From NCBI RefSeq assembly GCF_000721705.1, contig NZ_JOJL01000009.1, forward strand, positions 62,001-126,000: DNA of 64,000 nt, given 5' to 3'. Positions 1 through 64,000 of the stretch are shown here, in pieces; the stretch's first letter is position 1, and each line of letters starts with the position of its first letter. Source of the DNA: Actinoplanes subtropicus (GTDB lineage Bacteria > Actinomycetota > Actinomycetes > Mycobacteriales > Micromonosporaceae). The position numbers and the translations under genes were made by a program. A model generated the notes under the pieces. It was not told the origin of the DNA and made no database searches. It was given only the letters and a program-made list of their open reading frames with translations.

Positions 1-1
1 C

Positions 2-1102
2 AACCAGGCGGCCGGCGGCCGCTACACGATCGTCGGCAACCTGCTGCCCAGCGACGCCGACGGCCAGCGCGACCAGTTCGTCCGCCGGCTCGCCGCCCAC
101 GACAGCGGCATGGACCTGCTCGGCATGGACGTGACCTGGACCGCCGAGTTCGCCGAGGCCGGCTGGATCCGCGAGCTGACCGGCGACGAGAAGGCGCAGG
201 CCATCAAGGACACCCTGCAGCCGCCGATCGACACGGCCACCTGGAAGGACAAGCTCTACGGCATTCCCCGCACCACCAACGTCCAACTGCTCTGGTACCG
301 CAAGTCGCTGGTGCCCACCCCGCCCAAGACCTTCGACGAGATGATCACGATGGCCCAGCAGCTCAAGGCGCAGGGCAAACCGTATGAGATCGGACTGACC
401 GCGGCCCAGTACGAGGGTTACGTCGTCAACATCAACAACCTGGTCACGGCGTACGGCGGCACCCTGGTCAACGCCGACAGCACGAAGCCCACGGTCGACG
501 ACAAGACCGTGCAGGCCCTCACCATGATGCGCCGGCTCGCCACCTCCGGCGTGACCAGCCAGTCGCTGTCCAACGCCCAGGAGCCGGAGGTCTTCGCCGA
601 CCTCCAGGCCGGCCGGTCGGCGTTCTCGCTGAACTGGCCGTACGTGCTCAGCGCCATGCGGACGGCGAACCCCGCGATCGTGGACGACCTCGGCTTCGCC
701 CCCTACCCGTCGATCGACGGCGGGACGCCGAAGGTGACCCTCGGCGGGATGAACTACGCGATCAGCACGTACAGCAAGCACCCCACCGAGGCGTTCGAGG
801 CCGGCATGTGCATGCGCGACGAGAAGAACGCGCTGAGCGCCGCGCTGGACGCCGGTGACGTGCCGGCCCTGTCCACCGTCTTCGACGACCCGGCGTTCAT
901 CAAGGCGTACCCGATGAAGGACGTCATGCTCACCGAGCTGAAGAACGCCGTGCCGCGCCCGGTGTCGCCGGTCTACCAGAACATCTCCACGATCGTCTCC
1001 ACCACGTTGTCGCCACCCAGCAAGATCAATCCGCAGAAGTCCGCCGACAAGCTCCGCACCGCAATCCAGGCCGCCATCGATGGCAAGGGGATCCTCCCGT
1101 GA
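2..1102 (+). CDS. Sugar ABC transporter substrate-binding protein, 5'-truncated
   Basis: The window opens inside this gene; the frame is open from base 2, so at least 366 residues of the mature protein are present and the signal peptide is missing. The visible part has the family 1 extracellular solute-binding fold: an early stretch reading LPSDADGQRDQF, a segment LYGIPRTTNVQLLWYRKSL typical of maltose/trehalose binders, and a C-terminal pattern of polar helices. It should capture an alpha-glucoside outside the membrane and deliver it to the two permeases that follow. The stop overlaps the GTG start of the next gene by 4 bases, indicating translational coupling. The substrate is inferred from the downstream GH13 glucosidase. 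Confidence 0.9.
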   Translation, partial: NQAAGGRYTIVGNLLPSDADGQRDQFVRRLAAHDSGMDLLGMDVTWTAEFAEAGWIRELTGDEKAQAIKDTLQPPIDTATWKDKLYGIPRTTNVQLLWYRKSLVPTPPKTFDEMITMAQQLKAQGKPYEIGLTAAQYEGYVVNINNLVTAYGGTLVNADSTKPTVDDKTVQALTMMRRLATSGVTSQSLSNAQEPEVFADLQAGRSAFSLNWPYVLSAMRTANPAIVDDLGFAPYPSIDGGTPKVTLGGMNYAISTYSKHPTEAFEAGMCMRDEKNALSAALDAGDVPALSTVFDDPAFIKAYPMKDVMLTELKNAVPRPVSPVYQNISTIVSTTLSPPSKINPQKSADKLRTAIQAAIDGKGILP

Positions 1103-2058
1103 CCGCTACGCCGACCCCGGCGGCCGCGGAGTCGGCCGACCTCCAAATCGAAGAAGAAACCACCGCCATCGCCCGCAAGCGGCACAACGAGGCCAAGGCG
1201 GCCGAGCGCAAGCTGGGCCTGCTGCTGGTCTCGCCCGCGGTCGTCATCATGCTCGCGGTGACGGCGTACCCGGTGCTGTACGCGATCTGGCTCTCGCTCA
1301 ACAAGGCCGACCTGCGTAGGCCCAACGACAACCACTTCATCTGGTTCAGCAACTACGTCACCGTGCTGTCCAGCCCGATCTGGTGGACCGCGTTCGGGGT
1401 CACCGCGCTGATCACCGTGGTCAGCGCCGCGTTCGAGCTGGCCCTGGGCATGATCCTGGCGATCATCATGCACCGCACGATCGTCGGGCGGGGCCTGGTG
1501 CGGACCTCCGCCCTGGTCCCCTACGCGATCGTGACCGTGGTCGCCGCGTTCTCCTGGCGGTTCGCCTGGACCCAGGACCTGGGCTGGCTGGCGCCGAAGG
1601 GCTCGGCCCCGCTGACCTCGTTCTGGCCCTCGATCGGGATCATCATCCTGGCCGAGATCTGGAAGACCATCCCGTTCATGGCGCTGCTGCTCATGGCCGG
1701 CCTCGCCCTGGTGCCGGAGGACCTGCTCAAGGCGGCCTCGATGGACGGCGCGTCGGCCTGGAAACGCTTCTGGATGGTCACCGTGCCGCTGATCAAGCCG
1801 GCCATCCTGGTGGCGCTGCTGTTCCGCACGCTCGACGCGTTCCGGATCTTCGACAACATCTTCATTCTCACGAGCGGGTCCAACAACACCAGCTCGGTGT
1901 CGATGGTGACCTACAGCAACCTGATCAGAGGGCTGAACCTCGGCATCGGCTCGGCCATGTCGGTGCTGATCTTCATCACCACCGGAATCATCGCGTTCGC
2001 GTTCATCAAGCTGTTCGGCGCCGCCGCGCCGGGCGCCGACCCCGGTGGGAGGCGGTAG
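1099..2058 (+). CDS. Sugar ABC transporter permease, MalF/ThuF type
   Basis: 319-residue inner-membrane permease. A hydrophilic, Glu/Lys-rich N-terminus of about 40 residues precedes the first membrane helix ([20 protein letters not shown]), followed by about five more helices. The cytoplasmic EAA-type loop that docks on the ATPase reads [19 protein letters not shown] (about residues 210-230). Start is the GTG at 1099, overlapping the binding-protein stop. It forms the channel with the next permease. Position between binding protein, second permease and ATPase supports an alpha-glucoside importer. Confidence 0.93.
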
Positions 2059-2060
2059 CC

Positions 2061-2894
2061 GTGCAACCCGCGACGACCAACCGCAAGCTGATGTGGTGGG
2101 GGATCAACATCCTCGTGCTGCTGTACGCGTTCGTACCGGTGTTCTGGCTGCTCTCGCTGTCGCTCAAGAACGCCGAGACGCTCAACGACGGCAACTACTT
2201 CCCGACCCACCCGACCGGCGCCAGCTACCAGGCGATCTTCCAGAACGACGACTTCGTCCGCTCGCTGATCAACTCGATCGGCATCTGCCTGATCTCCACG
2301 CTGGTGGCCATCGTGATCGGCACGATGTGCGCGTACGCGATCGCCCGCCTGCAGTTCCCGGGCAAGGCGGCGATCCTGGCGATGGCCCTGCTGGTCTCGA
2401 TGTTCCCGCAGATCGCGCTGGTCACCCCGCTGTTCAAGATCGAGACGGCGATCGGGCTGTTCGACACCTGGCCGGGCCTGATCATCCCGTACATCACCTT
2501 CGCGCTGCCGCTGGCGATCTACACGCTGTCCGCGTTCTTCCGGGAGATCCCGTGGGACCTGGAGAAGGCGGCGAAGATGGACGGCGCCACCCCGTACCAG
2601 GCCTTCCGGCAGGTCATCACCCCGCTGGCGATGCCCGGCGTGTTCACCACGGCGATCCTGGTGTTCATCGCGTGCTGGAACGACTTCCTGTTCGCGCTGT
2701 CGCTGACCTCGACGTCGAACGCGCGCACCGTGCCGGCCGCGATGAGCTACTTCACCGGGGCCACCACCTTCGAGAAACCGACCGGGCCGATCGCGGCCGC
2801 GGCCATCGTCATCACCATTCCCATCGTGCTGTTCGTGCTGGTCTTCCAGCGGCGCATCGTCGCCGGCCTGACCTCCGGCGCGGTAAAGGGCTGA
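2061..2894 (+). CDS. Sugar ABC transporter permease, MalG/ThuG type
   Basis: 277-residue partner permease starting at GTG 2061, two bases after the previous stop; an upstream extension in this frame runs antiparallel to no known domain and is only the shadow of the preceding permease. Six membrane helices are visible, with the EAA loop [15 protein letters not shown] followed by the conserved Pro-Leu-Ala region, and the C-terminal [12 protein letters not shown] ending typical of MalG-like subunits. It pairs with the MalF-type protein to form the membrane pore and is co-transcribed with it. Confidence 0.93.
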
Positions 2895-2904
2895 GGAGCG
2901 AAAA

Positions 2905-4077
2905 GTGGCCGAGATCGTTCTGGAGCACGTCGTCAAGCGTTACCCCGACGGGGCCCTGGCCGTCGACGACTTCAACCTCGACATCGCCGACGGCGAGTTC
3001 ATCATCCTGGTCGGCCCGTCCGGCTGCGGGAAGTCGACCACCCTCAACATGGTGGCCGGCCTCGAGGACATCACCGCCGGCAAACTGATCATCGACGGTC
3101 AGGTGGTGAACGACAAGGCGCCCAAGGACCGCGACATCGCCATGGTGTTCCAGTCCTACGCGCTCTACCCGCACATGACCGTCCGGGAGAACATGGGCTT
3201 CCCGCTGCGGCTGGCCGGGATGGACAAGCAGACCATCCGGCAGAAGGTGGACGAGGCCGCCGAGCTGCTGGAGCTGACCCAGCACCTGGACCGCAAGCCG
3301 GCGAACCTGTCCGGCGGGCAGCGGCAGCGCGTCGCCATGGGCCGGGCCATCGTCCGGCAGCCCAAGGCCTTCCTGATGGACGAGCCGTTGTCCAACCTGG
3401 ACGCGAAACTGCGGGTGCAGATGCGTACGCAGATCTCCCGCATCCAGAAATCGCTGGGCACCACGACGCTCTACGTGACGCACGACCAGACCGAGGCGAT
3501 GACCCTCGGCGACCGGGTCGTGGTCATGCGGGCCGGCGTCGTGCAGCAGGTGGGCACCCCCGCGCACCTGTACGCCCACCCGTCGAACCTGTTCGTGGCC
3601 GGCTTCATCGGCAGCCCGTCGATGAACTTCCTGCCCGGGCAGCTGAAGGGCGGCGGCACGGTGGTGACCGCCCTCGGCGAGGCCCAGCTGCCCGACCGGT
3701 CCCGGCGGGCGCTGGACGGCGCGTCCGGCGACCGGGAGGTGATCGTCGGCATCCGGCCGGAGCACTTCGAGGACGCGTCGGTGGTCGGCGACAAGCCCGG
3801 GGCCACCTTCGACGCGCCGATCGACATCGTCGAGGCGATGGGGTCGGACGTCTACGCCTACTTCACCGTCAAGGGTGAGGGCGCGAGCTCGGCCGAGCTC
3901 GACGAACTGGCCAAGGACACCGGCAACGACCTGCACGGCACCGGGCTCTCGATCACCGCCCGGCTGGACGCCGCCTCCGGCGTGCGTCGCAACAGCACCG
4001 CCAAGCTCTGGTACGACACGGCGAAGCTGCACCTGTTCGACGCGTCCACCGGCAAGAACCTGCTCGAAGCCAACTGA
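2905..4077 (+). CDS. Sugar ABC transporter ATPase, UgpC/MsmX family
   Basis: 390-residue ATPase. Walker A GPSGCGKST at residues 37-45, Q-loop FQSYALYPHMTV, signature LSGGQRQRVAMGRA, Walker B AFLMDEPLSNLDAKL, and switch His in VTHDQTEAM. The last 130 residues form the OB/TOBE regulatory domain found in carbohydrate importers. GTG start with GAGGAG 8 bases upstream. It is the only sugar-type ATPase in the window. The two other sugar importers here (28259-31485 and 49345-53023) have no ATPase of their own, so this protein may energise them too; MsmX-type sharing is known in the family, but its occurrence here is inference. Confidence 0.95.
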   Translation: MAEIVLEHVVKRYPDGALAVDDFNLDIADGEFIILVGPSGCGKSTTLNMVAGLEDITAGKLIIDGQVVNDKAPKDRDIAMVFQSYALYPHMTVRENMGFPLRLAGMDKQTIRQKVDEAAELLELTQHLDRKPANLSGGQRQRVAMGRAIVRQPKAFLMDEPLSNLDAKLRVQMRTQISRIQKSLGTTTLYVTHDQTEAMTLGDRVVVMRAGVVQQVGTPAHLYAHPSNLFVAGFIGSPSMNFLPGQLKGGGTVVTALGEAQLPDRSRRALDGASGDREVIVGIRPEHFEDASVVGDKPGATFDAPIDIVEAMGSDVYAYFTVKGEGASSAELDELAKDTGNDLHGTGLSITARLDAASGVRRNSTAKLWYDTAKLHLFDASTGKNLLEAN

Positions 4078-4089
4078 GAGGACATTCGC

Positions 4090-5649
4090 ATGAGCACCTG
4101 GTGGCGCCACGCGGTGATCTACCAGGTCTACGTGCGCAGCTTCGCCGACTCCGACGGCGACGGGATCGGGGACCTGCCGGGTGTCCGATCCCGCCTGCCG
4201 TACCTGCGGGACCTGGGCGTCGACGCGCTGTGGCTCAACCCGTTCTACCCGTCCCCGCAGGCCGACGCGGGCTACGACGTCTCGGACTATCGCGACGTCG
4301 ACCCGCGTTTCGGCACCCTCGCCGACGCGGAGGCACTCATCGCCGAGGCCCACGCGTACGGCCTGCGCCTGATCTTTGATCTTGTGCCGAACCACACCTC
4401 GGATCAGCACCCCTGGTTCCGGGCCGCCCTCGCCTCGCCGCCGGGCAGCCGCGAGCGGGCCCGGTACCTGTTCCGCGACGGCCGCGGATCGCGCCCGCCC
4501 AACAACTGGTCGAGCGCGTTCGGCGGCCGCGCCTGGAGCCAGGTCCCCGACGGCCAGTGGTACCTGCACCTGTTCGCACCGCAGCAGCCCGACCTGGACT
4601 GGACCAACGACGAGGTGCGAGCCGAGTTCGAGTCGATCCTGCGGTTCTGGCTCGACCGCGGCGTCGACGGCTTCCGCATCGACGTCGCCCACGGCCTGGC
4701 CAAGGACCCGGCGATGACCGACCTCGGCACCGGCCACGCCACCTCCGGCCCGGCCGTCGAGGGCCACCCGCACTGGGACCTCGACGAGGTGCACGACGTC
4801 TACCGAGCCTGGCGCCGGATCAGCGACGGCTACCCCGGCGACCGCACCTTCGTCGGCGAGATCTGGGTGGCCGACCCCGCCCGGCTCGCCCGCTACCTGC
4901 GCCCCGACGAGCTGCACACGGCGTTCAACTTCACCTTCCTGCTGGCGCCCTGGGACGCCAAGGCGCTGCGCTACGCGGTGGACGAGAGCATGCGGGCGCT
5001 GGCCTCGGTGGGCGCCCCGGCCACCTGGGTCCTGTCCAACCACGACGTCATCCGGCACGTCACCCGCTACGGCGACGGCGCGACCGGCCTCCGGCGCGCC
5101 CGGGCGGCGGCCCTGCTGATGCTGGCCCTCCCCGGCGGCGCCTACATCTACCAGGGCGAGGAGTTGGGTCTGCCCGAGGTGCTGGACCTGCCGTCCGAAC
5201 TTCGCCAAGACCCGACCTTCTTGCGTACGCAGGGGGCAGACCCCGGCCGGGACGGCTGCCGGGTCCCGCTCCCGTGGTCGGGCACCGCCCCACCCTTCGG
5301 CTTCGGCCCGTCCACGGCGTGGCTCCCCCAGCCGCCGTCCTGGGCACGGCTGACCGCGGACCGCCAGTCCTCGGACCCGGCGTCGATGCTGTCGCTGTAC
5401 CGGTCGGCGCTACGTCACCGGGCCGCCCTCGCGGTGGACGACTCGCTCACCTGGCTGCCGAGCGCCAGGGACGTGCTGGCCTTCTCCCGCGCTCCCGGCT
5501 TCTCCTGCGTGGTCAACGCCGGCGACCGCCCAGCCTCGGCACCCGACGCCGTGCGCGGCGCCCGGCTGCTGCTTGCCAGCGACCCCCTCGCCAGCGACAA
5601 CACCCTCCCTCCCGACACCGCCGCCTGGTACCTCACGGAAACCCGCTGA
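4090..5649 (+). CDS. GH13 alpha-glucosidase (oligo-1,6/alpha-glucosidase-like)
   Basis: 519-residue cytoplasmic enzyme with no signal peptide. It begins WWRHAVIYQVYVRSFADSDG, the standard start of the oligo-1,6-glucosidase/alpha-glucosidase branch of GH13. Conserved regions: DLVPNHTS, GFRIDVAHG (nucleophile Asp), FVGEIW (acid/base Glu) and SNHD (stabilising Asp). Last gene of the alpha-glucoside operon, 12 bases after the ATPase, so it should hydrolyse the imported sugar to glucose. The C-terminal beta domain is short. Specificity (maltose, isomaltose, trehalose or sucrose) cannot be read from the sequence. Confidence 0.93.
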   Translation: MSTWWRHAVIYQVYVRSFADSDGDGIGDLPGVRSRLPYLRDLGVDALWLNPFYPSPQADAGYDVSDYRDVDPRFGTLADAEALIAEAHAYGLRLIFDLVPNHTSDQHPWFRAALASPPGSRERARYLFRDGRGSRPPNNWSSAFGGRAWSQVPDGQWYLHLFAPQQPDLDWTNDEVRAEFESILRFWLDRGVDGFRIDVAHGLAKDPAMTDLGTGHATSGPAVEGHPHWDLDEVHDVYRAWRRISDGYPGDRTFVGEIWVADPARLARYLRPDELHTAFNFTFLLAPWDAKALRYAVDESMRALASVGAPATWVLSNHDVIRHVTRYGDGATGLRRARAAALLMLALPGGAYIYQGEELGLPEVLDLPSELRQDPTFLRTQGADPGRDGCRVPLPWSGTAPPFGFGPSTAWLPQPPSWARLTADRQSSDPASMLSLYRSALRHRAALAVDDSLTWLPSARDVLAFSRAPGFSCVVNAGDRPASAPDAVRGARLLLASDPLASDNTLPPDTAAWYLTETR

Positions 5650-5682
5650 CGGCGCCCCCTCGCCACCGTCCCGGGCCCAGAT

Positions 5683-5785
5683 CTTGATGGCGCGGCATTC
5701 GGAGCTGACCGGAAATCTCCACCCTCGGCAGGCGGGAGTCCAACGGTGAAGAGGATCTGTTCGCTCCGAACGCCGCGCCATCAAG
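5683..5785. repeat. Palindromic element with 23-bp inverted termini (copy 1)
   Basis: Arms 5683-5705 and 5763-5785 are inverted complements with one mismatch in 23 bases; the left arm begins CTTGATGGCGCGGC. The 57-base loop is unlike the flanking genes. The element sits between the 3' ends of two convergent genes, where it could act as a bidirectional terminator. A related copy starts at 25139, so it is a dispersed repeat rather than a local terminator only. It has no coding capacity. Confidence 0.75.
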
Positions 5786-5821
5786 GTCTACCTCGAGATC
5801 GGCGGTGGCCCGGTCGTCGAG

Positions 5822-6865
5822 CTATTCAGGTGGCGGCCAGGGCCAGGGGTGGCCGTCGGCGAGGCCGCCGGCCGCGGCGAAGGCGGTGGCGATCCGCTCG
5901 TGGGATGCGTCGGCGGCGAGCGCGAGGAGCAGCAGGATTCGGGCTTTGTAGGGGCCGAGCAGGCCGGCGGGGATGAGGCCGCGGCCGATCAGATCCCGCT
6001 CGGAGCCGGGGAAGCCGTACGTTCCGGCCAGGACCGGGCCGCTCCCGGTTCGGGAGGCGAGCACGATCGGGATGCGCGCGCTGGCCTCGGTCAGCGTGGG
6101 CAGCCACGGCTCGGGAACGTGCCCGACGCCGAAGCCGGCCACCACCAGCCCGTCAACGCCTCCGATGATCGTGTTCAGCAGGGCGCCGTCGTCGCCGAAC
6201 GTCGCCGTGTAGAGCCCGACCCGCGGCATCCGATCGCCAGGCAAGGGCAGCGTGTACCGACCGCCGAGCCGGTTGACGACCACGGCCCGGCCCTCGACGA
6301 CGTAGCCCAGCGGCCCGCCGTTCGGCGACACGAAGGTGGCCACGCTGGTGGAATGGCTCTTCCGCACGCGGCGCGCGGCATGAATCTCGTCGGCCAGAAC
6401 AACCAGGCACCCGAGGTCACGGGCGGCGGCACTCGCCGCCACCCGGATCGCGGCGAGCAGGTTCGCCGGCCCGTCCGCCCCCGCCCGGCCCGGGTTACGC
6501 ATGGCCCCGGTCACCACGATCGGCTGCGGCCCGGCGTGCAGCAGATCGAGGACGTACGCCGTCTCCTCGATCGTGTCCGTCCCCTGCGTGACCACAACCC
6601 CGCTGATCGAGCCGGCCAGGCGCGCCTTGATCTCCCCGACCAGTCCGGTCAGGTCGGCAATGGTCAGCGACGCACCGGGCTTGCTGCGGAAGGTCAGCAC
6701 GTCGAGGTCGATGCCGGTCTCCGCAAGCCCGGGAACCGCGTCGACCAGTTGCCGGCCGGTCAGCGACGGCGTGGCGCCACCGGCCTCGCCGGCGGTCATC
6801 GCGATCGTGCCACCAAGGGCGACCACCAGCACCCGCGGCGCCGATGCGCTATCTTCTCCAGCCAA
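5822..6865 (-). CDS. L-asparaginase
   Basis: 347-residue asparaginase/glutaminase-fold enzyme converting L-asparagine to aspartate and ammonia. Active-site elements: GGTIAM near residue 20 (nucleophile Thr) and VVTQGTDTIEET (second Thr plus Asp), then TGAMRNPG and ADEIHAARRVRKSHS. No signal peptide, so a cytoplasmic type is likely. The start at 6865 is TTG; no better start precedes the GGTIAM strand. It lies 45 bases downstream of the DUF1963 gene on the same strand and may be the last gene of that transcript. Confidence 0.93.
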   Translation of the reverse strand: MAGEDSASAPRVLVVALGGTIAMTAGEAGGATPSLTGRQLVDAVPGLAETGIDLDVLTFRSKPGASLTIADLTGLVGEIKARLAGSISGVVVTQGTDTIEETAYVLDLLHAGPQPIVVTGAMRNPGRAGADGPANLLAAIRVAASAAARDLGCLVVLADEIHAARRVRKSHSTSVATFVSPNGGPLGYVVEGRAVVVNRLGGRYTLPLPGDRMPRVGLYTATFGDDGALLNTIIGGVDGLVVAGFGVGHVPEPWLPTLTEASARIPIVLASRTGSGPVLAGTYGFPGSERDLIGRGLIPAGLLGPYKARILLLLALAADASHERIATAFAAAGGLADGHPWPWPPPE

Positions 6866-6910
6866 CGTGCGGCCCCTTCGTCAACCGACCCGCCAAGCTC
6901 CCTCGACCGC

Positions 6911-7918
6911 TCATTGACTGTTCAGCCGAATCGGCCCGCCGGGGCAGGCCCGGCACATGAAGATGCGCAGCCCGTAGTTGCGGGCGGTGTGCACGCCGGT
7001 GGGTTCGGTGGCGGCCAGCCATTCGGGGTTGATGCGCGACGGCTCGAGGTGGGCGTCCTCGACCGGTAGCCAGGCCCCCGGCCGCCCCTCGGTCTCGCCG
7101 ATCGTCAGGAGCAGGTCTGTCGGCGCGTGGCAGCCGGCGCAGAGCATCGGGTCGAGGTCGCTCGCACCCCACTGCGCGTATCCGCCGACCTTCCACCCCG
7201 GCGCCTGCGACACCGAGGAATACGACTCCGCACCGAATTGCCGGCTGTCCTCGAAGGCCTCGACCTGCGCCCCGAGGTCCTCGGGGAGCTCCTGCCACCA
7301 GGGATACTCGACCACCTGCTCGGGATGCAGCACGCAGCGGCGCGGCCGGAAGTCCTCCTCGCTCACGGCAACCGGCGGCGGGGTGGGCAACACGTCGAGG
7401 ACGTCAGCCGCCGCCCGCCAGCGCAGCTGGATCGCCGGCCCGGCATAGTCCGCCCCGACATAGTGCACGTTCGGACACCACAGCACCTGGAGCATGTCGG
7501 TGCCCGGTGGGCACCGCAGATCCGGCACATCCGCGGCGCGTAGCTGGGCGACCGGCACCAGCGGGCCGGGCTGCTCCGCCATCGTGCGCGCGAGCAGGAA
7601 GGTGCCCTCCTCCGTGGTGCTGACGCCGCAGAACCCCGGCGCCGCCGCATGCAGCGCCCTCATCACCTGAGCGGTGGGGTTCCGCAGCCGCCCGGCGAGT
7701 TCGGGCGGGACCGGTGTCCGGGTTTCCACGCTGTGCGGCTGGTCGCAGCTGGGCCACGGCTCATCGGCGGGCCAGAGCAGCGGCCCGCCGACGTGACTGT
7801 CGAACGGCCCGGGCTCCCCCGGCCGCGGATGCAGCCGCGTCGCCGTCCTCGCAAACGCGCCAATGCCCGGGAACAAAGCCTTGAGATCCAGCGGCCGCGC
7901 CGGCGAGGTTCGAGTCAC
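6911..7918 (-). CDS. DUF1963 (YwqG-like) protein with C-terminal cysteine pairs
   Basis: 335 residues, GTG start. The N-terminal half carries the DUF1963 pattern: SHVGGPLLWPADEPWPSC (about residues 41-58), and later KVGGYAQWGASDLD, as in YwqG-type proteins. The C-terminus has two cysteine pairs, CAGC and CRAC, which could bind zinc. Function of the family is unsettled; members often occur near polymorphic-toxin immunity genes. It lies 55 bases downstream of the E2-E1-JAB gene on the same strand, so it may be co-transcribed with it. No signal peptide or membrane segment. Confidence 0.8.
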   Translation of the reverse strand: MTRTSPARPLDLKALFPGIGAFARTATRLHPRPGEPGPFDSHVGGPLLWPADEPWPSCDQPHSVETRTPVPPELAGRLRNPTAQVMRALHAAAPGFCGVSTTEEGTFLLARTMAEQPGPLVPVAQLRAADVPDLRCPPGTDMLQVLWCPNVHYVGADYAGPAIQLRWRAAADVLDVLPTPPPVAVSEEDFRPRRCVLHPEQVVEYPWWQELPEDLGAQVEAFEDSRQFGAESYSSVSQAPGWKVGGYAQWGASDLDPMLCAGCHAPTDLLLTIGETEGRPGAWLPVEDAHLEPSRINPEWLAATEPTGVHTARNYGLRIFMCRACPGGPIRLNSQ

Positions 7919-7973
7919 GGCCGGAAGCGTAGCGGTACCTGCGGTCGTCGGCGGTCCTGCTCAGCACGGCTGG

Positions 7974-9970
7974 TCAGGCCTCCCTGGCGAGGCCGGCGCG
8001 GTCGAAGACGTGTGCGGCGATGTCCGGGGTGAGGTGGCCGCCGGCCAGCCAGTCCGCCCACTGCCCATCCGCGCCGCCGATGACCAGCACCCAAGCAGTG
8101 GGGCGATGGTCGTTCGCCGTCATACAGCAGTCTCCGAGCGGCCTCGTGGTCGGTCTTGCTGAGCCTCGGCGGACCGAACGGGTGGGTGTGCCAGGCTCCG
8201 CTGAAGGTGAGCGTATCGGCGCTGGACCGGCGGTACTCGCGGACGGCGTCGGCCAGCCCCGAGGTACCGAGCACGAAACCTCCCGGGGACGTCTCGCTGT
8301 CCGGGGGCGGCCCGCCGACGCTCGTCACCCAGACGATGCGGGCCGCGTGGTCGAACTGACCGTAAAGCGGTCCGCCCGTCTCGGTCCGCCCGTCGCGTCG
8401 GCGGGCGATCCAGAGGGCCAGTTCCCGCATCGCGTCCAGCGCCGCGGGATCGATACGTACCTGGTAGGCGCCGCCCCGATCGGCCACGACGTAGTCGCTG
8501 AGCCAGTGCAAGTGCTCCACGTGGCCGACTGGCGGCTCGGTGCCCGGCATTCGCACGATGGACGCCCCGAGCGGCGGTGTCGGCCGCTCGGACTCATATT
8601 CCTGTAGCCGGGTGAGGCCGGCGTCGAGCATGGTGGCGGCCAACGCGGTCACGTCGGTGGCAGACCCGCGGAACGTCGGTGACGAGCATCCGTACTCGGG
8701 CTGGAACCAGTCCGTACGGGGTGGGTCCGGGAAGAAGTCGCGGCCGACGTCGGCGAGGCGGGGGTCGCCACTGAGCAAGGCGATCCGGCGCAGCACGTCG
8801 GTGCCCCCGCCGCTCGCCGCGGGCATCGATACGGTGGAAATGCCGCGCTCGGCCCGATGACCCACAGCCAGGGTGATGAGCGCTGACCGGTCGTGCGCAG
8901 GATCGCCCCGGACAAGTTCGAGCAGGTTGCGACCGTTCGATTGGCGGTCGCGTCGATGATCAGGTCGACGCCGTGCCAATCGCGGCACCCGGTCAGCACG
9001 TCCCGGGCATCTTCGGCATACGCCGTGATCCGTGCATCGGGACGGATCGCGCGCAAACCTTCGGCCAGGGCCGCCGCCTTGCGGCGCCCGATGTCGCGCT
9101 CGTCGTACGGCTGGCGTACCAGGATGCCCGGATGCACCAGGCCGTTGTCGACGAGGTGGAGTTCGGCCGCGCCGGCGCGCAGGCACAGCTCAGCGGCCGG
9201 CGCGCCCAGCGCGCCGCAGCCGAGGATCAGCAGCCTGCGGCCCAGGAGCCAACCGGCCGGCCGGTCCTGGTCTCGGCGCACCGTGATCTGGCCACGCTGA
9301 TCGAAGACCCGCTCCCACCGTACGGTCGCGTCCGTGTCGGCTCGCCAAGCCGCGAGGTGCGCGATCCGGTGGGGCGCGTCCGCCCGGGTGGACGGGCTCG
9401 CGAGGAGCACCGTGATCGGCGGCGTCGTTCCGGCCTCCCGGCCACGCTCGGCATTGATCTCGATGATCTCGTCCAGCAAGTCCTGCGCGTAGGTTCGGGA
9501 AAGCCGCTGCGCGTCCAGGGTCCGCAGGAGGTCATCAATGGTTTCGGGATACTCCACGCCGACCGGGCGAGGCAGCACGATGACCAGGGCAAGGTGTTCG
9601 GGCGTCTCCCCCATCTGGTTGAGCCGACTGATGTCAGCGGCTGCCTTCTGCCAGCCGACGACGTCGCGTCGTTCGTCGTTGACCTGGGCCAGGACGGCCA
9701 CACCCAACTCCGCGCGCCCGCTCGCGGTCAGGGAGTCAGGCACGTCGGTCCGCACGACGATGCAAGCGTCGCCGGTGTTCGGGAACGCGGTGGGCGGATC
9801 CCAGGGGAGGTCGGCGTTGTCCAGCATGCCGTTGGCGGCACGGCTGTACCACTGAAAGAGCCGGGACAGGAATCCGAACATGCCGTCGCTCGGGTCCCAG
9901 TCGCTGTCGCTGCCGTAGAGGCAGATGGCGCGCCGCCACTGGACGTGCGGCAGCCCGTCGAAGCGGTCAT
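7974..9970 (-). pseudogene. E2-E1(ThiF)-JAB ubiquitin-like conjugation fusion, frame-disrupted
   Basis: Three domains are readable in order but in different frames. (1) E2-like: FDGLPHVQWRRAICLYGSD followed by a GMFGFLSRLFQWYSRAANG helix. The Cys in ICLY is in the position of the E2 active site. (2) E1/ThiF: GCGALG nucleotide loop, ILVRQPYDERDIGRRK with the Arg and Lys of the ATP site, then DLIIDATANR. (3) JAB: Glu in ETGGPLYG and a perfect JAMM motif HTHPFGPPRLSKTD. A conserved-looking Cys (YGCSSPTF) lies between E1 and JAB. The frame changes at 9965-9966, at 8925-8926 (one G missing in each) and at 8100-8103 (one G too many). Correcting all three gives one continuous protein starting at ATG 9970 and ending at TGA 7974. 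The gene is either decayed or mis-sequenced; the intact motifs favour the latter. Confidence 0.75.
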
Positions 9971-10161
9971 GGGTAGCCCTGACCCTCGGGCGCCGGAACG
10001 CACGGCCGGCCGGTTACCTCGCCCTCGACGAGTCCGGCCAGTGGCTGGACTCGGAGCACGTAGCGGGTCCCACACGCCACGCACCGTCGGATCACCGCAA
10101 CTGAGTCTGGCGTCTCCCACATCTGGAAGGTCATCGGAGGCCGCATACGCTCAGTGTTCAC
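9967..10161 (-). CDS. Small CxxC protein preceding the E2-E1-JAB gene
   Basis: 64 residues, GTG start at 10161; internal ATGs at residues 6 and 10 are alternatives. Contains CVACGTRY and a later GRPC, so a zinc-knuckle-like fold is possible. The stop overlaps the ATG at 9970 (ATGA), indicating coupling to the conjugation gene. It has no C-terminal GlyGly and no visible beta-grasp pattern, so it is not an obvious ubiquitin-like modifier. No family recognised. It could be an N-terminal segment of the fusion separated by the nearby frame change. Confidence 0.5.
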   Translation of the reverse strand: MNTERMRPPMTFQMWETPDSVAVIRRCVACGTRYVLRVQPLAGLVEGEVTGRPCVPAPEGQGYP

Positions 10162-10382
10162 TCGCTACCAAGCGCTCCATTCGCCGTCAGTGGCCACAGT
10201 CGGCGCACTGCCCGTGTACGGCGTCATGGCCCGGCAGCACAGCGGGGCTGAAGGGCCGCTGAAGACGCGCGATGTTCGTCGATGTTCAAGTCACCTCGCG
10301 TATGCCAGCGGCGGCTCGGCCGTTCATCTGTGGCTCATAGACAAGCGGCACAGGTTCGGGGATCACGAGAAAGGAACCCGAG

Positions 10383-12002
10383 ATGATCCGTCCCGCCGTC
10401 GCCGGCCTCGCCGTGCTGGGTCTGCTGGCCGCCGCACCGGCCGATGCCGCGCCCAGCAAGGCGCATCCGCCGAACGCGTCGCACGTGTTGCTGCTCTCCA
10501 TCGACGGTCTGCACCAGCAGGACCTCGACTGGTACGTCCGGACCCATCCGCAGTCGACGCTGGCCCGGCTCACCGCGTCGGGCACCAGGTATCGCAACGC
10601 GGCCACGCCGTACCCATCCGATTCGTTCCCGGGGATGCTGGCGCAGGTCACCGGCGGCGACCCGCGGACCACCGGCGTCTACTACGACGACACCTGGAAC
10701 GCGGCATTGCTGCCGGCCGGGACGACCAAGTGCGCCGGGGTCCAGCCGGGTGCCGAAGTGGACTATGCCGAGCCGGCCGACCGGGACTCGTCGCGGCTGG
10801 ACGCCGGGCAGGGGCTGGCGGGGCTGCCGGGCTCGATCCTGTCGCTGACCGGCTCGCCCGAGGAGTTGCTCGATCCGGCCCAGCTGCCGGTCGACCCGGC
10901 CACCTGCACGCCGGTCTACCCGCACCAGTACCTCAAGGTGAACACGGTCTTCGAGGTCGCCCGCCGGCATGGGCTGGTGACCGCCTGGTCGGACAAGCAT
11001 CCGGCGTACGACGTGTTGCAGGGTCCGTCCGGCGCGGGCATTCAGGACCTGTTCACACCGGAGATCAACAGCACCGCCGACGCCGCGGGGGACGACTGGA
11101 CCAAGGTCAACCGGCTGACCCAGCAGTACGACGGGTACAAGGTGCAGGCGGTGCTCAACCAGATCGACGGGTACGACCACAGTCGCTCGATCAAGCTGGG
11201 CACGCCCGCGGTGTTCGGGATGAACTTCCAGAGCGTCTCGACCGCGCAGAAGCTGCCCACCTCGGACGGGCAGGCCGGCGGCTACCTGGCCGACGGGCGT
11301 ACGCCGGGGCCGGTCCTCGCCGGGGCGCTCGACTTCGTCGACGCCCAGGTCGGCCGGTTCACCGCCGAGCTGGCCAAGCAGCGGCTGGCCGGCCGGACCA
11401 CGGTCATCGTGTCGGCCAAGCACGGCCAGTCCCCCACCGACCCGGCCCAGCTGACCCGGATCGACGACGGTGCGATCATCGACGGGCTGAACGCGGCGTG
11501 GAAGGCGGCCGGACACTCGGGCAACCTGGTCGCGTTCTCGGTCGACGACGACACCATGCTGATCTGGCTGACCGACCGGTCGCCGGCCGCGACCGCCTTC
11601 GCGCGGAGCTTCCTGCTCGGCCACAGTGGCACCGGCAACGGCATCACCGGGGCGGCCAAGCCGTACACCTCGTCCGGGCTTTCGAAGGTGTACGCCGGGG
11701 CGGCGGCGGCCGCGTTCATCGGCGTCCCCGCGGGCGACGCGCGGGTGCCCGACCTGATCGGCATCGCCCAGCCGGGCGTGGTCTACACCGCCAAGAAGTC
11801 GAAGATCGCCGAGCACGGCGGTGACGCGCCGGCCGACCGGCACGTGCCGATCGTGGTGTCCGGGCCGGGCGCAGGCCGGCGCACGGTCGACGCGCCGGTC
11901 GAGACCACCCAGATCGCGCCGACCATCCTGCGCCTGCTCGGCCTGGACCCGCGCGAGCTCGCCGCCGTCCGCATCCAGCACACCGCGCCGCTGCCCGGCT
12001 AG
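10383..12002 (+). CDS. Secreted alkaline-phosphatase-superfamily phosphodiesterase / nucleotide pyrophosphatase
   Basis: 539 residues with a Sec signal peptide (cleavage near APADA-AP, residue 22). The alkaline-phosphatase superfamily core is visible: LLLSIDGLHQQDLDW (first metal Asp), YPSDSFPGMLAQVTGG (nucleophile region), SAKHGQSP (metal Asp replaced by Lys relative to the common DHG) and EHGGD with later DRHVP. Type I phosphodiesterase/nucleotide pyrophosphatase is the best description. The change from DHG to KHG is also seen in some secreted actinobacterial members, so loss of activity cannot be assumed. RBS AGAAAGGA upstream. Its TAG overlaps the stop of the converging ABC gene within a CTAG. 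Confidence 0.85.
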   Translation: MIRPAVAGLAVLGLLAAAPADAAPSKAHPPNASHVLLLSIDGLHQQDLDWYVRTHPQSTLARLTASGTRYRNAATPYPSDSFPGMLAQVTGGDPRTTGVYYDDTWNAALLPAGTTKCAGVQPGAEVDYAEPADRDSSRLDAGQGLAGLPGSILSLTGSPEELLDPAQLPVDPATCTPVYPHQYLKVNTVFEVARRHGLVTAWSDKHPAYDVLQGPSGAGIQDLFTPEINSTADAAGDDWTKVNRLTQQYDGYKVQAVLNQIDGYDHSRSIKLGTPAVFGMNFQSVSTAQKLPTSDGQAGGYLADGRTPGPVLAGALDFVDAQVGRFTAELAKQRLAGRTTVIVSAKHGQSPTDPAQLTRIDDGAIIDGLNAAWKAAGHSGNLVAFSVDDDTMLIWLTDRSPAATAFARSFLLGHSGTGNGITGAAKPYTSSGLSKVYAGAAAAAFIGVPAGDARVPDLIGIAQPGVVYTAKKSKIAEHGGDAPADRHVPIVVSGPGAGRRTVDAPVETTQIAPTILRLLGLDPRELAAVRIQHTAPLPG

Positions 12003-12811
12003 GACGAGGGCGGGGCGGCGGGGCGCAACGTGCGGGCCGGTTTCCAGCCCGGTCCGGGGACGCTGGCCCGCAGCATCCGGGTGTACGGGTGCTGCGGGTC
12101 GTCGAGCAGCCGCCCGGTGGGCCCGTGCTCGACCACCGCCCCCTTGCGCATGACCACGGCGTCGTCCGTGAGCTGGCGTACCACGGCCAGATCGTGGCTG
12201 ATCAGGATGTAGCTGATCCCGCGCTCGTCCCGGATGTCGGCCAGCACGTTCAGCACCTGGGCCTGGATCGACACGTCCAGCGCGGCCACCGACTCGTCGA
12301 GGATGAGCACCCGCGGGTCGGTGGCCAGCGCCCGGGCGATCGCGAGGCGCTGGCGCTGGCCGCCGGACAGGTCCCGGGGCAGGGCGTTGATCTGGCGCTG
12401 GTCGAGGCCGACCAGGTCGGCGAGCTCGCCGGTGATCCGGCGGCGGGTCGCTGCGTCGTGGTCGTGGTGCACCCGCAGCACCTCGTCGACCAGGACCGCG
12501 CCGGATTGGCGGGGGTCGAGGCTCGCGTACGGGTCCTGGAAGACGATCTGGACCTCGCGGCCGCGACGCTTGCGCTCGGCGCCGCCGCGGGCGGGCCGGC
12601 TCCGGTCGCGGCCGCAGGCGACGATCGTGCCGGCGGCGGGCCGTTCCAGGCCGACGATCATGCGGGCGACGGTGGTCTTGCCGCTGCCGGATTCGCCGAC
12701 GACGGCCAGCGAGCGGCCCCGGTGCAGGTCGAACGAGAGGTCGTCGACCGCCACGTGCGCGCCGAACTGCTTGCGCAGTCCGCGTACGGCAAGAATGGGA
12801 TCTTCAGGCAT
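11999..12811 (-). CDS. Oligopeptide ABC transporter ATPase, DppF/OppF type
   Basis: 270 residues from ATG 12811, which overlaps the end of the upstream ATPase gene by 8 bases; an in-frame upstream extension lacks family similarity. Walker A GESGSGKTT, signature LSGGQRQRLAIARAL, Walker B VLILDESVAALD, His switch ISHDLAVV. The C-terminal oligopeptide/dipeptide extension is short (PYTRMLRASVPGPGW). Last gene of the five-gene transporter operon running leftward from 17270. It energises import together with the adjacent DppD-type ATPase. Confidence 0.92.
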   Translation of the reverse strand: MPEDPILAVRGLRKQFGAHVAVDDLSFDLHRGRSLAVVGESGSGKTTVARMIVGLERPAAGTIVACGRDRSRPARGGAERKRRGREVQIVFQDPYASLDPRQSGAVLVDEVLRVHHDHDAATRRRITGELADLVGLDQRQINALPRDLSGGQRQRLAIARALATDPRVLILDESVAALDVSIQAQVLNVLADIRDERGISYILISHDLAVVRQLTDDAVVMRKGAVVEHGPTGRLLDDPQHPYTRMLRASVPGPGWKPARTLRPAAPPSS

Positions 12812-13820
12812 TGGCGTTCTCCCCCGAAGACGAAGCCGGAGATGAGGCGAGGAGCCGACCGCGCAGCTCGGCTGCCCACGAACACCGCACCCATCCCCCG
12901 TCGAGCGCGGTGAGCTGCTGATCGTGCGACCGGCAGGCGTCCACGGCATGCGGGCAGCGGGGCGCGAACCGGCAGCCGCCGGGCGCCTCGAAGGCGGAGA
13001 CCGGCCGGCCGGGAATCGCGTTCAACCGGGGCGCGGTGGCGGTGACGCTCGGCCGGGCCTGGACGAGGGCGGCGCTGTACGGGTGGAGCGGGTCGTCGTG
13101 CAGCCGCTGCGAGCCGCGGGTCTCCACGATCTGCCCGGCGTACATGACGGTGGTCCGGTCGCACACCGCGCCGGCCAGTTCCAGGTCGTGGGTGATGAAC
13201 AGCATGGCCAGGCCGCGGTCGCGGCGCAGATCGTCGAGGATGGCCATCACCTCGGCCTGGGTGGTGACGTCCAGGGCGGTGGTGCACTCGTCGGCGAGCA
13301 GCAGCCGCGGCTCGGAGAGCAGCGCCGTGGCGATCATGACGCGTTGCAGCATGCCGCCGGAGAGTTCGTGCGGGAATTGGCGCAGCCGCTTCGCCGGGTC
13401 GTCGATGCCGACCTCCTCCAGGGCAGCGGCCGCGCGGCGGCGCGCCTCGGCCCGGGGCACGTCGTCGAGGAGGCGCAGGGACTCGGTCATGAAGTCGTCG
13501 ATCCGCCGGACCGGGTTGATGTGCGCCCGCGGGTCCTGGAAGACCACCGCCACCCGGGCGCGGTGCCGGCGCAGCTCGGCCCCGTGCAGGGCGAGCACAT
13601 CGGCGCCGTCGAAGGTGACCCGGCCGGACACCCGGGCGCCGAGAGGCAGCAGCCGGGCGATCGCCTTGGCGGTCATCGACTTCCCGGAGCCCGACTCGCC
13701 GACCAGGCCCATCGCCTCGCCCGCGGCGATCTGGAAGGCGGTGCCGGTGATGACCTCGCGCTGCTCGTCGCCGAGCCGCAGCCGTACGGTGAGGTCGGAA
13801 ACCTCGAGCAGCGCGCTCAT
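12804..13820 (-). CDS. Oligopeptide ABC transporter ATPase, DppD/OppD type
   Basis: 338 residues. Walker A GESGSGKSM, signature LSGGMLQRVMIATAL, Walker B LLLADECTTALD, His switch ITHDLELA. Ends with the cysteine-containing C-terminal region of OppD/DppD proteins (GCRFAPRCPHAVDAC), where four cysteines can hold an Fe-S cluster. Start ATG 13820 overlaps the preceding permease stop by 4 bases. Forms the ATPase heterodimer with the 11999-12811 product. Confidence 0.93.
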   Translation of the reverse strand: MSALLEVSDLTVRLRLGDEQREVITGTAFQIAAGEAMGLVGESGSGKSMTAKAIARLLPLGARVSGRVTFDGADVLALHGAELRRHRARVAVVFQDPRAHINPVRRIDDFMTESLRLLDDVPRAEARRRAAAALEEVGIDDPAKRLRQFPHELSGGMLQRVMIATALLSEPRLLLADECTTALDVTTQAEVMAILDDLRRDRGLAMLFITHDLELAGAVCDRTTVMYAGQIVETRGSQRLHDDPLHPYSAALVQARPSVTATAPRLNAIPGRPVSAFEAPGGCRFAPRCPHAVDACRSHDQQLTALDGGWVRCSWAAELRGRLLASSPASSSGENANA

Positions 13821-14671
13821 CGGCGGGACTCCTTCGCCCGGGCTTCCAGGCGTTCGCCGAGGAAGGTGACCGCGGAGACGACCGCCACGATGCAGACCGC
13901 CGCCGACAGCGACTCCAGCGGATAGCCCTGCAACAGGCCGGACTTACCGTCGGAGATCATGACGCCCCAATCGGCCTGCGGCGACTGCACGCCGAGGCCG
14001 AGGAACGAGATGGCCGCGAGATCCACCATGGCGAAGCCGAACATGATGGTCCCCTGCGCGATGATCAGGGCGGAGATGTTGGGCAGCAGATGCCGCAGGC
14101 ACAACCGCCAGGCGCTGAAACCCTGAACTTCCAGGGCCGCGACGTACGTCATGGCCCGCTCCTTGAGCGCGGCGCCGCGCAACACGCGGGTCACGTACGG
14201 GATGTAGGCGACCGCGAGCGCGAGCCCGGCGGAGAGGAGCCCCGGCCCGAGGATCGCGGCGGCGACGACGGCCAGCAGGATGCCCGGGAAGGCGAACAGC
14301 ACGTCGAGGACCGCGGCGGCGAAGGCGTCGACCACCCCGCCGAACCAGGCCGTGACCACGGCGATCAGCGAGCCGGCGACGATCGCGACCAGGGCGACGA
14401 AGGCCGCGCCGGTCAGCGTCGTCCGGGCGCCGGCCATCAGGCGGCTGAGCAGGTCGCGTCCCTGCCCGTCGAAACCCAGGACGTGCGAGCCGTACGCGCC
14501 GACGTTGGCGAACGAGAGGTCGGCCAAGTTGGGGTCGAACGGCCGCAGCACCGGGCCGACGATCGCCAGCAGCACCGCGACGGCGACGACGGCGAGGCTG
14601 GTCCAGCCGAGCACGCCGAGCCCCGACCGGCGGCGCCGGCGGGTGACGATGTCGAGGGTCAGCACGCTCAT
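13817..14671 (-). CDS. Oligopeptide ABC transporter permease, DppC type
   Basis: 284 residues from ATG 14671. An arginine-rich cytoplasmic N-terminus is followed by a first membrane helix, the periplasmic segment HVLGFDGQGRDLLSRLMAGART that is diagnostic of DppC/OppC subunits, and five further helices. The EAA loop is around VAALEVQGFSAWRLCLRHLLPN. Start overlaps the DppB stop by 4 bases. Pairs with the DppB-type protein to form the channel. Confidence 0.93.
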   Translation of the reverse strand: MSVLTLDIVTRRRRRSGLGVLGWTSLAVVAVAVLLAIVGPVLRPFDPNLADLSFANVGAYGSHVLGFDGQGRDLLSRLMAGARTTLTGAAFVALVAIVAGSLIAVVTAWFGGVVDAFAAAVLDVLFAFPGILLAVVAAAILGPGLLSAGLALAVAYIPYVTRVLRGAALKERAMTYVAALEVQGFSAWRLCLRHLLPNISALIIAQGTIMFGFAMVDLAAISFLGLGVQSPQADWGVMISDGKSGLLQGYPLESLSAAVCIVAVVSAVTFLGERLEARAKESRR

Positions 14672-15615
14672 GCGGCTCGGCCTCCCAGCGTGAGACGCGG
14701 ATCGAGCACGGCGTACGCGATGTCGACCAGCATGTTGGTGAGTACGAAGGCGAGCACGAGCACGAGGCTGATGCCCTGGACGACGGCGACGTCCTTGTTC
14801 TGCGCGGCCTGCACCAGGTACGCGCCCAGGCCATTGAGCCCGAACGCGGTCTCCACCACGGCGGACAGCGCGATCAGGCTGGCGATCGTGATGCCGACGA
14901 CCGTGGTGATCGGGATCGCCGCGTTGCGCAGGACGTGCCGGCGGACCACCGACGGCCAGGGCAGGCCCCGGCTGACCGCGGTCTGCACGTGCTCCCGGCC
15001 GGTCTCCTCCCGTACGGCCGCCCGGGTCACCCGGGTGACCAGCGCGACCGACGTCGCGGCCAGGGCGAGCGCCGGCAGCAGCAGGTGCCGCAGCGAGTCG
15101 GCGAAGCCGTGGCCGGTGCCCAGCGCGGGCAGCCAGCCCAGCTTGACCGCCACCACGAACTGCAGCACGACCGCCGCGGCGAACGAGGGCAGCGCCGCCG
15201 AGACCGTCGAGGCCAGCAGCACCCCGTTGTCGACCAGCCCCTTCCCGAGCGCGCCGAGGATGCCGAGCCCGACCCCGGCGATCACGATGATCACCGAGGT
15301 GAGCAGGACGAGGCCGGCGGTCACGCCGACCCGCTGGCCGATCAGGGTGGAGACGTTCTCGTGCAGCGGGATGGACTCGCCGAGATCGCCGTGCAGGGCC
15401 GAGACGAGCCAGTGCCAGTAGCGCACCAGAAACGGCTCGTTCAGGTGGTAGCGGGCCTCGAGCTGGGCCTTGGCCTCGGGCGGCAGCGGCCGGTTGCCGG
15501 TCAGCGCGGACAGCGGGCTGCCCGGCGAGACGTACAGCGCGCCGTAGATCGCGAAGCTGGCCACCAGCATGGTGGCGACCAGCATCGCGGTCCGCCGGGC
15601 CAGGAACCGGGTCAC
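14668..15615 (-). CDS. Oligopeptide ABC transporter permease, DppB type
   Basis: 315 residues from GTG 15615, which overlaps the binding-protein stop in a GTGA. N-terminal membrane helix, then the DppB periplasmic signature (LNEPFLVRYWHWLVSALHGDLGES) and five more helices; EAA-type loop RAAVREETGREHVQTAVSRG. C-terminus VLDPRLTLGGRAA is family-typical. Membrane channel subunit of the peptide/nickel-type importer. Confidence 0.93.
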   Translation of the reverse strand: MTRFLARRTAMLVATMLVASFAIYGALYVSPGSPLSALTGNRPLPPEAKAQLEARYHLNEPFLVRYWHWLVSALHGDLGESIPLHENVSTLIGQRVGVTAGLVLLTSVIIVIAGVGLGILGALGKGLVDNGVLLASTVSAALPSFAAAVVLQFVVAVKLGWLPALGTGHGFADSLRHLLLPALALAATSVALVTRVTRAAVREETGREHVQTAVSRGLPWPSVVRRHVLRNAAIPITTVVGITIASLIALSAVVETAFGLNGLGAYLVQAAQNKDVAVVQGISLVLVLAFVLTNMLVDIAYAVLDPRLTLGGRAA

Positions 15616-17270
15616 CGGGTTCCACCGAGGGTGACCGCCCACGGCCCGGCCATGTACTGGAAGGTGGCCGGGGCGCCGGTCACCGCCTTGTTCATGACCA
15701 GCACGGTGTTGGGCGCGGCGAGCGGGATCCAGACCAGCTGCTCGGTGATGATCTTCTGAGCGGCCACCACGTCCTCGGCCCGCTTGACCGGGTTCGCCTC
15801 GCCGCGGGAGGCCTCGAGGCTGCGGGTGACCTCCGGGTTCGTCCAGCTGTCGAAGTTCTGCGTGGCGCCGGCCAGGGCGAAGGTGCGGTAGAGCGCCGCC
15901 GGGTCGGCGAAGTCGCCGTAGTTCATCGTCGGGAACGCGTCGACCGAGCCGAAGGCCTTGGGGTCGGTGAAGAAGTTGACGTAGTTCGCCGGGCTGACGT
16001 TCTTCATCGTGACCTCGAGGCCGATCGCCTCGGCGGCCGCCTTCACCGCCAGGGCCAGGGTGTGCAGCGACGGGATCCCGGAGGAGGTGCCGATCGTGAT
16101 GCTCTGCCCGGCCAGGTCGAGCGGCTTGGCCAGCTCCTGCGACTTGGCCGCGTCCCGGCTCAGCTCGGGCAGGTCGGCGTACGCCTGGGCGAAGGTGTCC
16201 GGCGCGTAGCCCCAGGTCCCGGAGGCGGCGATCGCGTGCGGCAGGTTGGCGGCCCCGCGGTAGACCGTGCTGATGATGCCCTGCCGGTCGATCCCGTACG
16301 AGATGGCCTGGCGGACCTTCGGGTCGGCGAGCGGGCCCTTGGTGGCGCTGATGACCAGGGCCGCCGTGGCCGACGGCGCGCCCTGATAGACCTTCACCGA
16401 CGGGTCGCTCTCCAGCTGCCCCAGCGTGCTGAGCGCGTTCACGTAGCCGCCCGACAGCGCCCCGGTCTTGACGCCGGCCGTGAAGCTCGCGTCGTCCGGC
16501 ACGCCGGCGATGGTCAGGCTCTTGAGCCGCGGCTTGGGCAGGCTCGTGTCCCAGTAACTCGGGTTGGGCACCACCTTCACGCCCTGCCCGGTCTTCCAGG
16601 AGTCCAGCTTGAACGGCCCGGAGCACATCGTCCCGCCGCTGACCGTGCCGAAATTCTCGCCCTTCGCCTGCACGTACGCCTGCTGCAGGATCTCGCCGGG
16701 GGCCGCCGACAGCTCGCTGAGCAGCCAGTAGTCCGGTTGTTTCAGGGTGATCCGGAAGGTCTTGTCGCCGGTCGCCTCGATCGCCGACACCCGGGTGAAG
16801 TCCTCGCTGTAGAAGCCGCCGGCGGCCGGGTCGGCGGCCCGCTTCAGGCTGAACACCGCGTCCTTGGCGGTGACCGGCGAGCCGTCCCAGAACGTCGCGG
16901 CCGAGTTGATCGTGAAGTCGAACCGGGTCGGCGACGTGGTGGTCACCTTGGCCAGCCCGTCGCCGATCGTCAGGTCCGGCTTCTGCCGCAGCAGCGCGTC
17001 GCAGAGCAGCGGGTCGACCGTGTTCTCCGGGTAGTCGAACGCCTTGATCGGGTCGAGGGTCTGGGTCTCCCGGTAGGTCGCCCAGGTCAGATCGCCCGCG
17101 TCGGCGGTCGGTGCCGGGCTGAGCACGGTGAACCCGCTGGTCGGCGCCGACGCGGCGGCCGATCCGGCGGGCTGCGGAGCCGGGGCGCCGCTGCACGCCA
17201 CGAGCGCCATGGCGGCCGCGAGGCCGGTGAGGCCGCCGGCGGCGCGGCGGCGGGTGAACACCTCGGACAT
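15612..17270 (-). CDS. Peptide/nickel-type ABC transporter substrate-binding lipoprotein
   Basis: 552 residues from ATG 17270, preceded by GGAGAGG. Lipoprotein signal: basic MSEVFTRRR, hydrophobic core, and lipobox LVACSG (Cys near residue 26). The SBP family 5 pattern follows: TLDPIKAFDYPEN, TFWDGSPVTAKDAVFSLKRA, and VRQAISYGIDRQGI. First gene of the operon, divergent from tetR. A 15-bp palindrome lies between the two start codons at 17325-17339. Ligand unknown; the amidohydrolase beyond tetR suggests that an amide- or peptide-like compound is both imported and hydrolysed. Confidence 0.93.
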   Translation of the reverse strand: MSEVFTRRRAAGGLTGLAAAMALVACSGAPAPQPAGSAAASAPTSGFTVLSPAPTADAGDLTWATYRETQTLDPIKAFDYPENTVDPLLCDALLRQKPDLTIGDGLAKVTTTSPTRFDFTINSAATFWDGSPVTAKDAVFSLKRAADPAAGGFYSEDFTRVSAIEATGDKTFRITLKQPDYWLLSELSAAPGEILQQAYVQAKGENFGTVSGGTMCSGPFKLDSWKTGQGVKVVPNPSYWDTSLPKPRLKSLTIAGVPDDASFTAGVKTGALSGGYVNALSTLGQLESDPSVKVYQGAPSATAALVISATKGPLADPKVRQAISYGIDRQGIISTVYRGAANLPHAIAASGTWGYAPDTFAQAYADLPELSRDAAKSQELAKPLDLAGQSITIGTSSGIPSLHTLALAVKAAAEAIGLEVTMKNVSPANYVNFFTDPKAFGSVDAFPTMNYGDFADPAALYRTFALAGATQNFDSWTNPEVTRSLEASRGEANPVKRAEDVVAAQKIITEQLVWIPLAAPNTVLVMNKAVTGAPATFQYMAGPWAVTLGGTR

Positions 17271-17324
17271 CGACCTCTCCCCTCGTTCCCTTGCCGGGGA
17301 ACGTATGCCGACGGAAACAACAAT

Positions 17325-17339
17325 GTCAACGGTGTTCAC
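17325..17339. promoter_or_regulatory. Probable TetR operator 1
   Basis: GTCAACGGTGTTCAC, an imperfect palindrome with GTsAAC half-sites, lies between the divergent transporter operon and tetR. Its reverse complement matches 13 of 15 bases of the sequence at 18061-18075 at the far end of tetR. Occurrence at both flanks of the regulator gene points to the regulator's own binding site. Confidence 0.6.
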
Positions 17340-17378
17340 AAACTTGTTCGCATCGCTGTTTCGAGCGAAACTGACCGC

Positions 17379-18074
17379 ATGGAACGGACAGGACGCGCAC
17401 GGGCCCGAGGGTCGCTGAGCCAGGAGGAGATCGTCACGGTCGCCCTGGAGATCGCCGAGACCGAGGGGCCGGACGCGGTGACGTTCCGGCGGCTGGGCTC
17501 GGCCCTCGGCGTCGCGCCCACCGCCGTTCTGCGGCACTTCCGGGACAAGGACGACCTGCTGCTCGCGCTGGGCGCCCGGCTGCTCGAGGACGCGATCTCC
17601 CAGGTGGACGTCGACGAGCCGGACTGGCGTACCCGGCTGCTCACGCTGTGCCGGGCCACCCGCCGGTCGTTCGAGGCCCACCCCCGGGTGGCGGTCCTGG
17701 TGGCCACCCGCACGCTGCGCCGCGAGGCCGAGTTCCAGGCCGCCGACCTGGTGATCGGTGCGGTCGAGCAGGCCGGCCTGCGGGGGCGGGAGGCGGCCCG
17801 GATCTATCGGGTGCTGGCCGACACCGCCCTGGCCTGGACGGCGTTCCTGGCCGCCTCCCGCGCGGTCGACACCGACGCCATGGAGCGCGACGGCCTGGCC
17901 TGGACCCGGGAGTACCTGGTGTTGCCGGCCGGCCGGTTCCCGCACATCCAGGACGTCGCCGGACATCTCGCCGAGGTCAACCAGGAGGACCAGTTCGAGC
18001 TGGCGCTGGAATTGATCTTCGACGCGGTCGCCGCCCGGGGCGCGGCCGCGGCCGCTCGAAGTGAACGCTGTTGA
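17379..18074 (+). CDS. TetR family transcriptional regulator
   Basis: 231 residues from ATG 17379. The N-terminal HTH is clear: LSQEEIVTVALEIAETEG, then VTFRRLGSALGVAPTAVLRHFRDKDDLLLAL (about residues 14-62). The ligand-binding C-terminal part carries TetR_C-like helices. Divergent from the peptide transporter and followed closely by an amidohydrolase, with matching operator-like palindromes at both sides; it most likely represses both units until an inducer binds. Stop codon lies inside the second palindrome. Confidence 0.9.
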   Translation: MERTGRARARGSLSQEEIVTVALEIAETEGPDAVTFRRLGSALGVAPTAVLRHFRDKDDLLLALGARLLEDAISQVDVDEPDWRTRLLTLCRATRRSFEAHPRVAVLVATRTLRREAEFQAADLVIGAVEQAGLRGREAARIYRVLADTALAWTAFLAASRAVDTDAMERDGLAWTREYLVLPAGRFPHIQDVAGHLAEVNQEDQFELALELIFDAVAARGAAAAARSERC

Positions 18075-18075
18075 C
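18061..18075. promoter_or_regulatory. Probable TetR operator 2
   Basis: GTGAACGCTGTTGAC overlaps the last codons of tetR and lies 30 bases before the amidohydrolase start. It is the inverted counterpart of the 17325-17339 site (13/15 identical). Suggests that the amidohydrolase has its own regulated promoter controlled by the same TetR protein. Confidence 0.55.
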
Positions 18076-18105
18076 AACGTCATTCATTTGCCGTTTCATC
18101 GCGGC

Positions 18106-19749
18106 ATGACAGACGTTCTGGCAGACCTGCTCTTCGTCGGCGGTCCCGTGCTCACCATCGACGGCGCCCGGACCCGGGCCCGCGCCCTCGCCGTCCGCGA
18201 CGGCCGGATCCTCGCGGTCGGCCACGGCCTCGACGACCTGCGCGGGCCGAAGACCGAGGTGGTCGACCTCCGCGGGCGCCTGCTGCTGCCGGGTTTCCAG
18301 GACGCCCACGTGCACGCGGTGTACGGCGGCATCGAGATGGGCCAGTGCGATCTGACCGGGATCGTCGGCCCCGAGGAAACCCTGACCAAGATCCGCGAGT
18401 ACGCCGAGTCGCACCCCGGCGCGGGCTGGATCACCGGCAGCGGCTGGTCGCTGGAGAGCTTCCCCGGCGGCGTACCCACCCGCGGCCTGCTGGACCGGGT
18501 CGTGCCGGACCGGCCGGTCTACCTCACCAACCGCGACCATCACGGCGCCTGGGTCAACACGGTGGCGCTCGGCCGGGCCGGCCTCACCCGGGACACCCCC
18601 GACCCGGCGGACGGCGTCATCAACCGCGACGCGGGCGGCGAACCGGTGGGCTGCCTGCAGGAGGGTGCCATGGGGCTGGTCGCCAGGCTCATCCCCCCGA
18701 CGACGTTCCAGGAGCGGCTCGACGGCCTGCTCCGGGCGCAGCGGCTGCTGCACTCGCTGGGCATCACCGGCTGGCAGGACGCGCTGCTCGGGGACCAGCA
18801 GGGCCACCCCAACCCGGCCGACGCCTACCGGGCCGCCGCGCTCGACGGCACGCTCACCGCCACCGTCACCGGCGCCCTGTGGTGGGAGCGGGACCGCGGC
18901 GCCGAGCAGATCGCCGGGCTCGTCGAGGCCCGCCGGCGGTTCAGCACCGGCCGCCTCACCTGCTCGACCGTCAAGATCATGCAGGACGGCGTCGCCGAGA
19001 ACCACACGGCCGCCATGACCGAGCCGTACCTGGACAAGTGCGGCTGCGCGACCGCGAACCGCGGCCTCAGCTTCGTCGATCCGGCCGCGCTCGCCGAGTA
19101 CGTCACCGCGCTGGACGGCCTCGACTTCCAGGTCCACTTCCACGCCCTGGGCGACCGCGCGGTCCGCGAGGCGCTCGACGCGGTCGAGGCGGCGCGGCGG
19201 GCCAACGGCTTCCGGGACACCCGCCCCCACCTGGCCCACCTCCAGGTGATCCAGCCCGACGACCTGCCCCGCTTCCGCCGGCTCGGCGCCACCGCGAACA
19301 TCCAGCCGCTGTGGGCGGCGCACGAGCCGCAGATGGACGAGCTGACCATCCCGTTCCTCGGCCCGGAGCGGGCCGAGCGGCAATACCTCTTCGCCGACCT
19401 TCTGCGTACGGGGGCGACGCTCGCCGCCGGCAGCGACTGGCCGGTCAGCGACGCCGACCCGATCCAGGGCATGCACGTCGCGGTCAACCGGGCCGTCCCC
19501 GGCTCGACCGCCCCGGCGTTCCTGCCCGATCAGCGGCTCGACCTGGCGACCGCGCTGGCCGCGTACACCGCCGGCACCGCGTACGTGAACCACCGCGACG
19601 ACAGCGGCAGCCTGCGCGCCGGCAACGTCGCCGACCTCGTCGTCCTCGACCGGGACCCGTTCGACGGCCCGGCCGACGCCATCGGCGCCACCAAGGTGGC
19701 GCTGACCTGGGTCTCCGGGGAGCTGGTGCACGCCGCGCCGGACGCCTGA
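18106..19749 (+). CDS. Amidohydrolase family 3 (YtcJ-like) metal-dependent hydrolase
   Basis: 547 residues from ATG 18106; an upstream GTG at 18061 is in frame but lies in the operator. Metal-site and family motifs: DAHVHAVYGG (first HxH), HFHALGDRAVREALDAVE, HLAHLQVI, and GSDWPVSDADP (metal Asp). C-terminus returns to the small composite beta domain (GNVADLVVLDRDPFDG). Cytoplasmic. The family hydrolyses amide bonds in diverse N-substituted compounds; the substrate is unknown, but the adjacent peptide-type transporter and shared operator suggest it acts on the imported molecule. Confidence 0.9.
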   Translation: MTDVLADLLFVGGPVLTIDGARTRARALAVRDGRILAVGHGLDDLRGPKTEVVDLRGRLLLPGFQDAHVHAVYGGIEMGQCDLTGIVGPEETLTKIREYAESHPGAGWITGSGWSLESFPGGVPTRGLLDRVVPDRPVYLTNRDHHGAWVNTVALGRAGLTRDTPDPADGVINRDAGGEPVGCLQEGAMGLVARLIPPTTFQERLDGLLRAQRLLHSLGITGWQDALLGDQQGHPNPADAYRAAALDGTLTATVTGALWWERDRGAEQIAGLVEARRRFSTGRLTCSTVKIMQDGVAENHTAAMTEPYLDKCGCATANRGLSFVDPAALAEYVTALDGLDFQVHFHALGDRAVREALDAVEAARRANGFRDTRPHLAHLQVIQPDDLPRFRRLGATANIQPLWAAHEPQMDELTIPFLGPERAERQYLFADLLRTGATLAAGSDWPVSDADPIQGMHVAVNRAVPGSTAPAFLPDQRLDLATALAAYTAGTAYVNHRDDSGSLRAGNVADLVVLDRDPFDGPADAIGATKVALTWVSGELVHAAPDA

Positions 19750-19752
19750 GCC

Positions 19753-19768
19753 GCTCCCCGACGGGAGC
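19753..19768 (+). terminator. Weak hairpin after the amidohydrolase gene
   Basis: GCTCCC-CGAC-GGGAGC forms a 6-bp stem four bases after the stop codon. No U-tract follows, as is common in high-GC actinomycetes. Weak evidence. Confidence 0.3.
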
Positions 19769-19830
19769 ACCTGGGTTGCGCCTCCGGCGAAGGCCAAAAG
19801 ATCAGACACATCTTTGCCGATGGACCGGGC

Positions 19831-21273
19831 ATGACCGCCGCCGACCTCCTCTCCCCGGACCCCCTCCTGCATCTGCTGCGGCGGGCCACCTACGGCCCGA
19901 GGCCCGCCGCCGTCGCCGAGATCCGCCGGCTCGGCGCGGCGGCGTGGCTGGACGCCCAGCTCGACCCGGCGTCGATCGACGACCCCGTCGCGGACGACCT
20001 GGTGGCGCGGTTCCCGTGGTGCACGGCGACGATTCCGGCGATCCGCGCCGCCGCGGCGGCCAAGACCCTCAAGGTGTACGACTGGACACCGGTCTGGCAG
20101 GTCAGCTTCGCCACCTTCGCCCGCGCGGTCTGGAGCAAGCGGCAACTGCTCGAGGTGATGACCGAGTTCTGGTCGAACCACTTCAACGTGATCTGCCCGG
20201 ACGGCGACACCTGGGACAGCCGCGCCGACTACGACGCGGCCGTGCTCCGTACGTACGCGCTGGGAAGTTTTTCGGATCTTTTGAAGGCCGTCGTCCGGCA
20301 CCCGGCGATGCTCACCTACCTCGACAACCGGTCGTCGACCAAGGCCGCCCCGAACGAGAACTACGGCCGTGAGCTGCTCGAACTGCACACCGTCGGGATA
20401 CCGTACGGGGAATCCGACGTGCGCGACGCCGCCCGCCTGCTCACCGGCCTGACCGTCGACAACGCCACCGGCCTCTACCGATACGACCCGGCCCGGCACG
20501 CGGTCGGCGCGGTGACCGTCCTCGGCTTCTCGCACCCCAACCCGAGCGCCGACGGCGGCGAGCAGGCGGTCCTCGCCCTGCTCGACTACCTGGCGCTGCA
20601 CCCGTCGACGGCCCGCCGGATCGTCACCAAGCTCTGCGTCCGGTTCGTCGCGGACGACCCGCCGGTCAGCCTGATCACCAGCCTGATGAAGGTCTACCTG
20701 GACAACCGGTCGGCGATCGCGCCGGTGCTGCGCGCCCTCTTCGCGTCGCCGGAGTTCGCGGCGTCGATCGGGGCGAAGACCCGGACGCCGTACGAGGACA
20801 TCGTGGCCACCCTGCGCACGCTCGACTACGGTCCCGAGCCCGCCGGCACCAAGGCGATCGAGTCGCTCTACTGGACCTGCGCGAACGCCGGTCAGGCGCC
20901 GCTGGCCTGGGGCCCGCCCAACGGCTACCCCGACGTCGCGGCCGCCTGGGTCTCGCCGGCGAGCCAACTGGTGCGCTGGAACGCCCACCTGAACGTGGGC
21001 GCCGGCTACTGGCCGGCCACCCTGGTGCGGCCGCCGTCGCTGCTCGCGGCGTTCGCCGGGACGCCGACGCCGGCCACCTACGGCGCGCTGATCGACGCCA
21101 CGTCCCTCCGCCTGTTGCAGACGACCCTGCCGGACCCGCAGCGGGAGGCGCTGGCCGGCTTCTTCGGCAAGACCACGGCGAGCCCGGTCGGGGCCAAGGA
21201 CCCGGCGATCGACTGGATGTTCCCGTACCTGATGGCCATGCTGCTCAACTCCCCGACCTTCGCGCTGCGCTGA
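19831..21273 (+). CDS. DUF1800 domain protein
   Basis: 480 residues from ATG 19831. Begins with the DUF1800 signature LLRRATYGPRPAAVAEIRRL and continues with TEFWSNHFNV, NYGRELLELHTVG (the best conserved family motif), DAARLLTGL and WGPPNGYPDV. No signal peptide is evident. DUF1800 genes are commonly paired with a DUF1501 gene, as here (11 bases apart), and are of unknown biochemical function. The pair is probably an operon. Confidence 0.9.
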   Translation: MTAADLLSPDPLLHLLRRATYGPRPAAVAEIRRLGAAAWLDAQLDPASIDDPVADDLVARFPWCTATIPAIRAAAAAKTLKVYDWTPVWQVSFATFARAVWSKRQLLEVMTEFWSNHFNVICPDGDTWDSRADYDAAVLRTYALGSFSDLLKAVVRHPAMLTYLDNRSSTKAAPNENYGRELLELHTVGIPYGESDVRDAARLLTGLTVDNATGLYRYDPARHAVGAVTVLGFSHPNPSADGGEQAVLALLDYLALHPSTARRIVTKLCVRFVADDPPVSLITSLMKVYLDNRSAIAPVLRALFASPEFAASIGAKTRTPYEDIVATLRTLDYGPEPAGTKAIESLYWTCANAGQAPLAWGPPNGYPDVAAAWVSPASQLVRWNAHLNVGAGYWPATLVRPPSLLAAFAGTPTPATYGALIDATSLRLLQTTLPDPQREALAGFFGKTTASPVGAKDPAIDWMFPYLMAMLLNSPTFALR

Positions 21274-21284
21274 GGAGCGACACC

Positions 21285-22502
21285 TTGACCGAGATCCTGT
21301 GCAAGCGCCGGACCCTGCTCGCCGGCGCGGCGGCCGGCCTGACCGCGACGCTGCTCGACACCCGCTTCGCCTTCGCCGCCGGCCCGGCCGCCGGCCGGGA
21401 CGTGTTCGTGCTGCTCTCGCTGCGCGGCGGGTTCGACGGACTGTCCGCGATCGTGCCGGCGGCCGACCCGGACTACTACGCGCTGCGGCCGACCATCGGC
21501 GTACCGCAAGGGCAGTTGCTCGCCGGCGACGGCTTCTTCGGCCTGCACCCCGCGCTCGCCCCGCTGCTGCCGTATTGGCAGGCCGGCACGTTCGCTGCGG
21601 TGCACGCCGCGGGGCAGCCGGCGCCGAACCGGTCGCATTTCGCGGCGATGGAGGAGTTGGAGCGGGCCGCGCCGGGCACCTCGATCCGCACCGGCTGGCT
21701 CGACCGGGTGCTCGGCGGGTTCGGCTCGCCGGCCGGGTTCGGCGGCGTCTCGGTCGGCAGCGCCCGGCCCGCCCGGGTGCTGGCCGGCGGCGCCCCGCAC
21801 CTCGGCCTGTCCTCGGTGGACGGCTTCAAGCTCGACGGCGACCTGGACGGGCGGCCGCTCGCCGCCACGATGGCCAAGCTGTACCAGGGCGCGCCGGACG
21901 CACTGGCCACCAACACCGGCCAGATGCTCGGCGCGCTCGGCACGGCCAAGCAGTTGCGGGCCGCCGGGTACGCGCCCGCCGCGAGCTACCCGGCGACCGA
22001 CCTCGGCAACGCGCTCAAGGACGTGGCGCGGCTGGTCAAGGCCGACGTCGGGCTGCGCACGGCGACGCTCGACTGCGGCGACTGGGACATGCACGAGGAC
22101 CTCGGCGCCGCCGTCTCGGGCAAGCGCTTCTACGACCACCTGAACGCGCTCGCGACCGCACTGGCCGCCTTCGCCGCCGACCTCGGCCCGGACGGGATGC
22201 GCAAGGTCACCCTCGTGACGATCAGCGAGTTCGGCCGGCGGGTCGCGCAGAACGGCTCCGGCGGGCTCGACCACGGCTACGGCAACGCCATGCTGCTGCT
22301 CGGCGGAAACGTCAAAGGCGGTCGGGTGTACGGGCAATGGCCGGGCCTCGCCGCGTCCCGGCTCGTCGACGGCGACCTCGCGGTGACCACCGACTACCGC
22401 GCGGTGATCGCCGAGGTGCTGCGGACGCGCTGCGGGCTGACCGACACCTCGGCGGTCTTCCCGGGCGTGACCGGCTCCGCCCTGGGCCTCGTCGCCGCCT
22501 AG
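21285..22502 (+). CDS. DUF1501 domain secreted protein
   Basis: 405 residues with a TTG start supported by AGGAGCG upstream. N-terminal KRRTLLAGAAAGLTATLL resembles a Tat-type signal peptide. DUF1501 motifs: LLSLRGGFDGLSAIVPAADPDYY, HPALAPLLPYWQAG, and later TISEFGRRVAQNGSGGLDHG. The fold is in the alkaline-phosphatase/sulfatase-like group, but the activity is unproven. Partner of the DUF1800 protein. Its TAG overlaps the stop of the converging roadblock gene in a shared CTAG. Confidence 0.9.
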   Translation: MTEILCKRRTLLAGAAAGLTATLLDTRFAFAAGPAAGRDVFVLLSLRGGFDGLSAIVPAADPDYYALRPTIGVPQGQLLAGDGFFGLHPALAPLLPYWQAGTFAAVHAAGQPAPNRSHFAAMEELERAAPGTSIRTGWLDRVLGGFGSPAGFGGVSVGSARPARVLAGGAPHLGLSSVDGFKLDGDLDGRPLAATMAKLYQGAPDALATNTGQMLGALGTAKQLRAAGYAPAASYPATDLGNALKDVARLVKADVGLRTATLDCGDWDMHEDLGAAVSGKRFYDHLNALATALAAFAADLGPDGMRKVTLVTISEFGRRVAQNGSGGLDHGYGNAMLLLGGNVKGGRVYGQWPGLAASRLVDGDLAVTTDYRAVIAEVLRTRCGLTDTSAVFPGVTGSALGLVAA

Positions 22503-22870
22503 ATCTCGAAGTTCTGCTCGATGATCCGCAACCGGTGCCGGGCCATGGCCAGGTTGGCCCGGTCCCGGCGGAGCGCGAGATAGATGAACAGGCCCTTGCC
22601 CGACCGGCCGGTAATCGGGCGGAGCAGGTGGTACTGCGTGTCCAGGGTGACGAGGACGTCCTCGATCTTCTCGGTGATGCCCAGCAGTTCCATGGTGCGC
22701 ATCTTGGCCACCAGCACCTCGGTGTTGGCCGCGCCGGCGACCACCGGGTCGAACTCCTGGCCGCCGCCCGCCGTGCCGAGGGTCATGCCGCTGGTCCGGT
22801 CGACGACCGCCGCGGCGATCGCCCCGTCGATCTGCAGCGCTTCCTTGAGCGCCACCCCTAGCTCAGCCAT
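22499..22870 (-). CDS. Roadblock/LC7-like small protein
   Basis: 123 residues from ATG 22870, with GGAGGACGGCAG just upstream; a longer in-frame start at 22960 is not supported. The pattern (ALKEALQIDGAIAAAVVDRTSGMTLG, then a helix with KMRTMELLG and VLVTLDTQYHLLRPI) matches the roadblock/LC7 fold found in actinobacterial GTPase-switch operons. Here no MglA-like GTPase or histidine kinase partner lies beside it. Cytoplasmic; exact role unknown. Confidence 0.75.
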   Translation of the reverse strand: MAELGVALKEALQIDGAIAAAVVDRTSGMTLGTAGGGQEFDPVVAGAANTEVLVAKMRTMELLGITEKIEDVLVTLDTQYHLLRPITGRSGKGLFIYLALRRDRANLAMARHRLRIIEQNFEI

Positions 22871-23000
22871 CTGCCGTCCTCCGATCACGAAACGTGTCTT
22901 GGTCGATTGCCCGAGGATGTGCGGCCCGTACGCCGCCGGGCCGGACTCATCGTGCGTCACTTGAAGATTTTTGCAAGTACAAAGATACTAAATTACTGTG

Positions 23001-24671
23001 ATGAGACGGGTAAGCGATCTGTTGCCGCAGCGCTCGGACTGGAACGCGCTCCGGCATGCCCCACGCCGCGACCTGGTGGCCGGGGTGACCGTCGCGGTCG
23101 TGGCGCTGCCGCTGGCCCTGGCCTTCGGTGTCGCCTCCGGCCTGGGCGCCCAGGCCGGGCTGATCACGGCGGTGGTGGCCGGTGCCCTGGCGGCGATCTT
23201 CGGCGGGTCGAACCTGCAGGTCTCCGGGCCGACCGGCGCGATGACCGTGGTGCTGCTCCCGGTGGTGCACCGGTTCGGGCGCACCGGCGTGCTGATGGTC
23301 GGCCTGCTGGCCGGTCTGCTGCTGGTCGCGATGGCGTTCGCCCGGCTCGGCCGCTACCTGCGGTACCTGCCGGTTCCGGTGGTCGAGGGCTTCACCGCGG
23401 GCATCGCGGTCGTGATCGGCCTCCAGCAGGTGCCCGCGGCGCTGGGAGTCGCCGGCGCGCACGGCGACAAGGTGTGGTCGGTGGCGGCGGATGCGGTGAT
23501 CCGGTTCGCCGGGCATCCGCGGCCGGCGCCGATCCTGGTGGCCGCGGGCGTCGCCGCGCTGATGCTGCTCGGGGCGCGCTGGCGGCCGGTCGTGCCGTTC
23601 TCCCTGCTCGGCATCCTCGTGGCGACAGTGCTGGCGGAGACCACGGGCCTGCCGCTGGCCCGGATCGGCGCGCTGCCGGCCGGTTTCGCGGCGCCGTCGC
23701 TGGCCTTCCTCGACTGGCGGGCGCTGCCCGGGCTGCTGCCCGCGGCGGGCGCGGTCGCCGCGCTGGCGGCGTTGGAGAGCCTGCTGTCCGCGACGGTCGC
23801 CGACGCGATGAGCGTCGACGAGCGCCACGACCCCGACCGGGAGCTGTTCGGGCAGGGCATCGCGAACCTGGTGACGCCCGTCCTGGGCGGCGTGCCCGGC
23901 ACGGCCGCGATCGCCCGCACCGCGGTCAGCGTGCGCGCCGGCGCACGCTCCAAGCTGGCCGCCTTCACCCACGCCGCCGCCCTGGCGGGCGTGGTGCTGC
24001 TGGCCGCACCGCTGGTGTCCCGGATCCCGATGGCCGCGCTCGCCGGGGTCCTGATCGCCACCGCGGTCCGGATGGTCCAGGCCGCGTCGCTGCTCGCCCT
24101 GATCCGAGCCACCCGCCGCGACGCGATCGTCCTGGTGCTCACCTTCGGCGTCACGGTCTTCTTCGACCTGGTGACGGCGGTGGCGGCCGGCATCGGCGTC
24201 GCGGTCGTGCTGGCGCTGCGCGCGGTCGCCCGCACGGCCCGCCTCGAACGCGTGCCGATCGACCGCGACGACCGGCACGCCGAGGAGCAGGCCCTGCTCG
24301 ACCAGCACATCGTCGCGTACCGCCTGGACGGCCCGCTGTTCTTCGCGGCCGCCCACGACTTCCTGCTGGAGCTGAGCGAGGTCGCCGACGTCCGCGTGGT
24401 GATCCTGCGCATGTCACGGGTCTCGACCATCGACGCCACCGGCGCCCACATCCTCGACGACACCATCACCCGCCTCCAGCGGCGCGGCATCGCGGTTCTG
24501 CTGTCCGGCATCGATCCCAGCCACCAGCAGGTGCTCTCCGCGCTCGGGGTCGCCGCCCGCCTGCGCCGGGACGACCTGGTCTTCCCCGACACCCCGGCGG
24601 CCATCGACCGGGCCCGCCACCTGCTGCACCTCGATCCCGCCGACTCCGTCACCGAGGCGGCATCCGTGTGA
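23001..24671 (+). CDS. SulP family anion transporter with STAS domain
   Basis: 556 residues from ATG 23001 (GTG 22998 directly upstream is an alternative). N-terminal hydrophobic domain opens with RRDLVAGVTVAVVALPLALAF and has FGGSNLQVSGPTGAMTVVL, the SulP signature. About ten to twelve membrane segments follow. The cytoplasmic C-terminus (about residues 425-545) is a STAS domain: IVAYRLDGPLFFAAA, and MSRVSTIDATGAHILDD with the phosphorylatable-type Ser/Thr loop. Imports sulfate, bicarbonate or another anion; substrate not deducible. Upstream bases are unusually AT-rich and may contain its promoter. Confidence 0.93.
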   Translation: MRRVSDLLPQRSDWNALRHAPRRDLVAGVTVAVVALPLALAFGVASGLGAQAGLITAVVAGALAAIFGGSNLQVSGPTGAMTVVLLPVVHRFGRTGVLMVGLLAGLLLVAMAFARLGRYLRYLPVPVVEGFTAGIAVVIGLQQVPAALGVAGAHGDKVWSVAADAVIRFAGHPRPAPILVAAGVAALMLLGARWRPVVPFSLLGILVATVLAETTGLPLARIGALPAGFAAPSLAFLDWRALPGLLPAAGAVAALAALESLLSATVADAMSVDERHDPDRELFGQGIANLVTPVLGGVPGTAAIARTAVSVRAGARSKLAAFTHAAALAGVVLLAAPLVSRIPMAALAGVLIATAVRMVQAASLLALIRATRRDAIVLVLTFGVTVFFDLVTAVAAGIGVAVVLALRAVARTARLERVPIDRDDRHAEEQALLDQHIVAYRLDGPLFFAAAHDFLLELSEVADVRVVILRMSRVSTIDATGAHILDDTITRLQRRGIAVLLSGIDPSHQQVLSALGVAARLRRDDLVFPDTPAAIDRARHLLHLDPADSVTEAASV

Positions 24672-25031
24672 CGAACAGCGGCAGTTGTCACCGTGATCGT
24701 TTCGTTGGACGAGCCCTCCGCCTCACCGTCCAGCCCGGTGAGATTGGCAGGTTTCTCAGACAGTCGCACGCGTCCCGGCCGAATCTCGTGCAGCGTGGCG
24801 CCCGGGACCCGATACGTATCCTTGTCCCGGAAAGAGCGTCTCGAGCAAGTGGCGATTCTCATGGGGATCAATGGTGTCCGGACGGTCTAACGGGTTCGCG
24901 AGCCCTGAAGGTGCGCGACCTCCACCCGGGATCACGGTAACGCCGGGTAGTGCCGACGATGACGCTCGCCTGGGCGGTACGCTTCAGGATTTGCCGATCA
25001 GCGGATGCCCCACGTTCGCTGCCCGACTTTG

Positions 25032-25119
25032 CTCTGCGCACCGCGACGCACTGCTCTGCACACCGCGACGCCCTGCTCTGCACACCGCGACGCCCTGCTC
25101 TGCACACCGCGACGCATCG
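25032..25119 (+). repeat. 22-nt tandem repeat, four direct copies
   Basis: Four consecutive 22-base units with consensus CTCTGCACACCGCGACGCCC plus TG (starts at 25032, 25054, 25076, 25098). Units 2 and 3 are identical; units 1 and 4 differ at a few bases. There are no spacers, so this is not a CRISPR array. Confidence 0.85.
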
Positions 25120-25138
25120 CTCGCCGCCCCACCTCGAT

Positions 25139-25216
25139 CTTGATGGCCCGGCGTTCAGAGCTAACGGAAAATCTGCACTCTCCGGTGGAGCGAAACATCG
25201 ATGAAGGGTCTCTGCG
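25139..25216 (+). repeat. Palindromic element, partial copy 2
   Basis: Starts with CTTGATGGCCCGGC, matching the left arm of the 5683-5785 element with three differences in 23 bases, and continues with a loop related to copy 1 (GAGCT.ACGG, AAA.TCT.CAC and TGAAG further on). The right arm is not recognisable, so this copy is truncated or diverged. It lies between the direct and inverted sets of the 22-nt repeat. Confidence 0.6.
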
Positions 25217-25272
25217 CCTCTCTGGCTGCCCGGCTGGTCCGCGCTTTCAGATCTGGATGGCGCGGCGGGGGG

Positions 25273-25316
25273 TGGTGCGTCATGGTGCGCAGAGCTGTGC
25301 GTCATGGTGCGCAGAG
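25273..25316 (-). repeat. 22-nt repeat, two inverted copies
   Basis: Units 25273-25294 and 25295-25316 are the reverse complement of the direct units at 25032-25119; on the minus strand they read CTCTGCGCACCATGACGCAC. The central GCG of the direct units is ATG here. Together the six units form a large inverted arrangement around the palindromic element copy. Confidence 0.75.
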
Positions 25317-25901
25317 CAAATGGCGGCGCGAGACCTCCGCTCATGCCGCGATTCGCTCGTTACGCAGCGTCGTGGCATGGTCGGGTGGTCGGGGGCCAGG
25401 CGCCGCTCGGCCGGGTGATCGCGGAGTAGCCGTTCGCGGCCCCGGAACTGGTCGGGATTGCCCACTGGCGCCAGACCCCTGGCCGCAGCGCGGCCCGTGC
25501 ATGGCAGCCGACCTGATCGTGAGGCTCGCTTGAGAGCTGTTGGCAAGGCGGGGCCGGAGTCGCGTCGACGACACGACCCGGATGCGTCGCGGCCGGCTAA
25601 CCCTTGTTGTTGCCGCCATTCCCGCCGTTGCCGTTGCCCGGACCCGGGACGGCAGGACCGAAGCACAAGCGGCCTGCGCCGCCTGCCGGGCCGCGTCGGT
25701 GACGCCGTCCGGCTTGGTGATTTCCGACCTGACACGTGGTCAGGGCGGGATGGATTTTCGGCATTCGCAACGCCGGCGCCGCCCGCCGCGGTGTTCGGCC
25801 GAGGACAGTGAGATCGACGCCGGGCCGGGCAGCATGATGCCGCGCGGCTTTCGCGGGCCGGCGGTGAGAGGGTTCGAGGGGAACCCATTACGATCACGGC
25901 C

Positions 25902-26702
25902 ATGAGTTCGTCCGGGCAGTTCGACAGCAGCGTCGCCCACCCTGCTCGCCGCTACAACTACTGGCTCGGCGGCAAGGACAACTTCGCCGCGGACCGGGCC
26001 TCGGGCGACGCGATCGAAGCCGCGATGCCCGGGATCCGGCTCATGGCGCTGGAGAACCGGATGTTCCTCGGACGGGCCGTCCGTTTCCTGGCCGAGCAGG
26101 GGATCGACCAGTTCCTGGACATCGGCACGGGCATCCCGGCGCCGGGCAACACGCACGAGGTCGCCCAGTCGATCACGCCGTCGGCACGGGTGGTCTACGT
26201 GGACAACGACCCGCTCGTGCTCTCGCACGCCCGCGCCCTGATGACCAGCGGGCCGGTCGGGGCGACCGCGTACCTCGACGCCGACCTGCGCGATCCCGAG
26301 TCGATCCTGAACCACCCCGACCTCGCGGCGACGCTCGACCTGACCCGCCCGGTCGGTCTGCTGCTCATCGCGGTGATTCATTTCGTCCGCGACGACGAGG
26401 ACGCCGTGGGTGTGATCAAGCGCCTGTCCGACGCCCTGGCCCCGGGCAGCTACCTGGCGATCACGCAGGCCACCTGGCAGTACCAGTCGGCCGAGTCGAT
26501 CGAGAAGCTGACCGCGGCCAACGCCGACGGCCGCTTCGTCCCGCGCAACGGCACCGAGTTGCTCGGCCTGCTCCCGCCGGGCCTGGCGCCGGTCGAGCCG
26601 GGCCTGGTCTCGGTGTCACGCTGGCGTGCCGACGATGCGCCGCAGCCACGACCGGCGGTTGAGGACGTCGCCTGCAACGGCCTGGTGGCCCGCAAGCTCT
26701 GA
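25902..26702 (+). CDS. SAM-dependent methyltransferase, DUF574/Methyltransf_19 family
   Basis: 266 residues from ATG 25902. Typical actinobacterial family start: SVAHPARRYNYWLGGKDNFAADR. SAM-binding core FLDIGTGIPAPGNTHEVAQ and acidic loop VVYVDNDPLVLSHARAL, followed by AYLDADLRDPESIL. Cytoplasmic. These proteins are very abundant in actinomycetes and their targets are mostly unknown. It stands alone, with the repeat island upstream and the ROK gene converging downstream. Confidence 0.93.
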   Translation: MSSSGQFDSSVAHPARRYNYWLGGKDNFAADRASGDAIEAAMPGIRLMALENRMFLGRAVRFLAEQGIDQFLDIGTGIPAPGNTHEVAQSITPSARVVYVDNDPLVLSHARALMTSGPVGATAYLDADLRDPESILNHPDLAATLDLTRPVGLLLIAVIHFVRDDEDAVGVIKRLSDALAPGSYLAITQATWQYQSAESIEKLTAANADGRFVPRNGTELLGLLPPGLAPVEPGLVSVSRWRADDAPQPRPAVEDVACNGLVARKL

Positions 26703-26810
26703 CCGGTCCGCCGGAAGCGTTCGAATTGGCCCTCGACGGCGACCTGCCCGAGATACGAGGTGTCATCCCGCGGCGGATGGCGCCCCGCGCCGGGCCAGGC
26801 GGGCGGCGGC

Positions 26811-26870
26811 CCGCCCGCCAGGCCGCCGCCCGCCAGGCCGCCGCCCGCCAGGCCGCCGCCCGCCAGGCGG
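26811..26870. repeat. 15-bp tandem repeat, four units
   Basis: Unit CCGCCCGCCAGGCCG at 26811, 26826, 26841 and 26856; the first three are identical and the last differs by two bases. The array ends exactly at the stop codon of the converging ROK gene (26871). Probably a slippage-prone minisatellite. Confidence 0.85.
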
Positions 26871-28178
26871 TCAGACGCCGCCGAGGACGTGCTGGATGCC
26901 GGCGACGGCGGCGCCGCGGGCCCAGTCGGTGAACGTCAGCGGGGTCGTGACGATCTCGAGGGCGCAGCGCTGGACCTCGTACGGTCCCGGGCGCAGCCGG
27001 TCGTCGATGGTCTGCCGCATCGCGGGCGCGGCGGCGAGCGCGGCGACGTCCTCGCCGGCGAGCACGACGCAAGTGGTCTGCAGGGCGCCCGCGACGGTGG
27101 CGACCAGGTGGCCGAGGGCGCGGGCGGCGGCGGTCAGCTGCCGGCCGGCCCGCTCGTTGCCGGCCCGGCTCGCCTCGGCCAGGCCGGCGAAGGTGACCGG
27201 GCTCGCCTCGGCCAGGCCCGCGGAGGCGACCGGGCCCGCCTCGGCCAGGCCCGCGGAGGCGACCCGGCCCGCCTCGGCCAGGCCCGCGGAGGCGACCCGG
27301 CCCGCCTCGGCCAGGCCCGCGGAGGTGGCCGGGCCCGGGGCGCCCTCGGGCGCGCTGCCCCGCATGTCCTCGCGGTTGAGGTAGGCCGAGACGCAGCCGC
27401 GATGGCCGAGCCGGCAGCGCGGGCCGCGCGGGTCGATCGGCGCGTGCGCGAGCAGGTGGCCGTTGTCGATGAGCTGCTCGGCGGCGATGCCCTCGCGGAC
27501 GGCGGCGAAGCCCAGGCCGGCGCCGACGGTGACGACGCCGAAGGTGGAGTGCGTCCGGCCGGCGCCGAACCACAGCTGCTCACGGGCCAGGGCGGCGACG
27601 TCGTTGGTGACGATGACCGGCAGGCCGGTGCGCTGCTCGATCGGGGTGGCGAGGTCGACGTCGCGCCAGCCGAGGAAGGTGCCCTCGCGCACGATCGTGC
27701 GATCGGCGACCACCCCGCCGACGGACACGGCGATGCCGTCCAGGGTGGGCACCCGCCGGGCGAGCTTGCCGGCCAGCTGGGCGACGACCTTGGCGGCGCC
27801 GGCCGGTGGCACCGTGCCCTCGGCCGGCTCGGGCAGCGCCGCCCGGGCGGTCGCCTTGACCTCGCCGAACATGTCGCAGACGACGCCGAACGCGGTGTCG
27901 CCGGTGAGCTTGCAGCCCACCACGTGCCGGGCGCCGGGCACCGCGGTCAGCACCTGGCGGGGGCGGCCGATCGCCGTCTCCGGCTCCAGGGCCTCGGAGG
28001 CCATGCCGCCGTCGACCAGGGCGCGGGCGAGGCGGGAGGTCGACGCGTACGAGATGTTCAGGTGATCGCCCAGGTCCTGCCGGGTGGCCGGGCCGTGCAC
28101 GAGCAGGTGCCGGGTGACCGCCAGCTCGGCGGCGGACAGCCCTCGCCGAGGCCGCCCCGACCTGCCGGTCATCACCAT
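26871..28178 (-). CDS. ROK family transcriptional regulator (alpha-galactoside operon)
   Basis: About 435 residues from ATG 28178; a GTG at 28208 would add ten residues. N-terminal winged HTH (LSAAELAVTRHLLVHGPATRQDLGDHLNISYASTSRLARAL) is followed by a ROK ATPase-like sugar-sensing domain (VNDVAALAREQLWFG, VTVGAGLGFAAV). The zinc motif is reduced to CRLGHRGC instead of CxCGxxGC. Directly after it lies a tandem array of five 11-residue repeats (consensus VASAGLAEAGR), an insertion unlike normal ROK proteins. Divergent from the sugar transporter operon; the 29-bp palindrome at 28222-28250 is its likely operator. Expected to repress until an alpha-galactoside-derived sugar binds. Confidence 0.88.
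   Translation of the reverse strand: MVMTGRSGRPRRGLSAAELAVTRHLLVHGPATRQDLGDHLNISYASTSRLARALVDGGMASEALEPETAIGRPRQVLTAVPGARHVVGCKLTGDTAFGVVCDMFGEVKATARAALPEPAEGTVPPAGAAKVVAQLAGKLARRVPTLDGIAVSVGGVVADRTIVREGTFLGWRDVDLATPIEQRTGLPVIVTNDVAALAREQLWFGAGRTHSTFGVVTVGAGLGFAAVREGIAAEQLIDNGHLLAHAPIDPRGPRCRLGHRGCVSAYLNREDMRGSAPEGAPGPATSAGLAEAGRVASAGLAEAGRVASAGLAEAGPVASAGLAEASPVTFAGLAEASRAGNERAGRQLTAAARALGHLVATVAGALQTTCVVLAGEDVAALAAAPAMRQTIDDRLRPGPYEVQRCALEIVTTPLTFTDWARGAAVAGIQHVLGGV
27168..27332 (-). repeat. 33-bp in-frame tandem repeat inside the ROK gene, five units
   Basis: Units start at 27168, 27201, 27234, 27267 and 27300. Each codes for 11 residues on the minus strand. DNA identity between adjacent units is very high, so copy number may vary between strains without changing the frame. 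The encoded segment is Ala/Gly-rich and likely helical or flexible. Confidence 0.9.
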
Positions 28179-28221
28179 GTGCACCAGTCTACGAGTGACG
28201 CTTGTCACACCCGGCTCCTCG

Positions 28222-28250
28222 CCTTATTTTCAATCAGATTGAAAATAAGG
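28222..28250. promoter_or_regulatory. Perfect 29-bp palindrome, probable ROK operator
   Basis: Arms CCTTATTTTCAATC and its exact complement flank a single central A. The right arm runs into the AAGGAGG ribosome binding site of the first permease gene, and the site is 44 bases from the ROK start. A T/A-rich palindrome in a very GC-rich genome, between the regulator and its transporter, is typical for a ROK operator. Binding would block both transcription and ribosome access. Confidence 0.75.
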
Positions 28251-28258
28251 AGGCATTG

Positions 28259-29187
28259 ATGGCAATCAGCACCTCCACCCCGTCGCTCGCGCCACCCCCA
28301 CCCGCCGGGCCTCGGCGAAGCGCCACGACGACACCCGGCTGGCCATCCTGTTCATCGCCCCGGCCCTGATCGGGTTTCTGGTCTTCATGGTGTGGCCGAC
28401 CCTGCGCGGCATCTATCTGAGCTTCACCAAATTCAACCTGCTCACCCCGCCGAAGTGGACCGGTCTGGACAACTACGTCCGGATGGTGCAGGACCCGGTC
28501 TTCTGGAACGCGCTCAAGGTGACCGTCTACTACGTCGTGGTCAACATCGCGGTGCAGACCGCGGTGGCGCTGGTGATCGCCGTGATGATGCAGCGGCTCA
28601 CCAAGCGCACCTGGCTGCGCGGGATCGTGCTGACCCCGTACCTGGTCTCCAACGTGGTGGCCGCCCTGGTCTTCCTGTGGATCCTCGACTACCAGCTCGG
28701 CATCGGGAACCACGTCATCTCCTGGCTCGGGCTGGACCGGATCGCGTTCCTGAGCGACAGCACCTGGGTCATCCCCACGATCGCCCTGATCAACGTCTGG
28801 CGGCACGTCGGCTACACGGCCCTGCTGATCTTCGCGGGGCTGCAGACCATTCCCGAGACCATGTACGAGGCGGCCCGGGTCGACGGCGCGAGCGAGATAA
28901 CCATGTTCCGGCGGATCACGGTGCCGCTGCTGCGGCCGATCATGGCGCTCGTGCTGATCATCACGGTGGTCGGGTCGTTCCAGGTCTTCGACACCGTCGC
29001 GGTCACCACCCGCGGCGGGCCGGTCGACTCGTCCCGGGTGCTGCAGTACTACATCTACGACATGGCGTTCGGCCGCTTCCAGTTCGGCTACGCCTCGGCG
29101 ATGTCGGTCGCCCTGCTGGTCATCCTGGTCGTGATCACCTTCGTGCAGTACCGGCTCACCCGGGCCGAGTCGTCGGATCTGGCGTGA
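28259..29187 (+). CDS. Sugar ABC transporter permease, MsmF/LacF type; N-terminal frame break
   Basis: Six-helix permease (VWPTLRGIYLSFTKFNLL, EAA loop YEAARVDGASEITMFRRITVPLL). The well-placed ATG 28259, after AAGGAGG, is in a different frame from the rest. The frame from AKRHDDTRLAILFIAPALIGF onward has no start codon. Adding one C to the CCCCC run at 28295-28299 joins the two into a normal protein of about 309 residues. Without it, only ATG 28387 could start translation, which would lose most of the first membrane helix. Likely a sequencing error or a recent mutation. First gene of the alpha-galactoside operon. Confidence 0.85.
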
Positions 29188-29197
29188 GGAGGAGACG

Positions 29198-30112
29198 ATG
29201 GCCACCACCACAGCCGCGGTGCCGGTCGTTGCGAAGCGCCGGTTCGGCTTCGGGCGTACGGCCGCCTGGGCTTTTATGATCTTGGTGATTCTCCTGTCGC
29301 TGTTCCCGTTCTATTGGATGCTGCGGACGGCCCTGTCCAGCAACAACGCCCTGTACGCCGGGTCGGACAGCCTGCTGCCGGTGCAGTTCTCCTGGGGCGG
29401 CTTCGAGCGGGTCTTCGGCCTGCAGACCGGGCAGGCGGCGATCGACGCCGGCGGCGCCGGGCAGCCGATCCAGTTCTGGCACTACCTGCTGAACTCGGTC
29501 ATCGTGTCCTCGCTGGTGACCGGCGGCCAGGTGTTCTTCTCCGCGATGGCCGCGTACGCGTTCGCCCGCCTGCAGTGGCGGCACCGGGAGACGGTCTTCC
29601 GGTTCTTCCTCGGCGGCCTGATGATCCCGACGATCTTCACGCTGCTGCCGAACTTCGTGCTGATCAAGCAGCTCGGGCTGGTCGACACGCTGTTCGGGAT
29701 CGCGCTGCCGACCATGCTGATGACCCCGTTCGCGGTGTTCTTCCTGCGCCAGTTCTTCCTCGGCATCTCCCGCGAGGTCGAGGAGGCGGCGCTGGTCGAG
29801 GGGGCCAGCAAGGTGCGGGTCTTCTTCCGGCTGATCCTGCCGATGTCCTCGGCGCCGCTCGCCACCCTGGCGATCCTGACCTACATCACCTCGTGGAACG
29901 ACTACTTCTGGCCGCTGATGGTCAGTTACACCGACCGCTCCCGGGTGCTCACGGTCGCGCTGGGCGTCTTCAAGTCGCAGACGCCGCAGACCGGCCCGGA
30001 CTGGTCCGGGCTGATGGCCGCGACCCTGGTGGCGGCCCTGCCGATGCTCGTCCTGTTCTGCTTCTTCGCCAAGCGGATCGTCAACTCGATCGGATTCAGT
30101 GGGATCAAATGA
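29198..30112 (+). CDS. Sugar ABC transporter permease, MsmG/LacG type
   Basis: 304 residues from ATG 29198, after a GAGGAGA site. Six membrane helices; EAA loop EEAALVEGASKVRVFFRLILPM; C-terminus AKRIVNSIGFSGIK typical of MalG-like partners. An unusually long extracytoplasmic segment (residues about 48-90) follows helix 1, also known in LacG-like subunits. Stop overlaps the ATG of the binding-protein gene. Confidence 0.93.
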   Translation: MATTTAAVPVVAKRRFGFGRTAAWAFMILVILLSLFPFYWMLRTALSSNNALYAGSDSLLPVQFSWGGFERVFGLQTGQAAIDAGGAGQPIQFWHYLLNSVIVSSLVTGGQVFFSAMAAYAFARLQWRHRETVFRFFLGGLMIPTIFTLLPNFVLIKQLGLVDTLFGIALPTMLMTPFAVFFLRQFFLGISREVEEAALVEGASKVRVFFRLILPMSSAPLATLAILTYITSWNDYFWPLMVSYTDRSRVLTVALGVFKSQTPQTGPDWSGLMAATLVAALPMLVLFCFFAKRIVNSIGFSGIK

Positions 30113-31485
30113 GACGACTTCTCGCGGCCCTGTCCGCCGCCACGCTGCTCGCCGGGTGCGGGTGGGGTGGCGCGGACGCCGCCACCGGGCCGGGCGGCAA
30201 CGGCACCATCGAGTACTGGCTGTGGGACTCCGGGCAGCAGCCGGGCTACCAGAAGTGCGCGGACGCGTTCGCCGCGCAGAACCCGGGCTTGAAGGTGCAC
30301 ATCTCGCAGTACGGCTGGGACGTCTACTGGTCCAAGCTGACCGCCGGCTTCATCGCCGACACCGCCCCCGACGTCTTCACCGACCACCTCGCCAAGTTCG
30401 CCCAGTTCGTCGACCTGAAGGTGCTGCGCCCGCTGGACGAGCTCGGCCCGACCAGCGACGTCCAGGACGGCGACTACCAGCAGGGCCTGGCCGAGCTGTG
30501 GAAGGGCAAGGACGGCCACCGGTACGGCACCCCCAAGGACTGGGACACCATCGCGATCTTCTACAACAAGGCGGCGCTCACCGCGGCCGGCGTCGACCCG
30601 GCCCAGCTCGGCAACCTGAGCTGGAACCCGCGGGACGGCGGCACCTTCGAGAAGCTCGTCGCCCACCTCACGATCGACGACAAGGGTGTCCGCGGCGACC
30701 AGCCGGGCTTCGACAAGAACCACGTCAAGCAGTACGGCCTCGGCTCGGACGGCTCCGGGGGCGGCGGCTGGGGCCAGACCCAGTGGTCGGCGTTCACCGG
30801 CAGCGCCGGTTGGTCGGTCACCGACAAGAACCCGTGGGGCACCCACTTCAACCTCGACCAGCCCGCCTTCCAGACGACCCTGAGCTGGTACTTCGGCCTG
30901 GTCCGCAAGGGCTTCATGCCGTCGTACGAGCAGATCGGCGGTGCCAACCCGATCGGCCCGGACAAGGAGATCCAGTCCGGAATCGCGGCGATGGGGCTCA
31001 GCGGCTCCTGGATGATCTCCACGTTCACCAAGCTCACCGACGCGGCCGGCAAGAAGCTCGACATCGGCATCGCGCCCACCCCGATCGGCCCGACCGGCAA
31101 GCGGGCGTCGATGTTCAACGGCCTGGCCGACTCGATCACCACCCTCTCCAAGCAGCCGGAGAACGCCGCCAAGTGGGTCAAGTTCCTCTCCGGCGCCCAG
31201 TGCCAGGACATCATCGGCCACTCCGGCGTGGTCTTCCCGGCCCGGCCCGAGGGCACCCAGCTGGCCGTCGCCTACAACCGCGACCAGCGCAAGCTCGACG
31301 TCACGCCGTTCACCGACCAGGTCAAGGAGAAGACCACGTTCCTCTTCCCGGTGACCACCAACGCCGCCGACATCACCGCGCTGATGAACCCGCGGATGGA
31401 CGCCGTCTACATCGGCAGCGCTCCGGTCTCCTCGCTGACCACGCTCAACGACCAGCTCAACAAGCTGTTCGAGGTCGCCCAATGA
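30109..31485 (+). CDS. Sugar ABC transporter substrate-binding lipoprotein
   Basis: 458 residues from ATG 30109 (ATGA overlap). Lipobox LLAGCGWG with Cys near residue 17. Family 1 solute-binding pattern: IEYWLWDSGQQPGYQK, then TAPDVFTDHLAKFAQFVDL and YGTPKDWDTIAIFYNKAAL. Anchored outside the membrane; delivers substrate to the preceding permeases. Gene order permease-permease-binding protein-hydrolase differs from the operon at 1-5649. Substrate predicted to be an alpha-galactoside (melibiose or raffinose type) from the next gene. Confidence 0.93.
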   Translation: MRRLLAALSAATLLAGCGWGGADAATGPGGNGTIEYWLWDSGQQPGYQKCADAFAAQNPGLKVHISQYGWDVYWSKLTAGFIADTAPDVFTDHLAKFAQFVDLKVLRPLDELGPTSDVQDGDYQQGLAELWKGKDGHRYGTPKDWDTIAIFYNKAALTAAGVDPAQLGNLSWNPRDGGTFEKLVAHLTIDDKGVRGDQPGFDKNHVKQYGLGSDGSGGGGWGQTQWSAFTGSAGWSVTDKNPWGTHFNLDQPAFQTTLSWYFGLVRKGFMPSYEQIGGANPIGPDKEIQSGIAAMGLSGSWMISTFTKLTDAAGKKLDIGIAPTPIGPTGKRASMFNGLADSITTLSKQPENAAKWVKFLSGAQCQDIIGHSGVVFPARPEGTQLAVAYNRDQRKLDVTPFTDQVKEKTTFLFPVTTNAADITALMNPRMDAVYIGSAPVSSLTTLNDQLNKLFEVAQ

Positions 31486-33602
31486 TGCTGCACTGGCGCG
31501 CCGGCGGGGTCAGCCTCGTGCTCGACTGCTCCGGGACCCTCCTGCCCCGCGTCGTGCACTGGGGCGCCGACCTCGGGGACGTGTCCTTGGCGGATCTGGC
31601 GCTCGCCGGGGTGCCGCAGCGGGCCAGCAACGGCCTCGACGAGGTCGTCCCGGTCAGCGTGCTGCCGGAGCAGTCGGCCGGCTGGGTCGGCACCCCCGGA
31701 CTGGCCGGCCACCGCGAAGGCACCGCATTCTCCACCGCTTTCGTGGTGACCGGCCTCGAGGAGGACGGCCGGCGCCTGACCGTCGCCGCGCGGGACGCCG
31801 CGGCCGGGCTCGCGCTGCGGCTGGGGCTGGAGCTGACCGACGCCGGCCTGGTGCGGCAGCGGGCGACGCTGACCAATGCGGACCCGGCGTCGGTCTTCAC
31901 GGTCGACGGCCTGCTGCCCACCCTGCCGGTGCCGGCCGAGGCCACCGAGCTGCTCGACTTCACCGGGCGGCACCTGCGCGAACGCATCCCCCAGCGGCAG
32001 CCCTTCACCCTCGGGACGCGGTTGCGGGAGAACCGGCGCGGGCGGACCGGCGCCGACGCCTCGATCGTGCTGGCCGCCGGCGCCGCGGGGTTCGGCTTCG
32101 GCGCCGGCGAGGTGTGGGGCATCCACGTGGCCTGGAGCGGCAACCACCGGACGCTGGCCGAGCGGACGCCGACCGGGGTCTCCCTGCTCGGCGGGGGAGA
32201 GCTGCCGCTGGCCGGCGAGGTGCGGTTGGCGCCGGGTGAGTCGTACGGCAGCCCCTGGCTCTATGGCTCGTACGGCCGGGGGCTGGACGAGCTGTCCGGG
32301 CGCTTCCACCGGCACCTGCGGGCCCGGCCCCGGCATCCCCGATCGCCCCGCCCGGTGATCGTCAACACCTGGGAGGCGGTCTACTTCGACCACGACCTGG
32401 CCCGGCTCACCGCGCTGGCCGACGTCGCCGCCCGGGTCGGCGCCGAGCGGTTCGTCCTGGACGACGGCTGGTTCCGGCACCGCCGCGACGACCACGCCGG
32501 GCTCGGCGACTGGTACGTCGACGAGACGGTCTGGCCCAAGGGCCTGCACCCGCTGGTCGACCACGTCCGCGGGCTCGGCCTCGAGTTCGGCCTCTGGGTC
32601 GAGCCCGAGATGGTCAACCCCGACTCGGACCTGGCCCGGGCCCACCCCGACTGGATCCTGTCGACCGGCGGCCGGATGCCGCCCGCGGCCCGCCACCAGC
32701 AGGTCCTCGACCTCGGGCACCCGGCGGCCTACGACTACCTGCTCGAACGGCTGGACGCGCTGCTGTCCGAGTACGACATCGACTACCTCAAGTGGGACCA
32801 CAACCGCGACCTCATCGACGCCGGGCACTCGCCCACCGGCCGGGCCGGCGTCCACGTCCAGACCCTCCGGCTGTACGCGCTGCTCGACGACCTGCGCGCC
32901 CGGCACCCCGGGGTGGAGATCGAGTCGTGCTCCTCCGGCGGCTCCCGGGTCGACCTCGGCATCCTCGAACGCACCGACCGGGTCTGGGCCAGCGACTGCA
33001 ACGACGCGCTCGAGCGGCAGCACATCCAGCGCTGGACCGGCACGCTGCTGCCGCCCGAGATGATCGGCGCGCACGTGGGACCGACCGTCTCGCACACCAC
33101 CGGGCGGGTGCACACCCTCGACTTCCGGGCCGGGACGGCGCTGTTCGGGCACTTCGGCATCGAGTGGGACCTGACCGCGGCCACCGAGGCCGACCGCGAG
33201 CGGCTCGCCGAGTGGGTCCGGCTCTACAAAGAGTTGCGCGGCCTGCTGCACGGCGGGACGGTCGTGCGGGCCGACCACCCGGATCCGGCGCTGTGGGTGC
33301 ACGGGGTGGTCGCCCCGGACCGCTCGGACGCCGTGTACGCGCTGGTGGCCATGGCGACCGGGGTGGCGTCGCCGCCCGGGCCGGTACGGCTGCCCGGCCT
33401 GGAACCGGACGCGCTCTACCGGGTCGAGCCGCTCGCGCCCGGCGACCGGCCGGCCGGGCCGACCCCGGACGCGCTGCGCTGGTGGGCCGGTGGCGTCGAG
33501 TTGACCGGCCGGGCGCTCGCGGCGGCCGGCGTGCAGGCGCCGGTGCAGTTCCCGGAGCGGCTCGCCCTGATCCGCGCCACCCGGCGGCCGTTGGGTCGTT
33601 GA
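31482..33602 (+). CDS. GH36 alpha-galactosidase
   Basis: 706 residues from ATG 31482, overlapping the binding-protein stop. N-terminal beta-supersandwich, then a TIM barrel with VNTWEAVYFDHD, FVLDDGWFRHRRDD, GLWVEPEMVNPDSDL, the nucleophile Asp in YLKWDHNRD (about residue 438) and acid/base Asp in WASDCNDALERQ (about residue 503). ESCSSGGSRVD matches the substrate-binding CxxGGxR motif. No signal peptide, so it cleaves imported alpha-galactosides in the cytoplasm. Last gene of the operon. Confidence 0.95.
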   Translation: MMLHWRAGGVSLVLDCSGTLLPRVVHWGADLGDVSLADLALAGVPQRASNGLDEVVPVSVLPEQSAGWVGTPGLAGHREGTAFSTAFVVTGLEEDGRRLTVAARDAAAGLALRLGLELTDAGLVRQRATLTNADPASVFTVDGLLPTLPVPAEATELLDFTGRHLRERIPQRQPFTLGTRLRENRRGRTGADASIVLAAGAAGFGFGAGEVWGIHVAWSGNHRTLAERTPTGVSLLGGGELPLAGEVRLAPGESYGSPWLYGSYGRGLDELSGRFHRHLRARPRHPRSPRPVIVNTWEAVYFDHDLARLTALADVAARVGAERFVLDDGWFRHRRDDHAGLGDWYVDETVWPKGLHPLVDHVRGLGLEFGLWVEPEMVNPDSDLARAHPDWILSTGGRMPPAARHQQVLDLGHPAAYDYLLERLDALLSEYDIDYLKWDHNRDLIDAGHSPTGRAGVHVQTLRLYALLDDLRARHPGVEIESCSSGGSRVDLGILERTDRVWASDCNDALERQHIQRWTGTLLPPEMIGAHVGPTVSHTTGRVHTLDFRAGTALFGHFGIEWDLTAATEADRERLAEWVRLYKELRGLLHGGTVVRADHPDPALWVHGVVAPDRSDAVYALVAMATGVASPPGPVRLPGLEPDALYRVEPLAPGDRPAGPTPDALRWWAGGVELTGRALAAAGVQAPVQFPERLALIRATRRPLGR

Positions 33603-33641
33603 TCGATTTGATCAGCTCCTTCCAGCACCCGGGACCGACCG

Positions 33642-34925
33642 ATGCGACGTCGTTTGCTTGCCGCCCTGCTCGTGGCCGTCGCGGTCACGACCGGACCGCC
33701 CACCCCGGCCGCCGCCGATCTCGCGCAATCGGCGGTGGTGTCCGAGCATCCGGTCGGGTACACCCCGCACGTGCTGGACGGCGCGGTCTGGGCGATCGCC
33801 GTCGTCGGCCGCACCGTGGTCGTCGGCGGCGAGTTCACCACGGTCGCGGACAGCTCCCGCAAGCACACCTACGCGCGGCGGAACATCTTCGCCTTCGACC
33901 TGTTCACCGGCGCGGTCAGCCGGTTCGCGCCGACGGTGGACGGCGGCGTGCACGCGCTGGCCGCCGGGCCCGGCGGGACGGTCTACGCGGGTGGCGCGTT
34001 CACCACGGTCGGCGGCGTGCCGCAGCGCGGCCTGGTCCGGTTGTCGCTGGACGGCCGTCGGGTGAGCGGGTTCCGGGCCACCGTGGATCACGGTGACGTC
34101 AAAGCCTTGGCCGTACGCGACGACAACGTCTACGCCGGCGGCCTGTTCAAGGCGGTCGACGGCGTCCGGCGGGCCGGCCTGGCCCGGGTCGACGCGTACA
34201 CCGGCGCGGTCGACCCCGGCTTCGACGCCCAGCTGTCGGCGCCCGGCCTGCCGCAGACCTTCGTCGAAAGCCTCGACCTGTCGCCGGACGGCCGGCGGCT
34301 GGTGGCGGTCGGGGCGTTGAAGCAGGCCGGAACCGCCCCGCGGGCGCAGATCGCCATGTTCGACGTATCCGGGCCGCGGGCGGCGCTGACCGACTGGTAC
34401 ACCGACGCGTTCGCGGTGCCCTGCGCCCCGCAGTTCCAGGCGTACGTGCGGCAGGTGAAGTTCTCCCCGGACGGCTCCTACCTGGTGGTGGCGACCAGCG
34501 GCGGCACCTCGGACCCGACCAAGATCTGCGACGCGGCGGCCCGCTTCCAGACCGGCGGCCCCGGCCGGCACGACCCGGTCTGGGTCCAGCGCACCGGCGG
34601 CAACACGCTGCTCGCCGTGGCCATCACCGGCGCCGCCGTCTACCTGGGTGGGCACCAGCTGTACCTGGACAACCCGTACGGTCACAAGGTCAAGTACCCG
34701 GGGAAGCCGCCGGTCTACACGGTCGGGCCGGGCGCCGTCGAGCGCCCGGGCATCGGCGCGGTCGACCCGGCCACCGGAAAGGCGCTGGCCTGGAACCCGA
34801 CCCGCAGCCGGGGCGTCGGCGTCCGCGCCTTCGTCGCCGTCCCGCAGGGCCTGCTGGTCGGCTCGGACACCGACCAGCTCGGCCACGAGTTCCACGGCCG
34901 GATCGGCATGTTCCCGCTCCCGTAG
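33642..34925 (+). CDS. Secreted beta-propeller-like protein
   Basis: 427 residues with a Sec signal peptide (MRRRLLAALLVAVAVTT, cleavage near PAAA). Repeated blades share the pattern VYAGGAFTTVGGVPQRGLVRL / VYAGGLFKAVDGVRRAGLARV / VVVGGEFTTVADSS, as in the delta-60/WD40-like secreted propellers of actinomycetes. No catalytic motif seen. 40 bases after GH36, but with its own start region; whether it belongs to that operon is unclear. Function unknown; protein- or glycan-binding is possible. Confidence 0.75.
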   Translation: MRRRLLAALLVAVAVTTGPPTPAAADLAQSAVVSEHPVGYTPHVLDGAVWAIAVVGRTVVVGGEFTTVADSSRKHTYARRNIFAFDLFTGAVSRFAPTVDGGVHALAAGPGGTVYAGGAFTTVGGVPQRGLVRLSLDGRRVSGFRATVDHGDVKALAVRDDNVYAGGLFKAVDGVRRAGLARVDAYTGAVDPGFDAQLSAPGLPQTFVESLDLSPDGRRLVAVGALKQAGTAPRAQIAMFDVSGPRAALTDWYTDAFAVPCAPQFQAYVRQVKFSPDGSYLVVATSGGTSDPTKICDAAARFQTGGPGRHDPVWVQRTGGNTLLAVAITGAAVYLGGHQLYLDNPYGHKVKYPGKPPVYTVGPGAVERPGIGAVDPATGKALAWNPTRSRGVGVRAFVAVPQGLLVGSDTDQLGHEFHGRIGMFPLP

Positions 34926-34961
34926 TGTTCCGATCACGCCGCGCCGGGCGGCCACCGCCGG

Positions 34962-36170
34962 TCAGGCGTTCGCCAGCTCGGTCAGCGGCACCGCCGGGTC
35001 GGCCAGGCGGGCCGGGTCGACCTGGACGCCGGTGCGCACCAGTTCCTGGATCGACTCGCTGCTGTCCCAGACGTTGACGTTCATCCCGGCCAGCACCTGC
35101 CCGTCGTCGTGCCAGAACGCGATGTACTCGCGGCCCGCCAGGTCACCGCGGATCACCAGCTCGGGCCGGGCGCCGGGCGGGATCCAGCCGGCGAACTCCA
35201 TGCCCAGGTCGTACTGGTCGGTGAAGAAGTACGGCACCCGGTCGTACGCCACCTCCTGGCCGAGCATCGCCCGGGCGGCCGCCGCGCCGGTGTCGATCGC
35301 GTTCGCCCAGTGCTCCACGCGGACCCGGCGAGCCAGCAGCGCGTGGTCGACGGCGGCCACGTCACCGGCGGCGAAGATGAACGGGTCGTCGGTGCGCAGC
35401 TGGTGGTCGACGAGGATGCCGTCGCCCACCGCCAGCCCGGCCGCCCGGGCCAGCTCGGTACGCGGCCGCACGCCCACCGCGACCAGCACGGTGTCGGCCG
35501 GGCAGAGGGTGCCGTCGTCCAGCACGACGCCGTCCGGGCGGAACTCGGCGGCCTGCCGGCCGAAGTGGAACACCACGCCGTGCTCCTCGTGCAGGGCGGC
35601 GAACGACGCGGCCAGCTGGTCGCCGAGCACCCGGTGCAGCGGCAGCGGGGCCGTCTCGATCACTGTGACCGCCGCGCCGCGCTCCCGGGCCGCGGCCGCG
35701 ACCTCGAGGCCGATCCAGCCGGCGCCGACGATCACCAGGCGGGCGCCCTCGTGCAGGCTCCCGGCGAGGCGGTGGCAGTCGGCGAGGGTACGCAGGTAGC
35801 GGACGTCGCCGACGAGGGGCAGCCGGCGCGGTTCGGCGCCGGTGGCCAGCAGCAGCCGGTCGTACCCGATGGCGCTCTCGTCGGCCAGCCACACCTGACG
35901 CGCGGCCCGGTCGATCGCGCGCACCGCGGTGCCACTGCGCAGGTCGACGTCGTGTCGGCGATACCAGTCGGCGGCGTGGACGTAGACGTTGACGCGCTCG
36001 GCCGTGCCGAGCAGCAGCCCCTTGGAGAGCGGTGGCCGCTCGTACGGCCGCTCGGTCTCCTCCCCCAGGAGCACGACGCGCCCGGAGAATCCCTCGGAGC
36101 GCAAGGTCTCGGCGGCTTTGGCGCCGGCCAGGCCGGCCCCCACGATCACAAAGGTGCGGTCGTCGATCAT
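34962..36170 (-). CDS. FAD-dependent NAD(P)H oxidoreductase, ferredoxin-reductase type
   Basis: 402 residues. FAD-binding FVIVGAGLAGAKAAETLR at the N-terminus; NAD-binding second Rossmann motif LVIVGAGWIGLEVAAAA near residue 140; late FAD motif FAAGDVAAVDH; reductase C-terminal domain with EHWANAIDTGAAAA. Resembles rhodocoxin/putidaredoxin reductases that feed electrons to ferredoxin. No ferredoxin or P450 gene lies beside it. Divergent from a regulator with an Fe-S-type cysteine set, so the pair may sense redox or iron. Confidence 0.92.
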   Translation of the reverse strand: MIDDRTFVIVGAGLAGAKAAETLRSEGFSGRVVLLGEETERPYERPPLSKGLLLGTAERVNVYVHAADWYRRHDVDLRSGTAVRAIDRAARQVWLADESAIGYDRLLLATGAEPRRLPLVGDVRYLRTLADCHRLAGSLHEGARLVIVGAGWIGLEVAAAARERGAAVTVIETAPLPLHRVLGDQLAASFAALHEEHGVVFHFGRQAAEFRPDGVVLDDGTLCPADTVLVAVGVRPRTELARAAGLAVGDGILVDHQLRTDDPFIFAAGDVAAVDHALLARRVRVEHWANAIDTGAAAARAMLGQEVAYDRVPYFFTDQYDLGMEFAGWIPPGARPELVIRGDLAGREYIAFWHDDGQVLAGMNVNVWDSSESIQELVRTGVQVDPARLADPAVPLTELANA

Positions 36171-36270
36171 CCACGGCCTCCATTTTTACCAACGCTCATT
36201 ACCTTTAATAGCCAGCCTCCTCGTGATCGGGCGTAATTTCAATAGTCGATGTTGGTGATAATCTCGCGCC

Positions 36271-36912
36271 ATGGACGACCCGTGGACCGCCGTCACCACC
36301 CTGTCCGACCCGTCGCGCCGCGCGCTGTACGACTACGTCCGCCGCCAGGACCACCCAGTCGGCCGGGACGAGGCGGCCACGGCCACCGCGATGTCCCGCG
36401 GGCTGGCCGCGTTCCACCTGGACAAGCTGGTCGACACCGGGCTGCTCACGGCGCAGTACGCGGCGCCCACCGGCCGGCCGCGCGGGCGCGGACGCGCGCC
36501 CAAGGTCTACGAGGCCACCGGCGACGGCCTGGCGGTGACCATCCCCGCGCGACGGTACGAGCTGATCGCGGACATCCTGGCCGAGGCGGTGGCCGGCGGC
36601 GAGGAGCCGGCCGCCGAGGCCGCCGCCCGGCTGTCCTACCGCCGCGGGCGGGACCTGTCGGCGGCGCTGCCGCCCGGGCAGGACGTGGTCGGCACGCTGA
36701 CCGACCTGGGCTTCGAGCCGCGCCGCGACCCCGAGGCGATCACCCTGCACAACTGCCCGTTCCACGCGCTGGCGGCCCGGCACACCACGCTGGTGTGCGG
36801 GCTCAACCACGCGTTCCTCACCGGGCTGGTCGACGGCCTCGGCGCCACCGACTCGGCGCCGGTGCTGGCCCCGCGCACCGGGCGCTGCTGTGTGGAGCTG
36901 CGCGCCCGCTGA
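36271..36912 (+). CDS. ArsR/SufR-like HTH regulator with C-terminal cysteines
   Basis: 213 residues. Winged HTH at the N-terminus (LSDPSRRALYDYVRRQDHPVGRDEAATATAMSRGL... AFHLDKLVDTGLL, residues about 10-60). The C-terminal half has NCPFHALA, VCGLNHAFL and GRCCVEL, the cysteine pattern of SufR-like regulators that hold an Fe-S cluster. Divergent from the ferredoxin-reductase gene across 100 bases that are AT-richer than the surroundings. It likely controls that gene in response to oxidant or iron status; cluster binding is inferred from the cysteines. Confidence 0.85.
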   Translation: MDDPWTAVTTLSDPSRRALYDYVRRQDHPVGRDEAATATAMSRGLAAFHLDKLVDTGLLTAQYAAPTGRPRGRGRAPKVYEATGDGLAVTIPARRYELIADILAEAVAGGEEPAAEAAARLSYRRGRDLSAALPPGQDVVGTLTDLGFEPRRDPEAITLHNCPFHALAARHTTLVCGLNHAFLTGLVDGLGATDSAPVLAPRTGRCCVELRAR

Positions 36913-36933
36913 AGGCGTCACGGAGAAAGTCGA

Positions 36934-37875
36934 TCAGCGGCGGTGCCGGTCCAGGAAGCGCCGCCGCTCGGCGGCCAGGTCGAGGTCCTCGGGAGTGTCG
37001 CCGGTGAAGCCGCTGTGCGGCATGGCTTCGCCGACGTGCAGTTCGGCGTCGATGCCGGCCGCACGCAGTCTGCGGTGCATCCGCACGGTGTTGGACAGGA
37101 ACAGGTCGCGGGTGCCGCTCTGCAGGTAGGTCGGCGGAAAGCCGGTGACGTCGGCGAACAGCGGCGACAGGTACGGGTGGGCGAGGTCGTGTCCGGCGGC
37201 GTACAGCCGGTTGACCGCCATGAGCGAACCCAAGACTGTGTCGTACGCCAGGTTGGTGTGGAAGGTGTCCCCGGACTCGGTGAGGTCGAGCTCCGGCGTG
37301 CCCAGCACCAGGGCCGCGGGCATGGGCAGGCCCTCGTCCTTCGCCCGGACGATCAGCGCCGCGGCGAGGTTGCCGCCGGCCGAGACGCCGCCGACGAAGA
37401 TGTCGGCAGGATCGCGGATCTCCAACAGCTCCCGGTAGACGGCGACACAATCGTCGAGGCCGGCCGGGTAGGGATGTCGCGGTGCCATCCGGTAGTCGAC
37501 ACCCCAGGTGATCATGCCGCTGGTCATCGCGGTCAGCGCGGTGGTGGCACGGCAGACGGGCCCACCGCACATGATCAGAGCTCCGCCGTGAATGTCGAGG
37601 AAGATCGGTCCGGATTCGGCCGGGACACCCTCCGGCCGGGCAACGTACGTGCGAACGCCCGAGATGTCGCGGTCTTCCACCGTCACCGGGAGCTGAGCGG
37701 CCGACGCGAACCGCGAAAGGATGGCGGAGTCAACCGCGGCGATGTGCTTCTCCCACCCTTCGACGTCGTCCGGGGCGGGCCAACTGCTCGGTGCCCGGGG
37801 AACGGCCAGGAACTGCCGGGCACGCTCGCTGACGCTGGTCGGCACCCAAACCGGGGTCTCTTCCCTCTCGCTCAT
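36934..37875 (-). CDS. Alpha/beta-hydrolase, HSL-type esterase
   Basis: 313 residues. Oxyanion-hole motif DIHGGALIMCGG (HGGG variant), nucleophile elbow GGVSAGGN (Ser), DLFLSNT region with the catalytic Asp, and His in MPHSGF. This is the hormone-sensitive-lipase branch. No signal peptide; cytoplasmic. Short-chain ester substrate is likely but not specified. Converges with the regulator gene; the two stops are 21 bases apart. Confidence 0.9.
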   Translation of the reverse strand: MSEREETPVWVPTSVSERARQFLAVPRAPSSWPAPDDVEGWEKHIAAVDSAILSRFASAAQLPVTVEDRDISGVRTYVARPEGVPAESGPIFLDIHGGALIMCGGPVCRATTALTAMTSGMITWGVDYRMAPRHPYPAGLDDCVAVYRELLEIRDPADIFVGGVSAGGNLAAALIVRAKDEGLPMPAALVLGTPELDLTESGDTFHTNLAYDTVLGSLMAVNRLYAAGHDLAHPYLSPLFADVTGFPPTYLQSGTRDLFLSNTVRMHRRLRAAGIDAELHVGEAMPHSGFTGDTPEDLDLAAERRRFLDRHRR

Positions 37876-38005
37876 ACCGCCATGCTCCGGGTGGGCGGCC
37901 GGTAACGAAACCCGCCAGGCGGCGGGCAGGTCCCGCTCCGGATGGGGCCGCCGAACTCGGTGCCGCGGTCGTAGACCGCGGCACGATCGGCCTCCGCCCG
38001 GTGGA

Positions 38006-38776
38006 TCAGGCGTTGATTTTGTCTCGCCAGGCCAGGAACTCGCGGAGTTCGGTCAGGTCGGGCGTCGGGCCGCCGGTGTGGATCGTGAAGAGGCGCGCCC
38101 CGAGCTCGTACATCCGGTCGCGGCTCTCGGCGTTGCCCACGACGGAGATCTCGATCTCGGCCGGGTCGCGGCCGATGGCGGCGCAGTGGTCGCCGAGGAT
38201 GCCGAGTTTGCGTTCGAGCGTCTCGGCGTCGGCGAAGCTGTGCCAGATGTCGGCGTGCTTGGCGGTGAGACGCAAGGTCTTCTTCTCGCCGCCGCCACCG
38301 ATCAGCACCGGGATCTTGCGGGTGGGCGGCGGGTTGAGCTTGCCCCAGCGCGATTCGATCCGGGGCAGCGCCTCGGCGAGGTCGTCGAGGCGCTTGCCGG
38401 CGGTGCCGAAGTCGTAGCCGTACTCCTGGTAGTCCCGCTCGAACCAGCCGGAGCCGATGCCGAGCACGAGCCGGCCGTCGCTGATGTGATCGACGGTGCG
38501 CGCCATGTCGGCGAGCAGTTCCGGGTTGCGATAGCTGTTGCAGGCGACGAGAGCGCCGATCTCGACGCGGGAGGTCGACTCGGCCCAGGCGGCGAGCATG
38601 GTCCAGCACTCGAAGTGCAGACCGTCCGGTTCGCCGCTGAGCGGGTAGAAGTGATCCCAGTTGAAGAGGAGATCCAGCCCGAGGTCCTCGGCCTCGGAGG
38701 CGGTACGGCGGATAGTGGCGTAGTCCATGTGTTGCGGCTGCAGTTGCAGCCCGATGCGAACCGGCCTATCGATCAT
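38006..38776 (-). CDS. LLM class F420-dependent oxidoreductase
   Basis: 256 residues from ATG 38776. Luciferase-like TIM barrel: RIGLQLQPQHMDYATIRRTASEAEDLGLDLLFNWDHF at the start, SDGRLVLGIGSGWFERDYQEYG in the middle, and VLIGGGGEKKTLRLTAKHADIWHSF near the coenzyme phosphate site. These last patterns are characteristic of the F420-dependent subgroup. Substrate unknown. Separated from the GH12 gene by 29 bases on the same strand. Confidence 0.9.
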   Translation of the reverse strand: MIDRPVRIGLQLQPQHMDYATIRRTASEAEDLGLDLLFNWDHFYPLSGEPDGLHFECWTMLAAWAESTSRVEIGALVACNSYRNPELLADMARTVDHISDGRLVLGIGSGWFERDYQEYGYDFGTAGKRLDDLAEALPRIESRWGKLNPPPTRKIPVLIGGGGEKKTLRLTAKHADIWHSFADAETLERKLGILGDHCAAIGRDPAEIEISVVGNAESRDRMYELGARLFTIHTGGPTPDLTELREFLAWRDKINA

Positions 38777-38805
38777 GCGAACGAGCCTACGTGCCGCGGG
38801 GTGGG

Positions 38806-39504
38806 TCAGCCGGTAACCGAGAAGGAGTTCGTCATGAAGTCCTTGCCGCCGGCGGACGAAGTGATCTCGAAGCCGAACTGGACGTTGCCGATGGTCACGT
38901 CGCCCCACCAGCCCGCCGAGCGCAGCCACTGGGCGATCGCCCGGATGTCCACGGTCCCGGAACTGGTGTTGCTGGTGCGCACGAAGGAGAAGACGGCGTT
39001 GCTGCCGTTGCTCCCCCGGTAGACCTTCCAGGTGTGGCCGCCGACCGTGACGGTGGTCTGCAGGGTGCCCAGCGGGCCGACCGCGCCGTACTTGTTCATC
39101 CAGAGCATGACCTCGTACGCGTTGCCGGTGGACCAGATGTCGTACGCGCTCTCGAAGGCGACGCCGCTGGTCGGCACGGTCACGTTGAAGCTGCTGGTGG
39201 TCGTGCCCAGGGTGCTGACCTTCTTGCCGAGGTACCTGGTCGCGTTCGGGTACGACTTGATGCCGCCGGTGTTCGGGTGGTTCGCCCACACGCCCCAGTT
39301 GCTGTAGGAGTTGGCCCAGATCGTCTGGGGGCCGGCGCCGGAGCCCCAGACGTCGTTGTAGAGCGTGTACCCGCCGTTCGACCAGGTCCCCCACTTGTCC
39401 GACGAGGACCAGGTGGCGGCTTGCGCGGGGCCGGCGACGAACAGCGACGCCGCGGCAAGGAGCGCCGCGAGGCCTCCCGCCGCCAGGCGGATCTTGCCGA
39501 TCAT
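38806..39504 (-). CDS. Secreted GH12 endoglucanase
   Basis: 232 residues with a Sec signal peptide (cleavage at AQA-A, residue 30). Single catalytic domain: nucleophile Glu131 in YEVMLWMNKYG and acid/base Glu213 in FGFEIT, with the aromatic substrate cleft YDIWSTGNAYE. There is no carbohydrate-binding module. It should cut cellulose or beta-1,3-1,4-glucan outside the cell. Divergent from GH3 beta-glucosidase, with a CebR-like box at 39575 and a LacI-type palindrome at 39651 between them. Confidence 0.93.
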   Translation of the reverse strand: MIGKIRLAAGGLAALLAAASLFVAGPAQAATWSSSDKWGTWSNGGYTLYNDVWGSGAGPQTIWANSYSNWGVWANHPNTGGIKSYPNATRYLGKKVSTLGTTTSSFNVTVPTSGVAFESAYDIWSTGNAYEVMLWMNKYGAVGPLGTLQTTVTVGGHTWKVYRGSNGSNAVFSFVRTSNTSSGTVDIRAIAQWLRSAGWWGDVTIGNVQFGFEITSSAGGKDFMTNSFSVTG

Positions 39505-39574
39505 GCTGCCTCCTTCTTGGTTGAAGCTCGGACATTAGGATAGACGTCAAACTAAGTCAATCGAGCTCAGTCGA

Positions 39575-39588
39575 TGCAAACGCTCCCA
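39575..39588. promoter_or_regulatory. CebR-like operator
   Basis: TGCAAACGCTCCCA matches 11 of 14 positions of the cellulose-utilisation operator TGGGAGCGCTCCCA known from Streptomyces. It lies 71 bases upstream of the GH12 endoglucanase start, in the right place to control it. One half-site is perfect, the other degenerate. Confidence 0.55.
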
Positions 39589-39650
39589 TGGCCCGGTACG
39601 CATCGGCCGTCATCACTTGACTGGCCCCGTGTCGCCGGTAGAAACTCACT

Positions 39651-39666
39651 ATCGAAGCGCTTCGAT
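39651..39666. promoter_or_regulatory. LacI-type operator upstream of GH3
   Basis: ATCGAAGCGCTTCGAT is a perfect 16-bp palindrome with the central CG of LacI/GalR-family sites. It ends 15 bases before the GH3 start codon, where a repressor would block initiation. No LacI gene occurs in the window, so the regulator would act in trans. Confidence 0.6.
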
Positions 39667-39681
39667 GAGCGGGATGTGCCC

Positions 39682-42450
39682 ATGACCGAGACCCCTCGAT
39701 TCCGCCGGCCCGGCGTGCCGCTCCAGGAGCGCGTCGAGGACCTGCTGACCCGGCTCACCCTGCCGGAGAAGGTGGCGATGCTCCATCAGCACCAGCCGGC
39801 GATCGACCGGCTGGGGGTAGCCGCGTTCCGCACCGGCACCGAGGCGCTGCACGGGGTGGCCTGGCTCGGCGAGGCCACGGTCTTCCCGCAGGCGCTGGGG
39901 CTGGCGTCGAGCTGGAACCTGGAGTTGGTACGGCGGGTCGGCGCGGCGGCCGGCGACGAGGTGCGCGGCATGCATCGGCGGGATCCGGCGCGGTGCGGGC
40001 TGAACGTGTGGGCGCCGGTGGTGAACCCGCTGCGGGATCCCCGGTGGGGTCGCAACGAGGAGGGCTACGCCGAGGATCCGTTGCTGTCCGGCCTGGTCGG
40101 CGACGCGTACGCGCGAGGTCTGGCCGGCGACCACGAGCGGGTGCTGCGGACCGCGCCGACGCTGAAGCACTTCCTCGGCTACAACAACGAGACCGACCGC
40201 TGCCTGACGTCGAGCAACCTGAGTCCGCGGGTGCTGCGGGAGTACGAGCTGCCCGCGTTCCGCCTGCCGATCGAGGCGGGTTCGGCGGTCGCGGTGATGG
40301 TCTCCTACAACCTGGTCAACGGGCGGCCCGCGCACGTCTCGCCGTACCTCGCCGACGAGCTGCGCGGCTGGACCGGCGGCGAGGTCTACGTGGTCTCCGA
40401 CGCGTACGCGCCAAGCAACCTGGCCGACCCGCGGCAGCAGGCGTGGTTCCCGGATCACGCGGAGAGCCACGCGGCCGCGCTGCTGGCCGGCATCGACAGC
40501 TTCACCGACGCCGACGACCGGTCCGAGGTGACGATCGAGCGGATCACCGAGGCGATGCGCCGGGGCCTGATCAAGGAGGAGGACGTCGACCGGGCGGTCA
40601 CCCGGGCCTTGACCGTACGGGTGCGGCTGGGCGAGTTCGACCCGGACGAGGCCAACCCCTACGCGGGCGTCACCCCCGAGGTGATCAACTGCCCGGCGCA
40701 CCGGGACCTGGCCCGCCAGGCGGCCCGGGAGTCGATCACGCTGCTCAAGTCGGAGTGCTGCCTGCTGCCCCTCGACCCGGCGCGGCAGCGCACGGTCGCG
40801 GTGATCGGCACGCACGCCGCGATCACCTTCACCGACTGGTACAGCGGAACCTTGCCGTACGCGGTGACCGCCCGCGACGGCCTCGCCGAGGTCTTCGGCG
40901 CCGACCGCGTCCTGCACGCCGAGGGCGTCGACCGGATCGCCCTGCGCCTGGGCGACCGCTACCTGGCCGCCGACGCCGACGGGATCCGGCTCAGCGGCGA
41001 GCGGGCTGGCTTCGACGTCTTCGACTGGGGCAACGGCGTGGTCACCCTGCGCTCCACGGTCAACCACCGGTTCCTGCGGGTGACCGGGGAGGGCCGGCTG
41101 GTCGCCGACTCGGCCGGGCCGAGCGAGTGGGTGGTCCGCGAACTGTTCCGCCTCGACCAGCGCCCCGACGGCACCGTCGCGCTGCGCTCGCACAGCTCCC
41201 CCGGCAACCCCGGCCTCGGCTCGGTCACCGCCCAGCTCGGCCTGGGCCCGCGCGCCGCCCGGTTCACCCTGGAGACCCTGGCCGACGGCGCCGCCGACGC
41301 CGCCGACGCGGCCGCCGCGGCCGACGCCGTCGTGCTGCTGGTCGGCAACCATCCGCTGGTCAACGGCCGGGAGACCGAGGACCGCTCCGACCTCAAGCTG
41401 CCGCCGGCCGCCGACCGCCTGATCCGCGAGGTGTACGCGGCGAACCACAACACCGCCCTGGTCCTGGTCTCCAGCTATCCGTACGCGGTGGGCTGGGCCG
41501 ACGTGCACCTCCCGGCCGTGCTGTGGCTGGCGCACGGCGGCCAGGAGCTCGGGCACGCGCTCGCCGACGTGCTCACCGGCGTCGCCGACCCGGGCGGCCG
41601 GCTCACCCAGACCTGGTACCGCAGCGCCTGCGAGCTGCCGGACATCCTCGACTACGACATCATCACGAACGACGCCACCTACCAGTACTACCGCGGCACC
41701 CCGCTCTACCCGTTCGGGCACGGCCTGTCGTACACCACGTTCGACTACTCCGCCCTGGACGTCTCCCAGTCGTCGGCGGCCCCCGGCGACACCGTGACGG
41801 TCACGGTCTGGGTCACCAACACCGGCCGGCGTCCCGGTAGCGAGGTGGTGCAGCTCTACACGCACCAGCAGCTCTCCCGGGTCAAGCAGCCGCTGCGCCA
41901 GCTCCGCACGTTCGAGAAGATCACCCTGGAGCCCGGCGAGTCGCGGCTGGTCACCTTCGAGCTGGCGGTGGACGACCTGCGGTTCTGGGACATCACCACG
42001 GACCGGTTCGTGGTGGAGACGGCCCGGCACAAGATCATGGTGGGCCGGTCGTCGAGCGACATCCGGCTCACCGCGACGCTGTCGGTGCGCGGCACCCGGA
42101 TCGGCCCGCGCCGGGCCCTCGACCGCCCGATCCCCGCCGTCGACCACGACGAGTACAGCGGGATCAGCCTGGTCGCCAGCGACGACCCGGTGCGGGGCGA
42201 GGCCATCCGGTCCACCGAGGACGGCGCGTGGTGCTGCCTGGCCGGCGTCGACCTGACCGGGTGCCGCGAGGTGACCGTGGGCGGCGACGGGCCGCCGGTG
42301 GTCCTGCGCCTCGACGACCCGTACACCGGCGCCGAGCTCGCCACCGCGCCGCCCGGCACGGCCACCCCGGTCGAGGCGGCCGCCGTGCACGACCTCTATC
42401 TGGTCCTCGAGGCCGGAACCCGGCTCACCGAGATCACGTTCCGGCCGTGA
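39682..42450 (+). CDS. GH3 beta-glucosidase/xylosidase with internal beta-trefoil-like insertion
   Basis: 922 residues from ATG 39682, no signal peptide. GH3 N-domain: LTLPEKVAMLHQ, GTEALHGVAW, RDPRWGRNEEGYAEDP, KHFLGYNNE and nucleophile Asp in YVVSDAYAPSNL (about residue 237). C-domain: ARESITLLKSE and the acid/base region GRETEDRSDLKLP (about residue 562). C-terminal fibronectin-type domain from about residue 690. Between residues about 415 and 530 there is a segment (ALRLGDRYLAADADGIRLS, VTLRSTVNHRFLRVTGEGRL) resembling a fascin-like beta-trefoil, where many GH3 enzymes carry a PA14 domain. Cytoplasmic hydrolysis of cellodextrin or xylo-oligosaccharides is likely. Confidence 0.9.
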   Translation: MTETPRFRRPGVPLQERVEDLLTRLTLPEKVAMLHQHQPAIDRLGVAAFRTGTEALHGVAWLGEATVFPQALGLASSWNLELVRRVGAAAGDEVRGMHRRDPARCGLNVWAPVVNPLRDPRWGRNEEGYAEDPLLSGLVGDAYARGLAGDHERVLRTAPTLKHFLGYNNETDRCLTSSNLSPRVLREYELPAFRLPIEAGSAVAVMVSYNLVNGRPAHVSPYLADELRGWTGGEVYVVSDAYAPSNLADPRQQAWFPDHAESHAAALLAGIDSFTDADDRSEVTIERITEAMRRGLIKEEDVDRAVTRALTVRVRLGEFDPDEANPYAGVTPEVINCPAHRDLARQAARESITLLKSECCLLPLDPARQRTVAVIGTHAAITFTDWYSGTLPYAVTARDGLAEVFGADRVLHAEGVDRIALRLGDRYLAADADGIRLSGERAGFDVFDWGNGVVTLRSTVNHRFLRVTGEGRLVADSAGPSEWVVRELFRLDQRPDGTVALRSHSSPGNPGLGSVTAQLGLGPRAARFTLETLADGAADAADAAAAADAVVLLVGNHPLVNGRETEDRSDLKLPPAADRLIREVYAANHNTALVLVSSYPYAVGWADVHLPAVLWLAHGGQELGHALADVLTGVADPGGRLTQTWYRSACELPDILDYDIITNDATYQYYRGTPLYPFGHGLSYTTFDYSALDVSQSSAAPGDTVTVTVWVTNTGRRPGSEVVQLYTHQQLSRVKQPLRQLRTFEKITLEPGESRLVTFELAVDDLRFWDITTDRFVVETARHKIMVGRSSSDIRLTATLSVRGTRIGPRRALDRPIPAVDHDEYSGISLVASDDPVRGEAIRSTEDGAWCCLAGVDLTGCREVTVGGDGPPVVLRLDDPYTGAELATAPPGTATPVEAAAVHDLYLVLEAGTRLTEITFRP

Positions 42451-42480
42451 AGTCAGCCCATCGCCATCGCCCGCCGAGCG

Positions 42481-44715
42481 TCAGACCGCGGCCGGGAAGC
42501 GCTGCCAGACCCGATGGGCGGGGAGCAGTTCCTGGAGGGCGGCGAGCGCCGAGGGGCCGTCCTGGGCGGTGACGACGCCGGGCGTGCCGGCCATCCCGGC
42601 CTGAGCGAGCAAGTCGGCACCGGCGCCCCAGGCCCCGATCGCCTTGGCGTGCCGCCAAGCCTCGTCCACCAGCAGTAGCACCCGCGGGTCGACCGCGCCG
42701 GTACCGGGTGCGCCGGCCTTCTCGTCCCGCGCCGGGACCGCGTCCGCGGCCGGCGATGGTGCGGTGGCCAGCAGGATCGCATCGAACTCGACCGAGCGGG
42801 CGGTCGCGAATGTCCGCTGCACGTCCAGATCGCCGAGCTTGCCGCCCTGCGGGGCGATGATCAGCGGGACCATGCCGGCCGCGAACACCGCGTCGCGCAC
42901 CGCGGTGACCCCGGCCAGATCGGCGCCCGGGCCGGCCACGATGCCGATCAGCCGGCCATCGCCGGGCCACATCCGGCCGACCTGGGACAATGCGCGGCTG
43001 GGCGTCACCTCCGCGACCGGGTCGTCGACCGACGGCACGGGCAGACCCAGCGCGGTGGCGACCTGCCGGCACAGCACCGGATCGATCCTTGCCAGGCAGA
43101 GCAGCTGCCGCTCCTTGATCGCCTGCTCGTAGCACTTGCCCAGCTCGAACGAGTACGCCCGGACGATGTGCTCCTGCTCGACCGGCGACATGCTCAGCCA
43201 GAACAGCCGCGCCTGGCTGAAGTGGTCGTCGAACGAAACGGGATTCTCCCGGATCTTGGGCGCTTCGGCCACCCGCACCGGCACATCGACGAAGCCGTTC
43301 TCCCCGGCCGGGAAAGGGTTGCCCGCGTCCAGCGAGTTCGGCCGGTACGGCGCCACCCCGCCGTGCACCGCGTCCTGATGGAAGCCGTCCCGCAGCATGT
43401 CGTTGACCGGGGCGTGCGGACGGTTGATCGGGATCTGGTTGAAGTTCGGGCCGCCGAGCCGGGTGAGCTGCGTGTCGACGTACGAGAAAAGCCGCCCCTG
43501 CAGCAGCGGGTCGTTCGTCACGTCGATGCCCGGCGGCAGTTGCCCGAGGTGGAACGCCACCTGCTCGCTTTCGGCGAAGAAGTTGGTCGGCGTGCGGTTG
43601 AGGATCATCCGGCCGATCGGCTGCACCTCGGCCAGCTCCTCCGGGACGATCTTCGTCGGGTCGAGCAGATCGATCCCGGCGAATGTCTCCTGGGGCGTGT
43701 CCGGGAAGACCTGAAGGCCCAGCTCCCACTCCGGGAACGCACCGGCCTCGATCGCGTCGTAGAGGTCGCGCCGGTGGAAGTCCGGGTCGACGCCGCCGGC
43801 CAGCTGCGCCTCCTCCCAGGTCAGCGAGTGCACGCCGAGCTTGGGCTTCCAGTGGAACTTCACCAGCACCGTCTCGCCGGCCGCGTTGACCAGGCGGAAC
43901 GTGTGGACGCCGAAACCCTCCATCATCCGGTACGAGCGCGGGATGCCCCGGTCGGACATGTTCCAGATGGTGTGGTGCTGCGCTTCGGTATGCAGCGAGA
44001 CGAAGTCCCAGAACGTGTCGTGCGCACTCTGCGCCTGGGGGATCTCGCGGTCCGGGTGCCACTTGGCGGCGTGGATGATGTCAGGGAACTTGATCGCGTC
44101 CTGGATGAAGAAGACCGGCATGTTGTTGCCGACCAGGTCGAAGTTGCCCTCCTCGGTGTAGAACTTCGTGGCGAAGCCCCGGGTGTCGCGCACGGTGTCG
44201 GCGGAGCCGCGCGAGCCGAGGACGGTGCTGAAGCGTACGAAAACCGGGGTCTCGACGTCCTTGGCCAGGAACTTGGCCCGAGTCAGGCCGGCCGCGTTGC
44301 CGTAGGAGGTGAACATGCCGTGCGCCCCGGCCCCGCGCGCGTGCACCACCCGCTCGGGGATGCGCTCGTGGTCGAAGTGGGTGATCTTCTCGCGGAAGTG
44401 ATGGTCCTGCATCAGGATGGGGCCCCGCGGGCCGGCTTTCAGCGAGTGGTCGGTGTCGCGCAGCCGGGTGCCGGCCGAGGTGGTCAGGTAGGCGCCCTGC
44501 TGGGCGTTGGCGACCGGCGGCACGCCGGTCTCGGCCCCGGTGGGCGTACGCGTGTCCGGCGTGCCCTGCTCCGGCGAGGGCGGCAGGGGCTGACGGGGTG
44601 TGGTCGGCTCCTCGACCGGCGGCGTCGCGCTGCCGGGCGAGCCCGGAACGGCCGGCTTGCCCGCCTCAGCGATCTTCGCGGCCGCCGACTTGACTACATC
44701 CTTGATGGGATCCAT
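42481..44715 (-). CDS. katE: Large-subunit monofunctional catalase (HPII/KatE type)
   Basis: 744 residues, the length of clade 2 catalases. Heme-pocket motifs: RVVHARGAGAHG with the distal His, FVRFSTVLGSRGSADTVRD, and proximal Tyr in RLFSYVDTQLTRLGGPNFNQIP. The extra C-terminal domain of about 150 residues (GIVAGPGADLAGV, LGDLDVQRTF) is the class I glutamine-amidotransferase-like domain found only in large-subunit catalases. Proline-rich N-terminal extension. Removes hydrogen peroxide in the cytoplasm. Monocistronic, converging with GH3. Confidence 0.95.
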   Translation of the reverse strand: MDPIKDVVKSAAAKIAEAGKPAVPGSPGSATPPVEEPTTPRQPLPPSPEQGTPDTRTPTGAETGVPPVANAQQGAYLTTSAGTRLRDTDHSLKAGPRGPILMQDHHFREKITHFDHERIPERVVHARGAGAHGMFTSYGNAAGLTRAKFLAKDVETPVFVRFSTVLGSRGSADTVRDTRGFATKFYTEEGNFDLVGNNMPVFFIQDAIKFPDIIHAAKWHPDREIPQAQSAHDTFWDFVSLHTEAQHHTIWNMSDRGIPRSYRMMEGFGVHTFRLVNAAGETVLVKFHWKPKLGVHSLTWEEAQLAGGVDPDFHRRDLYDAIEAGAFPEWELGLQVFPDTPQETFAGIDLLDPTKIVPEELAEVQPIGRMILNRTPTNFFAESEQVAFHLGQLPPGIDVTNDPLLQGRLFSYVDTQLTRLGGPNFNQIPINRPHAPVNDMLRDGFHQDAVHGGVAPYRPNSLDAGNPFPAGENGFVDVPVRVAEAPKIRENPVSFDDHFSQARLFWLSMSPVEQEHIVRAYSFELGKCYEQAIKERQLLCLARIDPVLCRQVATALGLPVPSVDDPVAEVTPSRALSQVGRMWPGDGRLIGIVAGPGADLAGVTAVRDAVFAAGMVPLIIAPQGGKLGDLDVQRTFATARSVEFDAILLATAPSPAADAVPARDEKAGAPGTGAVDPRVLLLVDEAWRHAKAIGAWGAGADLLAQAGMAGTPGVVTAQDGPSALAALQELLPAHRVWQRFPAAV

Positions 44716-45116
44716 GCCCGTCGGATACCCGGTGAAATGGCACTTTAACGTACCCGGCTGTTCGGGCCTCGTTCCGATGCCGTGAATCCGCAGCGCATTG
44801 CTGCGGTCGTCCTATTTCCGATCGCTTTCGTGGCGCCGGCGGCTCGCGCGCTTTCCCCTTTCCAGTTTCCAGGTGACATCCCCAGCGCAGGCCCTCGAAG
44901 GGTAAGCATGGGGAGGCCTGGCCGTTCGGTCCCGGCCCATCGCCGTACGCCCGATGCAGTCCGGCTAAAGGCCCGGTAGCGTGGAATTCTGCGGAATATA
45001 CTATTCGTTTGTCCGAGGAAAATGCCGGGTCCACCGATAAGTTCACGTGTGGCATTATCGTGCGATGAGCGTGGCTGGCACGGGGTCCATCTGGCGGGGC
45101 GGGCGGTCCTGCAAAA
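44716..45116. other. Upstream region of catalase; no gene seen
   Basis: About 400 bases with no supported gene. The bases near 44990-45060 are AT-richer (GGAATATACTATTCG) and could hold promoters. No palindrome or repeat was recognised. It contains the catalase promoter on the minus strand. Confidence 0.4.
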
Positions 45117-45395
45117 ATGCGCGGCGTGGACGAGAAACTGCGTATCCTGCTCCGCAACCTGTTCGACAACGGCAGGGCCCACGATGCGGCGAAACCGGAC
45201 CGGCGGCGCCGGCTACGCAACCGCGAACCCGCGACCGCCGGACTACTGACCTGCTATTCGAGCGACGCCGTCCCCGGTTCTCGCGCTACTGCTGGTGGGA
45301 CGAGGGTATCTGCCTTATGGCAAGTGTCCGGTAAGTCGTTGGTCCTCGTACCGTCGACACCGCAGGGCGACCTCCCGGGCGGGCCGGCGCGGTAG
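45117..45395 (+). pseudogene. N-terminal relic of an O-methyltransferase-like gene
   Basis: The first about 45 residues, MRGVDEKLRILLRNLFDNGR followed by RLRNREPATAGLL, resemble the N-terminus of caffeoyl-CoA-type O-methyltransferases of actinomycetes, where a leader with LEPETA.LL precedes the SAM-binding EIGTSNGYST segment. After that the similarity fades (only a degenerate GGTRVSALW) and the frame ends at 45395, so the catalytic domain is missing. Resemblance judged by eye; a short unrelated protein is possible. Confidence 0.4.
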
Positions 45396-45580
45396 TGGGC
45401 CGGCCCGCTGAACCGGCGCGGCCTTCTTCGTCGCTATTTCTAGGTCGTGCCGTCCGGTCCGCCTCGGGAACGTCGCGCCGGCGCGGACGATGGCTTGGAC
45501 GAGCCAGAGCAGGCCCCGCCGTGGCGGGGCGGCGATGCTATTCATGGATCCGCGCTCCCCTCGTTGGCTTGCGGTCGGTA

Positions 45581-45653
45581 GTGCATACACCGCGGCACCG
45601 GGAAACTGGGCGCCCGAGAGCCGCCCAGTTCGCGTCCCGGGCGGTGTATGTAC
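45581..45653. promoter_or_regulatory. Long imperfect hairpin upstream of the sigma factor gene
   Basis: Arms 45581-45612 and 45622-45653 pair in two blocks: a 13-base outer block (one mismatch, containing CATACACCGC) and an inner AACTGGGCG block, with a bulged middle and a 9-base loop. It ends 41 bases before the sigma factor ATG, so it could be a 5'-UTR structure or a two-site operator. Confidence 0.5.
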
Positions 45654-45694
45654 CGGGCGGAGACACGACATGGTGCGGAAGGAAGGAGCGCGGG

Positions 45695-46708
45695 ATGGCG
45701 ACAGCCGATCTGCTCTCCCGGGCGCGGGCCGGGGACGGCGAGGCTTTCCGGGAGCTGGCCGAGTCCCACCGGCGGGAGCTGCAGGTGCACTGCTACCGGA
45801 TGCTCGGATCCTTCGCCGACGCCGAGGACGCCGTCCAGGAAACAATGCTGGCCGCCTGGCAAGGCATCGACGGATTCACCGAGGAACGCGCCTCGCTCCG
45901 CACCTGGCTGTACAAGATCGCCACCAACCGGTGCCTCAACATACGCCGCGCGGCGAGCCGGCGCCCGGCCACCGGGTGGGATCTGTCCAAGTACGAACCG
46001 CTTGTACCGACCCCGCGCGACGAGCCCGCCTGGCTGCAGCCGTTTCCTGACGCCCTCCTCGATCGCGCCGCCGGCCGGCCACCCGGGCCGGAGGACCGCT
46101 ACGAGCAGACCGAAGCCATTTCGCTGGCCTTCGTGACCGCCCTGCAACTGCTGCCGCCGCGCCAGCTGGCCGTCCTCATCCTGCGCGACGTCCTCGGATT
46201 CCACGCCAGCGAGGTGGCCGGCATGCTGGAGGTGACCGTCCAATCGGTCAACAGTGCCCTCAAACGGGCCCGCGCCGGCCTCCAACGCCGGCAGCAGCCG
46301 GCCGCCGGCCACCAACCGCCGCCGGCCGCAGGCTCATCCGCCGAGGACGCGATCGTGGCCAAGTTCGCCCGCGCGTGGCAGTCGGCCGACCTCGACGCGC
46401 TGGTGGCCCTGCTGACCGACGACGTCTTCTTCGCGATGCCGCCGGAGCCCTTCGGATACGAGGGTCGTGACGCCGTAGCCCGCTACTGGGCCCGCCAGTT
46501 CGGCGCGGGCCGTAGGTTCGACCTCGTCCCGACCCGAGCCAACGGCCAGCCCGCGTTCGGAGCCTACCTGCGTCTCCCGGCCGGCAACCGCCACGCGACC
46601 GGCTTCTACGTGCTCACCCTCGCCGGCGACCGGATCCGCGGCATGACCCGCTTCGACACCAGCGTGCTGCCGTGGTTCGGACTACCGCGCTCACTCCCCA
46701 TCCGATAA
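45695..46708 (+). CDS. ECF sigma factor with C-terminal SnoaL-like domain (TIGR02960-like)
   Basis: 337 residues from ATG 45695, with GGAAGGAG upstream. Sigma region 2: FRELAESHRRELQVHCYRMLGSFADAEDAVQETMLAAW (residues about 17-55) and LRTWLYKIATNRCLN. Region 4: LPPRQLAVLILRDVLGFHASEVAGMLEVTVQSVNSALKRAR. The last about 125 residues form a SnoaL-like domain (KFARAWQSADLDALVALLTDDVFFAMPPEP). Such ECF types have no separate anti-sigma gene; the fused domain is thought to modulate activity. A hairpin precedes it and a terminator hairpin follows at 46720. Confidence 0.9.
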   Translation: MATADLLSRARAGDGEAFRELAESHRRELQVHCYRMLGSFADAEDAVQETMLAAWQGIDGFTEERASLRTWLYKIATNRCLNIRRAASRRPATGWDLSKYEPLVPTPRDEPAWLQPFPDALLDRAAGRPPGPEDRYEQTEAISLAFVTALQLLPPRQLAVLILRDVLGFHASEVAGMLEVTVQSVNSALKRARAGLQRRQQPAAGHQPPPAAGSSAEDAIVAKFARAWQSADLDALVALLTDDVFFAMPPEPFGYEGRDAVARYWARQFGAGRRFDLVPTRANGQPAFGAYLRLPAGNRHATGFYVLTLAGDRIRGMTRFDTSVLPWFGLPRSLPIR

Positions 46709-46719
46709 CCGGCAGCGGA

Positions 46720-46740
46720 CTGCCGGCTCCCGGCCGGCAG
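46720..46740 (+). terminator. Hairpin terminator after the sigma factor gene
   Basis: CTGCCGGC-TCCCG-GCCGGCAG, a perfect 8-bp stem with a 5-base loop, 12 bases after the stop. No T-tract, as common in actinomycetes. Confidence 0.55.
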
Positions 46741-46816
46741 GGTGAGCGCCAGGACGGCAACCGCCGCGAGGCCAGCGCCGGCCAGGCCGGCCGCGGTCCG
46801 GTTGCGGAGTCCGCGG

Positions 46817-46950
46817 GTGATGCTGACCCCCGAGCAGTTCTATCGGCGCCGGAGCGCGGCCGAGTCGATTGCCGGGGACCCTGCGCTCGGTGTCTCGCTG
46901 GCCGCGCGGTTGAGCGCCGAGTCGTTCCAGGCGCCGATTTTCGCGACTGG
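46817..46950 (+). pseudogene. Relic of an AraC-family regulator N-terminus
   Basis: The reading from GTG 46817 gives MLTPEQFYRRRSAAESIAGD followed by PALGVSLAARLSAESFQAPIFA, which resembles the N-terminal ligand domain of AraC/GliR-type regulators (an early helix, GDPALALRLA, then F.A.IFAAL.). The similarity stops abruptly where the LLM oxidoreductase gene ends (46952); no HTH part exists. It is a 3'-truncated fragment. Assignment is by pattern memory. Confidence 0.4.
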
Positions 46951-46951
46951 G

Positions 46952-47794
46952 TCAGAAGACGGCGTCGGCCAGCCGGTCGACCTCGGCGAGATCAGGCACG
47001 GTCGGGTCCAGGATGAGCTCGTCGAGGCCGGCCTCCTCGAACGCCTTGATCGCCTCCTGCAGGGCCTGCGGCGACCGCAGGGCGCCGTTGGCGATGACGT
47101 CGGCGAAGTCGCCGAGGAACCCGTAATAGCTGCGCAGTGACCCCTTGGACGTCTCTTCATCGCTGAGTCCGAAGTACGCCAGGCCGGCGAACCGCGGCTC
47201 GCCCTCGCGGCCGGCGTCGTGCCACTCGCGGCGGATCCGGTCGACCATCGGTTTCACCTGCGCGGGAGAGGCGCCGCCGGCGATCCAGCCCTGCCCGTGC
47301 TCGACGGTGCGGCGCACGGCCGCGTCGCTGGTGCCGCCGATGAGTACCTTCGGGTGGCCGTGCTCGGCCACCGGGAAAGCGTCGCCGGGGAGTTTCTCGC
47401 CGGCGAACACCGTACGCATGATCTCGAGCGCCGCGTCCATGTTCTGGCCGCGCTCGCGCATCGAACGGCCCATCGCGACGAAGTCGTCCTCGCGCCCGCC
47501 GACGCCCAGACCGAGGGTGAGCCGGCCGCCGGACATCGCGTCGAGGCCCGCCGCCGCCTTGGCCAGCCACACCGGCGGATACAGCGGCGTCAGCAGTACC
47601 CCGCTGAGCAGGCCGATCCGGGAGGTGGCACCCGCCGCGACGCACAGTGAGGCGATGGTGTCGTAGTTGGGGTAGACGATCCGGTCGATAGTCCCGAGCG
47701 AGGTGAATCCGCGCTCTTCGGCCCGTCTGGCCCACTCGATCATGAGCGGTCCGGGATGTCTCAACGTGTTCGGCAAGCCGATGCTGATCTCCAT
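46952..47794 (-). CDS. LLM class flavin-dependent oxidoreductase
   Basis: 280 residues, ATG 47794. Luciferase-like barrel: MEISIGLPNTLRHPGP, FTSLGTIDRIVYPNYDTIA, GRLTLGLGVGGREDDFVAMG and VLIGGTSDAAVRRTVEHGQGW. Cofactor could be FMN or F420; the sequence does not decide. Different subgroup from the 38006-38776 protein (little identity). Its end abuts the AraC relic, consistent with a deletion or rearrangement at 46950. Confidence 0.9.
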   Translation of the reverse strand: MEISIGLPNTLRHPGPLMIEWARRAEERGFTSLGTIDRIVYPNYDTIASLCVAAGATSRIGLLSGVLLTPLYPPVWLAKAAAGLDAMSGGRLTLGLGVGGREDDFVAMGRSMRERGQNMDAALEIMRTVFAGEKLPGDAFPVAEHGHPKVLIGGTSDAAVRRTVEHGQGWIAGGASPAQVKPMVDRIRREWHDAGREGEPRFAGLAYFGLSDEETSKGSLRSYYGFLGDFADVIANGALRSPQALQEAIKAFEEAGLDELILDPTVPDLAEVDRLADAVF

Positions 47795-47935
47795 GACTCA
47801 CAGGCTAGTCCGGCCCCGGCGGCGCGCGCCCGCTCCTCGAAGACCGTTACCTCACCCGCCGGGCGCGCCCGGCCGGTGACCTGCACCGAGCAGCCGTGCG
47901 GCAGGAGCTCAGCTCACCGAAATTGAACGGGATGG

Positions 47936-49186
47936 TCAAGGGGTGGGCAGCGCGCCCGCGTCGATGGCGTCCAGGATGTGCGCCGCGCCGCCGGCTGCGG
48001 GTGCGCTGGAGTCCAGGGCCGAGGCGATCACCCTCGTGCCGCCGCCGTGGCCGGCTACCGAGCCGGCGAGCAGCTCGCGCTCCGCGTCGGGGATCAGCCA
48101 CGGCGCGAGGACCGTGAAGTAGCCGCCCAGGGCGACGCACTCCGGGTTGAGCAGGTTGGCCAGGATGGCGATGCCCTGGCCGAGGTAGCGGCCGGTGGCG
48201 GCGAGGGCCTCGAGCACCCGCGGGTCGCCCGCCTTGGCCAGCTGGTGGATCTCGTCGACGTGCGGGCCGAACTCGGACGGTGAGGCCGTCGTCTCGGGCA
48301 GCGCCCGCCGGATCAGCGCGCCCAGGCCGGCCATCGCCTCGAGGCAGCCGCGCCGCCCGCAGCCGCACAGCGGGCCGGCCGGATCGATCGGAAGGTGGCC
48401 GAACTCGCCGGCGAAGCCACGCCCGCCGCGCAGCAGGCGGCCGTCGCAGATGATCCCGGCGCCGATGCCCGCGCCGCCGGCCAGGTAGACCAGGTCGGCG
48501 GTGGCACCTTGGCCGCCGAACCGCTGCTCGGCCAGCACCGCGAGGTTGGCGTCGTTCTCCACCAGCAGCGGGTAGGACGGCTGGTTGAGCGCGGTGAGCA
48601 GGGACTTGCGCAGGTCGACCTCGCGCCAGCCCAGGTTGGGCGCCAGCTCCACCACGCCGTCCGCGTCGACCAGGCCGGGCACGCCCACGGTGAGGCCGAG
48701 CACCCGGCGCTCCTCGCGGGTTACCTTGGCCAGCACCCGCTTGGCCAGCGCGGCCAGCGACGCGATCGCCTGCCCGGGGCTGCTGGCGGCGCCGGTGAAC
48801 GAGCGGCGCCAGGAGAGCAGCCGCTCCCCGGCCAGGTCGAGGACCACCGCGGTCAGGTAGTCGGCGTTGACCTCCAGACCGATCGCCGCGTACGGCGAGC
48901 CGTCGAGGACCAGCATCATGGCGGGGCGGCCGATCCGGTTCTCCGTCATGCCGACCTCGCGCACCAGCCGGCGCTCGATCAGGTCGGTCACCAGGCTGGA
49001 GACGGTGGCCTTGTTGAGGCCGGTGGCGGCGGCGATATCCGCGCGCGAGCACGGCGCATCGGTCCGCAGATGCCGGAGCACGACCGCCAAGTTGGTCGCG
49101 CGGACATCCGCGAAGTCGGCCGGCTGCGGCCCGCTGTCCCTGGTGAGCACCAATGACTCCTGCCCCCGCTCGATTGCCCTCGCCAC
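47936..49186 (-). CDS. ROK family transcriptional regulator (beta-galactoside operon)
   Basis: 416 residues from GTG 49186 (start not certain; the conserved part begins near residue 25). Winged HTH ATNLAVVLRHLRTDAPCSRADIAAATGLNKATVSSLVTDLI; ROK domain with VENDANLAVLAEQRFGG, LAGGAGIGAGIICDG, EFGHLPIDP and a complete zinc motif CGCGRRGCLE. Divergent from the binding-protein gene at 49345, with TTTAG-N8-CTAAA and GCTTCGAAGC sites between. XylR/NagC-like repressor; the ligand is probably a galactoside or galactose derivative, inferred from the operon. Confidence 0.92.
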   Translation of the reverse strand: MARAIERGQESLVLTRDSGPQPADFADVRATNLAVVLRHLRTDAPCSRADIAAATGLNKATVSSLVTDLIERRLVREVGMTENRIGRPAMMLVLDGSPYAAIGLEVNADYLTAVVLDLAGERLLSWRRSFTGAASSPGQAIASLAALAKRVLAKVTREERRVLGLTVGVPGLVDADGVVELAPNLGWREVDLRKSLLTALNQPSYPLLVENDANLAVLAEQRFGGQGATADLVYLAGGAGIGAGIICDGRLLRGGRGFAGEFGHLPIDPAGPLCGCGRRGCLEAMAGLGALIRRALPETTASPSEFGPHVDEIHQLAKAGDPRVLEALAATGRYLGQGIAILANLLNPECVALGGYFTVLAPWLIPDAERELLAGSVAGHGGGTRVIASALDSSAPAAGGAAHILDAIDAGALPTP

Positions 49187-49267
49187 CCATCATGCCGTAC
49201 CGCAAGCACCCGGTAACGCAGGCGTAACAGGGCTTGTGGCTGAGCAGGGCCTCGGCTACTTTGTTTG

Positions 49268-49285
49268 TTTAGAAGCCCAACTAAA
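49268..49285. promoter_or_regulatory. Probable ROK operator
   Basis: TTTAG-AAGCCCAA-CTAAA: T/A-rich inverted half-sites in GC-rich DNA between the ROK gene and the transporter operon, directly followed by a second palindrome, GCTTCGAAGC (49303-49312). Half-site type and location fit ROK regulators; not proven. Confidence 0.5.
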
Positions 49286-49344
49286 GGCTATCGCCAAGCG
49301 TCGCTTCGAAGCAATCGACAAAGCACTGAAGGGAGTGAAGGACA

Positions 49345-51036
49345 GTGAACCCTTTCGATGGAGTCCGCTCCGACCGTCGCCGGTTCCTGGAACTGGCCGG
49401 TCTCGGCGCGCTCGCCGTCGCGGGTAGCGGGCTGGTCGCGGGCTGCGGCGATGCCAAGACCAGTGGCGGTCCCGGCACCACGGACAAGAACCAGCTGAAG
49501 TCGATCCTCCCGGCTTACACGGCGGCCGCCGGCCTCAAGCCCGACATCCCGAGCGTCCAGGGCACCGACGGTTTCTTCTCCACCCCGGTCTACCTCTCCT
49601 ACCCGGCCAGCCCCGCCACCACCGCGACGGGCGTCCCGGGCAAGGGCGGCTCCTATACGGCCATCACCCCGCTGTGGGGTGCCATCCCGGCGTCCACCGG
49701 CAACACCTACTACGACACGGTCAACCAGGCCCTCGGCGCGACGCTGAAAATGCAGCCGTCGGACGGTGTCAACTACGACAAGACGCTGCCCACCCTGTTC
49801 GCCGGCAACAAGCTGCCCGACTGGCTGATGATCCCCAGCTGGAACATGGGCAATCTCGGCTTCGCCGAGGCCGTGAACAAGTTCGCCGACCTCGGTCCCT
49901 ACCTGAGCGGCGACGCGGTCAAGGCCTACCCCAACCTGGCCGCCATCCCGAGCACGGCCTGGCAGTGCTGCATCTGGAACGGCAAGCTGTTCGGCCTGCC
50001 GGTCTACTACAGCGGGGCCACCGCGGGCGGCGCGTTCTACTACCGCAAGGACATCCTCGACAAGCTCGGGGTCAGAGCCGACTCGATCAAGACGCCGGAC
50101 GACCTGGAGGCGGCCGGCAAACAGCTCACCGACGCCAAGGCCGGCCGCTGGGCGTTCGGCGACCTGTTCGACTACCTGGGCCTGATCTACAAGTACCCGG
50201 GCGACCCGAACAAGTGGGCCCTGGACGCGAGCGGCAAGCTGGTCAACCGCTACGAGATGCCCGAGTTCCTCGAGGCGCTCAACTGGATGACGAAGCAGGT
50301 CAAGAACGGCTACGTCCATCCGGATGCGATCGCCGGTAAGACCGATCAGGGCCACCAGCGGTTCTGGAGCGGCAAGGAGGTCATCCAGGCCGACGGCACC
50401 GGCTCGTGGAACGGCGGCGACGCCCAGTCCGGCAAGGCGGCCAACCCGACGTACGAGCGGCAGGCCTTCAAGCCGCTGTCGACCGACGGCAAGCCGGAGA
50501 TCCTGATGAACGCGGCCGCCGGCATGTACTCGTTCCTGAACGGGAAGCTGTCCGCCGACCAGATCAAGGAGTGCCTGTCGATCGCGAACTACCTGGCCTC
50601 CCCGTACGGCTCGGCCGAGTTCCTCACCGTCAACTTCGGCAAGCAGGGCGTCGACTACACGATGAAGGACGGCAACCCGCAGCTGACCGAGAAGGGCAGC
50701 AAGGAGGTCGCCACCACCTTCCAGTTCCTGGTCACGCCGATCACCCCGGTACCGGTGCAGGCCGGTTACGTCCAGGTCGCGAAGGACTACGCCGCGTGGG
50801 AGGGCGACATGGTGAAGTACGCCAAGAAGCCGCTCTTCTACGGCATGAACGTCACCGAGCCGGCGCAGTACGCGAAACTCACCCAGCCGATGACCGACAT
50901 CTGCAAGGACATCCGCTTCGGCCGCAAGCCGGTCTCCGCCTACCAGGACGCGCTGAAGACCTGGAAGGCGCAGGGCGGCGACCAGCTGCGCGCGTTCTAC
51001 GAGGACATCCGCAACAAATACGGCACCGGTCAGTAA
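49345..51036 (+). CDS. Sugar ABC transporter substrate-binding lipoprotein, LplA/YtcQ type
   Basis: 563 residues from GTG 49345. Twin-arginine lipoprotein signal: DRRRFLELAGLGALAV with lipobox LVAGCGD (Cys34). The long solute-binding domain has PDWLMIPSWNMG, WNGKLFGLPVY and FYYRKDILDKLG, as in the LplA/YtcQ group that binds oligosaccharides. First gene of the operon repressed by the ROK protein. A strong hairpin follows it (51047-51079), which would keep binding-protein mRNA in excess over the permeases. Confidence 0.93.
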   Translation: MNPFDGVRSDRRRFLELAGLGALAVAGSGLVAGCGDAKTSGGPGTTDKNQLKSILPAYTAAAGLKPDIPSVQGTDGFFSTPVYLSYPASPATTATGVPGKGGSYTAITPLWGAIPASTGNTYYDTVNQALGATLKMQPSDGVNYDKTLPTLFAGNKLPDWLMIPSWNMGNLGFAEAVNKFADLGPYLSGDAVKAYPNLAAIPSTAWQCCIWNGKLFGLPVYYSGATAGGAFYYRKDILDKLGVRADSIKTPDDLEAAGKQLTDAKAGRWAFGDLFDYLGLIYKYPGDPNKWALDASGKLVNRYEMPEFLEALNWMTKQVKNGYVHPDAIAGKTDQGHQRFWSGKEVIQADGTGSWNGGDAQSGKAANPTYERQAFKPLSTDGKPEILMNAAAGMYSFLNGKLSADQIKECLSIANYLASPYGSAEFLTVNFGKQGVDYTMKDGNPQLTEKGSKEVATTFQFLVTPITPVPVQAGYVQVAKDYAAWEGDMVKYAKKPLFYGMNVTEPAQYAKLTQPMTDICKDIRFGRKPVSAYQDALKTWKAQGGDQLRAFYEDIRNKYGTGQ

Positions 51037-51046
51037 GGCCCGGGAT

Positions 51047-51079
51047 CGGCGGCCCGGTCCGGCCACGACCGGGCCGCCG
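51047..51079 (+). terminator. Intra-operon attenuator hairpin
   Basis: Perfect 13-bp stem (left arm CGGCGGCCCGGTC) with a 7-base loop, between the binding-protein stop and the permease TTG start. Such hairpins after solute-binding genes act as partial terminators or 3' mRNA stabilisers. The exact effect is inference. Confidence 0.7.
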
Positions 51080-51110
51080 TGCTTCCCCGTAGTTCCGAGG
51101 AGCCAGAGCT

Positions 51111-52091
51111 TTGACGGCGATACCCAAGGCGCCCCCCGCGGTGCCGGCGTGCCCGGCGCCGTCCGTCGCGGGCGTCCGCAAGCGCGACGAGCGCCGGCGG
51201 CGCTTCCGGCGCGACCGTGCCCTGCTGATCATGACGGCGCCGGCGGTGCTGCTGCTCGTCGTCTTCAACTACGTGCCGATGTTCGGCACGGCCACGGCCT
51301 TCCAGTCGTACAGCATCTACGCCGGCTTCATGCACAGCCCGTGGACCGGCCTGACCACCTTCAGGTCGCTCTTCGCCGACCCGACGTTCTGGTCGGCGCT
51401 GCAGAACACGCTGGTGCTCAGCCTGGTGCAGCTGGTGCTGTTCTTCCCGATCCCGATCGCGCTGGCCATGCTGCTCAACTCGATCATGAGCAACAAGGTC
51501 CGTACGGTCGTGCAGTCGATCGTCTACCTGCCGCACTTCTTCTCCTGGGTGCTGGCCATCACGATCTTCCAGGAGATGCTCGGCGGGGCCGGCGCGCTCA
51601 ACCAGTTCCTCCGCCAGCACGGCATCGCGACCTGGGACATCATGACCAACCCGGACACGTTCAAGTTCCTGGTCACCGCGCAGGTGGTCTGGAAGGAGGC
51701 GGGCTGGGGCATCATCGTGTTCCTGGCCGCCCTGGCCGCCATCGACCAGAACCTCTACGAGGCGGCCGCGGTGGACGGCGCCGGCCGCTGGCGCCGCATG
51801 TGGCACATCACCCTGCCCGGCATCCGCAGCATCGTCGTGCTGATGCTGGTGCTGCGCCTCGGCAACATCCTCACGGTCGGCTTCGAGCAGCTGCTCATCC
51901 AACGCGACGCGGTCGGCCGGGACGCCTCCGAGGTGCTCGACACGTACGCCTTCTACTACGGCGTGGTCAACGCGAACTTCAGCCTGGGCGCCGCGGCGTC
52001 GCTGTTCAAGGGCGTGCTCTCACTGATCCTGATCCTGGCGGCCAACAAGATCGCGCACCTGGTGGGCGAGGACGGACTGTACCGGAAATGA
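51111..52091 (+). CDS. Sugar ABC transporter permease, LplB type
   Basis: 326 residues with a TTG start at 51111 and GAGGAG upstream. Basic N-terminus KRDERRRRFRRDR, then six helices beginning ALLIMTAPAVLLLVVFNYVPMFG, the YVPM motif of LplB proteins. EAA loop YEAAAVDGAGRWRRMWHITLPGI. Ends NKIAHLVGEDGLYRK. Stop overlaps the next ATG. Membrane channel subunit. Confidence 0.93.
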   Translation: MTAIPKAPPAVPACPAPSVAGVRKRDERRRRFRRDRALLIMTAPAVLLLVVFNYVPMFGTATAFQSYSIYAGFMHSPWTGLTTFRSLFADPTFWSALQNTLVLSLVQLVLFFPIPIALAMLLNSIMSNKVRTVVQSIVYLPHFFSWVLAITIFQEMLGGAGALNQFLRQHGIATWDIMTNPDTFKFLVTAQVVWKEAGWGIIVFLAALAAIDQNLYEAAAVDGAGRWRRMWHITLPGIRSIVVLMLVLRLGNILTVGFEQLLIQRDAVGRDASEVLDTYAFYYGVVNANFSLGAAASLFKGVLSLILILAANKIAHLVGEDGLYRK

Positions 52092-53023
52092 CCACCGTAT
52101 CCGCACCCGTGCAGGCGACCCGGAACTTGCGGCCCAGCTGGGAGGAGCCGCACACCAAGGCCGGCCAGACCGGCAAGGGCGCCGTCCTGCTGGTGACGGT
52201 CGCCCTGGTGATCGTGCCGCTGTGGATGGTGGTGATCACCAGTTTCTCCACCCAGGGCTCGGTCAACCGGGCCGGCGGCATGGTCCTGGTGCCGCACGGG
52301 CTCACCGTCGAGGCGTACCACCAGATCTTCACGAACCAGCTGATCATCCATTCGCTCATCGTCAGCCTCGCGATCACGGTGATCGGCACGGTGCTCTCGA
52401 TGGTGACGACGGTGCTCTGCGCGTACGGGCTCAGCCGCTCCGGTTCGTACGGGCATCGAACGATCCTGATGGTCCTGGTCGTGACGATGTTCTTCTCGGG
52501 CGGCCTGATCCCGACGTTCCTGGTCGTGTCGGCGCTCGGCGGCTACGACAACTACTGGTCGCTGGTGCTGCCCAGCGCCGTCTCGGTCTTCAACATCCTG
52601 GTGATGCGCGGCTTCTTCGCCGGCACCGCGCAAGAGCTGATCGACGCGGCCTCGATCGACGGCGCGGGCGACTGGCGCACGCTGTGGTCGGTGGTGCTGC
52701 CGACCTCGCGCGCGGTGACCGCGGTGATCGCGCTGTTCTACGCGGTCGGCTACTGGAACACGTTCTTCAACGCGCTGCTCTACCTGCCGGACAACAACAA
52801 GTGGCCGCTGCAGATGGTGATCTACACGTACACCCTGCAGGGCAGCGCGCTGCCCGGCACCGGCGTCACCAACACGGGCCAGTACTTCGGCACCCAGCAG
52901 ATCGCGCCGCTCGCCATCCAGATGGCCGTGGTGACCCTGACGCTCGTGCCGATCCTGCTGATCTACCCGTCCGTGCAGCGACACTTCACCAAGGGCATGC
53001 TGCTCGGGGCGATCAAGGGATGA
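52088..53023 (+). CDS. Sugar ABC transporter permease, YtcP/LplC type
   Basis: 311 residues from ATG 52088 (ATGA overlap). Six helices; characteristic MFFSGGLIPTFLVVSALGGYDNYWSLVLP; EAA loop IDAASIDGAGDWRTLWSVVLP; C-terminal GMLLGAIKG as in LplC/YtcP. Partner of the LplB-type permease. The operon has no ATPase gene. Confidence 0.93.
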   Translation: MTTVSAPVQATRNLRPSWEEPHTKAGQTGKGAVLLVTVALVIVPLWMVVITSFSTQGSVNRAGGMVLVPHGLTVEAYHQIFTNQLIIHSLIVSLAITVIGTVLSMVTTVLCAYGLSRSGSYGHRTILMVLVVTMFFSGGLIPTFLVVSALGGYDNYWSLVLPSAVSVFNILVMRGFFAGTAQELIDAASIDGAGDWRTLWSVVLPTSRAVTAVIALFYAVGYWNTFFNALLYLPDNNKWPLQMVIYTYTLQGSALPGTGVTNTGQYFGTQQIAPLAIQMAVVTLTLVPILLIYPSVQRHFTKGMLLGAIKG

Positions 53024-54657
53024 TCCACTTCGGCGGCGACTACAACCCGGAGCAGTGGCCGGAGAAGGTCTGGGCCGAGGACGTCGAGCTGATGCGCCGG
53101 GCCGGGGTCAACCTGGTCACGGTCGGCGTCTTCGCCTGGGCGCGCCTGCAGCCGGCGCCGGAGGAGTTCGACTTCGGCTGGCTCGACCGGGTGCTGGGCC
53201 TGCTCGGCGACGGCGGCATCGGGGTCTGCCTGGCCACCCCGACCGCGTCGCCGCCGCCGTGGTTCACCCGGCTTCACCCGGACGCCATGCCGGTCACCGC
53301 GGACAGGGTACGGCTGACCCACGGCTCCCGGGACACGTACTGCGTCAACGCCCCGGCGTACCGAGCGGCCTGCGCGCGCATCACGCGCGAGCTCGCGGCG
53401 CGCTACGCCGGGCACGACGCGGTCCGGCTCTGGCACGTCCACAACGAGTACGGGACGACCTGCTACTGCGACCACTGCGCGGCCGGGTTCCGCTCCTGGC
53501 TCGCCGACCGCCACGGCGACCTGGCCGGGCTCAACGAGGCGTGGAGCACCGCCTTCTGGTCGCAGGGCTACGGCGACTGGGCCGAGGTGCTGCCCCCGCG
53601 CGCCACCCAGTACCTGGGCAACCCCGCCCACCTGCTGGACTACCGGCGCTTCGTCTCGGACGCCATGCTCGCGCACTACCTTTCGCAGCGGTCGATCCTG
53701 CGGGTGAGCGACGCCCCGGTCACCACGAACTTCGTGCTCGGCGGCTGGGTGCCGGTGGACCACGCCCGCTGGGCCCGCGAGGTCGACCTGGTGGCGATCG
53801 ACGACTACCCGTCCTCGGTGGACCACCTCGCCGAGCGGGCCTTCGCCGCCGACCGGGCCCGCGGCTGGGCCCGCGACGGCCGCTGGCTCCTGATGGAGCA
53901 CGCGCCCCCGATCGACCCCGCCCAGGCCCGGCCGGCCGCGCTGACCTATCTCGACCGCGGCGCCACCGGCATCATGTACTTCCAGTGGCGGCAGAGCCGG
54001 GGCGGTGCCGAGCAGTGGCATCCGGCGATCGTGCCGCACCAGGGCCCGGACACCCCGGTCTTCGCCGCGATCAGCGCGCTCGGCGCCGAGGTGGCCGGGC
54101 GCGCGCCGGTGACCGTGACGGCGACCGCCGCGCTGATCTACGACGAACAGACCATGTGGGCCTGGCAGTCGCCGCACCTGCCGGCCGGGGGCCTCGACTA
54201 CGAGGCCACCTGCCGGCGCTGGCATCAGGCGATCGGCGGCATCGTCGACGTGGTGCCGCCCTCCGCTCCCCTGGGCCGGTACCGGCTGGTCGTCGCGCCG
54301 CTGCTCTACCTGCTGCCGGCGGCCGGGCACCGGGCGCTGCGCGACTACGTCCGCGGCGGCGGCACGCTGGTGCTCACCTTCGCGAGTGGCCTGGTCGACG
54401 GCTGCTGCCGGGCCACACCGGGCGCGCTCGACGACCTGATCGGCGCGCGGGTGGTGCGGCACGTGCTGCCGCAGCCGGGCGAGACCGGTCACCGCTGGCT
54501 CGACGACGTGGAACCGGCCGGCGCCACCGTGCTGATGCGCACCCCCGACGGCCGGCCCCTGCTCCTGGAACACCGGTACGGCGCGGGCGTGGTCCGCTAC
54601 CTCGCGACCGACCTGGACGACCCCCGACCCAGCCTGCCCACGAACGAAACCCGGTGA
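53020..54657 (+). CDS. GH42 beta-galactosidase
   Basis: 545 residues from ATG 53020 (ATGA overlap with the permease). GH42 TIM barrel: FGGDYNPEQWPEKVWAEDV, WARLQPAPEEFDFGWLD, acid/base Glu in HVHNEYG (about residue 143) with the CYCDHC cysteine cluster typical of the family, and nucleophile Glu in WLLMEHAPP (about residue 290). Trimerisation domain present (ALIYDEQTMWAWQ, YVRGGGTLVLTF). Shorter than the usual about 650-690 residues: the C-terminal beta domain is mostly missing. Cytoplasmic hydrolysis of imported beta-galactosides. Confidence 0.93.
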   Translation: MIHFGGDYNPEQWPEKVWAEDVELMRRAGVNLVTVGVFAWARLQPAPEEFDFGWLDRVLGLLGDGGIGVCLATPTASPPPWFTRLHPDAMPVTADRVRLTHGSRDTYCVNAPAYRAACARITRELAARYAGHDAVRLWHVHNEYGTTCYCDHCAAGFRSWLADRHGDLAGLNEAWSTAFWSQGYGDWAEVLPPRATQYLGNPAHLLDYRRFVSDAMLAHYLSQRSILRVSDAPVTTNFVLGGWVPVDHARWAREVDLVAIDDYPSSVDHLAERAFAADRARGWARDGRWLLMEHAPPIDPAQARPAALTYLDRGATGIMYFQWRQSRGGAEQWHPAIVPHQGPDTPVFAAISALGAEVAGRAPVTVTATAALIYDEQTMWAWQSPHLPAGGLDYEATCRRWHQAIGGIVDVVPPSAPLGRYRLVVAPLLYLLPAAGHRALRDYVRGGGTLVLTFASGLVDGCCRATPGALDDLIGARVVRHVLPQPGETGHRWLDDVEPAGATVLMRTPDGRPLLLEHRYGAGVVRYLATDLDDPRPSLPTNETR

Positions 54658-54779
54658 ATCCCCACATCTCCGGCAGGCGCTACCCGGCCGTCTACGCCGG
54701 CGCGCGGATCGGCGGGGTCCGGGGCATCCTCCGCTCGGACGACGCCCGCCGCGGCGTCAGCTACGGCGACCTGTCGTGA
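54654..54779 (+). CDS. Small ORF coupled to GH42, unknown
   Basis: 41 residues, GTG 54654 overlapping the GH42 stop in a GTGA: VNPHISGRRYPAVYAGARIG and so on, ending SYGDLS. No domain recognised. Coupling and codon usage suggest translation, but it could also be the broken start of a further hydrolase gene or a non-coding tail. Confidence 0.35.
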   Translation: MNPHISGRRYPAVYAGARIGGVRGILRSDDARRGVSYGDLS

Positions 54780-54793
54780 CCGACTACCTCCCT

Positions 54794-55432
54794 TCAGCGC
54801 GCGGCGACAAGATCGCGCAGCGCTTGGCGGTCGCTCGGCGCTCCATGGGACGGAAGCAGGCGGGCGAAGTCGAGCAGCGTCACCTTTTGTAGCGACCGCT
54901 CGGCCTCGGCGGCGTCCGCGGTGAACGGCTCGGGCGCTCGGACGAGCCGGCCGTCCCGGTTGCCGGCCAGGTCACCAATGAGCAGCACGTCGTCCTCGAC
55001 GGCCAGCAGGCTCAGGTGTCCGGCGGTGTGCCCCGGCGTGGCGATGACGCGAAGTCCCCGGATCACGGCGCCCTCCCGGGCCGGGCTGACAGAGACCGGA
55101 AAGGTGTCGTCGGGACCGGCCCAGACGGTGGCGGCCGGCGCGTGCTCGATGACATCGGCCAGGCCGCCGGTGTGGTCGGGATGATGGTGCGTCAGGATCA
55201 CGTCCGTCACGTCGCCCCAGCCGCCACCGATCTCGGCGAGCTTGTCCGCGATCCTCGACGCGGACTTGTCGGGGCCGGTGTCGACGATGGTCACGCCGCT
55301 CGCGTGGGGAACGATGAAGCAACGGACGTCGAGATCCATCGGCTCCGGCCCGGCCATGCCGGCCGGCAAATGCATCTGGGTCACCACTGGCTGGATCAAC
55401 ACAGACCCCCGTTCGGCGAGACTACGCGGCAA
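54794..55432 (-). CDS. MBL-fold metallo-hydrolase
   Basis: 212 residues, TTG start at 55432 (internal ATG at residue 20 possible). Metal-binding motif THHHPDHTGG, then ATPGHTAGHLSLL and IGDLAG with the bridging Asp, and final His in LLPSHGAP. Cytoplasmic zinc hydrolase of the glyoxalase II-like group; substrate unknown. Separated from the HxlR gene by 140 bases. Confidence 0.9.
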   Translation of the reverse strand: MPRSLAERGSVLIQPVVTQMHLPAGMAGPEPMDLDVRCFIVPHASGVTIVDTGPDKSASRIADKLAEIGGGWGDVTDVILTHHHPDHTGGLADVIEHAPAATVWAGPDDTFPVSVSPAREGAVIRGLRVIATPGHTAGHLSLLAVEDDVLLIGDLAGNRDGRLVRAPEPFTADAAEAERSLQKVTLLDFARLLPSHGAPSDRQALRDLVAAR

Positions 55433-55563
55433 TGATGGCAGATTCAGGCCGGATCAGCGCCCGGTCGCGCGGTGCCGTCCAGCACGCGTCGCCGGTTGAC
55501 CCGTGGGTGAGCGAGCTGATCTCGGACCGGTCCAGCCGGCGCTGCACTCCGAAGGAGGCCAAC

Positions 55564-55580
55564 GCTTCGAAATCAGAAGC
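55564..55580. promoter_or_regulatory. HxlR-type palindrome, distal copy
   Basis: GCTTCGAAATCAGAAGC overlaps the 3' end of the HxlR gene. It is related (inverted) to the two sites in the HxlR/EthD intergenic region. Could be an auxiliary operator. Confidence 0.4.
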
Positions 55581-55935
55581 CCTGGGGTACGTCCTCGGGA
55601 TCGGCGGCGGAGAGGGTCGCGGCCCACTCGGCGGACCACCGGACGAGCGGGCCCAGCGCGCGGCGGGCGCCGTGGCCCAGCTCGGTGAGGGCGTACGTGG
55701 TGTCCGGCTGCTGCTCGACGAGGGTGGCGTCGAGCAGTTCGGTCAGCCGTTGCCGCAGCACGCTGGAGGACATGTTGTCGCAGCGTTCCTGCAGCGCACG
55801 GAACCCGACCGGCCCGTGTCGCAGTTCCCAGATGATCCGCAGGTTCCACCTACGCCCGAACAGGTCGAGGGCGGCCATCAGCGGCCGGCCGGTGCTCGAC
55901 CCGCGGACCGCCCGGCCCGGCCTGGGTGCCGCCAT
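55573..55935 (-). CDS. HxlR family transcriptional regulator
   Basis: 120 residues from ATG 55935; GTG 55977 would add 14 residues. HxlR winged HTH: ALDLFGRRWNLRIIWELRHGPVGFRALQERCDNMSSSVLRQRLTELL, with ALTELGHGARRALGPLVRWSAEW at the end. One cysteine (Cys in QERCDN), at the position used for aldehyde/quinone sensing in some HxlR proteins. Divergent from an EthD-family gene with repeated GCTTCGA sites between them; probably represses it and itself. Confidence 0.9.
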   Translation of the reverse strand: MAAPRPGRAVRGSSTGRPLMAALDLFGRRWNLRIIWELRHGPVGFRALQERCDNMSSSVLRQRLTELLDATLVEQQPDTTYALTELGHGARRALGPLVRWSAEWAATLSAADPEDVPQGF

Positions 55936-55958
55936 CCGTCGTACCGTCCCCTCTTGCG

Positions 55959-56010
55959 GCTTCGATATCCGACACACTATCGTGCGCCTCAGCGCTTCGA
56001 TTTCCGAAGC
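55959..56010. promoter_or_regulatory. Two HxlR operator-like repeats
   Basis: GCTTCGATATCCGACAC (55959-55975) and GCTTCGATTTCCGAAGC (55994-56010) are direct repeats, 35 bases apart centre to centre, in the region between the divergent HxlR and EthD genes. The second is a near-perfect palindrome (GCTTCG-N5-CGAAGC) ending 20 bases before the EthD start. Confidence 0.6.
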
Positions 56011-56030
56011 ACTTGGAAGGGGTGGTTGTC

Positions 56031-56342
56031 ATGCACAAGCTGATGGTCCTGTATCCCGAGCCCGCCGATCCCGACCACTTCCGCGACTACTACGTAACCC
56101 ACCACCTCCCGCTGGTCGCGCGCATGCCAGGCCTGCTCGCGTGGCGCTACAGCTTCGAGGTGGCGGCGGCGCCGGGACAGACGCCGTACTTCGCGGTCTT
56201 CGAGGCCGAGTTCGCCGACGCCGCGGCGATGACCGCGGCCCGGGCGTCTCCGCAGGGCCAGCAGGTGAGTGCCGACGTCGCCAATTACGCCACCGGTGGT
56301 GTGGTCGTCATCCACTATCCGGTGCGGAACGGCACCCGCTGA
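56031..56342 (+). CDS. EthD family protein
   Basis: 103 residues from ATG 56031 (GAAGGGG upstream). Dimeric alpha-beta-barrel: MHKLMVLYPEPADPDHFRDYYVTHHLPLVARMPGL, then FAVFEAEFADAAAMTAARASPQGQQVSADVANY. The paired His in YYVTHHLPL is family-typical. EthD-like proteins act in degradation or modification of aromatic or ether compounds; exact role unknown. Probably induced via the divergent HxlR regulator. Confidence 0.92.
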   Translation: MHKLMVLYPEPADPDHFRDYYVTHHLPLVARMPGLLAWRYSFEVAAAPGQTPYFAVFEAEFADAAAMTAARASPQGQQVSADVANYATGGVVVIHYPVRNGTR

Positions 56343-56393
56343 ACCCGGCCACGAGGCACCACAGGTCTGTCACGACTTCGTGAAACGCGCGGG

Positions 56394-56422
56394 CCTATTC
56401 CTATCGCGGGGATAGGGATAGG
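56394..56422. promoter_or_regulatory. Inverted repeat before the DUF1684 gene
   Basis: CCTATTCCTATC-GCGGG-GATAGGGATAGG: 12-base arms with one mismatch, ending 8 bases before the ATG and overlapping the ribosome-binding region. Could be an operator or a structure that controls translation. Confidence 0.5.
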
Positions 56423-56430
56423 CTGGGAGC

Positions 56431-57234
56431 ATGAGCGTACAGCCGTGGGCGCAGTGGCACGCCGAGCACGAACGCCGGCTGGCCGATCCGCATGGATTCC
56501 TGGCGGTGACCAGCCTCAACTTCCTCACCGGCACCCCGCGGCGCTTCCCCGACGCGCCTGGCGAGTGGTCGACCGGGGCGGACGGCGTGGTCGTCGAGCT
56601 GGGCGACGGCGAGTCCCTGACCGTCGGCGGTGTCCCGGTCACCGGGCGACACTCGTTCGGGGTGATCGATGAGCGAGGTGGCGTCGACGCCGTGGCCGGC
56701 GACGCCGTCATCGAGGTGGCGAAGCGGGGCGGCTTCGACATCGTCCGGCCCCGGCACCCGGAGAACCCGCTGCGCCTGGCCTTCCACGGCACGCCGGCCT
56801 ACGAGCCCGACGACCGATGGGTGCTCACCGGCCGGTTCGTGCCGTTCGACGCGCCCCGTGACGTCACCGTCGGCGCGGCGGTGGAGGGATTGGAGCATGT
56901 GTACGAGTCGCCGGGGCGCGTCGAGTTCGAGGTGGACGGCACAGCGCTCGCCCTGACGGTCTTCAACGGTCGTACGCCGGGCTCGTTCTTCGCCCTGTTC
57001 ACCGACGAGACCTCGGGCGTCACCACCTACCCGGCGAACCGCAGCGTGGCCATCGACCCGCCGGCCGCCGACGGCACCGTGGTCCTCGATTTCACCCGGG
57101 CCACCAACCTGCCGTGCGCCTACACCGACTTCGCCACCTGTCCTCTCCCGCCGGCGGAGAACCGCCTGCCGGTCGCGGTCGAGGCCGGTGAGAAGATCCC
57201 GTACGAGCGCCTGGCCACCGTCACCCGGCGCTGA
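56431..57234 (+). CDS. DUF1684 protein
   Basis: 267 residues. Family landmarks: WHAEHERRLADPHGFLAVTSLNFL at the start and the near-invariant end DFTRATNLPCAYTDFATCPLPPAENRLPVAVEAGEK with two cysteines. No signal peptide. Function of the family is unknown. The last 14 bases overlap the converging protease gene. Confidence 0.9.
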   Translation: MSVQPWAQWHAEHERRLADPHGFLAVTSLNFLTGTPRRFPDAPGEWSTGADGVVVELGDGESLTVGGVPVTGRHSFGVIDERGGVDAVAGDAVIEVAKRGGFDIVRPRHPENPLRLAFHGTPAYEPDDRWVLTGRFVPFDAPRDVTVGAAVEGLEHVYESPGRVEFEVDGTALALTVFNGRTPGSFFALFTDETSGVTTYPANRSVAIDPPAADGTVVLDFTRATNLPCAYTDFATCPLPPAENRLPVAVEAGEKIPYERLATVTRR

Positions 57235-58135
57235 CCGCCTGGTGGTACAGGGAAAGCAGCTCGCTGCCGAACATCGGTGAGTAGCTGATCCAGTCGTGGT
57301 CCTGGTCGTCGCCGCCACCGCCGCGGCCGCCCACCTCGCCGATCACCTGGCCGGTGTGCCGGAGCGGGTCGTAACCGGCGATCCAGGGGCTGCCCGAGAC
57401 GCCGTCGAAGAAGCCGCCGCAGACCATCCGCATCTGCCGGTACCCGGCGAGCCGGGTGGTCGGCACGGTGCAGGCGATGGCCTTGTGGCCCGGGTTGTGC
57501 GAGCTCCCCGGGTAGCCGATCACGGTGACCGTGTTGCGGTAGGACGGCGTGGTGGTCAGGGCCAGCGCCTTCGTGACGTCCTCCACCTGCCGGCGGTCGC
57601 TGCCGGCGCCGAGCCGGGCGAAGGCGAAGTCGAGATCGGTGACGGCCGCGGTGGGCGGGCTGGGCCGGTATCGCGGGTCGAGGACGAACTGCGTGACCGG
57701 ATAGAAGCCGTACGGCTGGTGGGCGGCGTCCTTGCCGTACGCGTAGGCGGGCACGAAGATCCGGTGCGTGGTCGAGCTTTGCCACCCGTACGCGCAATGC
57801 CCGGCGGTCAGCACCAGGTCGTGAGCCGGGCTGTGCACGACGCTGCCGGTGCAACTGGTGTTGCCGTCCGGTGACGCCACGAAGAACGTGCCCACTTGCG
57901 GGATCCCGGCGACGTAACGACCCTGCGGGATGCCGGCCGGCACCCGGCGGACGGCGGTTCCGCGTGCCACCGTGGGTCCCTTTGTGACCGACGCCACAGC
58001 GGCGAGACGCCCGGCCGTCCAATAGGCCGCGTCCGCGGCGACGGTGGCCGGCGGGGCGGCCGAGGCGGGGCCGGCCCACGCGGCGACCAGCGCGCCGAGC
58101 AGGACGGGGGACACGAGACGACGCCGGTGGATCAT
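57221..58135 (-). CDS. Secreted trypsin-like serine protease
   Basis: 304 residues with a Sec signal peptide (cleavage near SAA). Catalytic triad visible: His in VLTAGHCAYG, Asp in TDLDFAFARL, Ser in DGVSGSPW. The first half includes a pro-region-like segment up to QVGTFFVASPDG. Belongs to the S1-type V8/glutamyl-endopeptidase-like group of actinomycetes. A Gly/Asp-rich loop (EVGGRGGGGDDQDHD) lies near the C-terminus and might bind Ca2+. Confidence 0.9.
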   Translation of the reverse strand: MIHRRRLVSPVLLGALVAAWAGPASAAPPATVAADAAYWTAGRLAAVASVTKGPTVARGTAVRRVPAGIPQGRYVAGIPQVGTFFVASPDGNTSCTGSVVHSPAHDLVLTAGHCAYGWQSSTTHRIFVPAYAYGKDAAHQPYGFYPVTQFVLDPRYRPSPPTAAVTDLDFAFARLGAGSDRRQVEDVTKALALTTTPSYRNTVTVIGYPGSSHNPGHKAIACTVPTTRLAGYRQMRMVCGGFFDGVSGSPWIAGYDPLRHTGQVIGEVGGRGGGGDDQDHDWISYSPMFGSELLSLYHQAVSAG

Positions 58136-58374
58136 GATCCGACCGTACGTTCAGCGCGCCACACCGGTTGCGGCAATGGGCGAAAAGGTAAATGTGGGCG
58201 TGGACACAGCAACCGGCGGGCCTACCCAGGACGTCTCATGGAGGTGGCAGGCAACACTTACTGTGAGTCCGTTGTGAAACCGGTATGTTCCGGCGCTCTC
58301 TCATCTGGTTGTCATATTTGGCGACGCATGGTTGCGCAGAAGATGCCTTGCCCCCGCGGGAGAAGACAGCCGAC

Positions 58375-59499
58375 ATGTCGCTGACCGGTGTACCTCTGTT
58401 CGTCTGTGCGTTCCTCGTCATGGCCGCCGTGCTGGCGGCCACCGTGCTGGTCTGGAACCGGTGGGGACGCGCGCGTTTCGTGCTGCGCCCGGTCGGGATC
58501 CTGCTCACCGAGGCGCTGCTGGTGTTGAGCGTGGGGCTGGTGGTGAACCGGTCGGAGCAGTTCTACCCGGACTGGGACTCGCTGCTGCACTCCCAAACCG
58601 CCGGCTCCACCACGTACGCCGTCCACCCGGGCGGCCTCGACGGCTGGCTGCACCGGAGCGGCGACCTCGCCGACCAGGGCGACGCCTTCCCCTGGCAGCC
58701 CTCCGGCTGGGCCGAGTGGCACCTGGCCGCCGCCCCGCTGGTGTTCACGCCGGTCGGCTACCTGGCGCACACGGAGTGGCGGTACCCGGCGTTGGTGGTC
58801 ATCGACGACGGCAAGACCGGTTGGACGACCGAGAGCGAGACCGCCGCGGCCCGCAGCGCCGACCACACGGCCGGGCCCGCGATCGTGGTGTTCGCCCGGA
58901 CCACCGCCGCCACCGCCCCGGAGGTTCTCACCGCCGCCCTGCCCACGGCGCTGGCACACGACCTTCGGGTCACCGACAAACACTGGGCCCTGGTCGCCCC
59001 GGCCGGCGACACCGGGCTCGCCAACAGGGCGGTCGCGGCCGCGCCCGGCCGGTATCCGGCGCTCGCCCTGGTGAAGCCGGCCGCGGGCACGAAACCGGCG
59101 ACCACCGGAACCAAGAAGCCGGTCACGACGACGACGGCCAAACCACCGGGCAAGGCGCCCGCGAAGAAGCCGGCGACCAAGCCGAAGACCCCGGCGAAGC
59201 CGCGCACGACCGTCGCGGGGACGCTGCCGGTCGGCATCATCACCACGACGGTGGTGGAGACCGCCTACGCCGGCGGCGTCACCGACCCCAAGGCGCCGGC
59301 CGGCCAGACCCTGCTCGCCGCGGCGCTGGACTGGGCCTGCCGGCAGACGCCTCCCCCGCTGGCCGCCTCGACACCCCCGGCCAAGTCCCTGCCGGTCTAC
59401 CACTCGCCGCACCACGACAAGCACCCGGCGCCGGGCGACTCGGGCGCACCGAGCGTGGGCGGCGCGAAGCCCCAGGGAGGAAAACGTGGGCCCCGATAG
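58375..59499 (+). CDS. Membrane-anchored esterase-like pseudoenzyme
   Basis: 374 residues from ATG 58375. Two N-terminal membrane helices, then NRSEQFYPDWDSLL, a motif shared with the next gene's product. The middle keeps the outline of its esterase domain (RYPALVVIDDG, AIVVFAR, LPTALAHDLRVTDKHWALVA), but the nucleophile elbow GYSAGG of the neighbour is APAGDTG here, so the catalytic Ser is missing. A long Lys/Pro/Thr-rich linker (residues about 240-285) and a second small domain follow. The end overlaps the next gene by 14 bases. Homology to the neighbour is inferred by manual alignment. Confidence 0.6.
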   Translation: MSLTGVPLFVCAFLVMAAVLAATVLVWNRWGRARFVLRPVGILLTEALLVLSVGLVVNRSEQFYPDWDSLLHSQTAGSTTYAVHPGGLDGWLHRSGDLADQGDAFPWQPSGWAEWHLAAAPLVFTPVGYLAHTEWRYPALVVIDDGKTGWTTESETAAARSADHTAGPAIVVFARTTAATAPEVLTAALPTALAHDLRVTDKHWALVAPAGDTGLANRAVAAAPGRYPALALVKPAAGTKPATTGTKKPVTTTTAKPPGKAPAKKPATKPKTPAKPRTTVAGTLPVGIITTTVVETAYAGGVTDPKAPAGQTLLAAALDWACRQTPPPLAASTPPAKSLPVYHSPHHDKHPAPGDSGAPSVGGAKPQGGKRGPR

Positions 59500-60679
59500 C
59501 CTCGCCGTCGAGCTGATCGCGCTGGCCGCGAGCGTGCTGGCCGCGGTCGCGCTGAGCCTCTTCTGGTCCGCCATGCGCCGGTGGCTGCGCGGCGTGGTCA
59601 TCGTGGCCTGCCTGCTCACGGTGACCGCGACCACCCTGGTCTGGGTGAACCGGCAGGTCGACAGCTACCCGACCTGGGCCAGCCTGTTCGGCTCGACCGC
59701 CGACGCGGGCGGCGTCGGGACCACCTCGCAGACGAAGACGGTCAGCGCCACCAGCGCCGGGAAGATCGTCAGGTACACCGTGGCCGGCAAGGCCAGCGGC
59801 ATCACCGTGCCGATGTGGGCCTACCTGCCGCCGGGGTATGCCGAGTCGCCGAACACCCGGTACCCGGTCATCGTGGCGCTGCACGGCTACCCGAGCTCAC
59901 CCGTACAGTGGCTCAAGGGTTTCGGGGTCGCCGACGTGCTCAACGGTGAGATCGCCGCCGGGCGGATGGCCCCCACGGTCGTGCTGTTCCCGTATCAGAC
60001 GCCCAAGCCGACCATCGACACCGAGTGCGCGAACCTGCTGAACGGGCCGCAGGCGGAGACGTTCCTCACCGTCGACGTGCCCGACTTCGTGCGGACCCAC
60101 ATGGCCGTGCGCACCGACCCGGCGGCGTGGGGGCTGATCGGCTACTCGGCGGGCGGCTACTGCGCGGCCAACCTCGCGCTGCGCCATCCCAACCAGTTCG
60201 CCGCGGGCGCGAGCCTCTCCGGCTACTCCTCGCCGGGCATCGTGATCGGCAACGGGCTCGAGCACACCGAGTACGACGACGTGTGGCGGCTCAAGCACCT
60301 GCCCATCCCGGCCGTCGCGCTGTATCTCTCCTGCGCGAAGACCGACAAGATGGCGATGCGGGCCACCCAGGAACTGGCCAAGGCCGCGCACGCGCCGCTG
60401 TCGATCACGCTGGCGTACATCGCCGGCGGCGGGCACAACGCGGGGACCTGGCACGCGATGGAGGCGCCCGCCTTCGACTGGCTGTCGAACACGCTCGGCC
60501 GGCCCACCACGATGGTCGCCTCCCCCGGGGCGTCGACGAACCCGCCGCCGAAGGGCACCCTGCTCGCCGGTAGCACCCCGCCCACCGGCATCGCGCCCAG
60601 CGGCACCCCGTCCAGCGGCACCCCGTTCGGCGGCACCCCGTTCAGCGGCACCCCGTTCAGCGGCACCCCGCACAGCTAG
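59486..60679 (+). CDS. Membrane-anchored alpha/beta-hydrolase esterase (antigen 85/EstA-like)
   Basis: 397 residues, GTG 59486. Two N-terminal membrane helices, then WVNRQVDSYPTWASLFG and an extracytoplasmic esterase domain: RYPVIVALHGYPSSP, nucleophile Ser in GLIGYSAGGYCAAN (about residue 219), and His in GGGHNAGTW. This is the PF00756-type fold used by mycolyltransferases and feruloyl esterases. The C-terminus ends in pentapeptide repeats (SGTPF) encoded by a 15-bp repeat. Its TAG shares a CTAG with the converging kinase gene. Probably works with the preceding inactive paralogue. Confidence 0.88.
   Translation: MGPDSLAVELIALAASVLAAVALSLFWSAMRRWLRGVVIVACLLTVTATTLVWVNRQVDSYPTWASLFGSTADAGGVGTTSQTKTVSATSAGKIVRYTVAGKASGITVPMWAYLPPGYAESPNTRYPVIVALHGYPSSPVQWLKGFGVADVLNGEIAAGRMAPTVVLFPYQTPKPTIDTECANLLNGPQAETFLTVDVPDFVRTHMAVRTDPAAWGLIGYSAGGYCAANLALRHPNQFAAGASLSGYSSPGIVIGNGLEHTEYDDVWRLKHLPIPAVALYLSCAKTDKMAMRATQELAKAAHAPLSITLAYIAGGGHNAGTWHAMEAPAFDWLSNTLGRPTTMVASPGASTNPPPKGTLLAGSTPPTGIAPSGTPSSGTPFGGTPFSGTPFSGTPHS
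60586..60675 (+). repeat. 15-bp tandem repeat encoding SGTPF
   Basis: Consensus CGGCACCCCGTTCAG; units at 60601, 60616, 60631, 60646 and 60661, with a degenerate unit at 60586. It encodes the Gly-Thr-Pro C-terminal tail of the esterase, a likely wall-spanning or length-variable segment. Confidence 0.85.
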
Positions 60680-62043
60680 GAAACGGCCGGCAGGCGGACG
60701 GTGACGACGGCGCCGCCCAGCGGCGGGCCGTTGCGCAGGTCGGCGGTGCCGGCGTGGGCGGTCACCACCGCGCGGACGATCGAGAGGCCCAGGCCGGCGC
60801 CGGTGCTGGGGGTCCGCGACGGGCCGCCGCGGACGAACCGCTCGAACGCCGCGTCGAGCAGGTCCGGCGGAAAGCCCGGCCCGTCGTCGGCCCACTCGAT
60901 GCGGGCGAGCACCGGCTCGAGGACCACGGTCACCCGGGCCGAGCCGGCGCCGGCCGCCGCGCTGTTCGCGGCCAGGTTGGTCAGCACCTGACGCAGCCGG
61001 TCGGCGTCCGCCTCGACGATCACCGGGTCGCCGCGCACCTCGATGGCGAGCCCGGTGACCCGCCCGAGGACGCCCGCCTCCGAGCGGGCCAGGTCGGTCA
61101 GGTCGACCGGCTCGCGGTGCACCACCAGCGAGCCGTCCCGCTGCCGGGCGAGCAGCAGCAGGTCCTCCGCCAGCCGGCTGAGCCGCGCCACCTGACCGCG
61201 CGCGGCCAGCAGGGATTGGCGTACCTCCTCGGGGTTGTCCAGCGCGGCCAGCGCAAGGTCGATCTCGCCGCGCAACACGGCGATCGGGGTACGCAGTTCG
61301 TGGCTGGCGTCGTCGACGAACGCCCGCTCGCGGGCGAAGGCGACCGACAGCCGGGCCAGCATGCCGCTCAGCGTGGCGGACAGGCGGGCGATCTCGTCGT
61401 CGCCGGGCACCACCGGCAGCTGCCGTTCGGAGTCGAGCGTCGAGATCGCGGCGGCCTGCCGGGTCAGCGCGTCGACCGGGCGCAGCGCCGCGCGCAGCAG
61501 CAGCCAGCACAGCATGGCCAGCGCCGCGATCAGCAGCGGGGCGGCGACCAGGAGCACGTTCAGCTGCTGGTCGCCGGCGCGCTCGATGCCGGCCGAGGGC
61601 AGCGCGACGGTCAGCACCAGGCCGGACTTGCCGACCGGGCGGGACAGCAGGCGGACCCGGAGGGGGTCGCCGTCGGTGCCCAGCGGCAGGGTCGTGCTGG
61701 TCGCGGAGGTGCGCCGGACGGCATGGACCTGGGCCGGGGTGAGCAGGATCCGGTGGCGGATCGAGGCGGCGGTCGCCAGCGGGGTCCCGTCCGAGGCGTA
61801 CAGCTGGGCCATCGGATCGCCCTCGACCGCTTTAAGATCATTTGCCTGTACGCTCGCGACCAGGTCGTCGCTGCGGGCGGTCAGATCGGCGTCGACGGCC
61901 TTGTTCAGTTGCCGGTGCAGCGCCACGTAGAGCAGCGCCAGCGAGAGCAGCAGGACCACCGAGGTGCCGGCCCCGAACAACAGGACCAGCCGGGTACGAA
62001 TCGAGGCCGGGCTGAGCCGCACCGCCACCTCCGAGGTTTTCAC
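60676..62043 (-). CDS. Two-component sensor histidine kinase
   Basis: 455 residues from GTG 62043 (a GTG at 62085 is less likely). Membrane helix near residues 15-40, extracytoplasmic sensor of about 120 residues, second helix, HAMP region, then HisKA with FVDDASHELRTPIAVLRGEIDLAL (phospho-acceptor His) and HATPase motifs LTNLAANSAAAG, DDGPGFPP and GAGLGLSIVRAV. The N box has Ala-Ala-Asn where most kinases have Asn-Ala, as is common in this subfamily. Partner is probably the response regulator at 62531, divergent across the small membrane-protein gene. Confidence 0.92.
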   Translation of the reverse strand: MKTSEVAVRLSPASIRTRLVLLFGAGTSVVLLLSLALLYVALHRQLNKAVDADLTARSDDLVASVQANDLKAVEGDPMAQLYASDGTPLATAASIRHRILLTPAQVHAVRRTSATSTTLPLGTDGDPLRVRLLSRPVGKSGLVLTVALPSAGIERAGDQQLNVLLVAAPLLIAALAMLCWLLLRAALRPVDALTRQAAAISTLDSERQLPVVPGDDEIARLSATLSGMLARLSVAFARERAFVDDASHELRTPIAVLRGEIDLALAALDNPEEVRQSLLAARGQVARLSRLAEDLLLLARQRDGSLVVHREPVDLTDLARSEAGVLGRVTGLAIEVRGDPVIVEADADRLRQVLTNLAANSAAAGAGSARVTVVLEPVLARIEWADDGPGFPPDLLDAAFERFVRGGPSRTPSTGAGLGLSIVRAVVTAHAGTADLRNGPPLGGAVVTVRLPAVS

Positions 62044-62077
62044 GATCCTCTCATCCTCGCCGGTCCACGATGGCGGC

Positions 62078-62503
62078 ATGACCACACCATCCGGCTGGGA
62101 TCAGCACCCCGGCGTGCGGGCCGGCCGCCTCTTGCGGCCCGGCGAGCGCGCCGGTGATCTGCTCTGCCGGGCCGCCGGGTCGTGGGCGTACCTGATCGCG
62201 CTCACCGTCGCCATCCTGTTCGGGGCGGTCGTGGTGCTGCAGCAGAACCGGAGCGCCGAGGCGGCGATCTGGCTGGCGGCCGGGCTCGCCGCCATCGCCG
62301 CCCTCGAGGTGCCGGCCGTCCTGGTCGCCGCCCGGCGGTCCGAGCGGATCACCCGCGAGCTGGCCCTCTACCAGCTCGACCAGAGCCGGCGGGCGGCCGC
62401 GGTCGCCGAGGACGTCCGCACCGAGATGCAGCGGCTGCGCGACGAGGTCGCCCGGCTCACCGCACACGCCGACATCGCCGGCTACCCGGCACGGCGCCGC
62501 TGA
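62078..62503 (+). CDS. Small two-helix membrane protein
   Basis: 141 residues from ATG 62078, divergent from the kinase. Two hydrophobic segments (YLIALTVAILFGAVVVL and AAIWLAAGLAAIAALEVPAVLV) and a charged C-terminal helix with a coiled-coil look (ALYQLDQSRRAAAVAEDVRTEMQRLRDEVARL). The arrangement faintly recalls DUF1003 proteins, but the diagnostic residues are not all present. May be an accessory of the two-component system. Confidence 0.65.
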   Translation: MTTPSGWDQHPGVRAGRLLRPGERAGDLLCRAAGSWAYLIALTVAILFGAVVVLQQNRSAEAAIWLAAGLAAIAALEVPAVLVAARRSERITRELALYQLDQSRRAAAVAEDVRTEMQRLRDEVARLTAHADIAGYPARRR

Positions 62504-62530
62504 CTGGCCGGTCCTACCTATCCTTTGCCC

Positions 62531-63205
62531 ATGCGATTGTTGGTCGTCGAGGACGATCCGGCCATGTCGAGCATGCTCTGCCGGGGGCTGCGCCGGGCGG
62601 GCTACGCCGTGGACACCGTCGACGACGGCACCGACGCCGTGTGGACCATCTCGGAGGCCGACTACGATCTCGTGGTGCTGGACGCGATGATCCCCGGGCC
62701 GGACGGCTTCGAGGTCTGCCGGCAGATCCGCGCGAACGAGCGCTGGGTGCCGGTGCTGATGCTCACCGCCCGGGACGGCACCACCGACAAGATCCGCGGC
62801 CTGGACGCCGGCGCCGACGACTACCTGACCAAGCCGTTCGCCTTCGACGAGCTGCTGGCCCGGGTCCGGGCGCTGGTCCGGCGGGAGCCGCGGCAACGGC
62901 CGGCCGTGCTGCGGGTGGGCGACCTGGTCCTCGACCCCGCCGAGCGGAAGGTCAGCCGGGGCGACACCCCGATCCCGCTGTCGGCCAAGGAGTTCGCGCT
63001 GCTGCACGAGCTGATGCGCCGGTCCGGTGAGACGCTGAGCCGCAGCTACCTGATCGAGCACGTGTGGGATTTCGCGTACGACGGCGGCTCGAACGTGGTC
63101 GACGTCTACGTCCGGTACCTGCGCGGCAAGGTCGACCGGCCGTTCGACCGCGACACCATCCGCACCGTCCGCGGCGCCGGCTACCGCCTCGACCCGGAGG
63201 CGTGA
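62531..63205 (+). CDS. OmpR-family response regulator
   Basis: 224 residues from ATG 62531. Receiver domain: LLVVEDDP acidic pair, phospho-Asp51 in DLVVLDAMIPGPDG, Thr in MLTAR, Lys in DYLTKPF. C-terminal winged HTH: LSAKEFALLHELMRRSGETLSRSYLIEHVWDFAYDGGSNVVDVYVRYLR. Pairs with the kinase at 60676-62043. Targets unknown; the esterase pair is the nearest candidate unit. Confidence 0.94.
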   Translation: MRLLVVEDDPAMSSMLCRGLRRAGYAVDTVDDGTDAVWTISEADYDLVVLDAMIPGPDGFEVCRQIRANERWVPVLMLTARDGTTDKIRGLDAGADDYLTKPFAFDELLARVRALVRREPRQRPAVLRVGDLVLDPAERKVSRGDTPIPLSAKEFALLHELMRRSGETLSRSYLIEHVWDFAYDGGSNVVDVYVRYLRGKVDRPFDRDTIRTVRGAGYRLDPEA

Positions 63206-63208
63206 CTC

Positions 63209-64000
63209 TTGATCGCCGCGATTCTGTGCGCCGTCTGCTACGGCGTGGCCACCGCGCTGCAGGCCCGGGCGGCCGTCGCCGGGCCGCTGATCGGCCTGCT
63301 GCGCCGCTGGCCGTTCGTGCTGGGCCTGCTGCTGGATGTGGCCGGCTTCGGCGCCCAACTGGTCGCGCTGCGCAGCCGGCCGCTGTTCGTCGTGCAGGCG
63401 GCCCAGGCCGGCAACCTGGCCGTCACCGCCGTCGCCTGCGTGCCGCTGCTGGGCATCCGGCTGGCGCCCCGGCACTGGGCGGCGGTGCTCGCGGTCAGCG
63501 CGGGCCTCGCGGTGCTCGGCTTGTCCAGCGGGCCGGAGGGCACCACCGCGGTGAGCACGCCCGCCCGGGTGGTCCTGCTCGTCGCCGCGCTGGTGCTGGG
63601 CGCGATCGCGCTGGTCGCCGCGCGGCTCACCCCCATCGTTCAAGGGGTGGTGGCCGGGCTCGGGTTCGGGCTGACCGCGCTGGCCGTACGCAGCCTGCCG
63701 AGCTTCGCCCCCGCTGACCTGATCCGCGATCCGGCCGCCTACGCCGCCGTGATCAGCGGCATATGCGCCTTCGTCTCCTTCGCCGCCGGCCTGCAACGCC
63801 AGGTCACCACCGTGGCCGCCCTGGCCATCGTGGGCGAGACGGCGCTGCCGGCCGCGATCGGCATCACCCTCTGGGGCGACCACACCCGCCCCGGGTGGGC
63901 GGTACCGGCCGTGCTCGGCTTCGTCGTCGCGCTGGCCGGGGCGCTGGCCCTGTCCCGCTTCGCCGAACCCGATGTCAGCGGCTCGGCGGGAGCACCGCCG
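63209..64000 (+). CDS. DMT-like integral membrane protein, 3'-truncated by the window
   Basis: TTG start at 63209, three bases after the response regulator stop; the frame stays open through base 64000 (264 codons visible). At least seven hydrophobic segments in an EamA/DMT-like pattern, starting LIAAILCAVCYGVATALQARA and with LLLDVAGFGAQLVAL and VQAAQAGNLAVTAVACVPLL. Substrate unknown. Co-transcribed with the response regulator by spacing. Confidence 0.8.
   Translation, partial: MIAAILCAVCYGVATALQARAAVAGPLIGLLRRWPFVLGLLLDVAGFGAQLVALRSRPLFVVQAAQAGNLAVTAVACVPLLGIRLAPRHWAAVLAVSAGLAVLGLSSGPEGTTAVSTPARVVLLVAALVLGAIALVAARLTPIVQGVVAGLGFGLTALAVRSLPSFAPADLIRDPAAYAAVISGICAFVSFAAGLQRQVTTVAALAIVGETALPAAIGITLWGDHTRPGWAVPAVLGFVVALAGALALSRFAEPDVSGSAGAPP

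Follow-up and report, generated by a model that had tools for sequence, protein, structure and literature searches.

A broken E2–E1–JAB gene in Actinoplanes subtropicus as a probable relic of a ubiquitin-system-like bacterial anti-virus operon

The window analysed here is a stretch of 64,000 nucleotides from Actinoplanes subtropicus (contig NZ_JOJL01000009.1, positions 62,001 to 126,000). It contains the E2, E1 and JAB parts of a triple-module enzyme in that order, preceded by a 64-codon ORF and followed by a DUF1963-like gene (Table 1). The enzyme gene is broken, as its reading frames, homology and gene content agree: the E2 part is incomplete and the frame is interrupted twice, near 8922 and near 8140. 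In alignment with intact homologues, about 75 N-terminal E2 residues are missing. Between the points that meet at the junction, relatives carry the rest of a zinc-ribbon gene and these E2 codons, and the missing DNA, estimated from them, amounts to roughly 1 kb. An earlier note, made from the sequence alone, had described a collinear E2–E1–JAB stretch with an E2-like N-terminus; a single minus-strand stretch does hold all three parts, but they do not form one open gene, and the E2 is a truncated one.

Table 1. Features of the locus in the window (minus strand throughout)
Feature	Position	Strand	Evidence
Zinc-ribbon gene remnant (64-codon ORF, N-terminal zinc ribbon only)	9967..10161	-	Zinc-ribbon profile match, alignment, position
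Approximate junction from zinc-ribbon homology to mid-E2 homology in another frame	9990..10002	-	Frames, alignments
Piece 1: last part of E2 domain, linker, start of E1/ThiF domain	8922..10013	-	PF14457 fragment, PF00899, invariant residues
Piece 1, end of E2	~9830–9992	-	
Piece 1, Cys codon	9921–9923	-	
Piece 1, ThiF Pfam match	~8931–9236	-	
Piece 2: remainder of E1 and the greater part of the JAB domain	8140..8922	-	PF14464, PADLOC JAB, NF058523, frames
JAMM residues in piece 2	E 8380–8382; HxH (HTH) from 8190; D 8149–8151	-	Frames
Piece 3: C-terminal end of JAB, first frame again, stop codon 7974–7976	7974..8138	-	Frames, alignment
DUF1963-like gene, 55 bases downstream; unrelated neighbour outside the system	6911..7918	-	Weak Pfam match; absent from related loci

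The identity of the parts is supported by several profile collections. The ThiF domain (PF00899) is matched above the Pfam cut-off (E 2.6e-19), Prok-JAB (PF14464) just below it (E 2.6e-5, 24.5 bits, cut-off 25), and Prok-E2_A (PF14457) as a fragment covering only profile positions 113–147 of 163 (E 0.0011, 18.9 bits, cut-off 25). PADLOC profiles recognise E1–E2 (E 2.6e-40) and JAB (E 5e-14) on the pieces of the broken gene. NCBIfam NF058523, ‘6A-MBL cap2_3’, matches both frame pieces (E 1.9e-34 and 7.3e-40) with 119.2 and 137.1 bits, below its curated cut-off of 320; two intact relatives of the zinc-ribbon type described below are matched over nearly their full length and score 310.5 and 288.1 bits against the same cut-off. 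The ICLY cysteine of E2 and the LGCGALG motif of E1 are present in the window frames, piece 1 is 44% identical to homologue P0002, and a solved relative of the enzyme is Cap2 7to3 (E 1.9e-17). The ThiF/E1 domain and the JAB domain with its JAMM motif are as the earlier note had read them. The assignment to the ubiquitin-like E2–E1–JAB triple-module family also holds, the link to anti-phage systems being made through the family names of PADLOC and NF058523.

The invariant residues of intact relatives are kept at 98 of the 101 testable positions, which lies within the leave-one-out range of those relatives (92.7–100%). Such conservation would also be expected if the gene were intact in the organism and its breaks were sequencing or assembly errors in a working E2–E1–JAB system. 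This is very improbable, since frame errors cannot explain the absence of most of the zinc-ribbon gene and of the E2 codons, and the window's own genome has no relative of the intact operons' cyclase at E ≤ 1e-10. A zinc-ribbon gene match at E ≤ 0.001 was not found in that genome either, and beside the window gene no CD-NTase cyclase was seen and no effector gene recognised. A deletion would have brought the beginning of the zinc-ribbon gene up against mid-E2 sequence, and the two further frame changes break the enzyme; the decay is probably recent. What had been proposed as a defence or protein-modification unit is at this locus a relic and not a working unit.

The 64-codon ORF has one CxxC pair and one further cysteine. 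Among the 857 frames of at least 30 codons in the window, it is the best match to the zinc-ribbon profile (E 3.8e-5; the next reaches 0.19). The match is confined to the N-terminal zinc ribbon of a protein of 309–428 residues encoded directly upstream of intact homologues, and the ORF occupies the position of that gene. In all seven zinc-ribbon-type relatives, the upstream ORF is of the zinc-ribbon type or a shrunken form of it: the gene lies directly upstream of the enzyme in six, and the seventh keeps only its start and tail. The 64-residue CxxC protein therefore does belong with the enzyme gene, as the earlier note had supposed, but it is the N-terminal part of a larger protein and not a free-standing one. 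Two AlphaFold models of zinc-ribbon proteins have a mean pLDDT of 66.3 and 72.5, and residues 275–349 of the first of these fall below 50. A PDB fold search with both models gave no significant match, ubiquitin folds being absent from the matches listed, and no Pfam ubiquitin-like domain was matched in the four zinc-ribbon proteins scanned. Weak sequence matches of the zinc-ribbon protein to domains of copper-transporting ATPases were also observed (best E 8.4e-4, profile positions 30–99).

The downstream neighbour matches DUF1963 weakly (18.3 bits, cut-off 23). Within the genus, 26 of 60 genomes have homologues, the window's own included, and the picked ORFs of 31 related loci contain none; DUF1963 was consequently rejected as a partner of the system. 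The neighbourhood comparison proposed earlier thus bears out the zinc-ribbon gene as a regular upstream neighbour, and not the DUF1963 gene as a member of the set. A three-gene modification unit, made of a short standalone E1–JAB enzyme, a CxxC partner and DUF1963, was suggested by the adjacency and collinearity of the three genes; given the count in related loci and the full E2 and full-length zinc-ribbon gene of relatives, it can hardly be credited. The asparaginase and phosphodiesterase neighbours were not found beside DUF1963 in the 29 hit loci (L101–L129, about 1.5 kb on each side), so that no empty site is demonstrable.

The seven intact relatives share a gene order: the zinc-ribbon gene (shrunken in one), E2–E1–JAB in one polypeptide, and, directly after the enzyme gene in every case, a CBASS-type cyclase (two of them scored by PADLOC). 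Four also have a 1TM-type gene (again two scored by PADLOC). At locus L146, PADLOC recognises the cyclase with E 8.8e-95 and the 1TM effector with E 1.3e-66; solved relatives of the cyclase are 6e0k (E 1e-59) and EfCdnE 7x4c (E 1e-46). By gene content and order, the intact operon represents a novel form of the 6a/CBASS systems that combines a zinc-ribbon protein, a Cap2–Cap3 fusion and a CdnE-like cyclase, joined at some loci by a 1TM effector. In the tree, the window falls into a 19-row set with all seven zinc-ribbon-type enzymes, one of the NB-ARC type and ten of unknown context, apart from 17 rows of the metallo-beta-lactamase (MBL) type (99/98). This placement suggests that the window gene descends from the zinc-ribbon version of the operon. 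Across the phylum, 5 of 396 genomes match NF058523 at E ≤ 1e-30, including the window's own, and the IMG/VR viral collection yielded a single weak relative (L209).

In all 29 E2–E1–JAB-type loci scanned, the ORF just upstream of the enzyme gene ends in Phe-Gly followed by 0–7 residues, a count to be read as a description with controls and not as a blind test, since the pattern was chosen after the first tails had been seen, and one drawn from related sequences that are not independent. The survey covered 38 loci, of which 34 were usable; for L042, L046, L157 and L209 no enzyme start could be located, and they were set aside. L025, which duplicates locus L150, was excluded, and so were weaker E1 loci, among them L007, L008 and L152. 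Measured from the estimated start of the enzyme gene, the end of the match lies no more than 15 bases upstream or 51 bases downstream in all 29 loci; L143 and L028 each have a second match, probably by chance. The JAMM pattern is present in 23 of the 29, profile matches run through the JAB part in L148, L153, L154 and L202, L044 is cut by a contig end and L030 is without the pattern. The tail is common to upstream ORFs of the zinc-ribbon, MBL and NB-ARC types; homology gave the partner class at 16 MBL loci, of which one was tested as NF058524, and the tail alone was the guide at L034, L148, L153, L154 and L202. It is found in all eight full zinc-ribbon proteins and the shrunken one, and in 119 of the best 120 of 2653 MBL homologues (the exception is P0185); no Pfam domains were found in two MBL proteins scanned. 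Among control genes it occurs in 1 of 117, and in further controls in 4 of 174 and 0 of 82. JAB-less relatives have no such tail (0 of 5): four of their upstream ORFs end in GRAG, the two of these that were scanned being CD-NTases, and the fifth locus (L205) has no clear upstream end.

The upstream protein with the Phe-Gly tail is likely to be the modifier that these enzymes attach. The remark that the modifier might be unusual or encoded elsewhere was apt: the best candidate in relatives is the upstream zinc-ribbon protein, ending in Phe-Gly with a short tail and not in Gly-Gly. The window copy has lost this end of the protein. Alternatively, the conjugated protein may be the cyclase, as in ordinary type II CBASS, with the zinc-ribbon protein an accessory or sensor and the tail a docking motif for the enzyme. 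The constant place of the cyclase behind the enzyme fits this explanation, as does the conjugation of CD-NTases by Cap2 through a C-terminal Gly or Ala, described in PMC10097602. The cyclases of the seven relatives end in R, G, L, A, G, K and P; three thus end in Gly or Ala, but these ends are not conserved, whereas the Phe-Gly tail is present in all nine zinc-ribbon-type proteins. The tail is also found in MBL loci, where relatives of this cyclase were sought near the enzyme and none clustered. Conjugation of the cyclase is therefore considered unlikely.

Under the preferred reading, with the zinc-ribbon protein as the conjugated one, this protein would be made with a disordered C-terminal tail of Phe-Gly and 1–7 variable residues, and JAB would trim the residues after Phe-Gly. 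E1 would then adenylate the exposed glycine, and the E2 cysteine would take the protein over and attach it to a target, from which JAB could remove it again. Conjugation through the exposed glycine is proposed by analogy with Cap2 and cGAS. It would presumably tune the cyclase, whose cyclic nucleotide would activate the effector. Taken jointly with this mechanism, the window probably holds a broken relic of a ubiquitin-system-like bacterial anti-virus operon.

In a broader reading, which we regard as evenly balanced between right and wrong, E2–E1–JAB enzymes would be general conjugation machines for interchangeable upstream proteins without a recognised ubiquitin fold, marked by a disordered Phe-Gly tail with an extension trimmed by their own JAB; the window would preserve a fossil of the zinc-ribbon version, and relatives carry that version joined to a CBASS of the CdnE/1TM type. 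The bare disordered peptide of L147 is possibly another such upstream product. For the 6a class, the tail points to a probable substrate, across several protein types unrelated to one another, and it predicts precisely which residue would serve in conjugation; if true, this would account for the lack of a ubiquitin-like gene next to such enzymes. What the window itself holds is a gene remnant, and its value lies in the odd shape that pointed to the intact operon. In a search of open-access papers (without bioRxiv), no paper naming ‘6A-MBL’ and none on the Phe-Gly tail as a conjugation site was found; the NCBIfam name implies a source, so an earlier publication is possible.

Among known systems, operon type 6a combines a triple-module E2–E1–JAB with a metallo-beta-lactamase, according to Iyer et al. 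2006 (PMC1779556). The 6a or ‘6A-MBL’ systems (NF058523, NF058524) and the intact relatives have the same domain order in one polypeptide, and an upstream partner with a Phe-Gly tail as in zinc-ribbon-type loci. Their partner is an MBL, whereas the intact relatives have a zinc-ribbon protein instead and a cyclase after the enzyme. The window copy differs further in being broken and below the NF058523 cut-off; no metallo-beta-lactamase was found beside its triple module, which has the zinc-ribbon remnant upstream and DUF1963 downstream.

In the eukaryotic conjugation of Atg8/LC3, Phe-Gly is followed by an extension that is trimmed, and Atg8 itself has a beta-grasp fold and is processed by enzymes that are separate proteins. 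The use of a single C-terminal glycine and not Gly-Gly (PMC10097602) is shared with the proposed modifier, as an analogy only. The Bil system (BilABCD) has a JAB that exposes the C-terminal glycine of the modifier, as outlined in a review (PMC11354881). Its E1, E2 and JAB activities and this glycine-exposing JAB resemble the proposed system; BilA, however, has ubiquitin-like domains, and none was recognised in the zinc-ribbon proteins scanned; the enzymes of zinc-ribbon-type loci form one polypeptide. Type II CBASS comprises a cyclase, Cap2 (E2–E1), Cap3 (JAB) and an effector. Cap2 and Cap3 are separate there and fused in the intact relatives, which have in addition the zinc-ribbon gene with its conserved Phe-Gly tail and a cyclase tail that is not conserved; beside the window gene there is no cyclase. 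The intact relatives share with type II CBASS the cyclase and the 1TM effector recognised by PADLOC, and the E1–E2 part of the enzyme is related to Cap2 7to3.

The E2-E1(ThiF)-JAB fusion that the earlier note read from the window is a real gene by Pfam, PADLOC and NCBIfam, but a broken one: the start of the E2 domain is missing and the reading frame changes twice (see table). ThiF is a clear Pfam match, JAB falls just below its cut-off (24.5 bits vs 25) and the Prok-E2_A match is limited to its last part. By PADLOC the pieces belong to E1-E2 and JAB proteins; NCBIfam assigns them, with a score below the cut-off, to cap2_3 of the '6A-MBL' anti-phage system (MBL, metallo-beta-lactamase). Intact homologues from zinc-ribbon-type loci are 725–778 residues long, and three-domain homologues mostly 734–794. 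An alignment to intact relatives puts the start of the window protein about 75 residues inside the E2 domain, just ahead of the 'HDRFDGLPHVQW..ICLY' stretch. Fourteen intact relatives share 104 invariant columns, of which the window protein covers 101 and keeps 98; in a leave-one-out control, each intact relative keeps 92.7–100% of invariant columns. The damage looks recent, since the catalytic residues are kept. Sequencing errors could account for both frame changes, but they do not explain the missing part of E2 and the missing neighbours.

Coordinates of the window gene (window positions) and of features at related loci (L numbers)
Feature	Position	Strand	Basis
64-codon ORF plus one protein in three reading-frame pieces (window)	about 10161 to 7974	minus	frames
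First frame shift in window gene	near 8922		
Second frame shift in window gene	near 8140		
Shrunken candidate modifier gene (L147, genome G207)	about 9263-9629		
E2-E1-JAB enzyme and its upstream NB-ARC/AAA partner (L031), first range	7524-9779		
Same pair (L031), second range	9800-12181		

Intact enzymes are directly preceded by the gene for a protein of 309–428 residues, which begins with a zinc ribbon (CxxC..CxxC), has a helical domain carrying conserved cysteines in its middle and ends in a tail of predicted disorder. Against a 50-position profile of its N-terminus, the 64-codon CxxC ORF of the window ranks first of 857 frames (E 3.8e-5; runner-up 0.19). This match and the same upstream position in relatives identify the ORF, by similarity, as a gene remnant of the zinc-ribbon protein; it had been proposed as a partner of the enzyme and is a true one, while the DUF1963 gene, proposed alongside it and without a homologue among the ORFs picked at 31 related loci, is a false partner. 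The zinc-ribbon similarity ends partway through the second Cys pair, beside the start of the E2 similarity, the simplest reading being a deletion between the two genes. A weak match to the zinc-ribbon protein profile (L164; E 5.3e-13), mainly to the middle part, sits within a 636-codon open frame of G131, which is not among the genomes with E2-E1-JAB matches; the middle domain may also be present elsewhere.

At seven loci a cyclase follows E2-E1-JAB: six are in genomes from the same family as the window (G170, G067, G246, G268, G207 and G099), and one is in an Amycolatopsis (L026). The family is Micromonosporaceae, judged by two of its members, Virgisporangium (P0009, identical in G099) and Catenuloplanes (P0085). 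The two cyclases scanned with PADLOC are oligonucleotide cyclases (L146, E 8.8e-95; L150, E 1.7e-86), the best solved relatives being 6e0k (named cGAS/DncV-like; E 1e-59) and EfCdnE 7x4c (E 1e-46). Of the small proteins encoded next, the two scanned are 1TM effectors by PADLOC (L146, E 1.3e-66; L147, E 1e-64); four of the seven loci have a 1TM-type gene, which in one case lies on the other strand. Among 354 genomes of the family, one of them the window's own, eight others have full-profile E2-E1-JAB enzymes: the six cyclase-operon genomes plus G058 and G678, whose upstream tails look MBL-type. The six best cyclase matches in the family (461–483 bits; next 234) fall exactly in the six operon genomes, five of which have strong zinc-ribbon matches and the sixth, G207, a shrunken version. 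In the tree, one set of 19 rows (support 99/98) unites the window enzyme with every one of the seven enzymes of zinc-ribbon type, the NB-ARC enzyme and ten relatives whose context is unknown; outside it lie 17 MBL-type rows, two of them (L034, L148) labelled by tail alone. The window enzyme branches near the base of this set, so its operon may not have matched the seven intact ones in every detail.

All eight zinc-ribbon proteins, six from intact loci and two further homologues, end in Phe-Gly (FG) plus 1–7 variable residues. The G207 version has lost the zinc ribbon and helical domain; a Gly-rich ORF remains just before the enzyme, starting MTVTYR as in some others, continuing as a Gly-rich linker and ending APSVFGCR, and the genes that follow, for E2-E1-JAB, the cyclase and the 1TM protein, are still present. 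By its sequence, the part kept in this candidate modifier is the tail. The MBL partners in 6a-type loci end likewise (16 of 16; 15 VGFG, one TEFG), as do 119 of the 120 MBL homologues listed of 2653, with 0–6 residues after FG and none in five. In Actinomadura sp. DC4 (L031), the upstream NB-ARC/AAA protein ends VTVFGNRAAS and is, judged by this ending, a third partner class.

Overall, the ORF immediately preceding the enzyme has an FG ending at 29 of 29 E2-E1-JAB-type loci and, in the same scan, at none of five JAB-less E2-E1 loci. The controls gave one of 117 other genes, with the scan confined to 60 bases about the start, and, for an FG-type ending, four of 174 other ORFs. At four of the five JAB-less loci, the upstream ORF stops right after GRAG; both of those tested are CD-NTases, which Cap2, the E2-E1 protein of type II CBASS, conjugates via a C-terminal Gly or Ala (PMC10097602). 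Contig C40 of G058 carries both kinds: an E2-E1-JAB locus (L148) with the MBL-type upstream tail VGFGRER and, ~22 kb away, a CBASS (L149) with a phospholipase effector, a cyclase ending GRAG and a JAB-less E2-E1.

The upstream partner protein would be the substrate of E1, and the residues after Phe-Gly a pro-peptide that the fused JAB would trim; JAB could also undo conjugates, like Cap3, the JAB protein of type II CBASS, which cleaves at the end of cGAS (PMC10097602). The few MBL tails ending exactly at FG argue against trimming as a general step, as does L030 (Mycobacterium sp. MAG), where an MBL FG tail precedes an E2-E1-JAB-type ORF in which a pattern scan found no JAMM pattern. The main rival holds that the cyclase, not the upstream protein, is conjugated; three of the seven cyclases end in Gly or Ala. 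With the upstream protein as substrate, conjugation in zinc-ribbon operons would act on the cyclase/1TM CBASS. In Bacillus cereus, conjugation links the cyclase to PspA (PMC11153139), which makes a membrane-stress target possible. Of all this, the FG tail rule most deserves testing.

In the open-access literature searched, neither the FG tail nor operons of the zinc-ribbon/E2-E1-JAB/cyclase kind turned up in any paper; earlier publication is possible. Iyer et al. (2006; PMC1779556) described two types, 6a, in which the triple module has an MBL neighbour, and 6b, with a polymerase-beta nucleotidyltransferase; section 14 of that paper makes no mention of a tail for 6a. A patatin-like gene family lies downstream of the enzyme at 18 of 22 loci of the genome_contigs set (noted for L027-L046), the two of 18 genes scanned being patatins by Pfam, and is a likely effector of MBL-type 6a operons. 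A 2025 review (PMC12355090) presents Cap2 as the only known system of its sort acting on a non-beta-grasp protein. The intact zinc-ribbon/E2-E1-JAB/cyclase operon is a new variant of the known 6a/CBASS systems.
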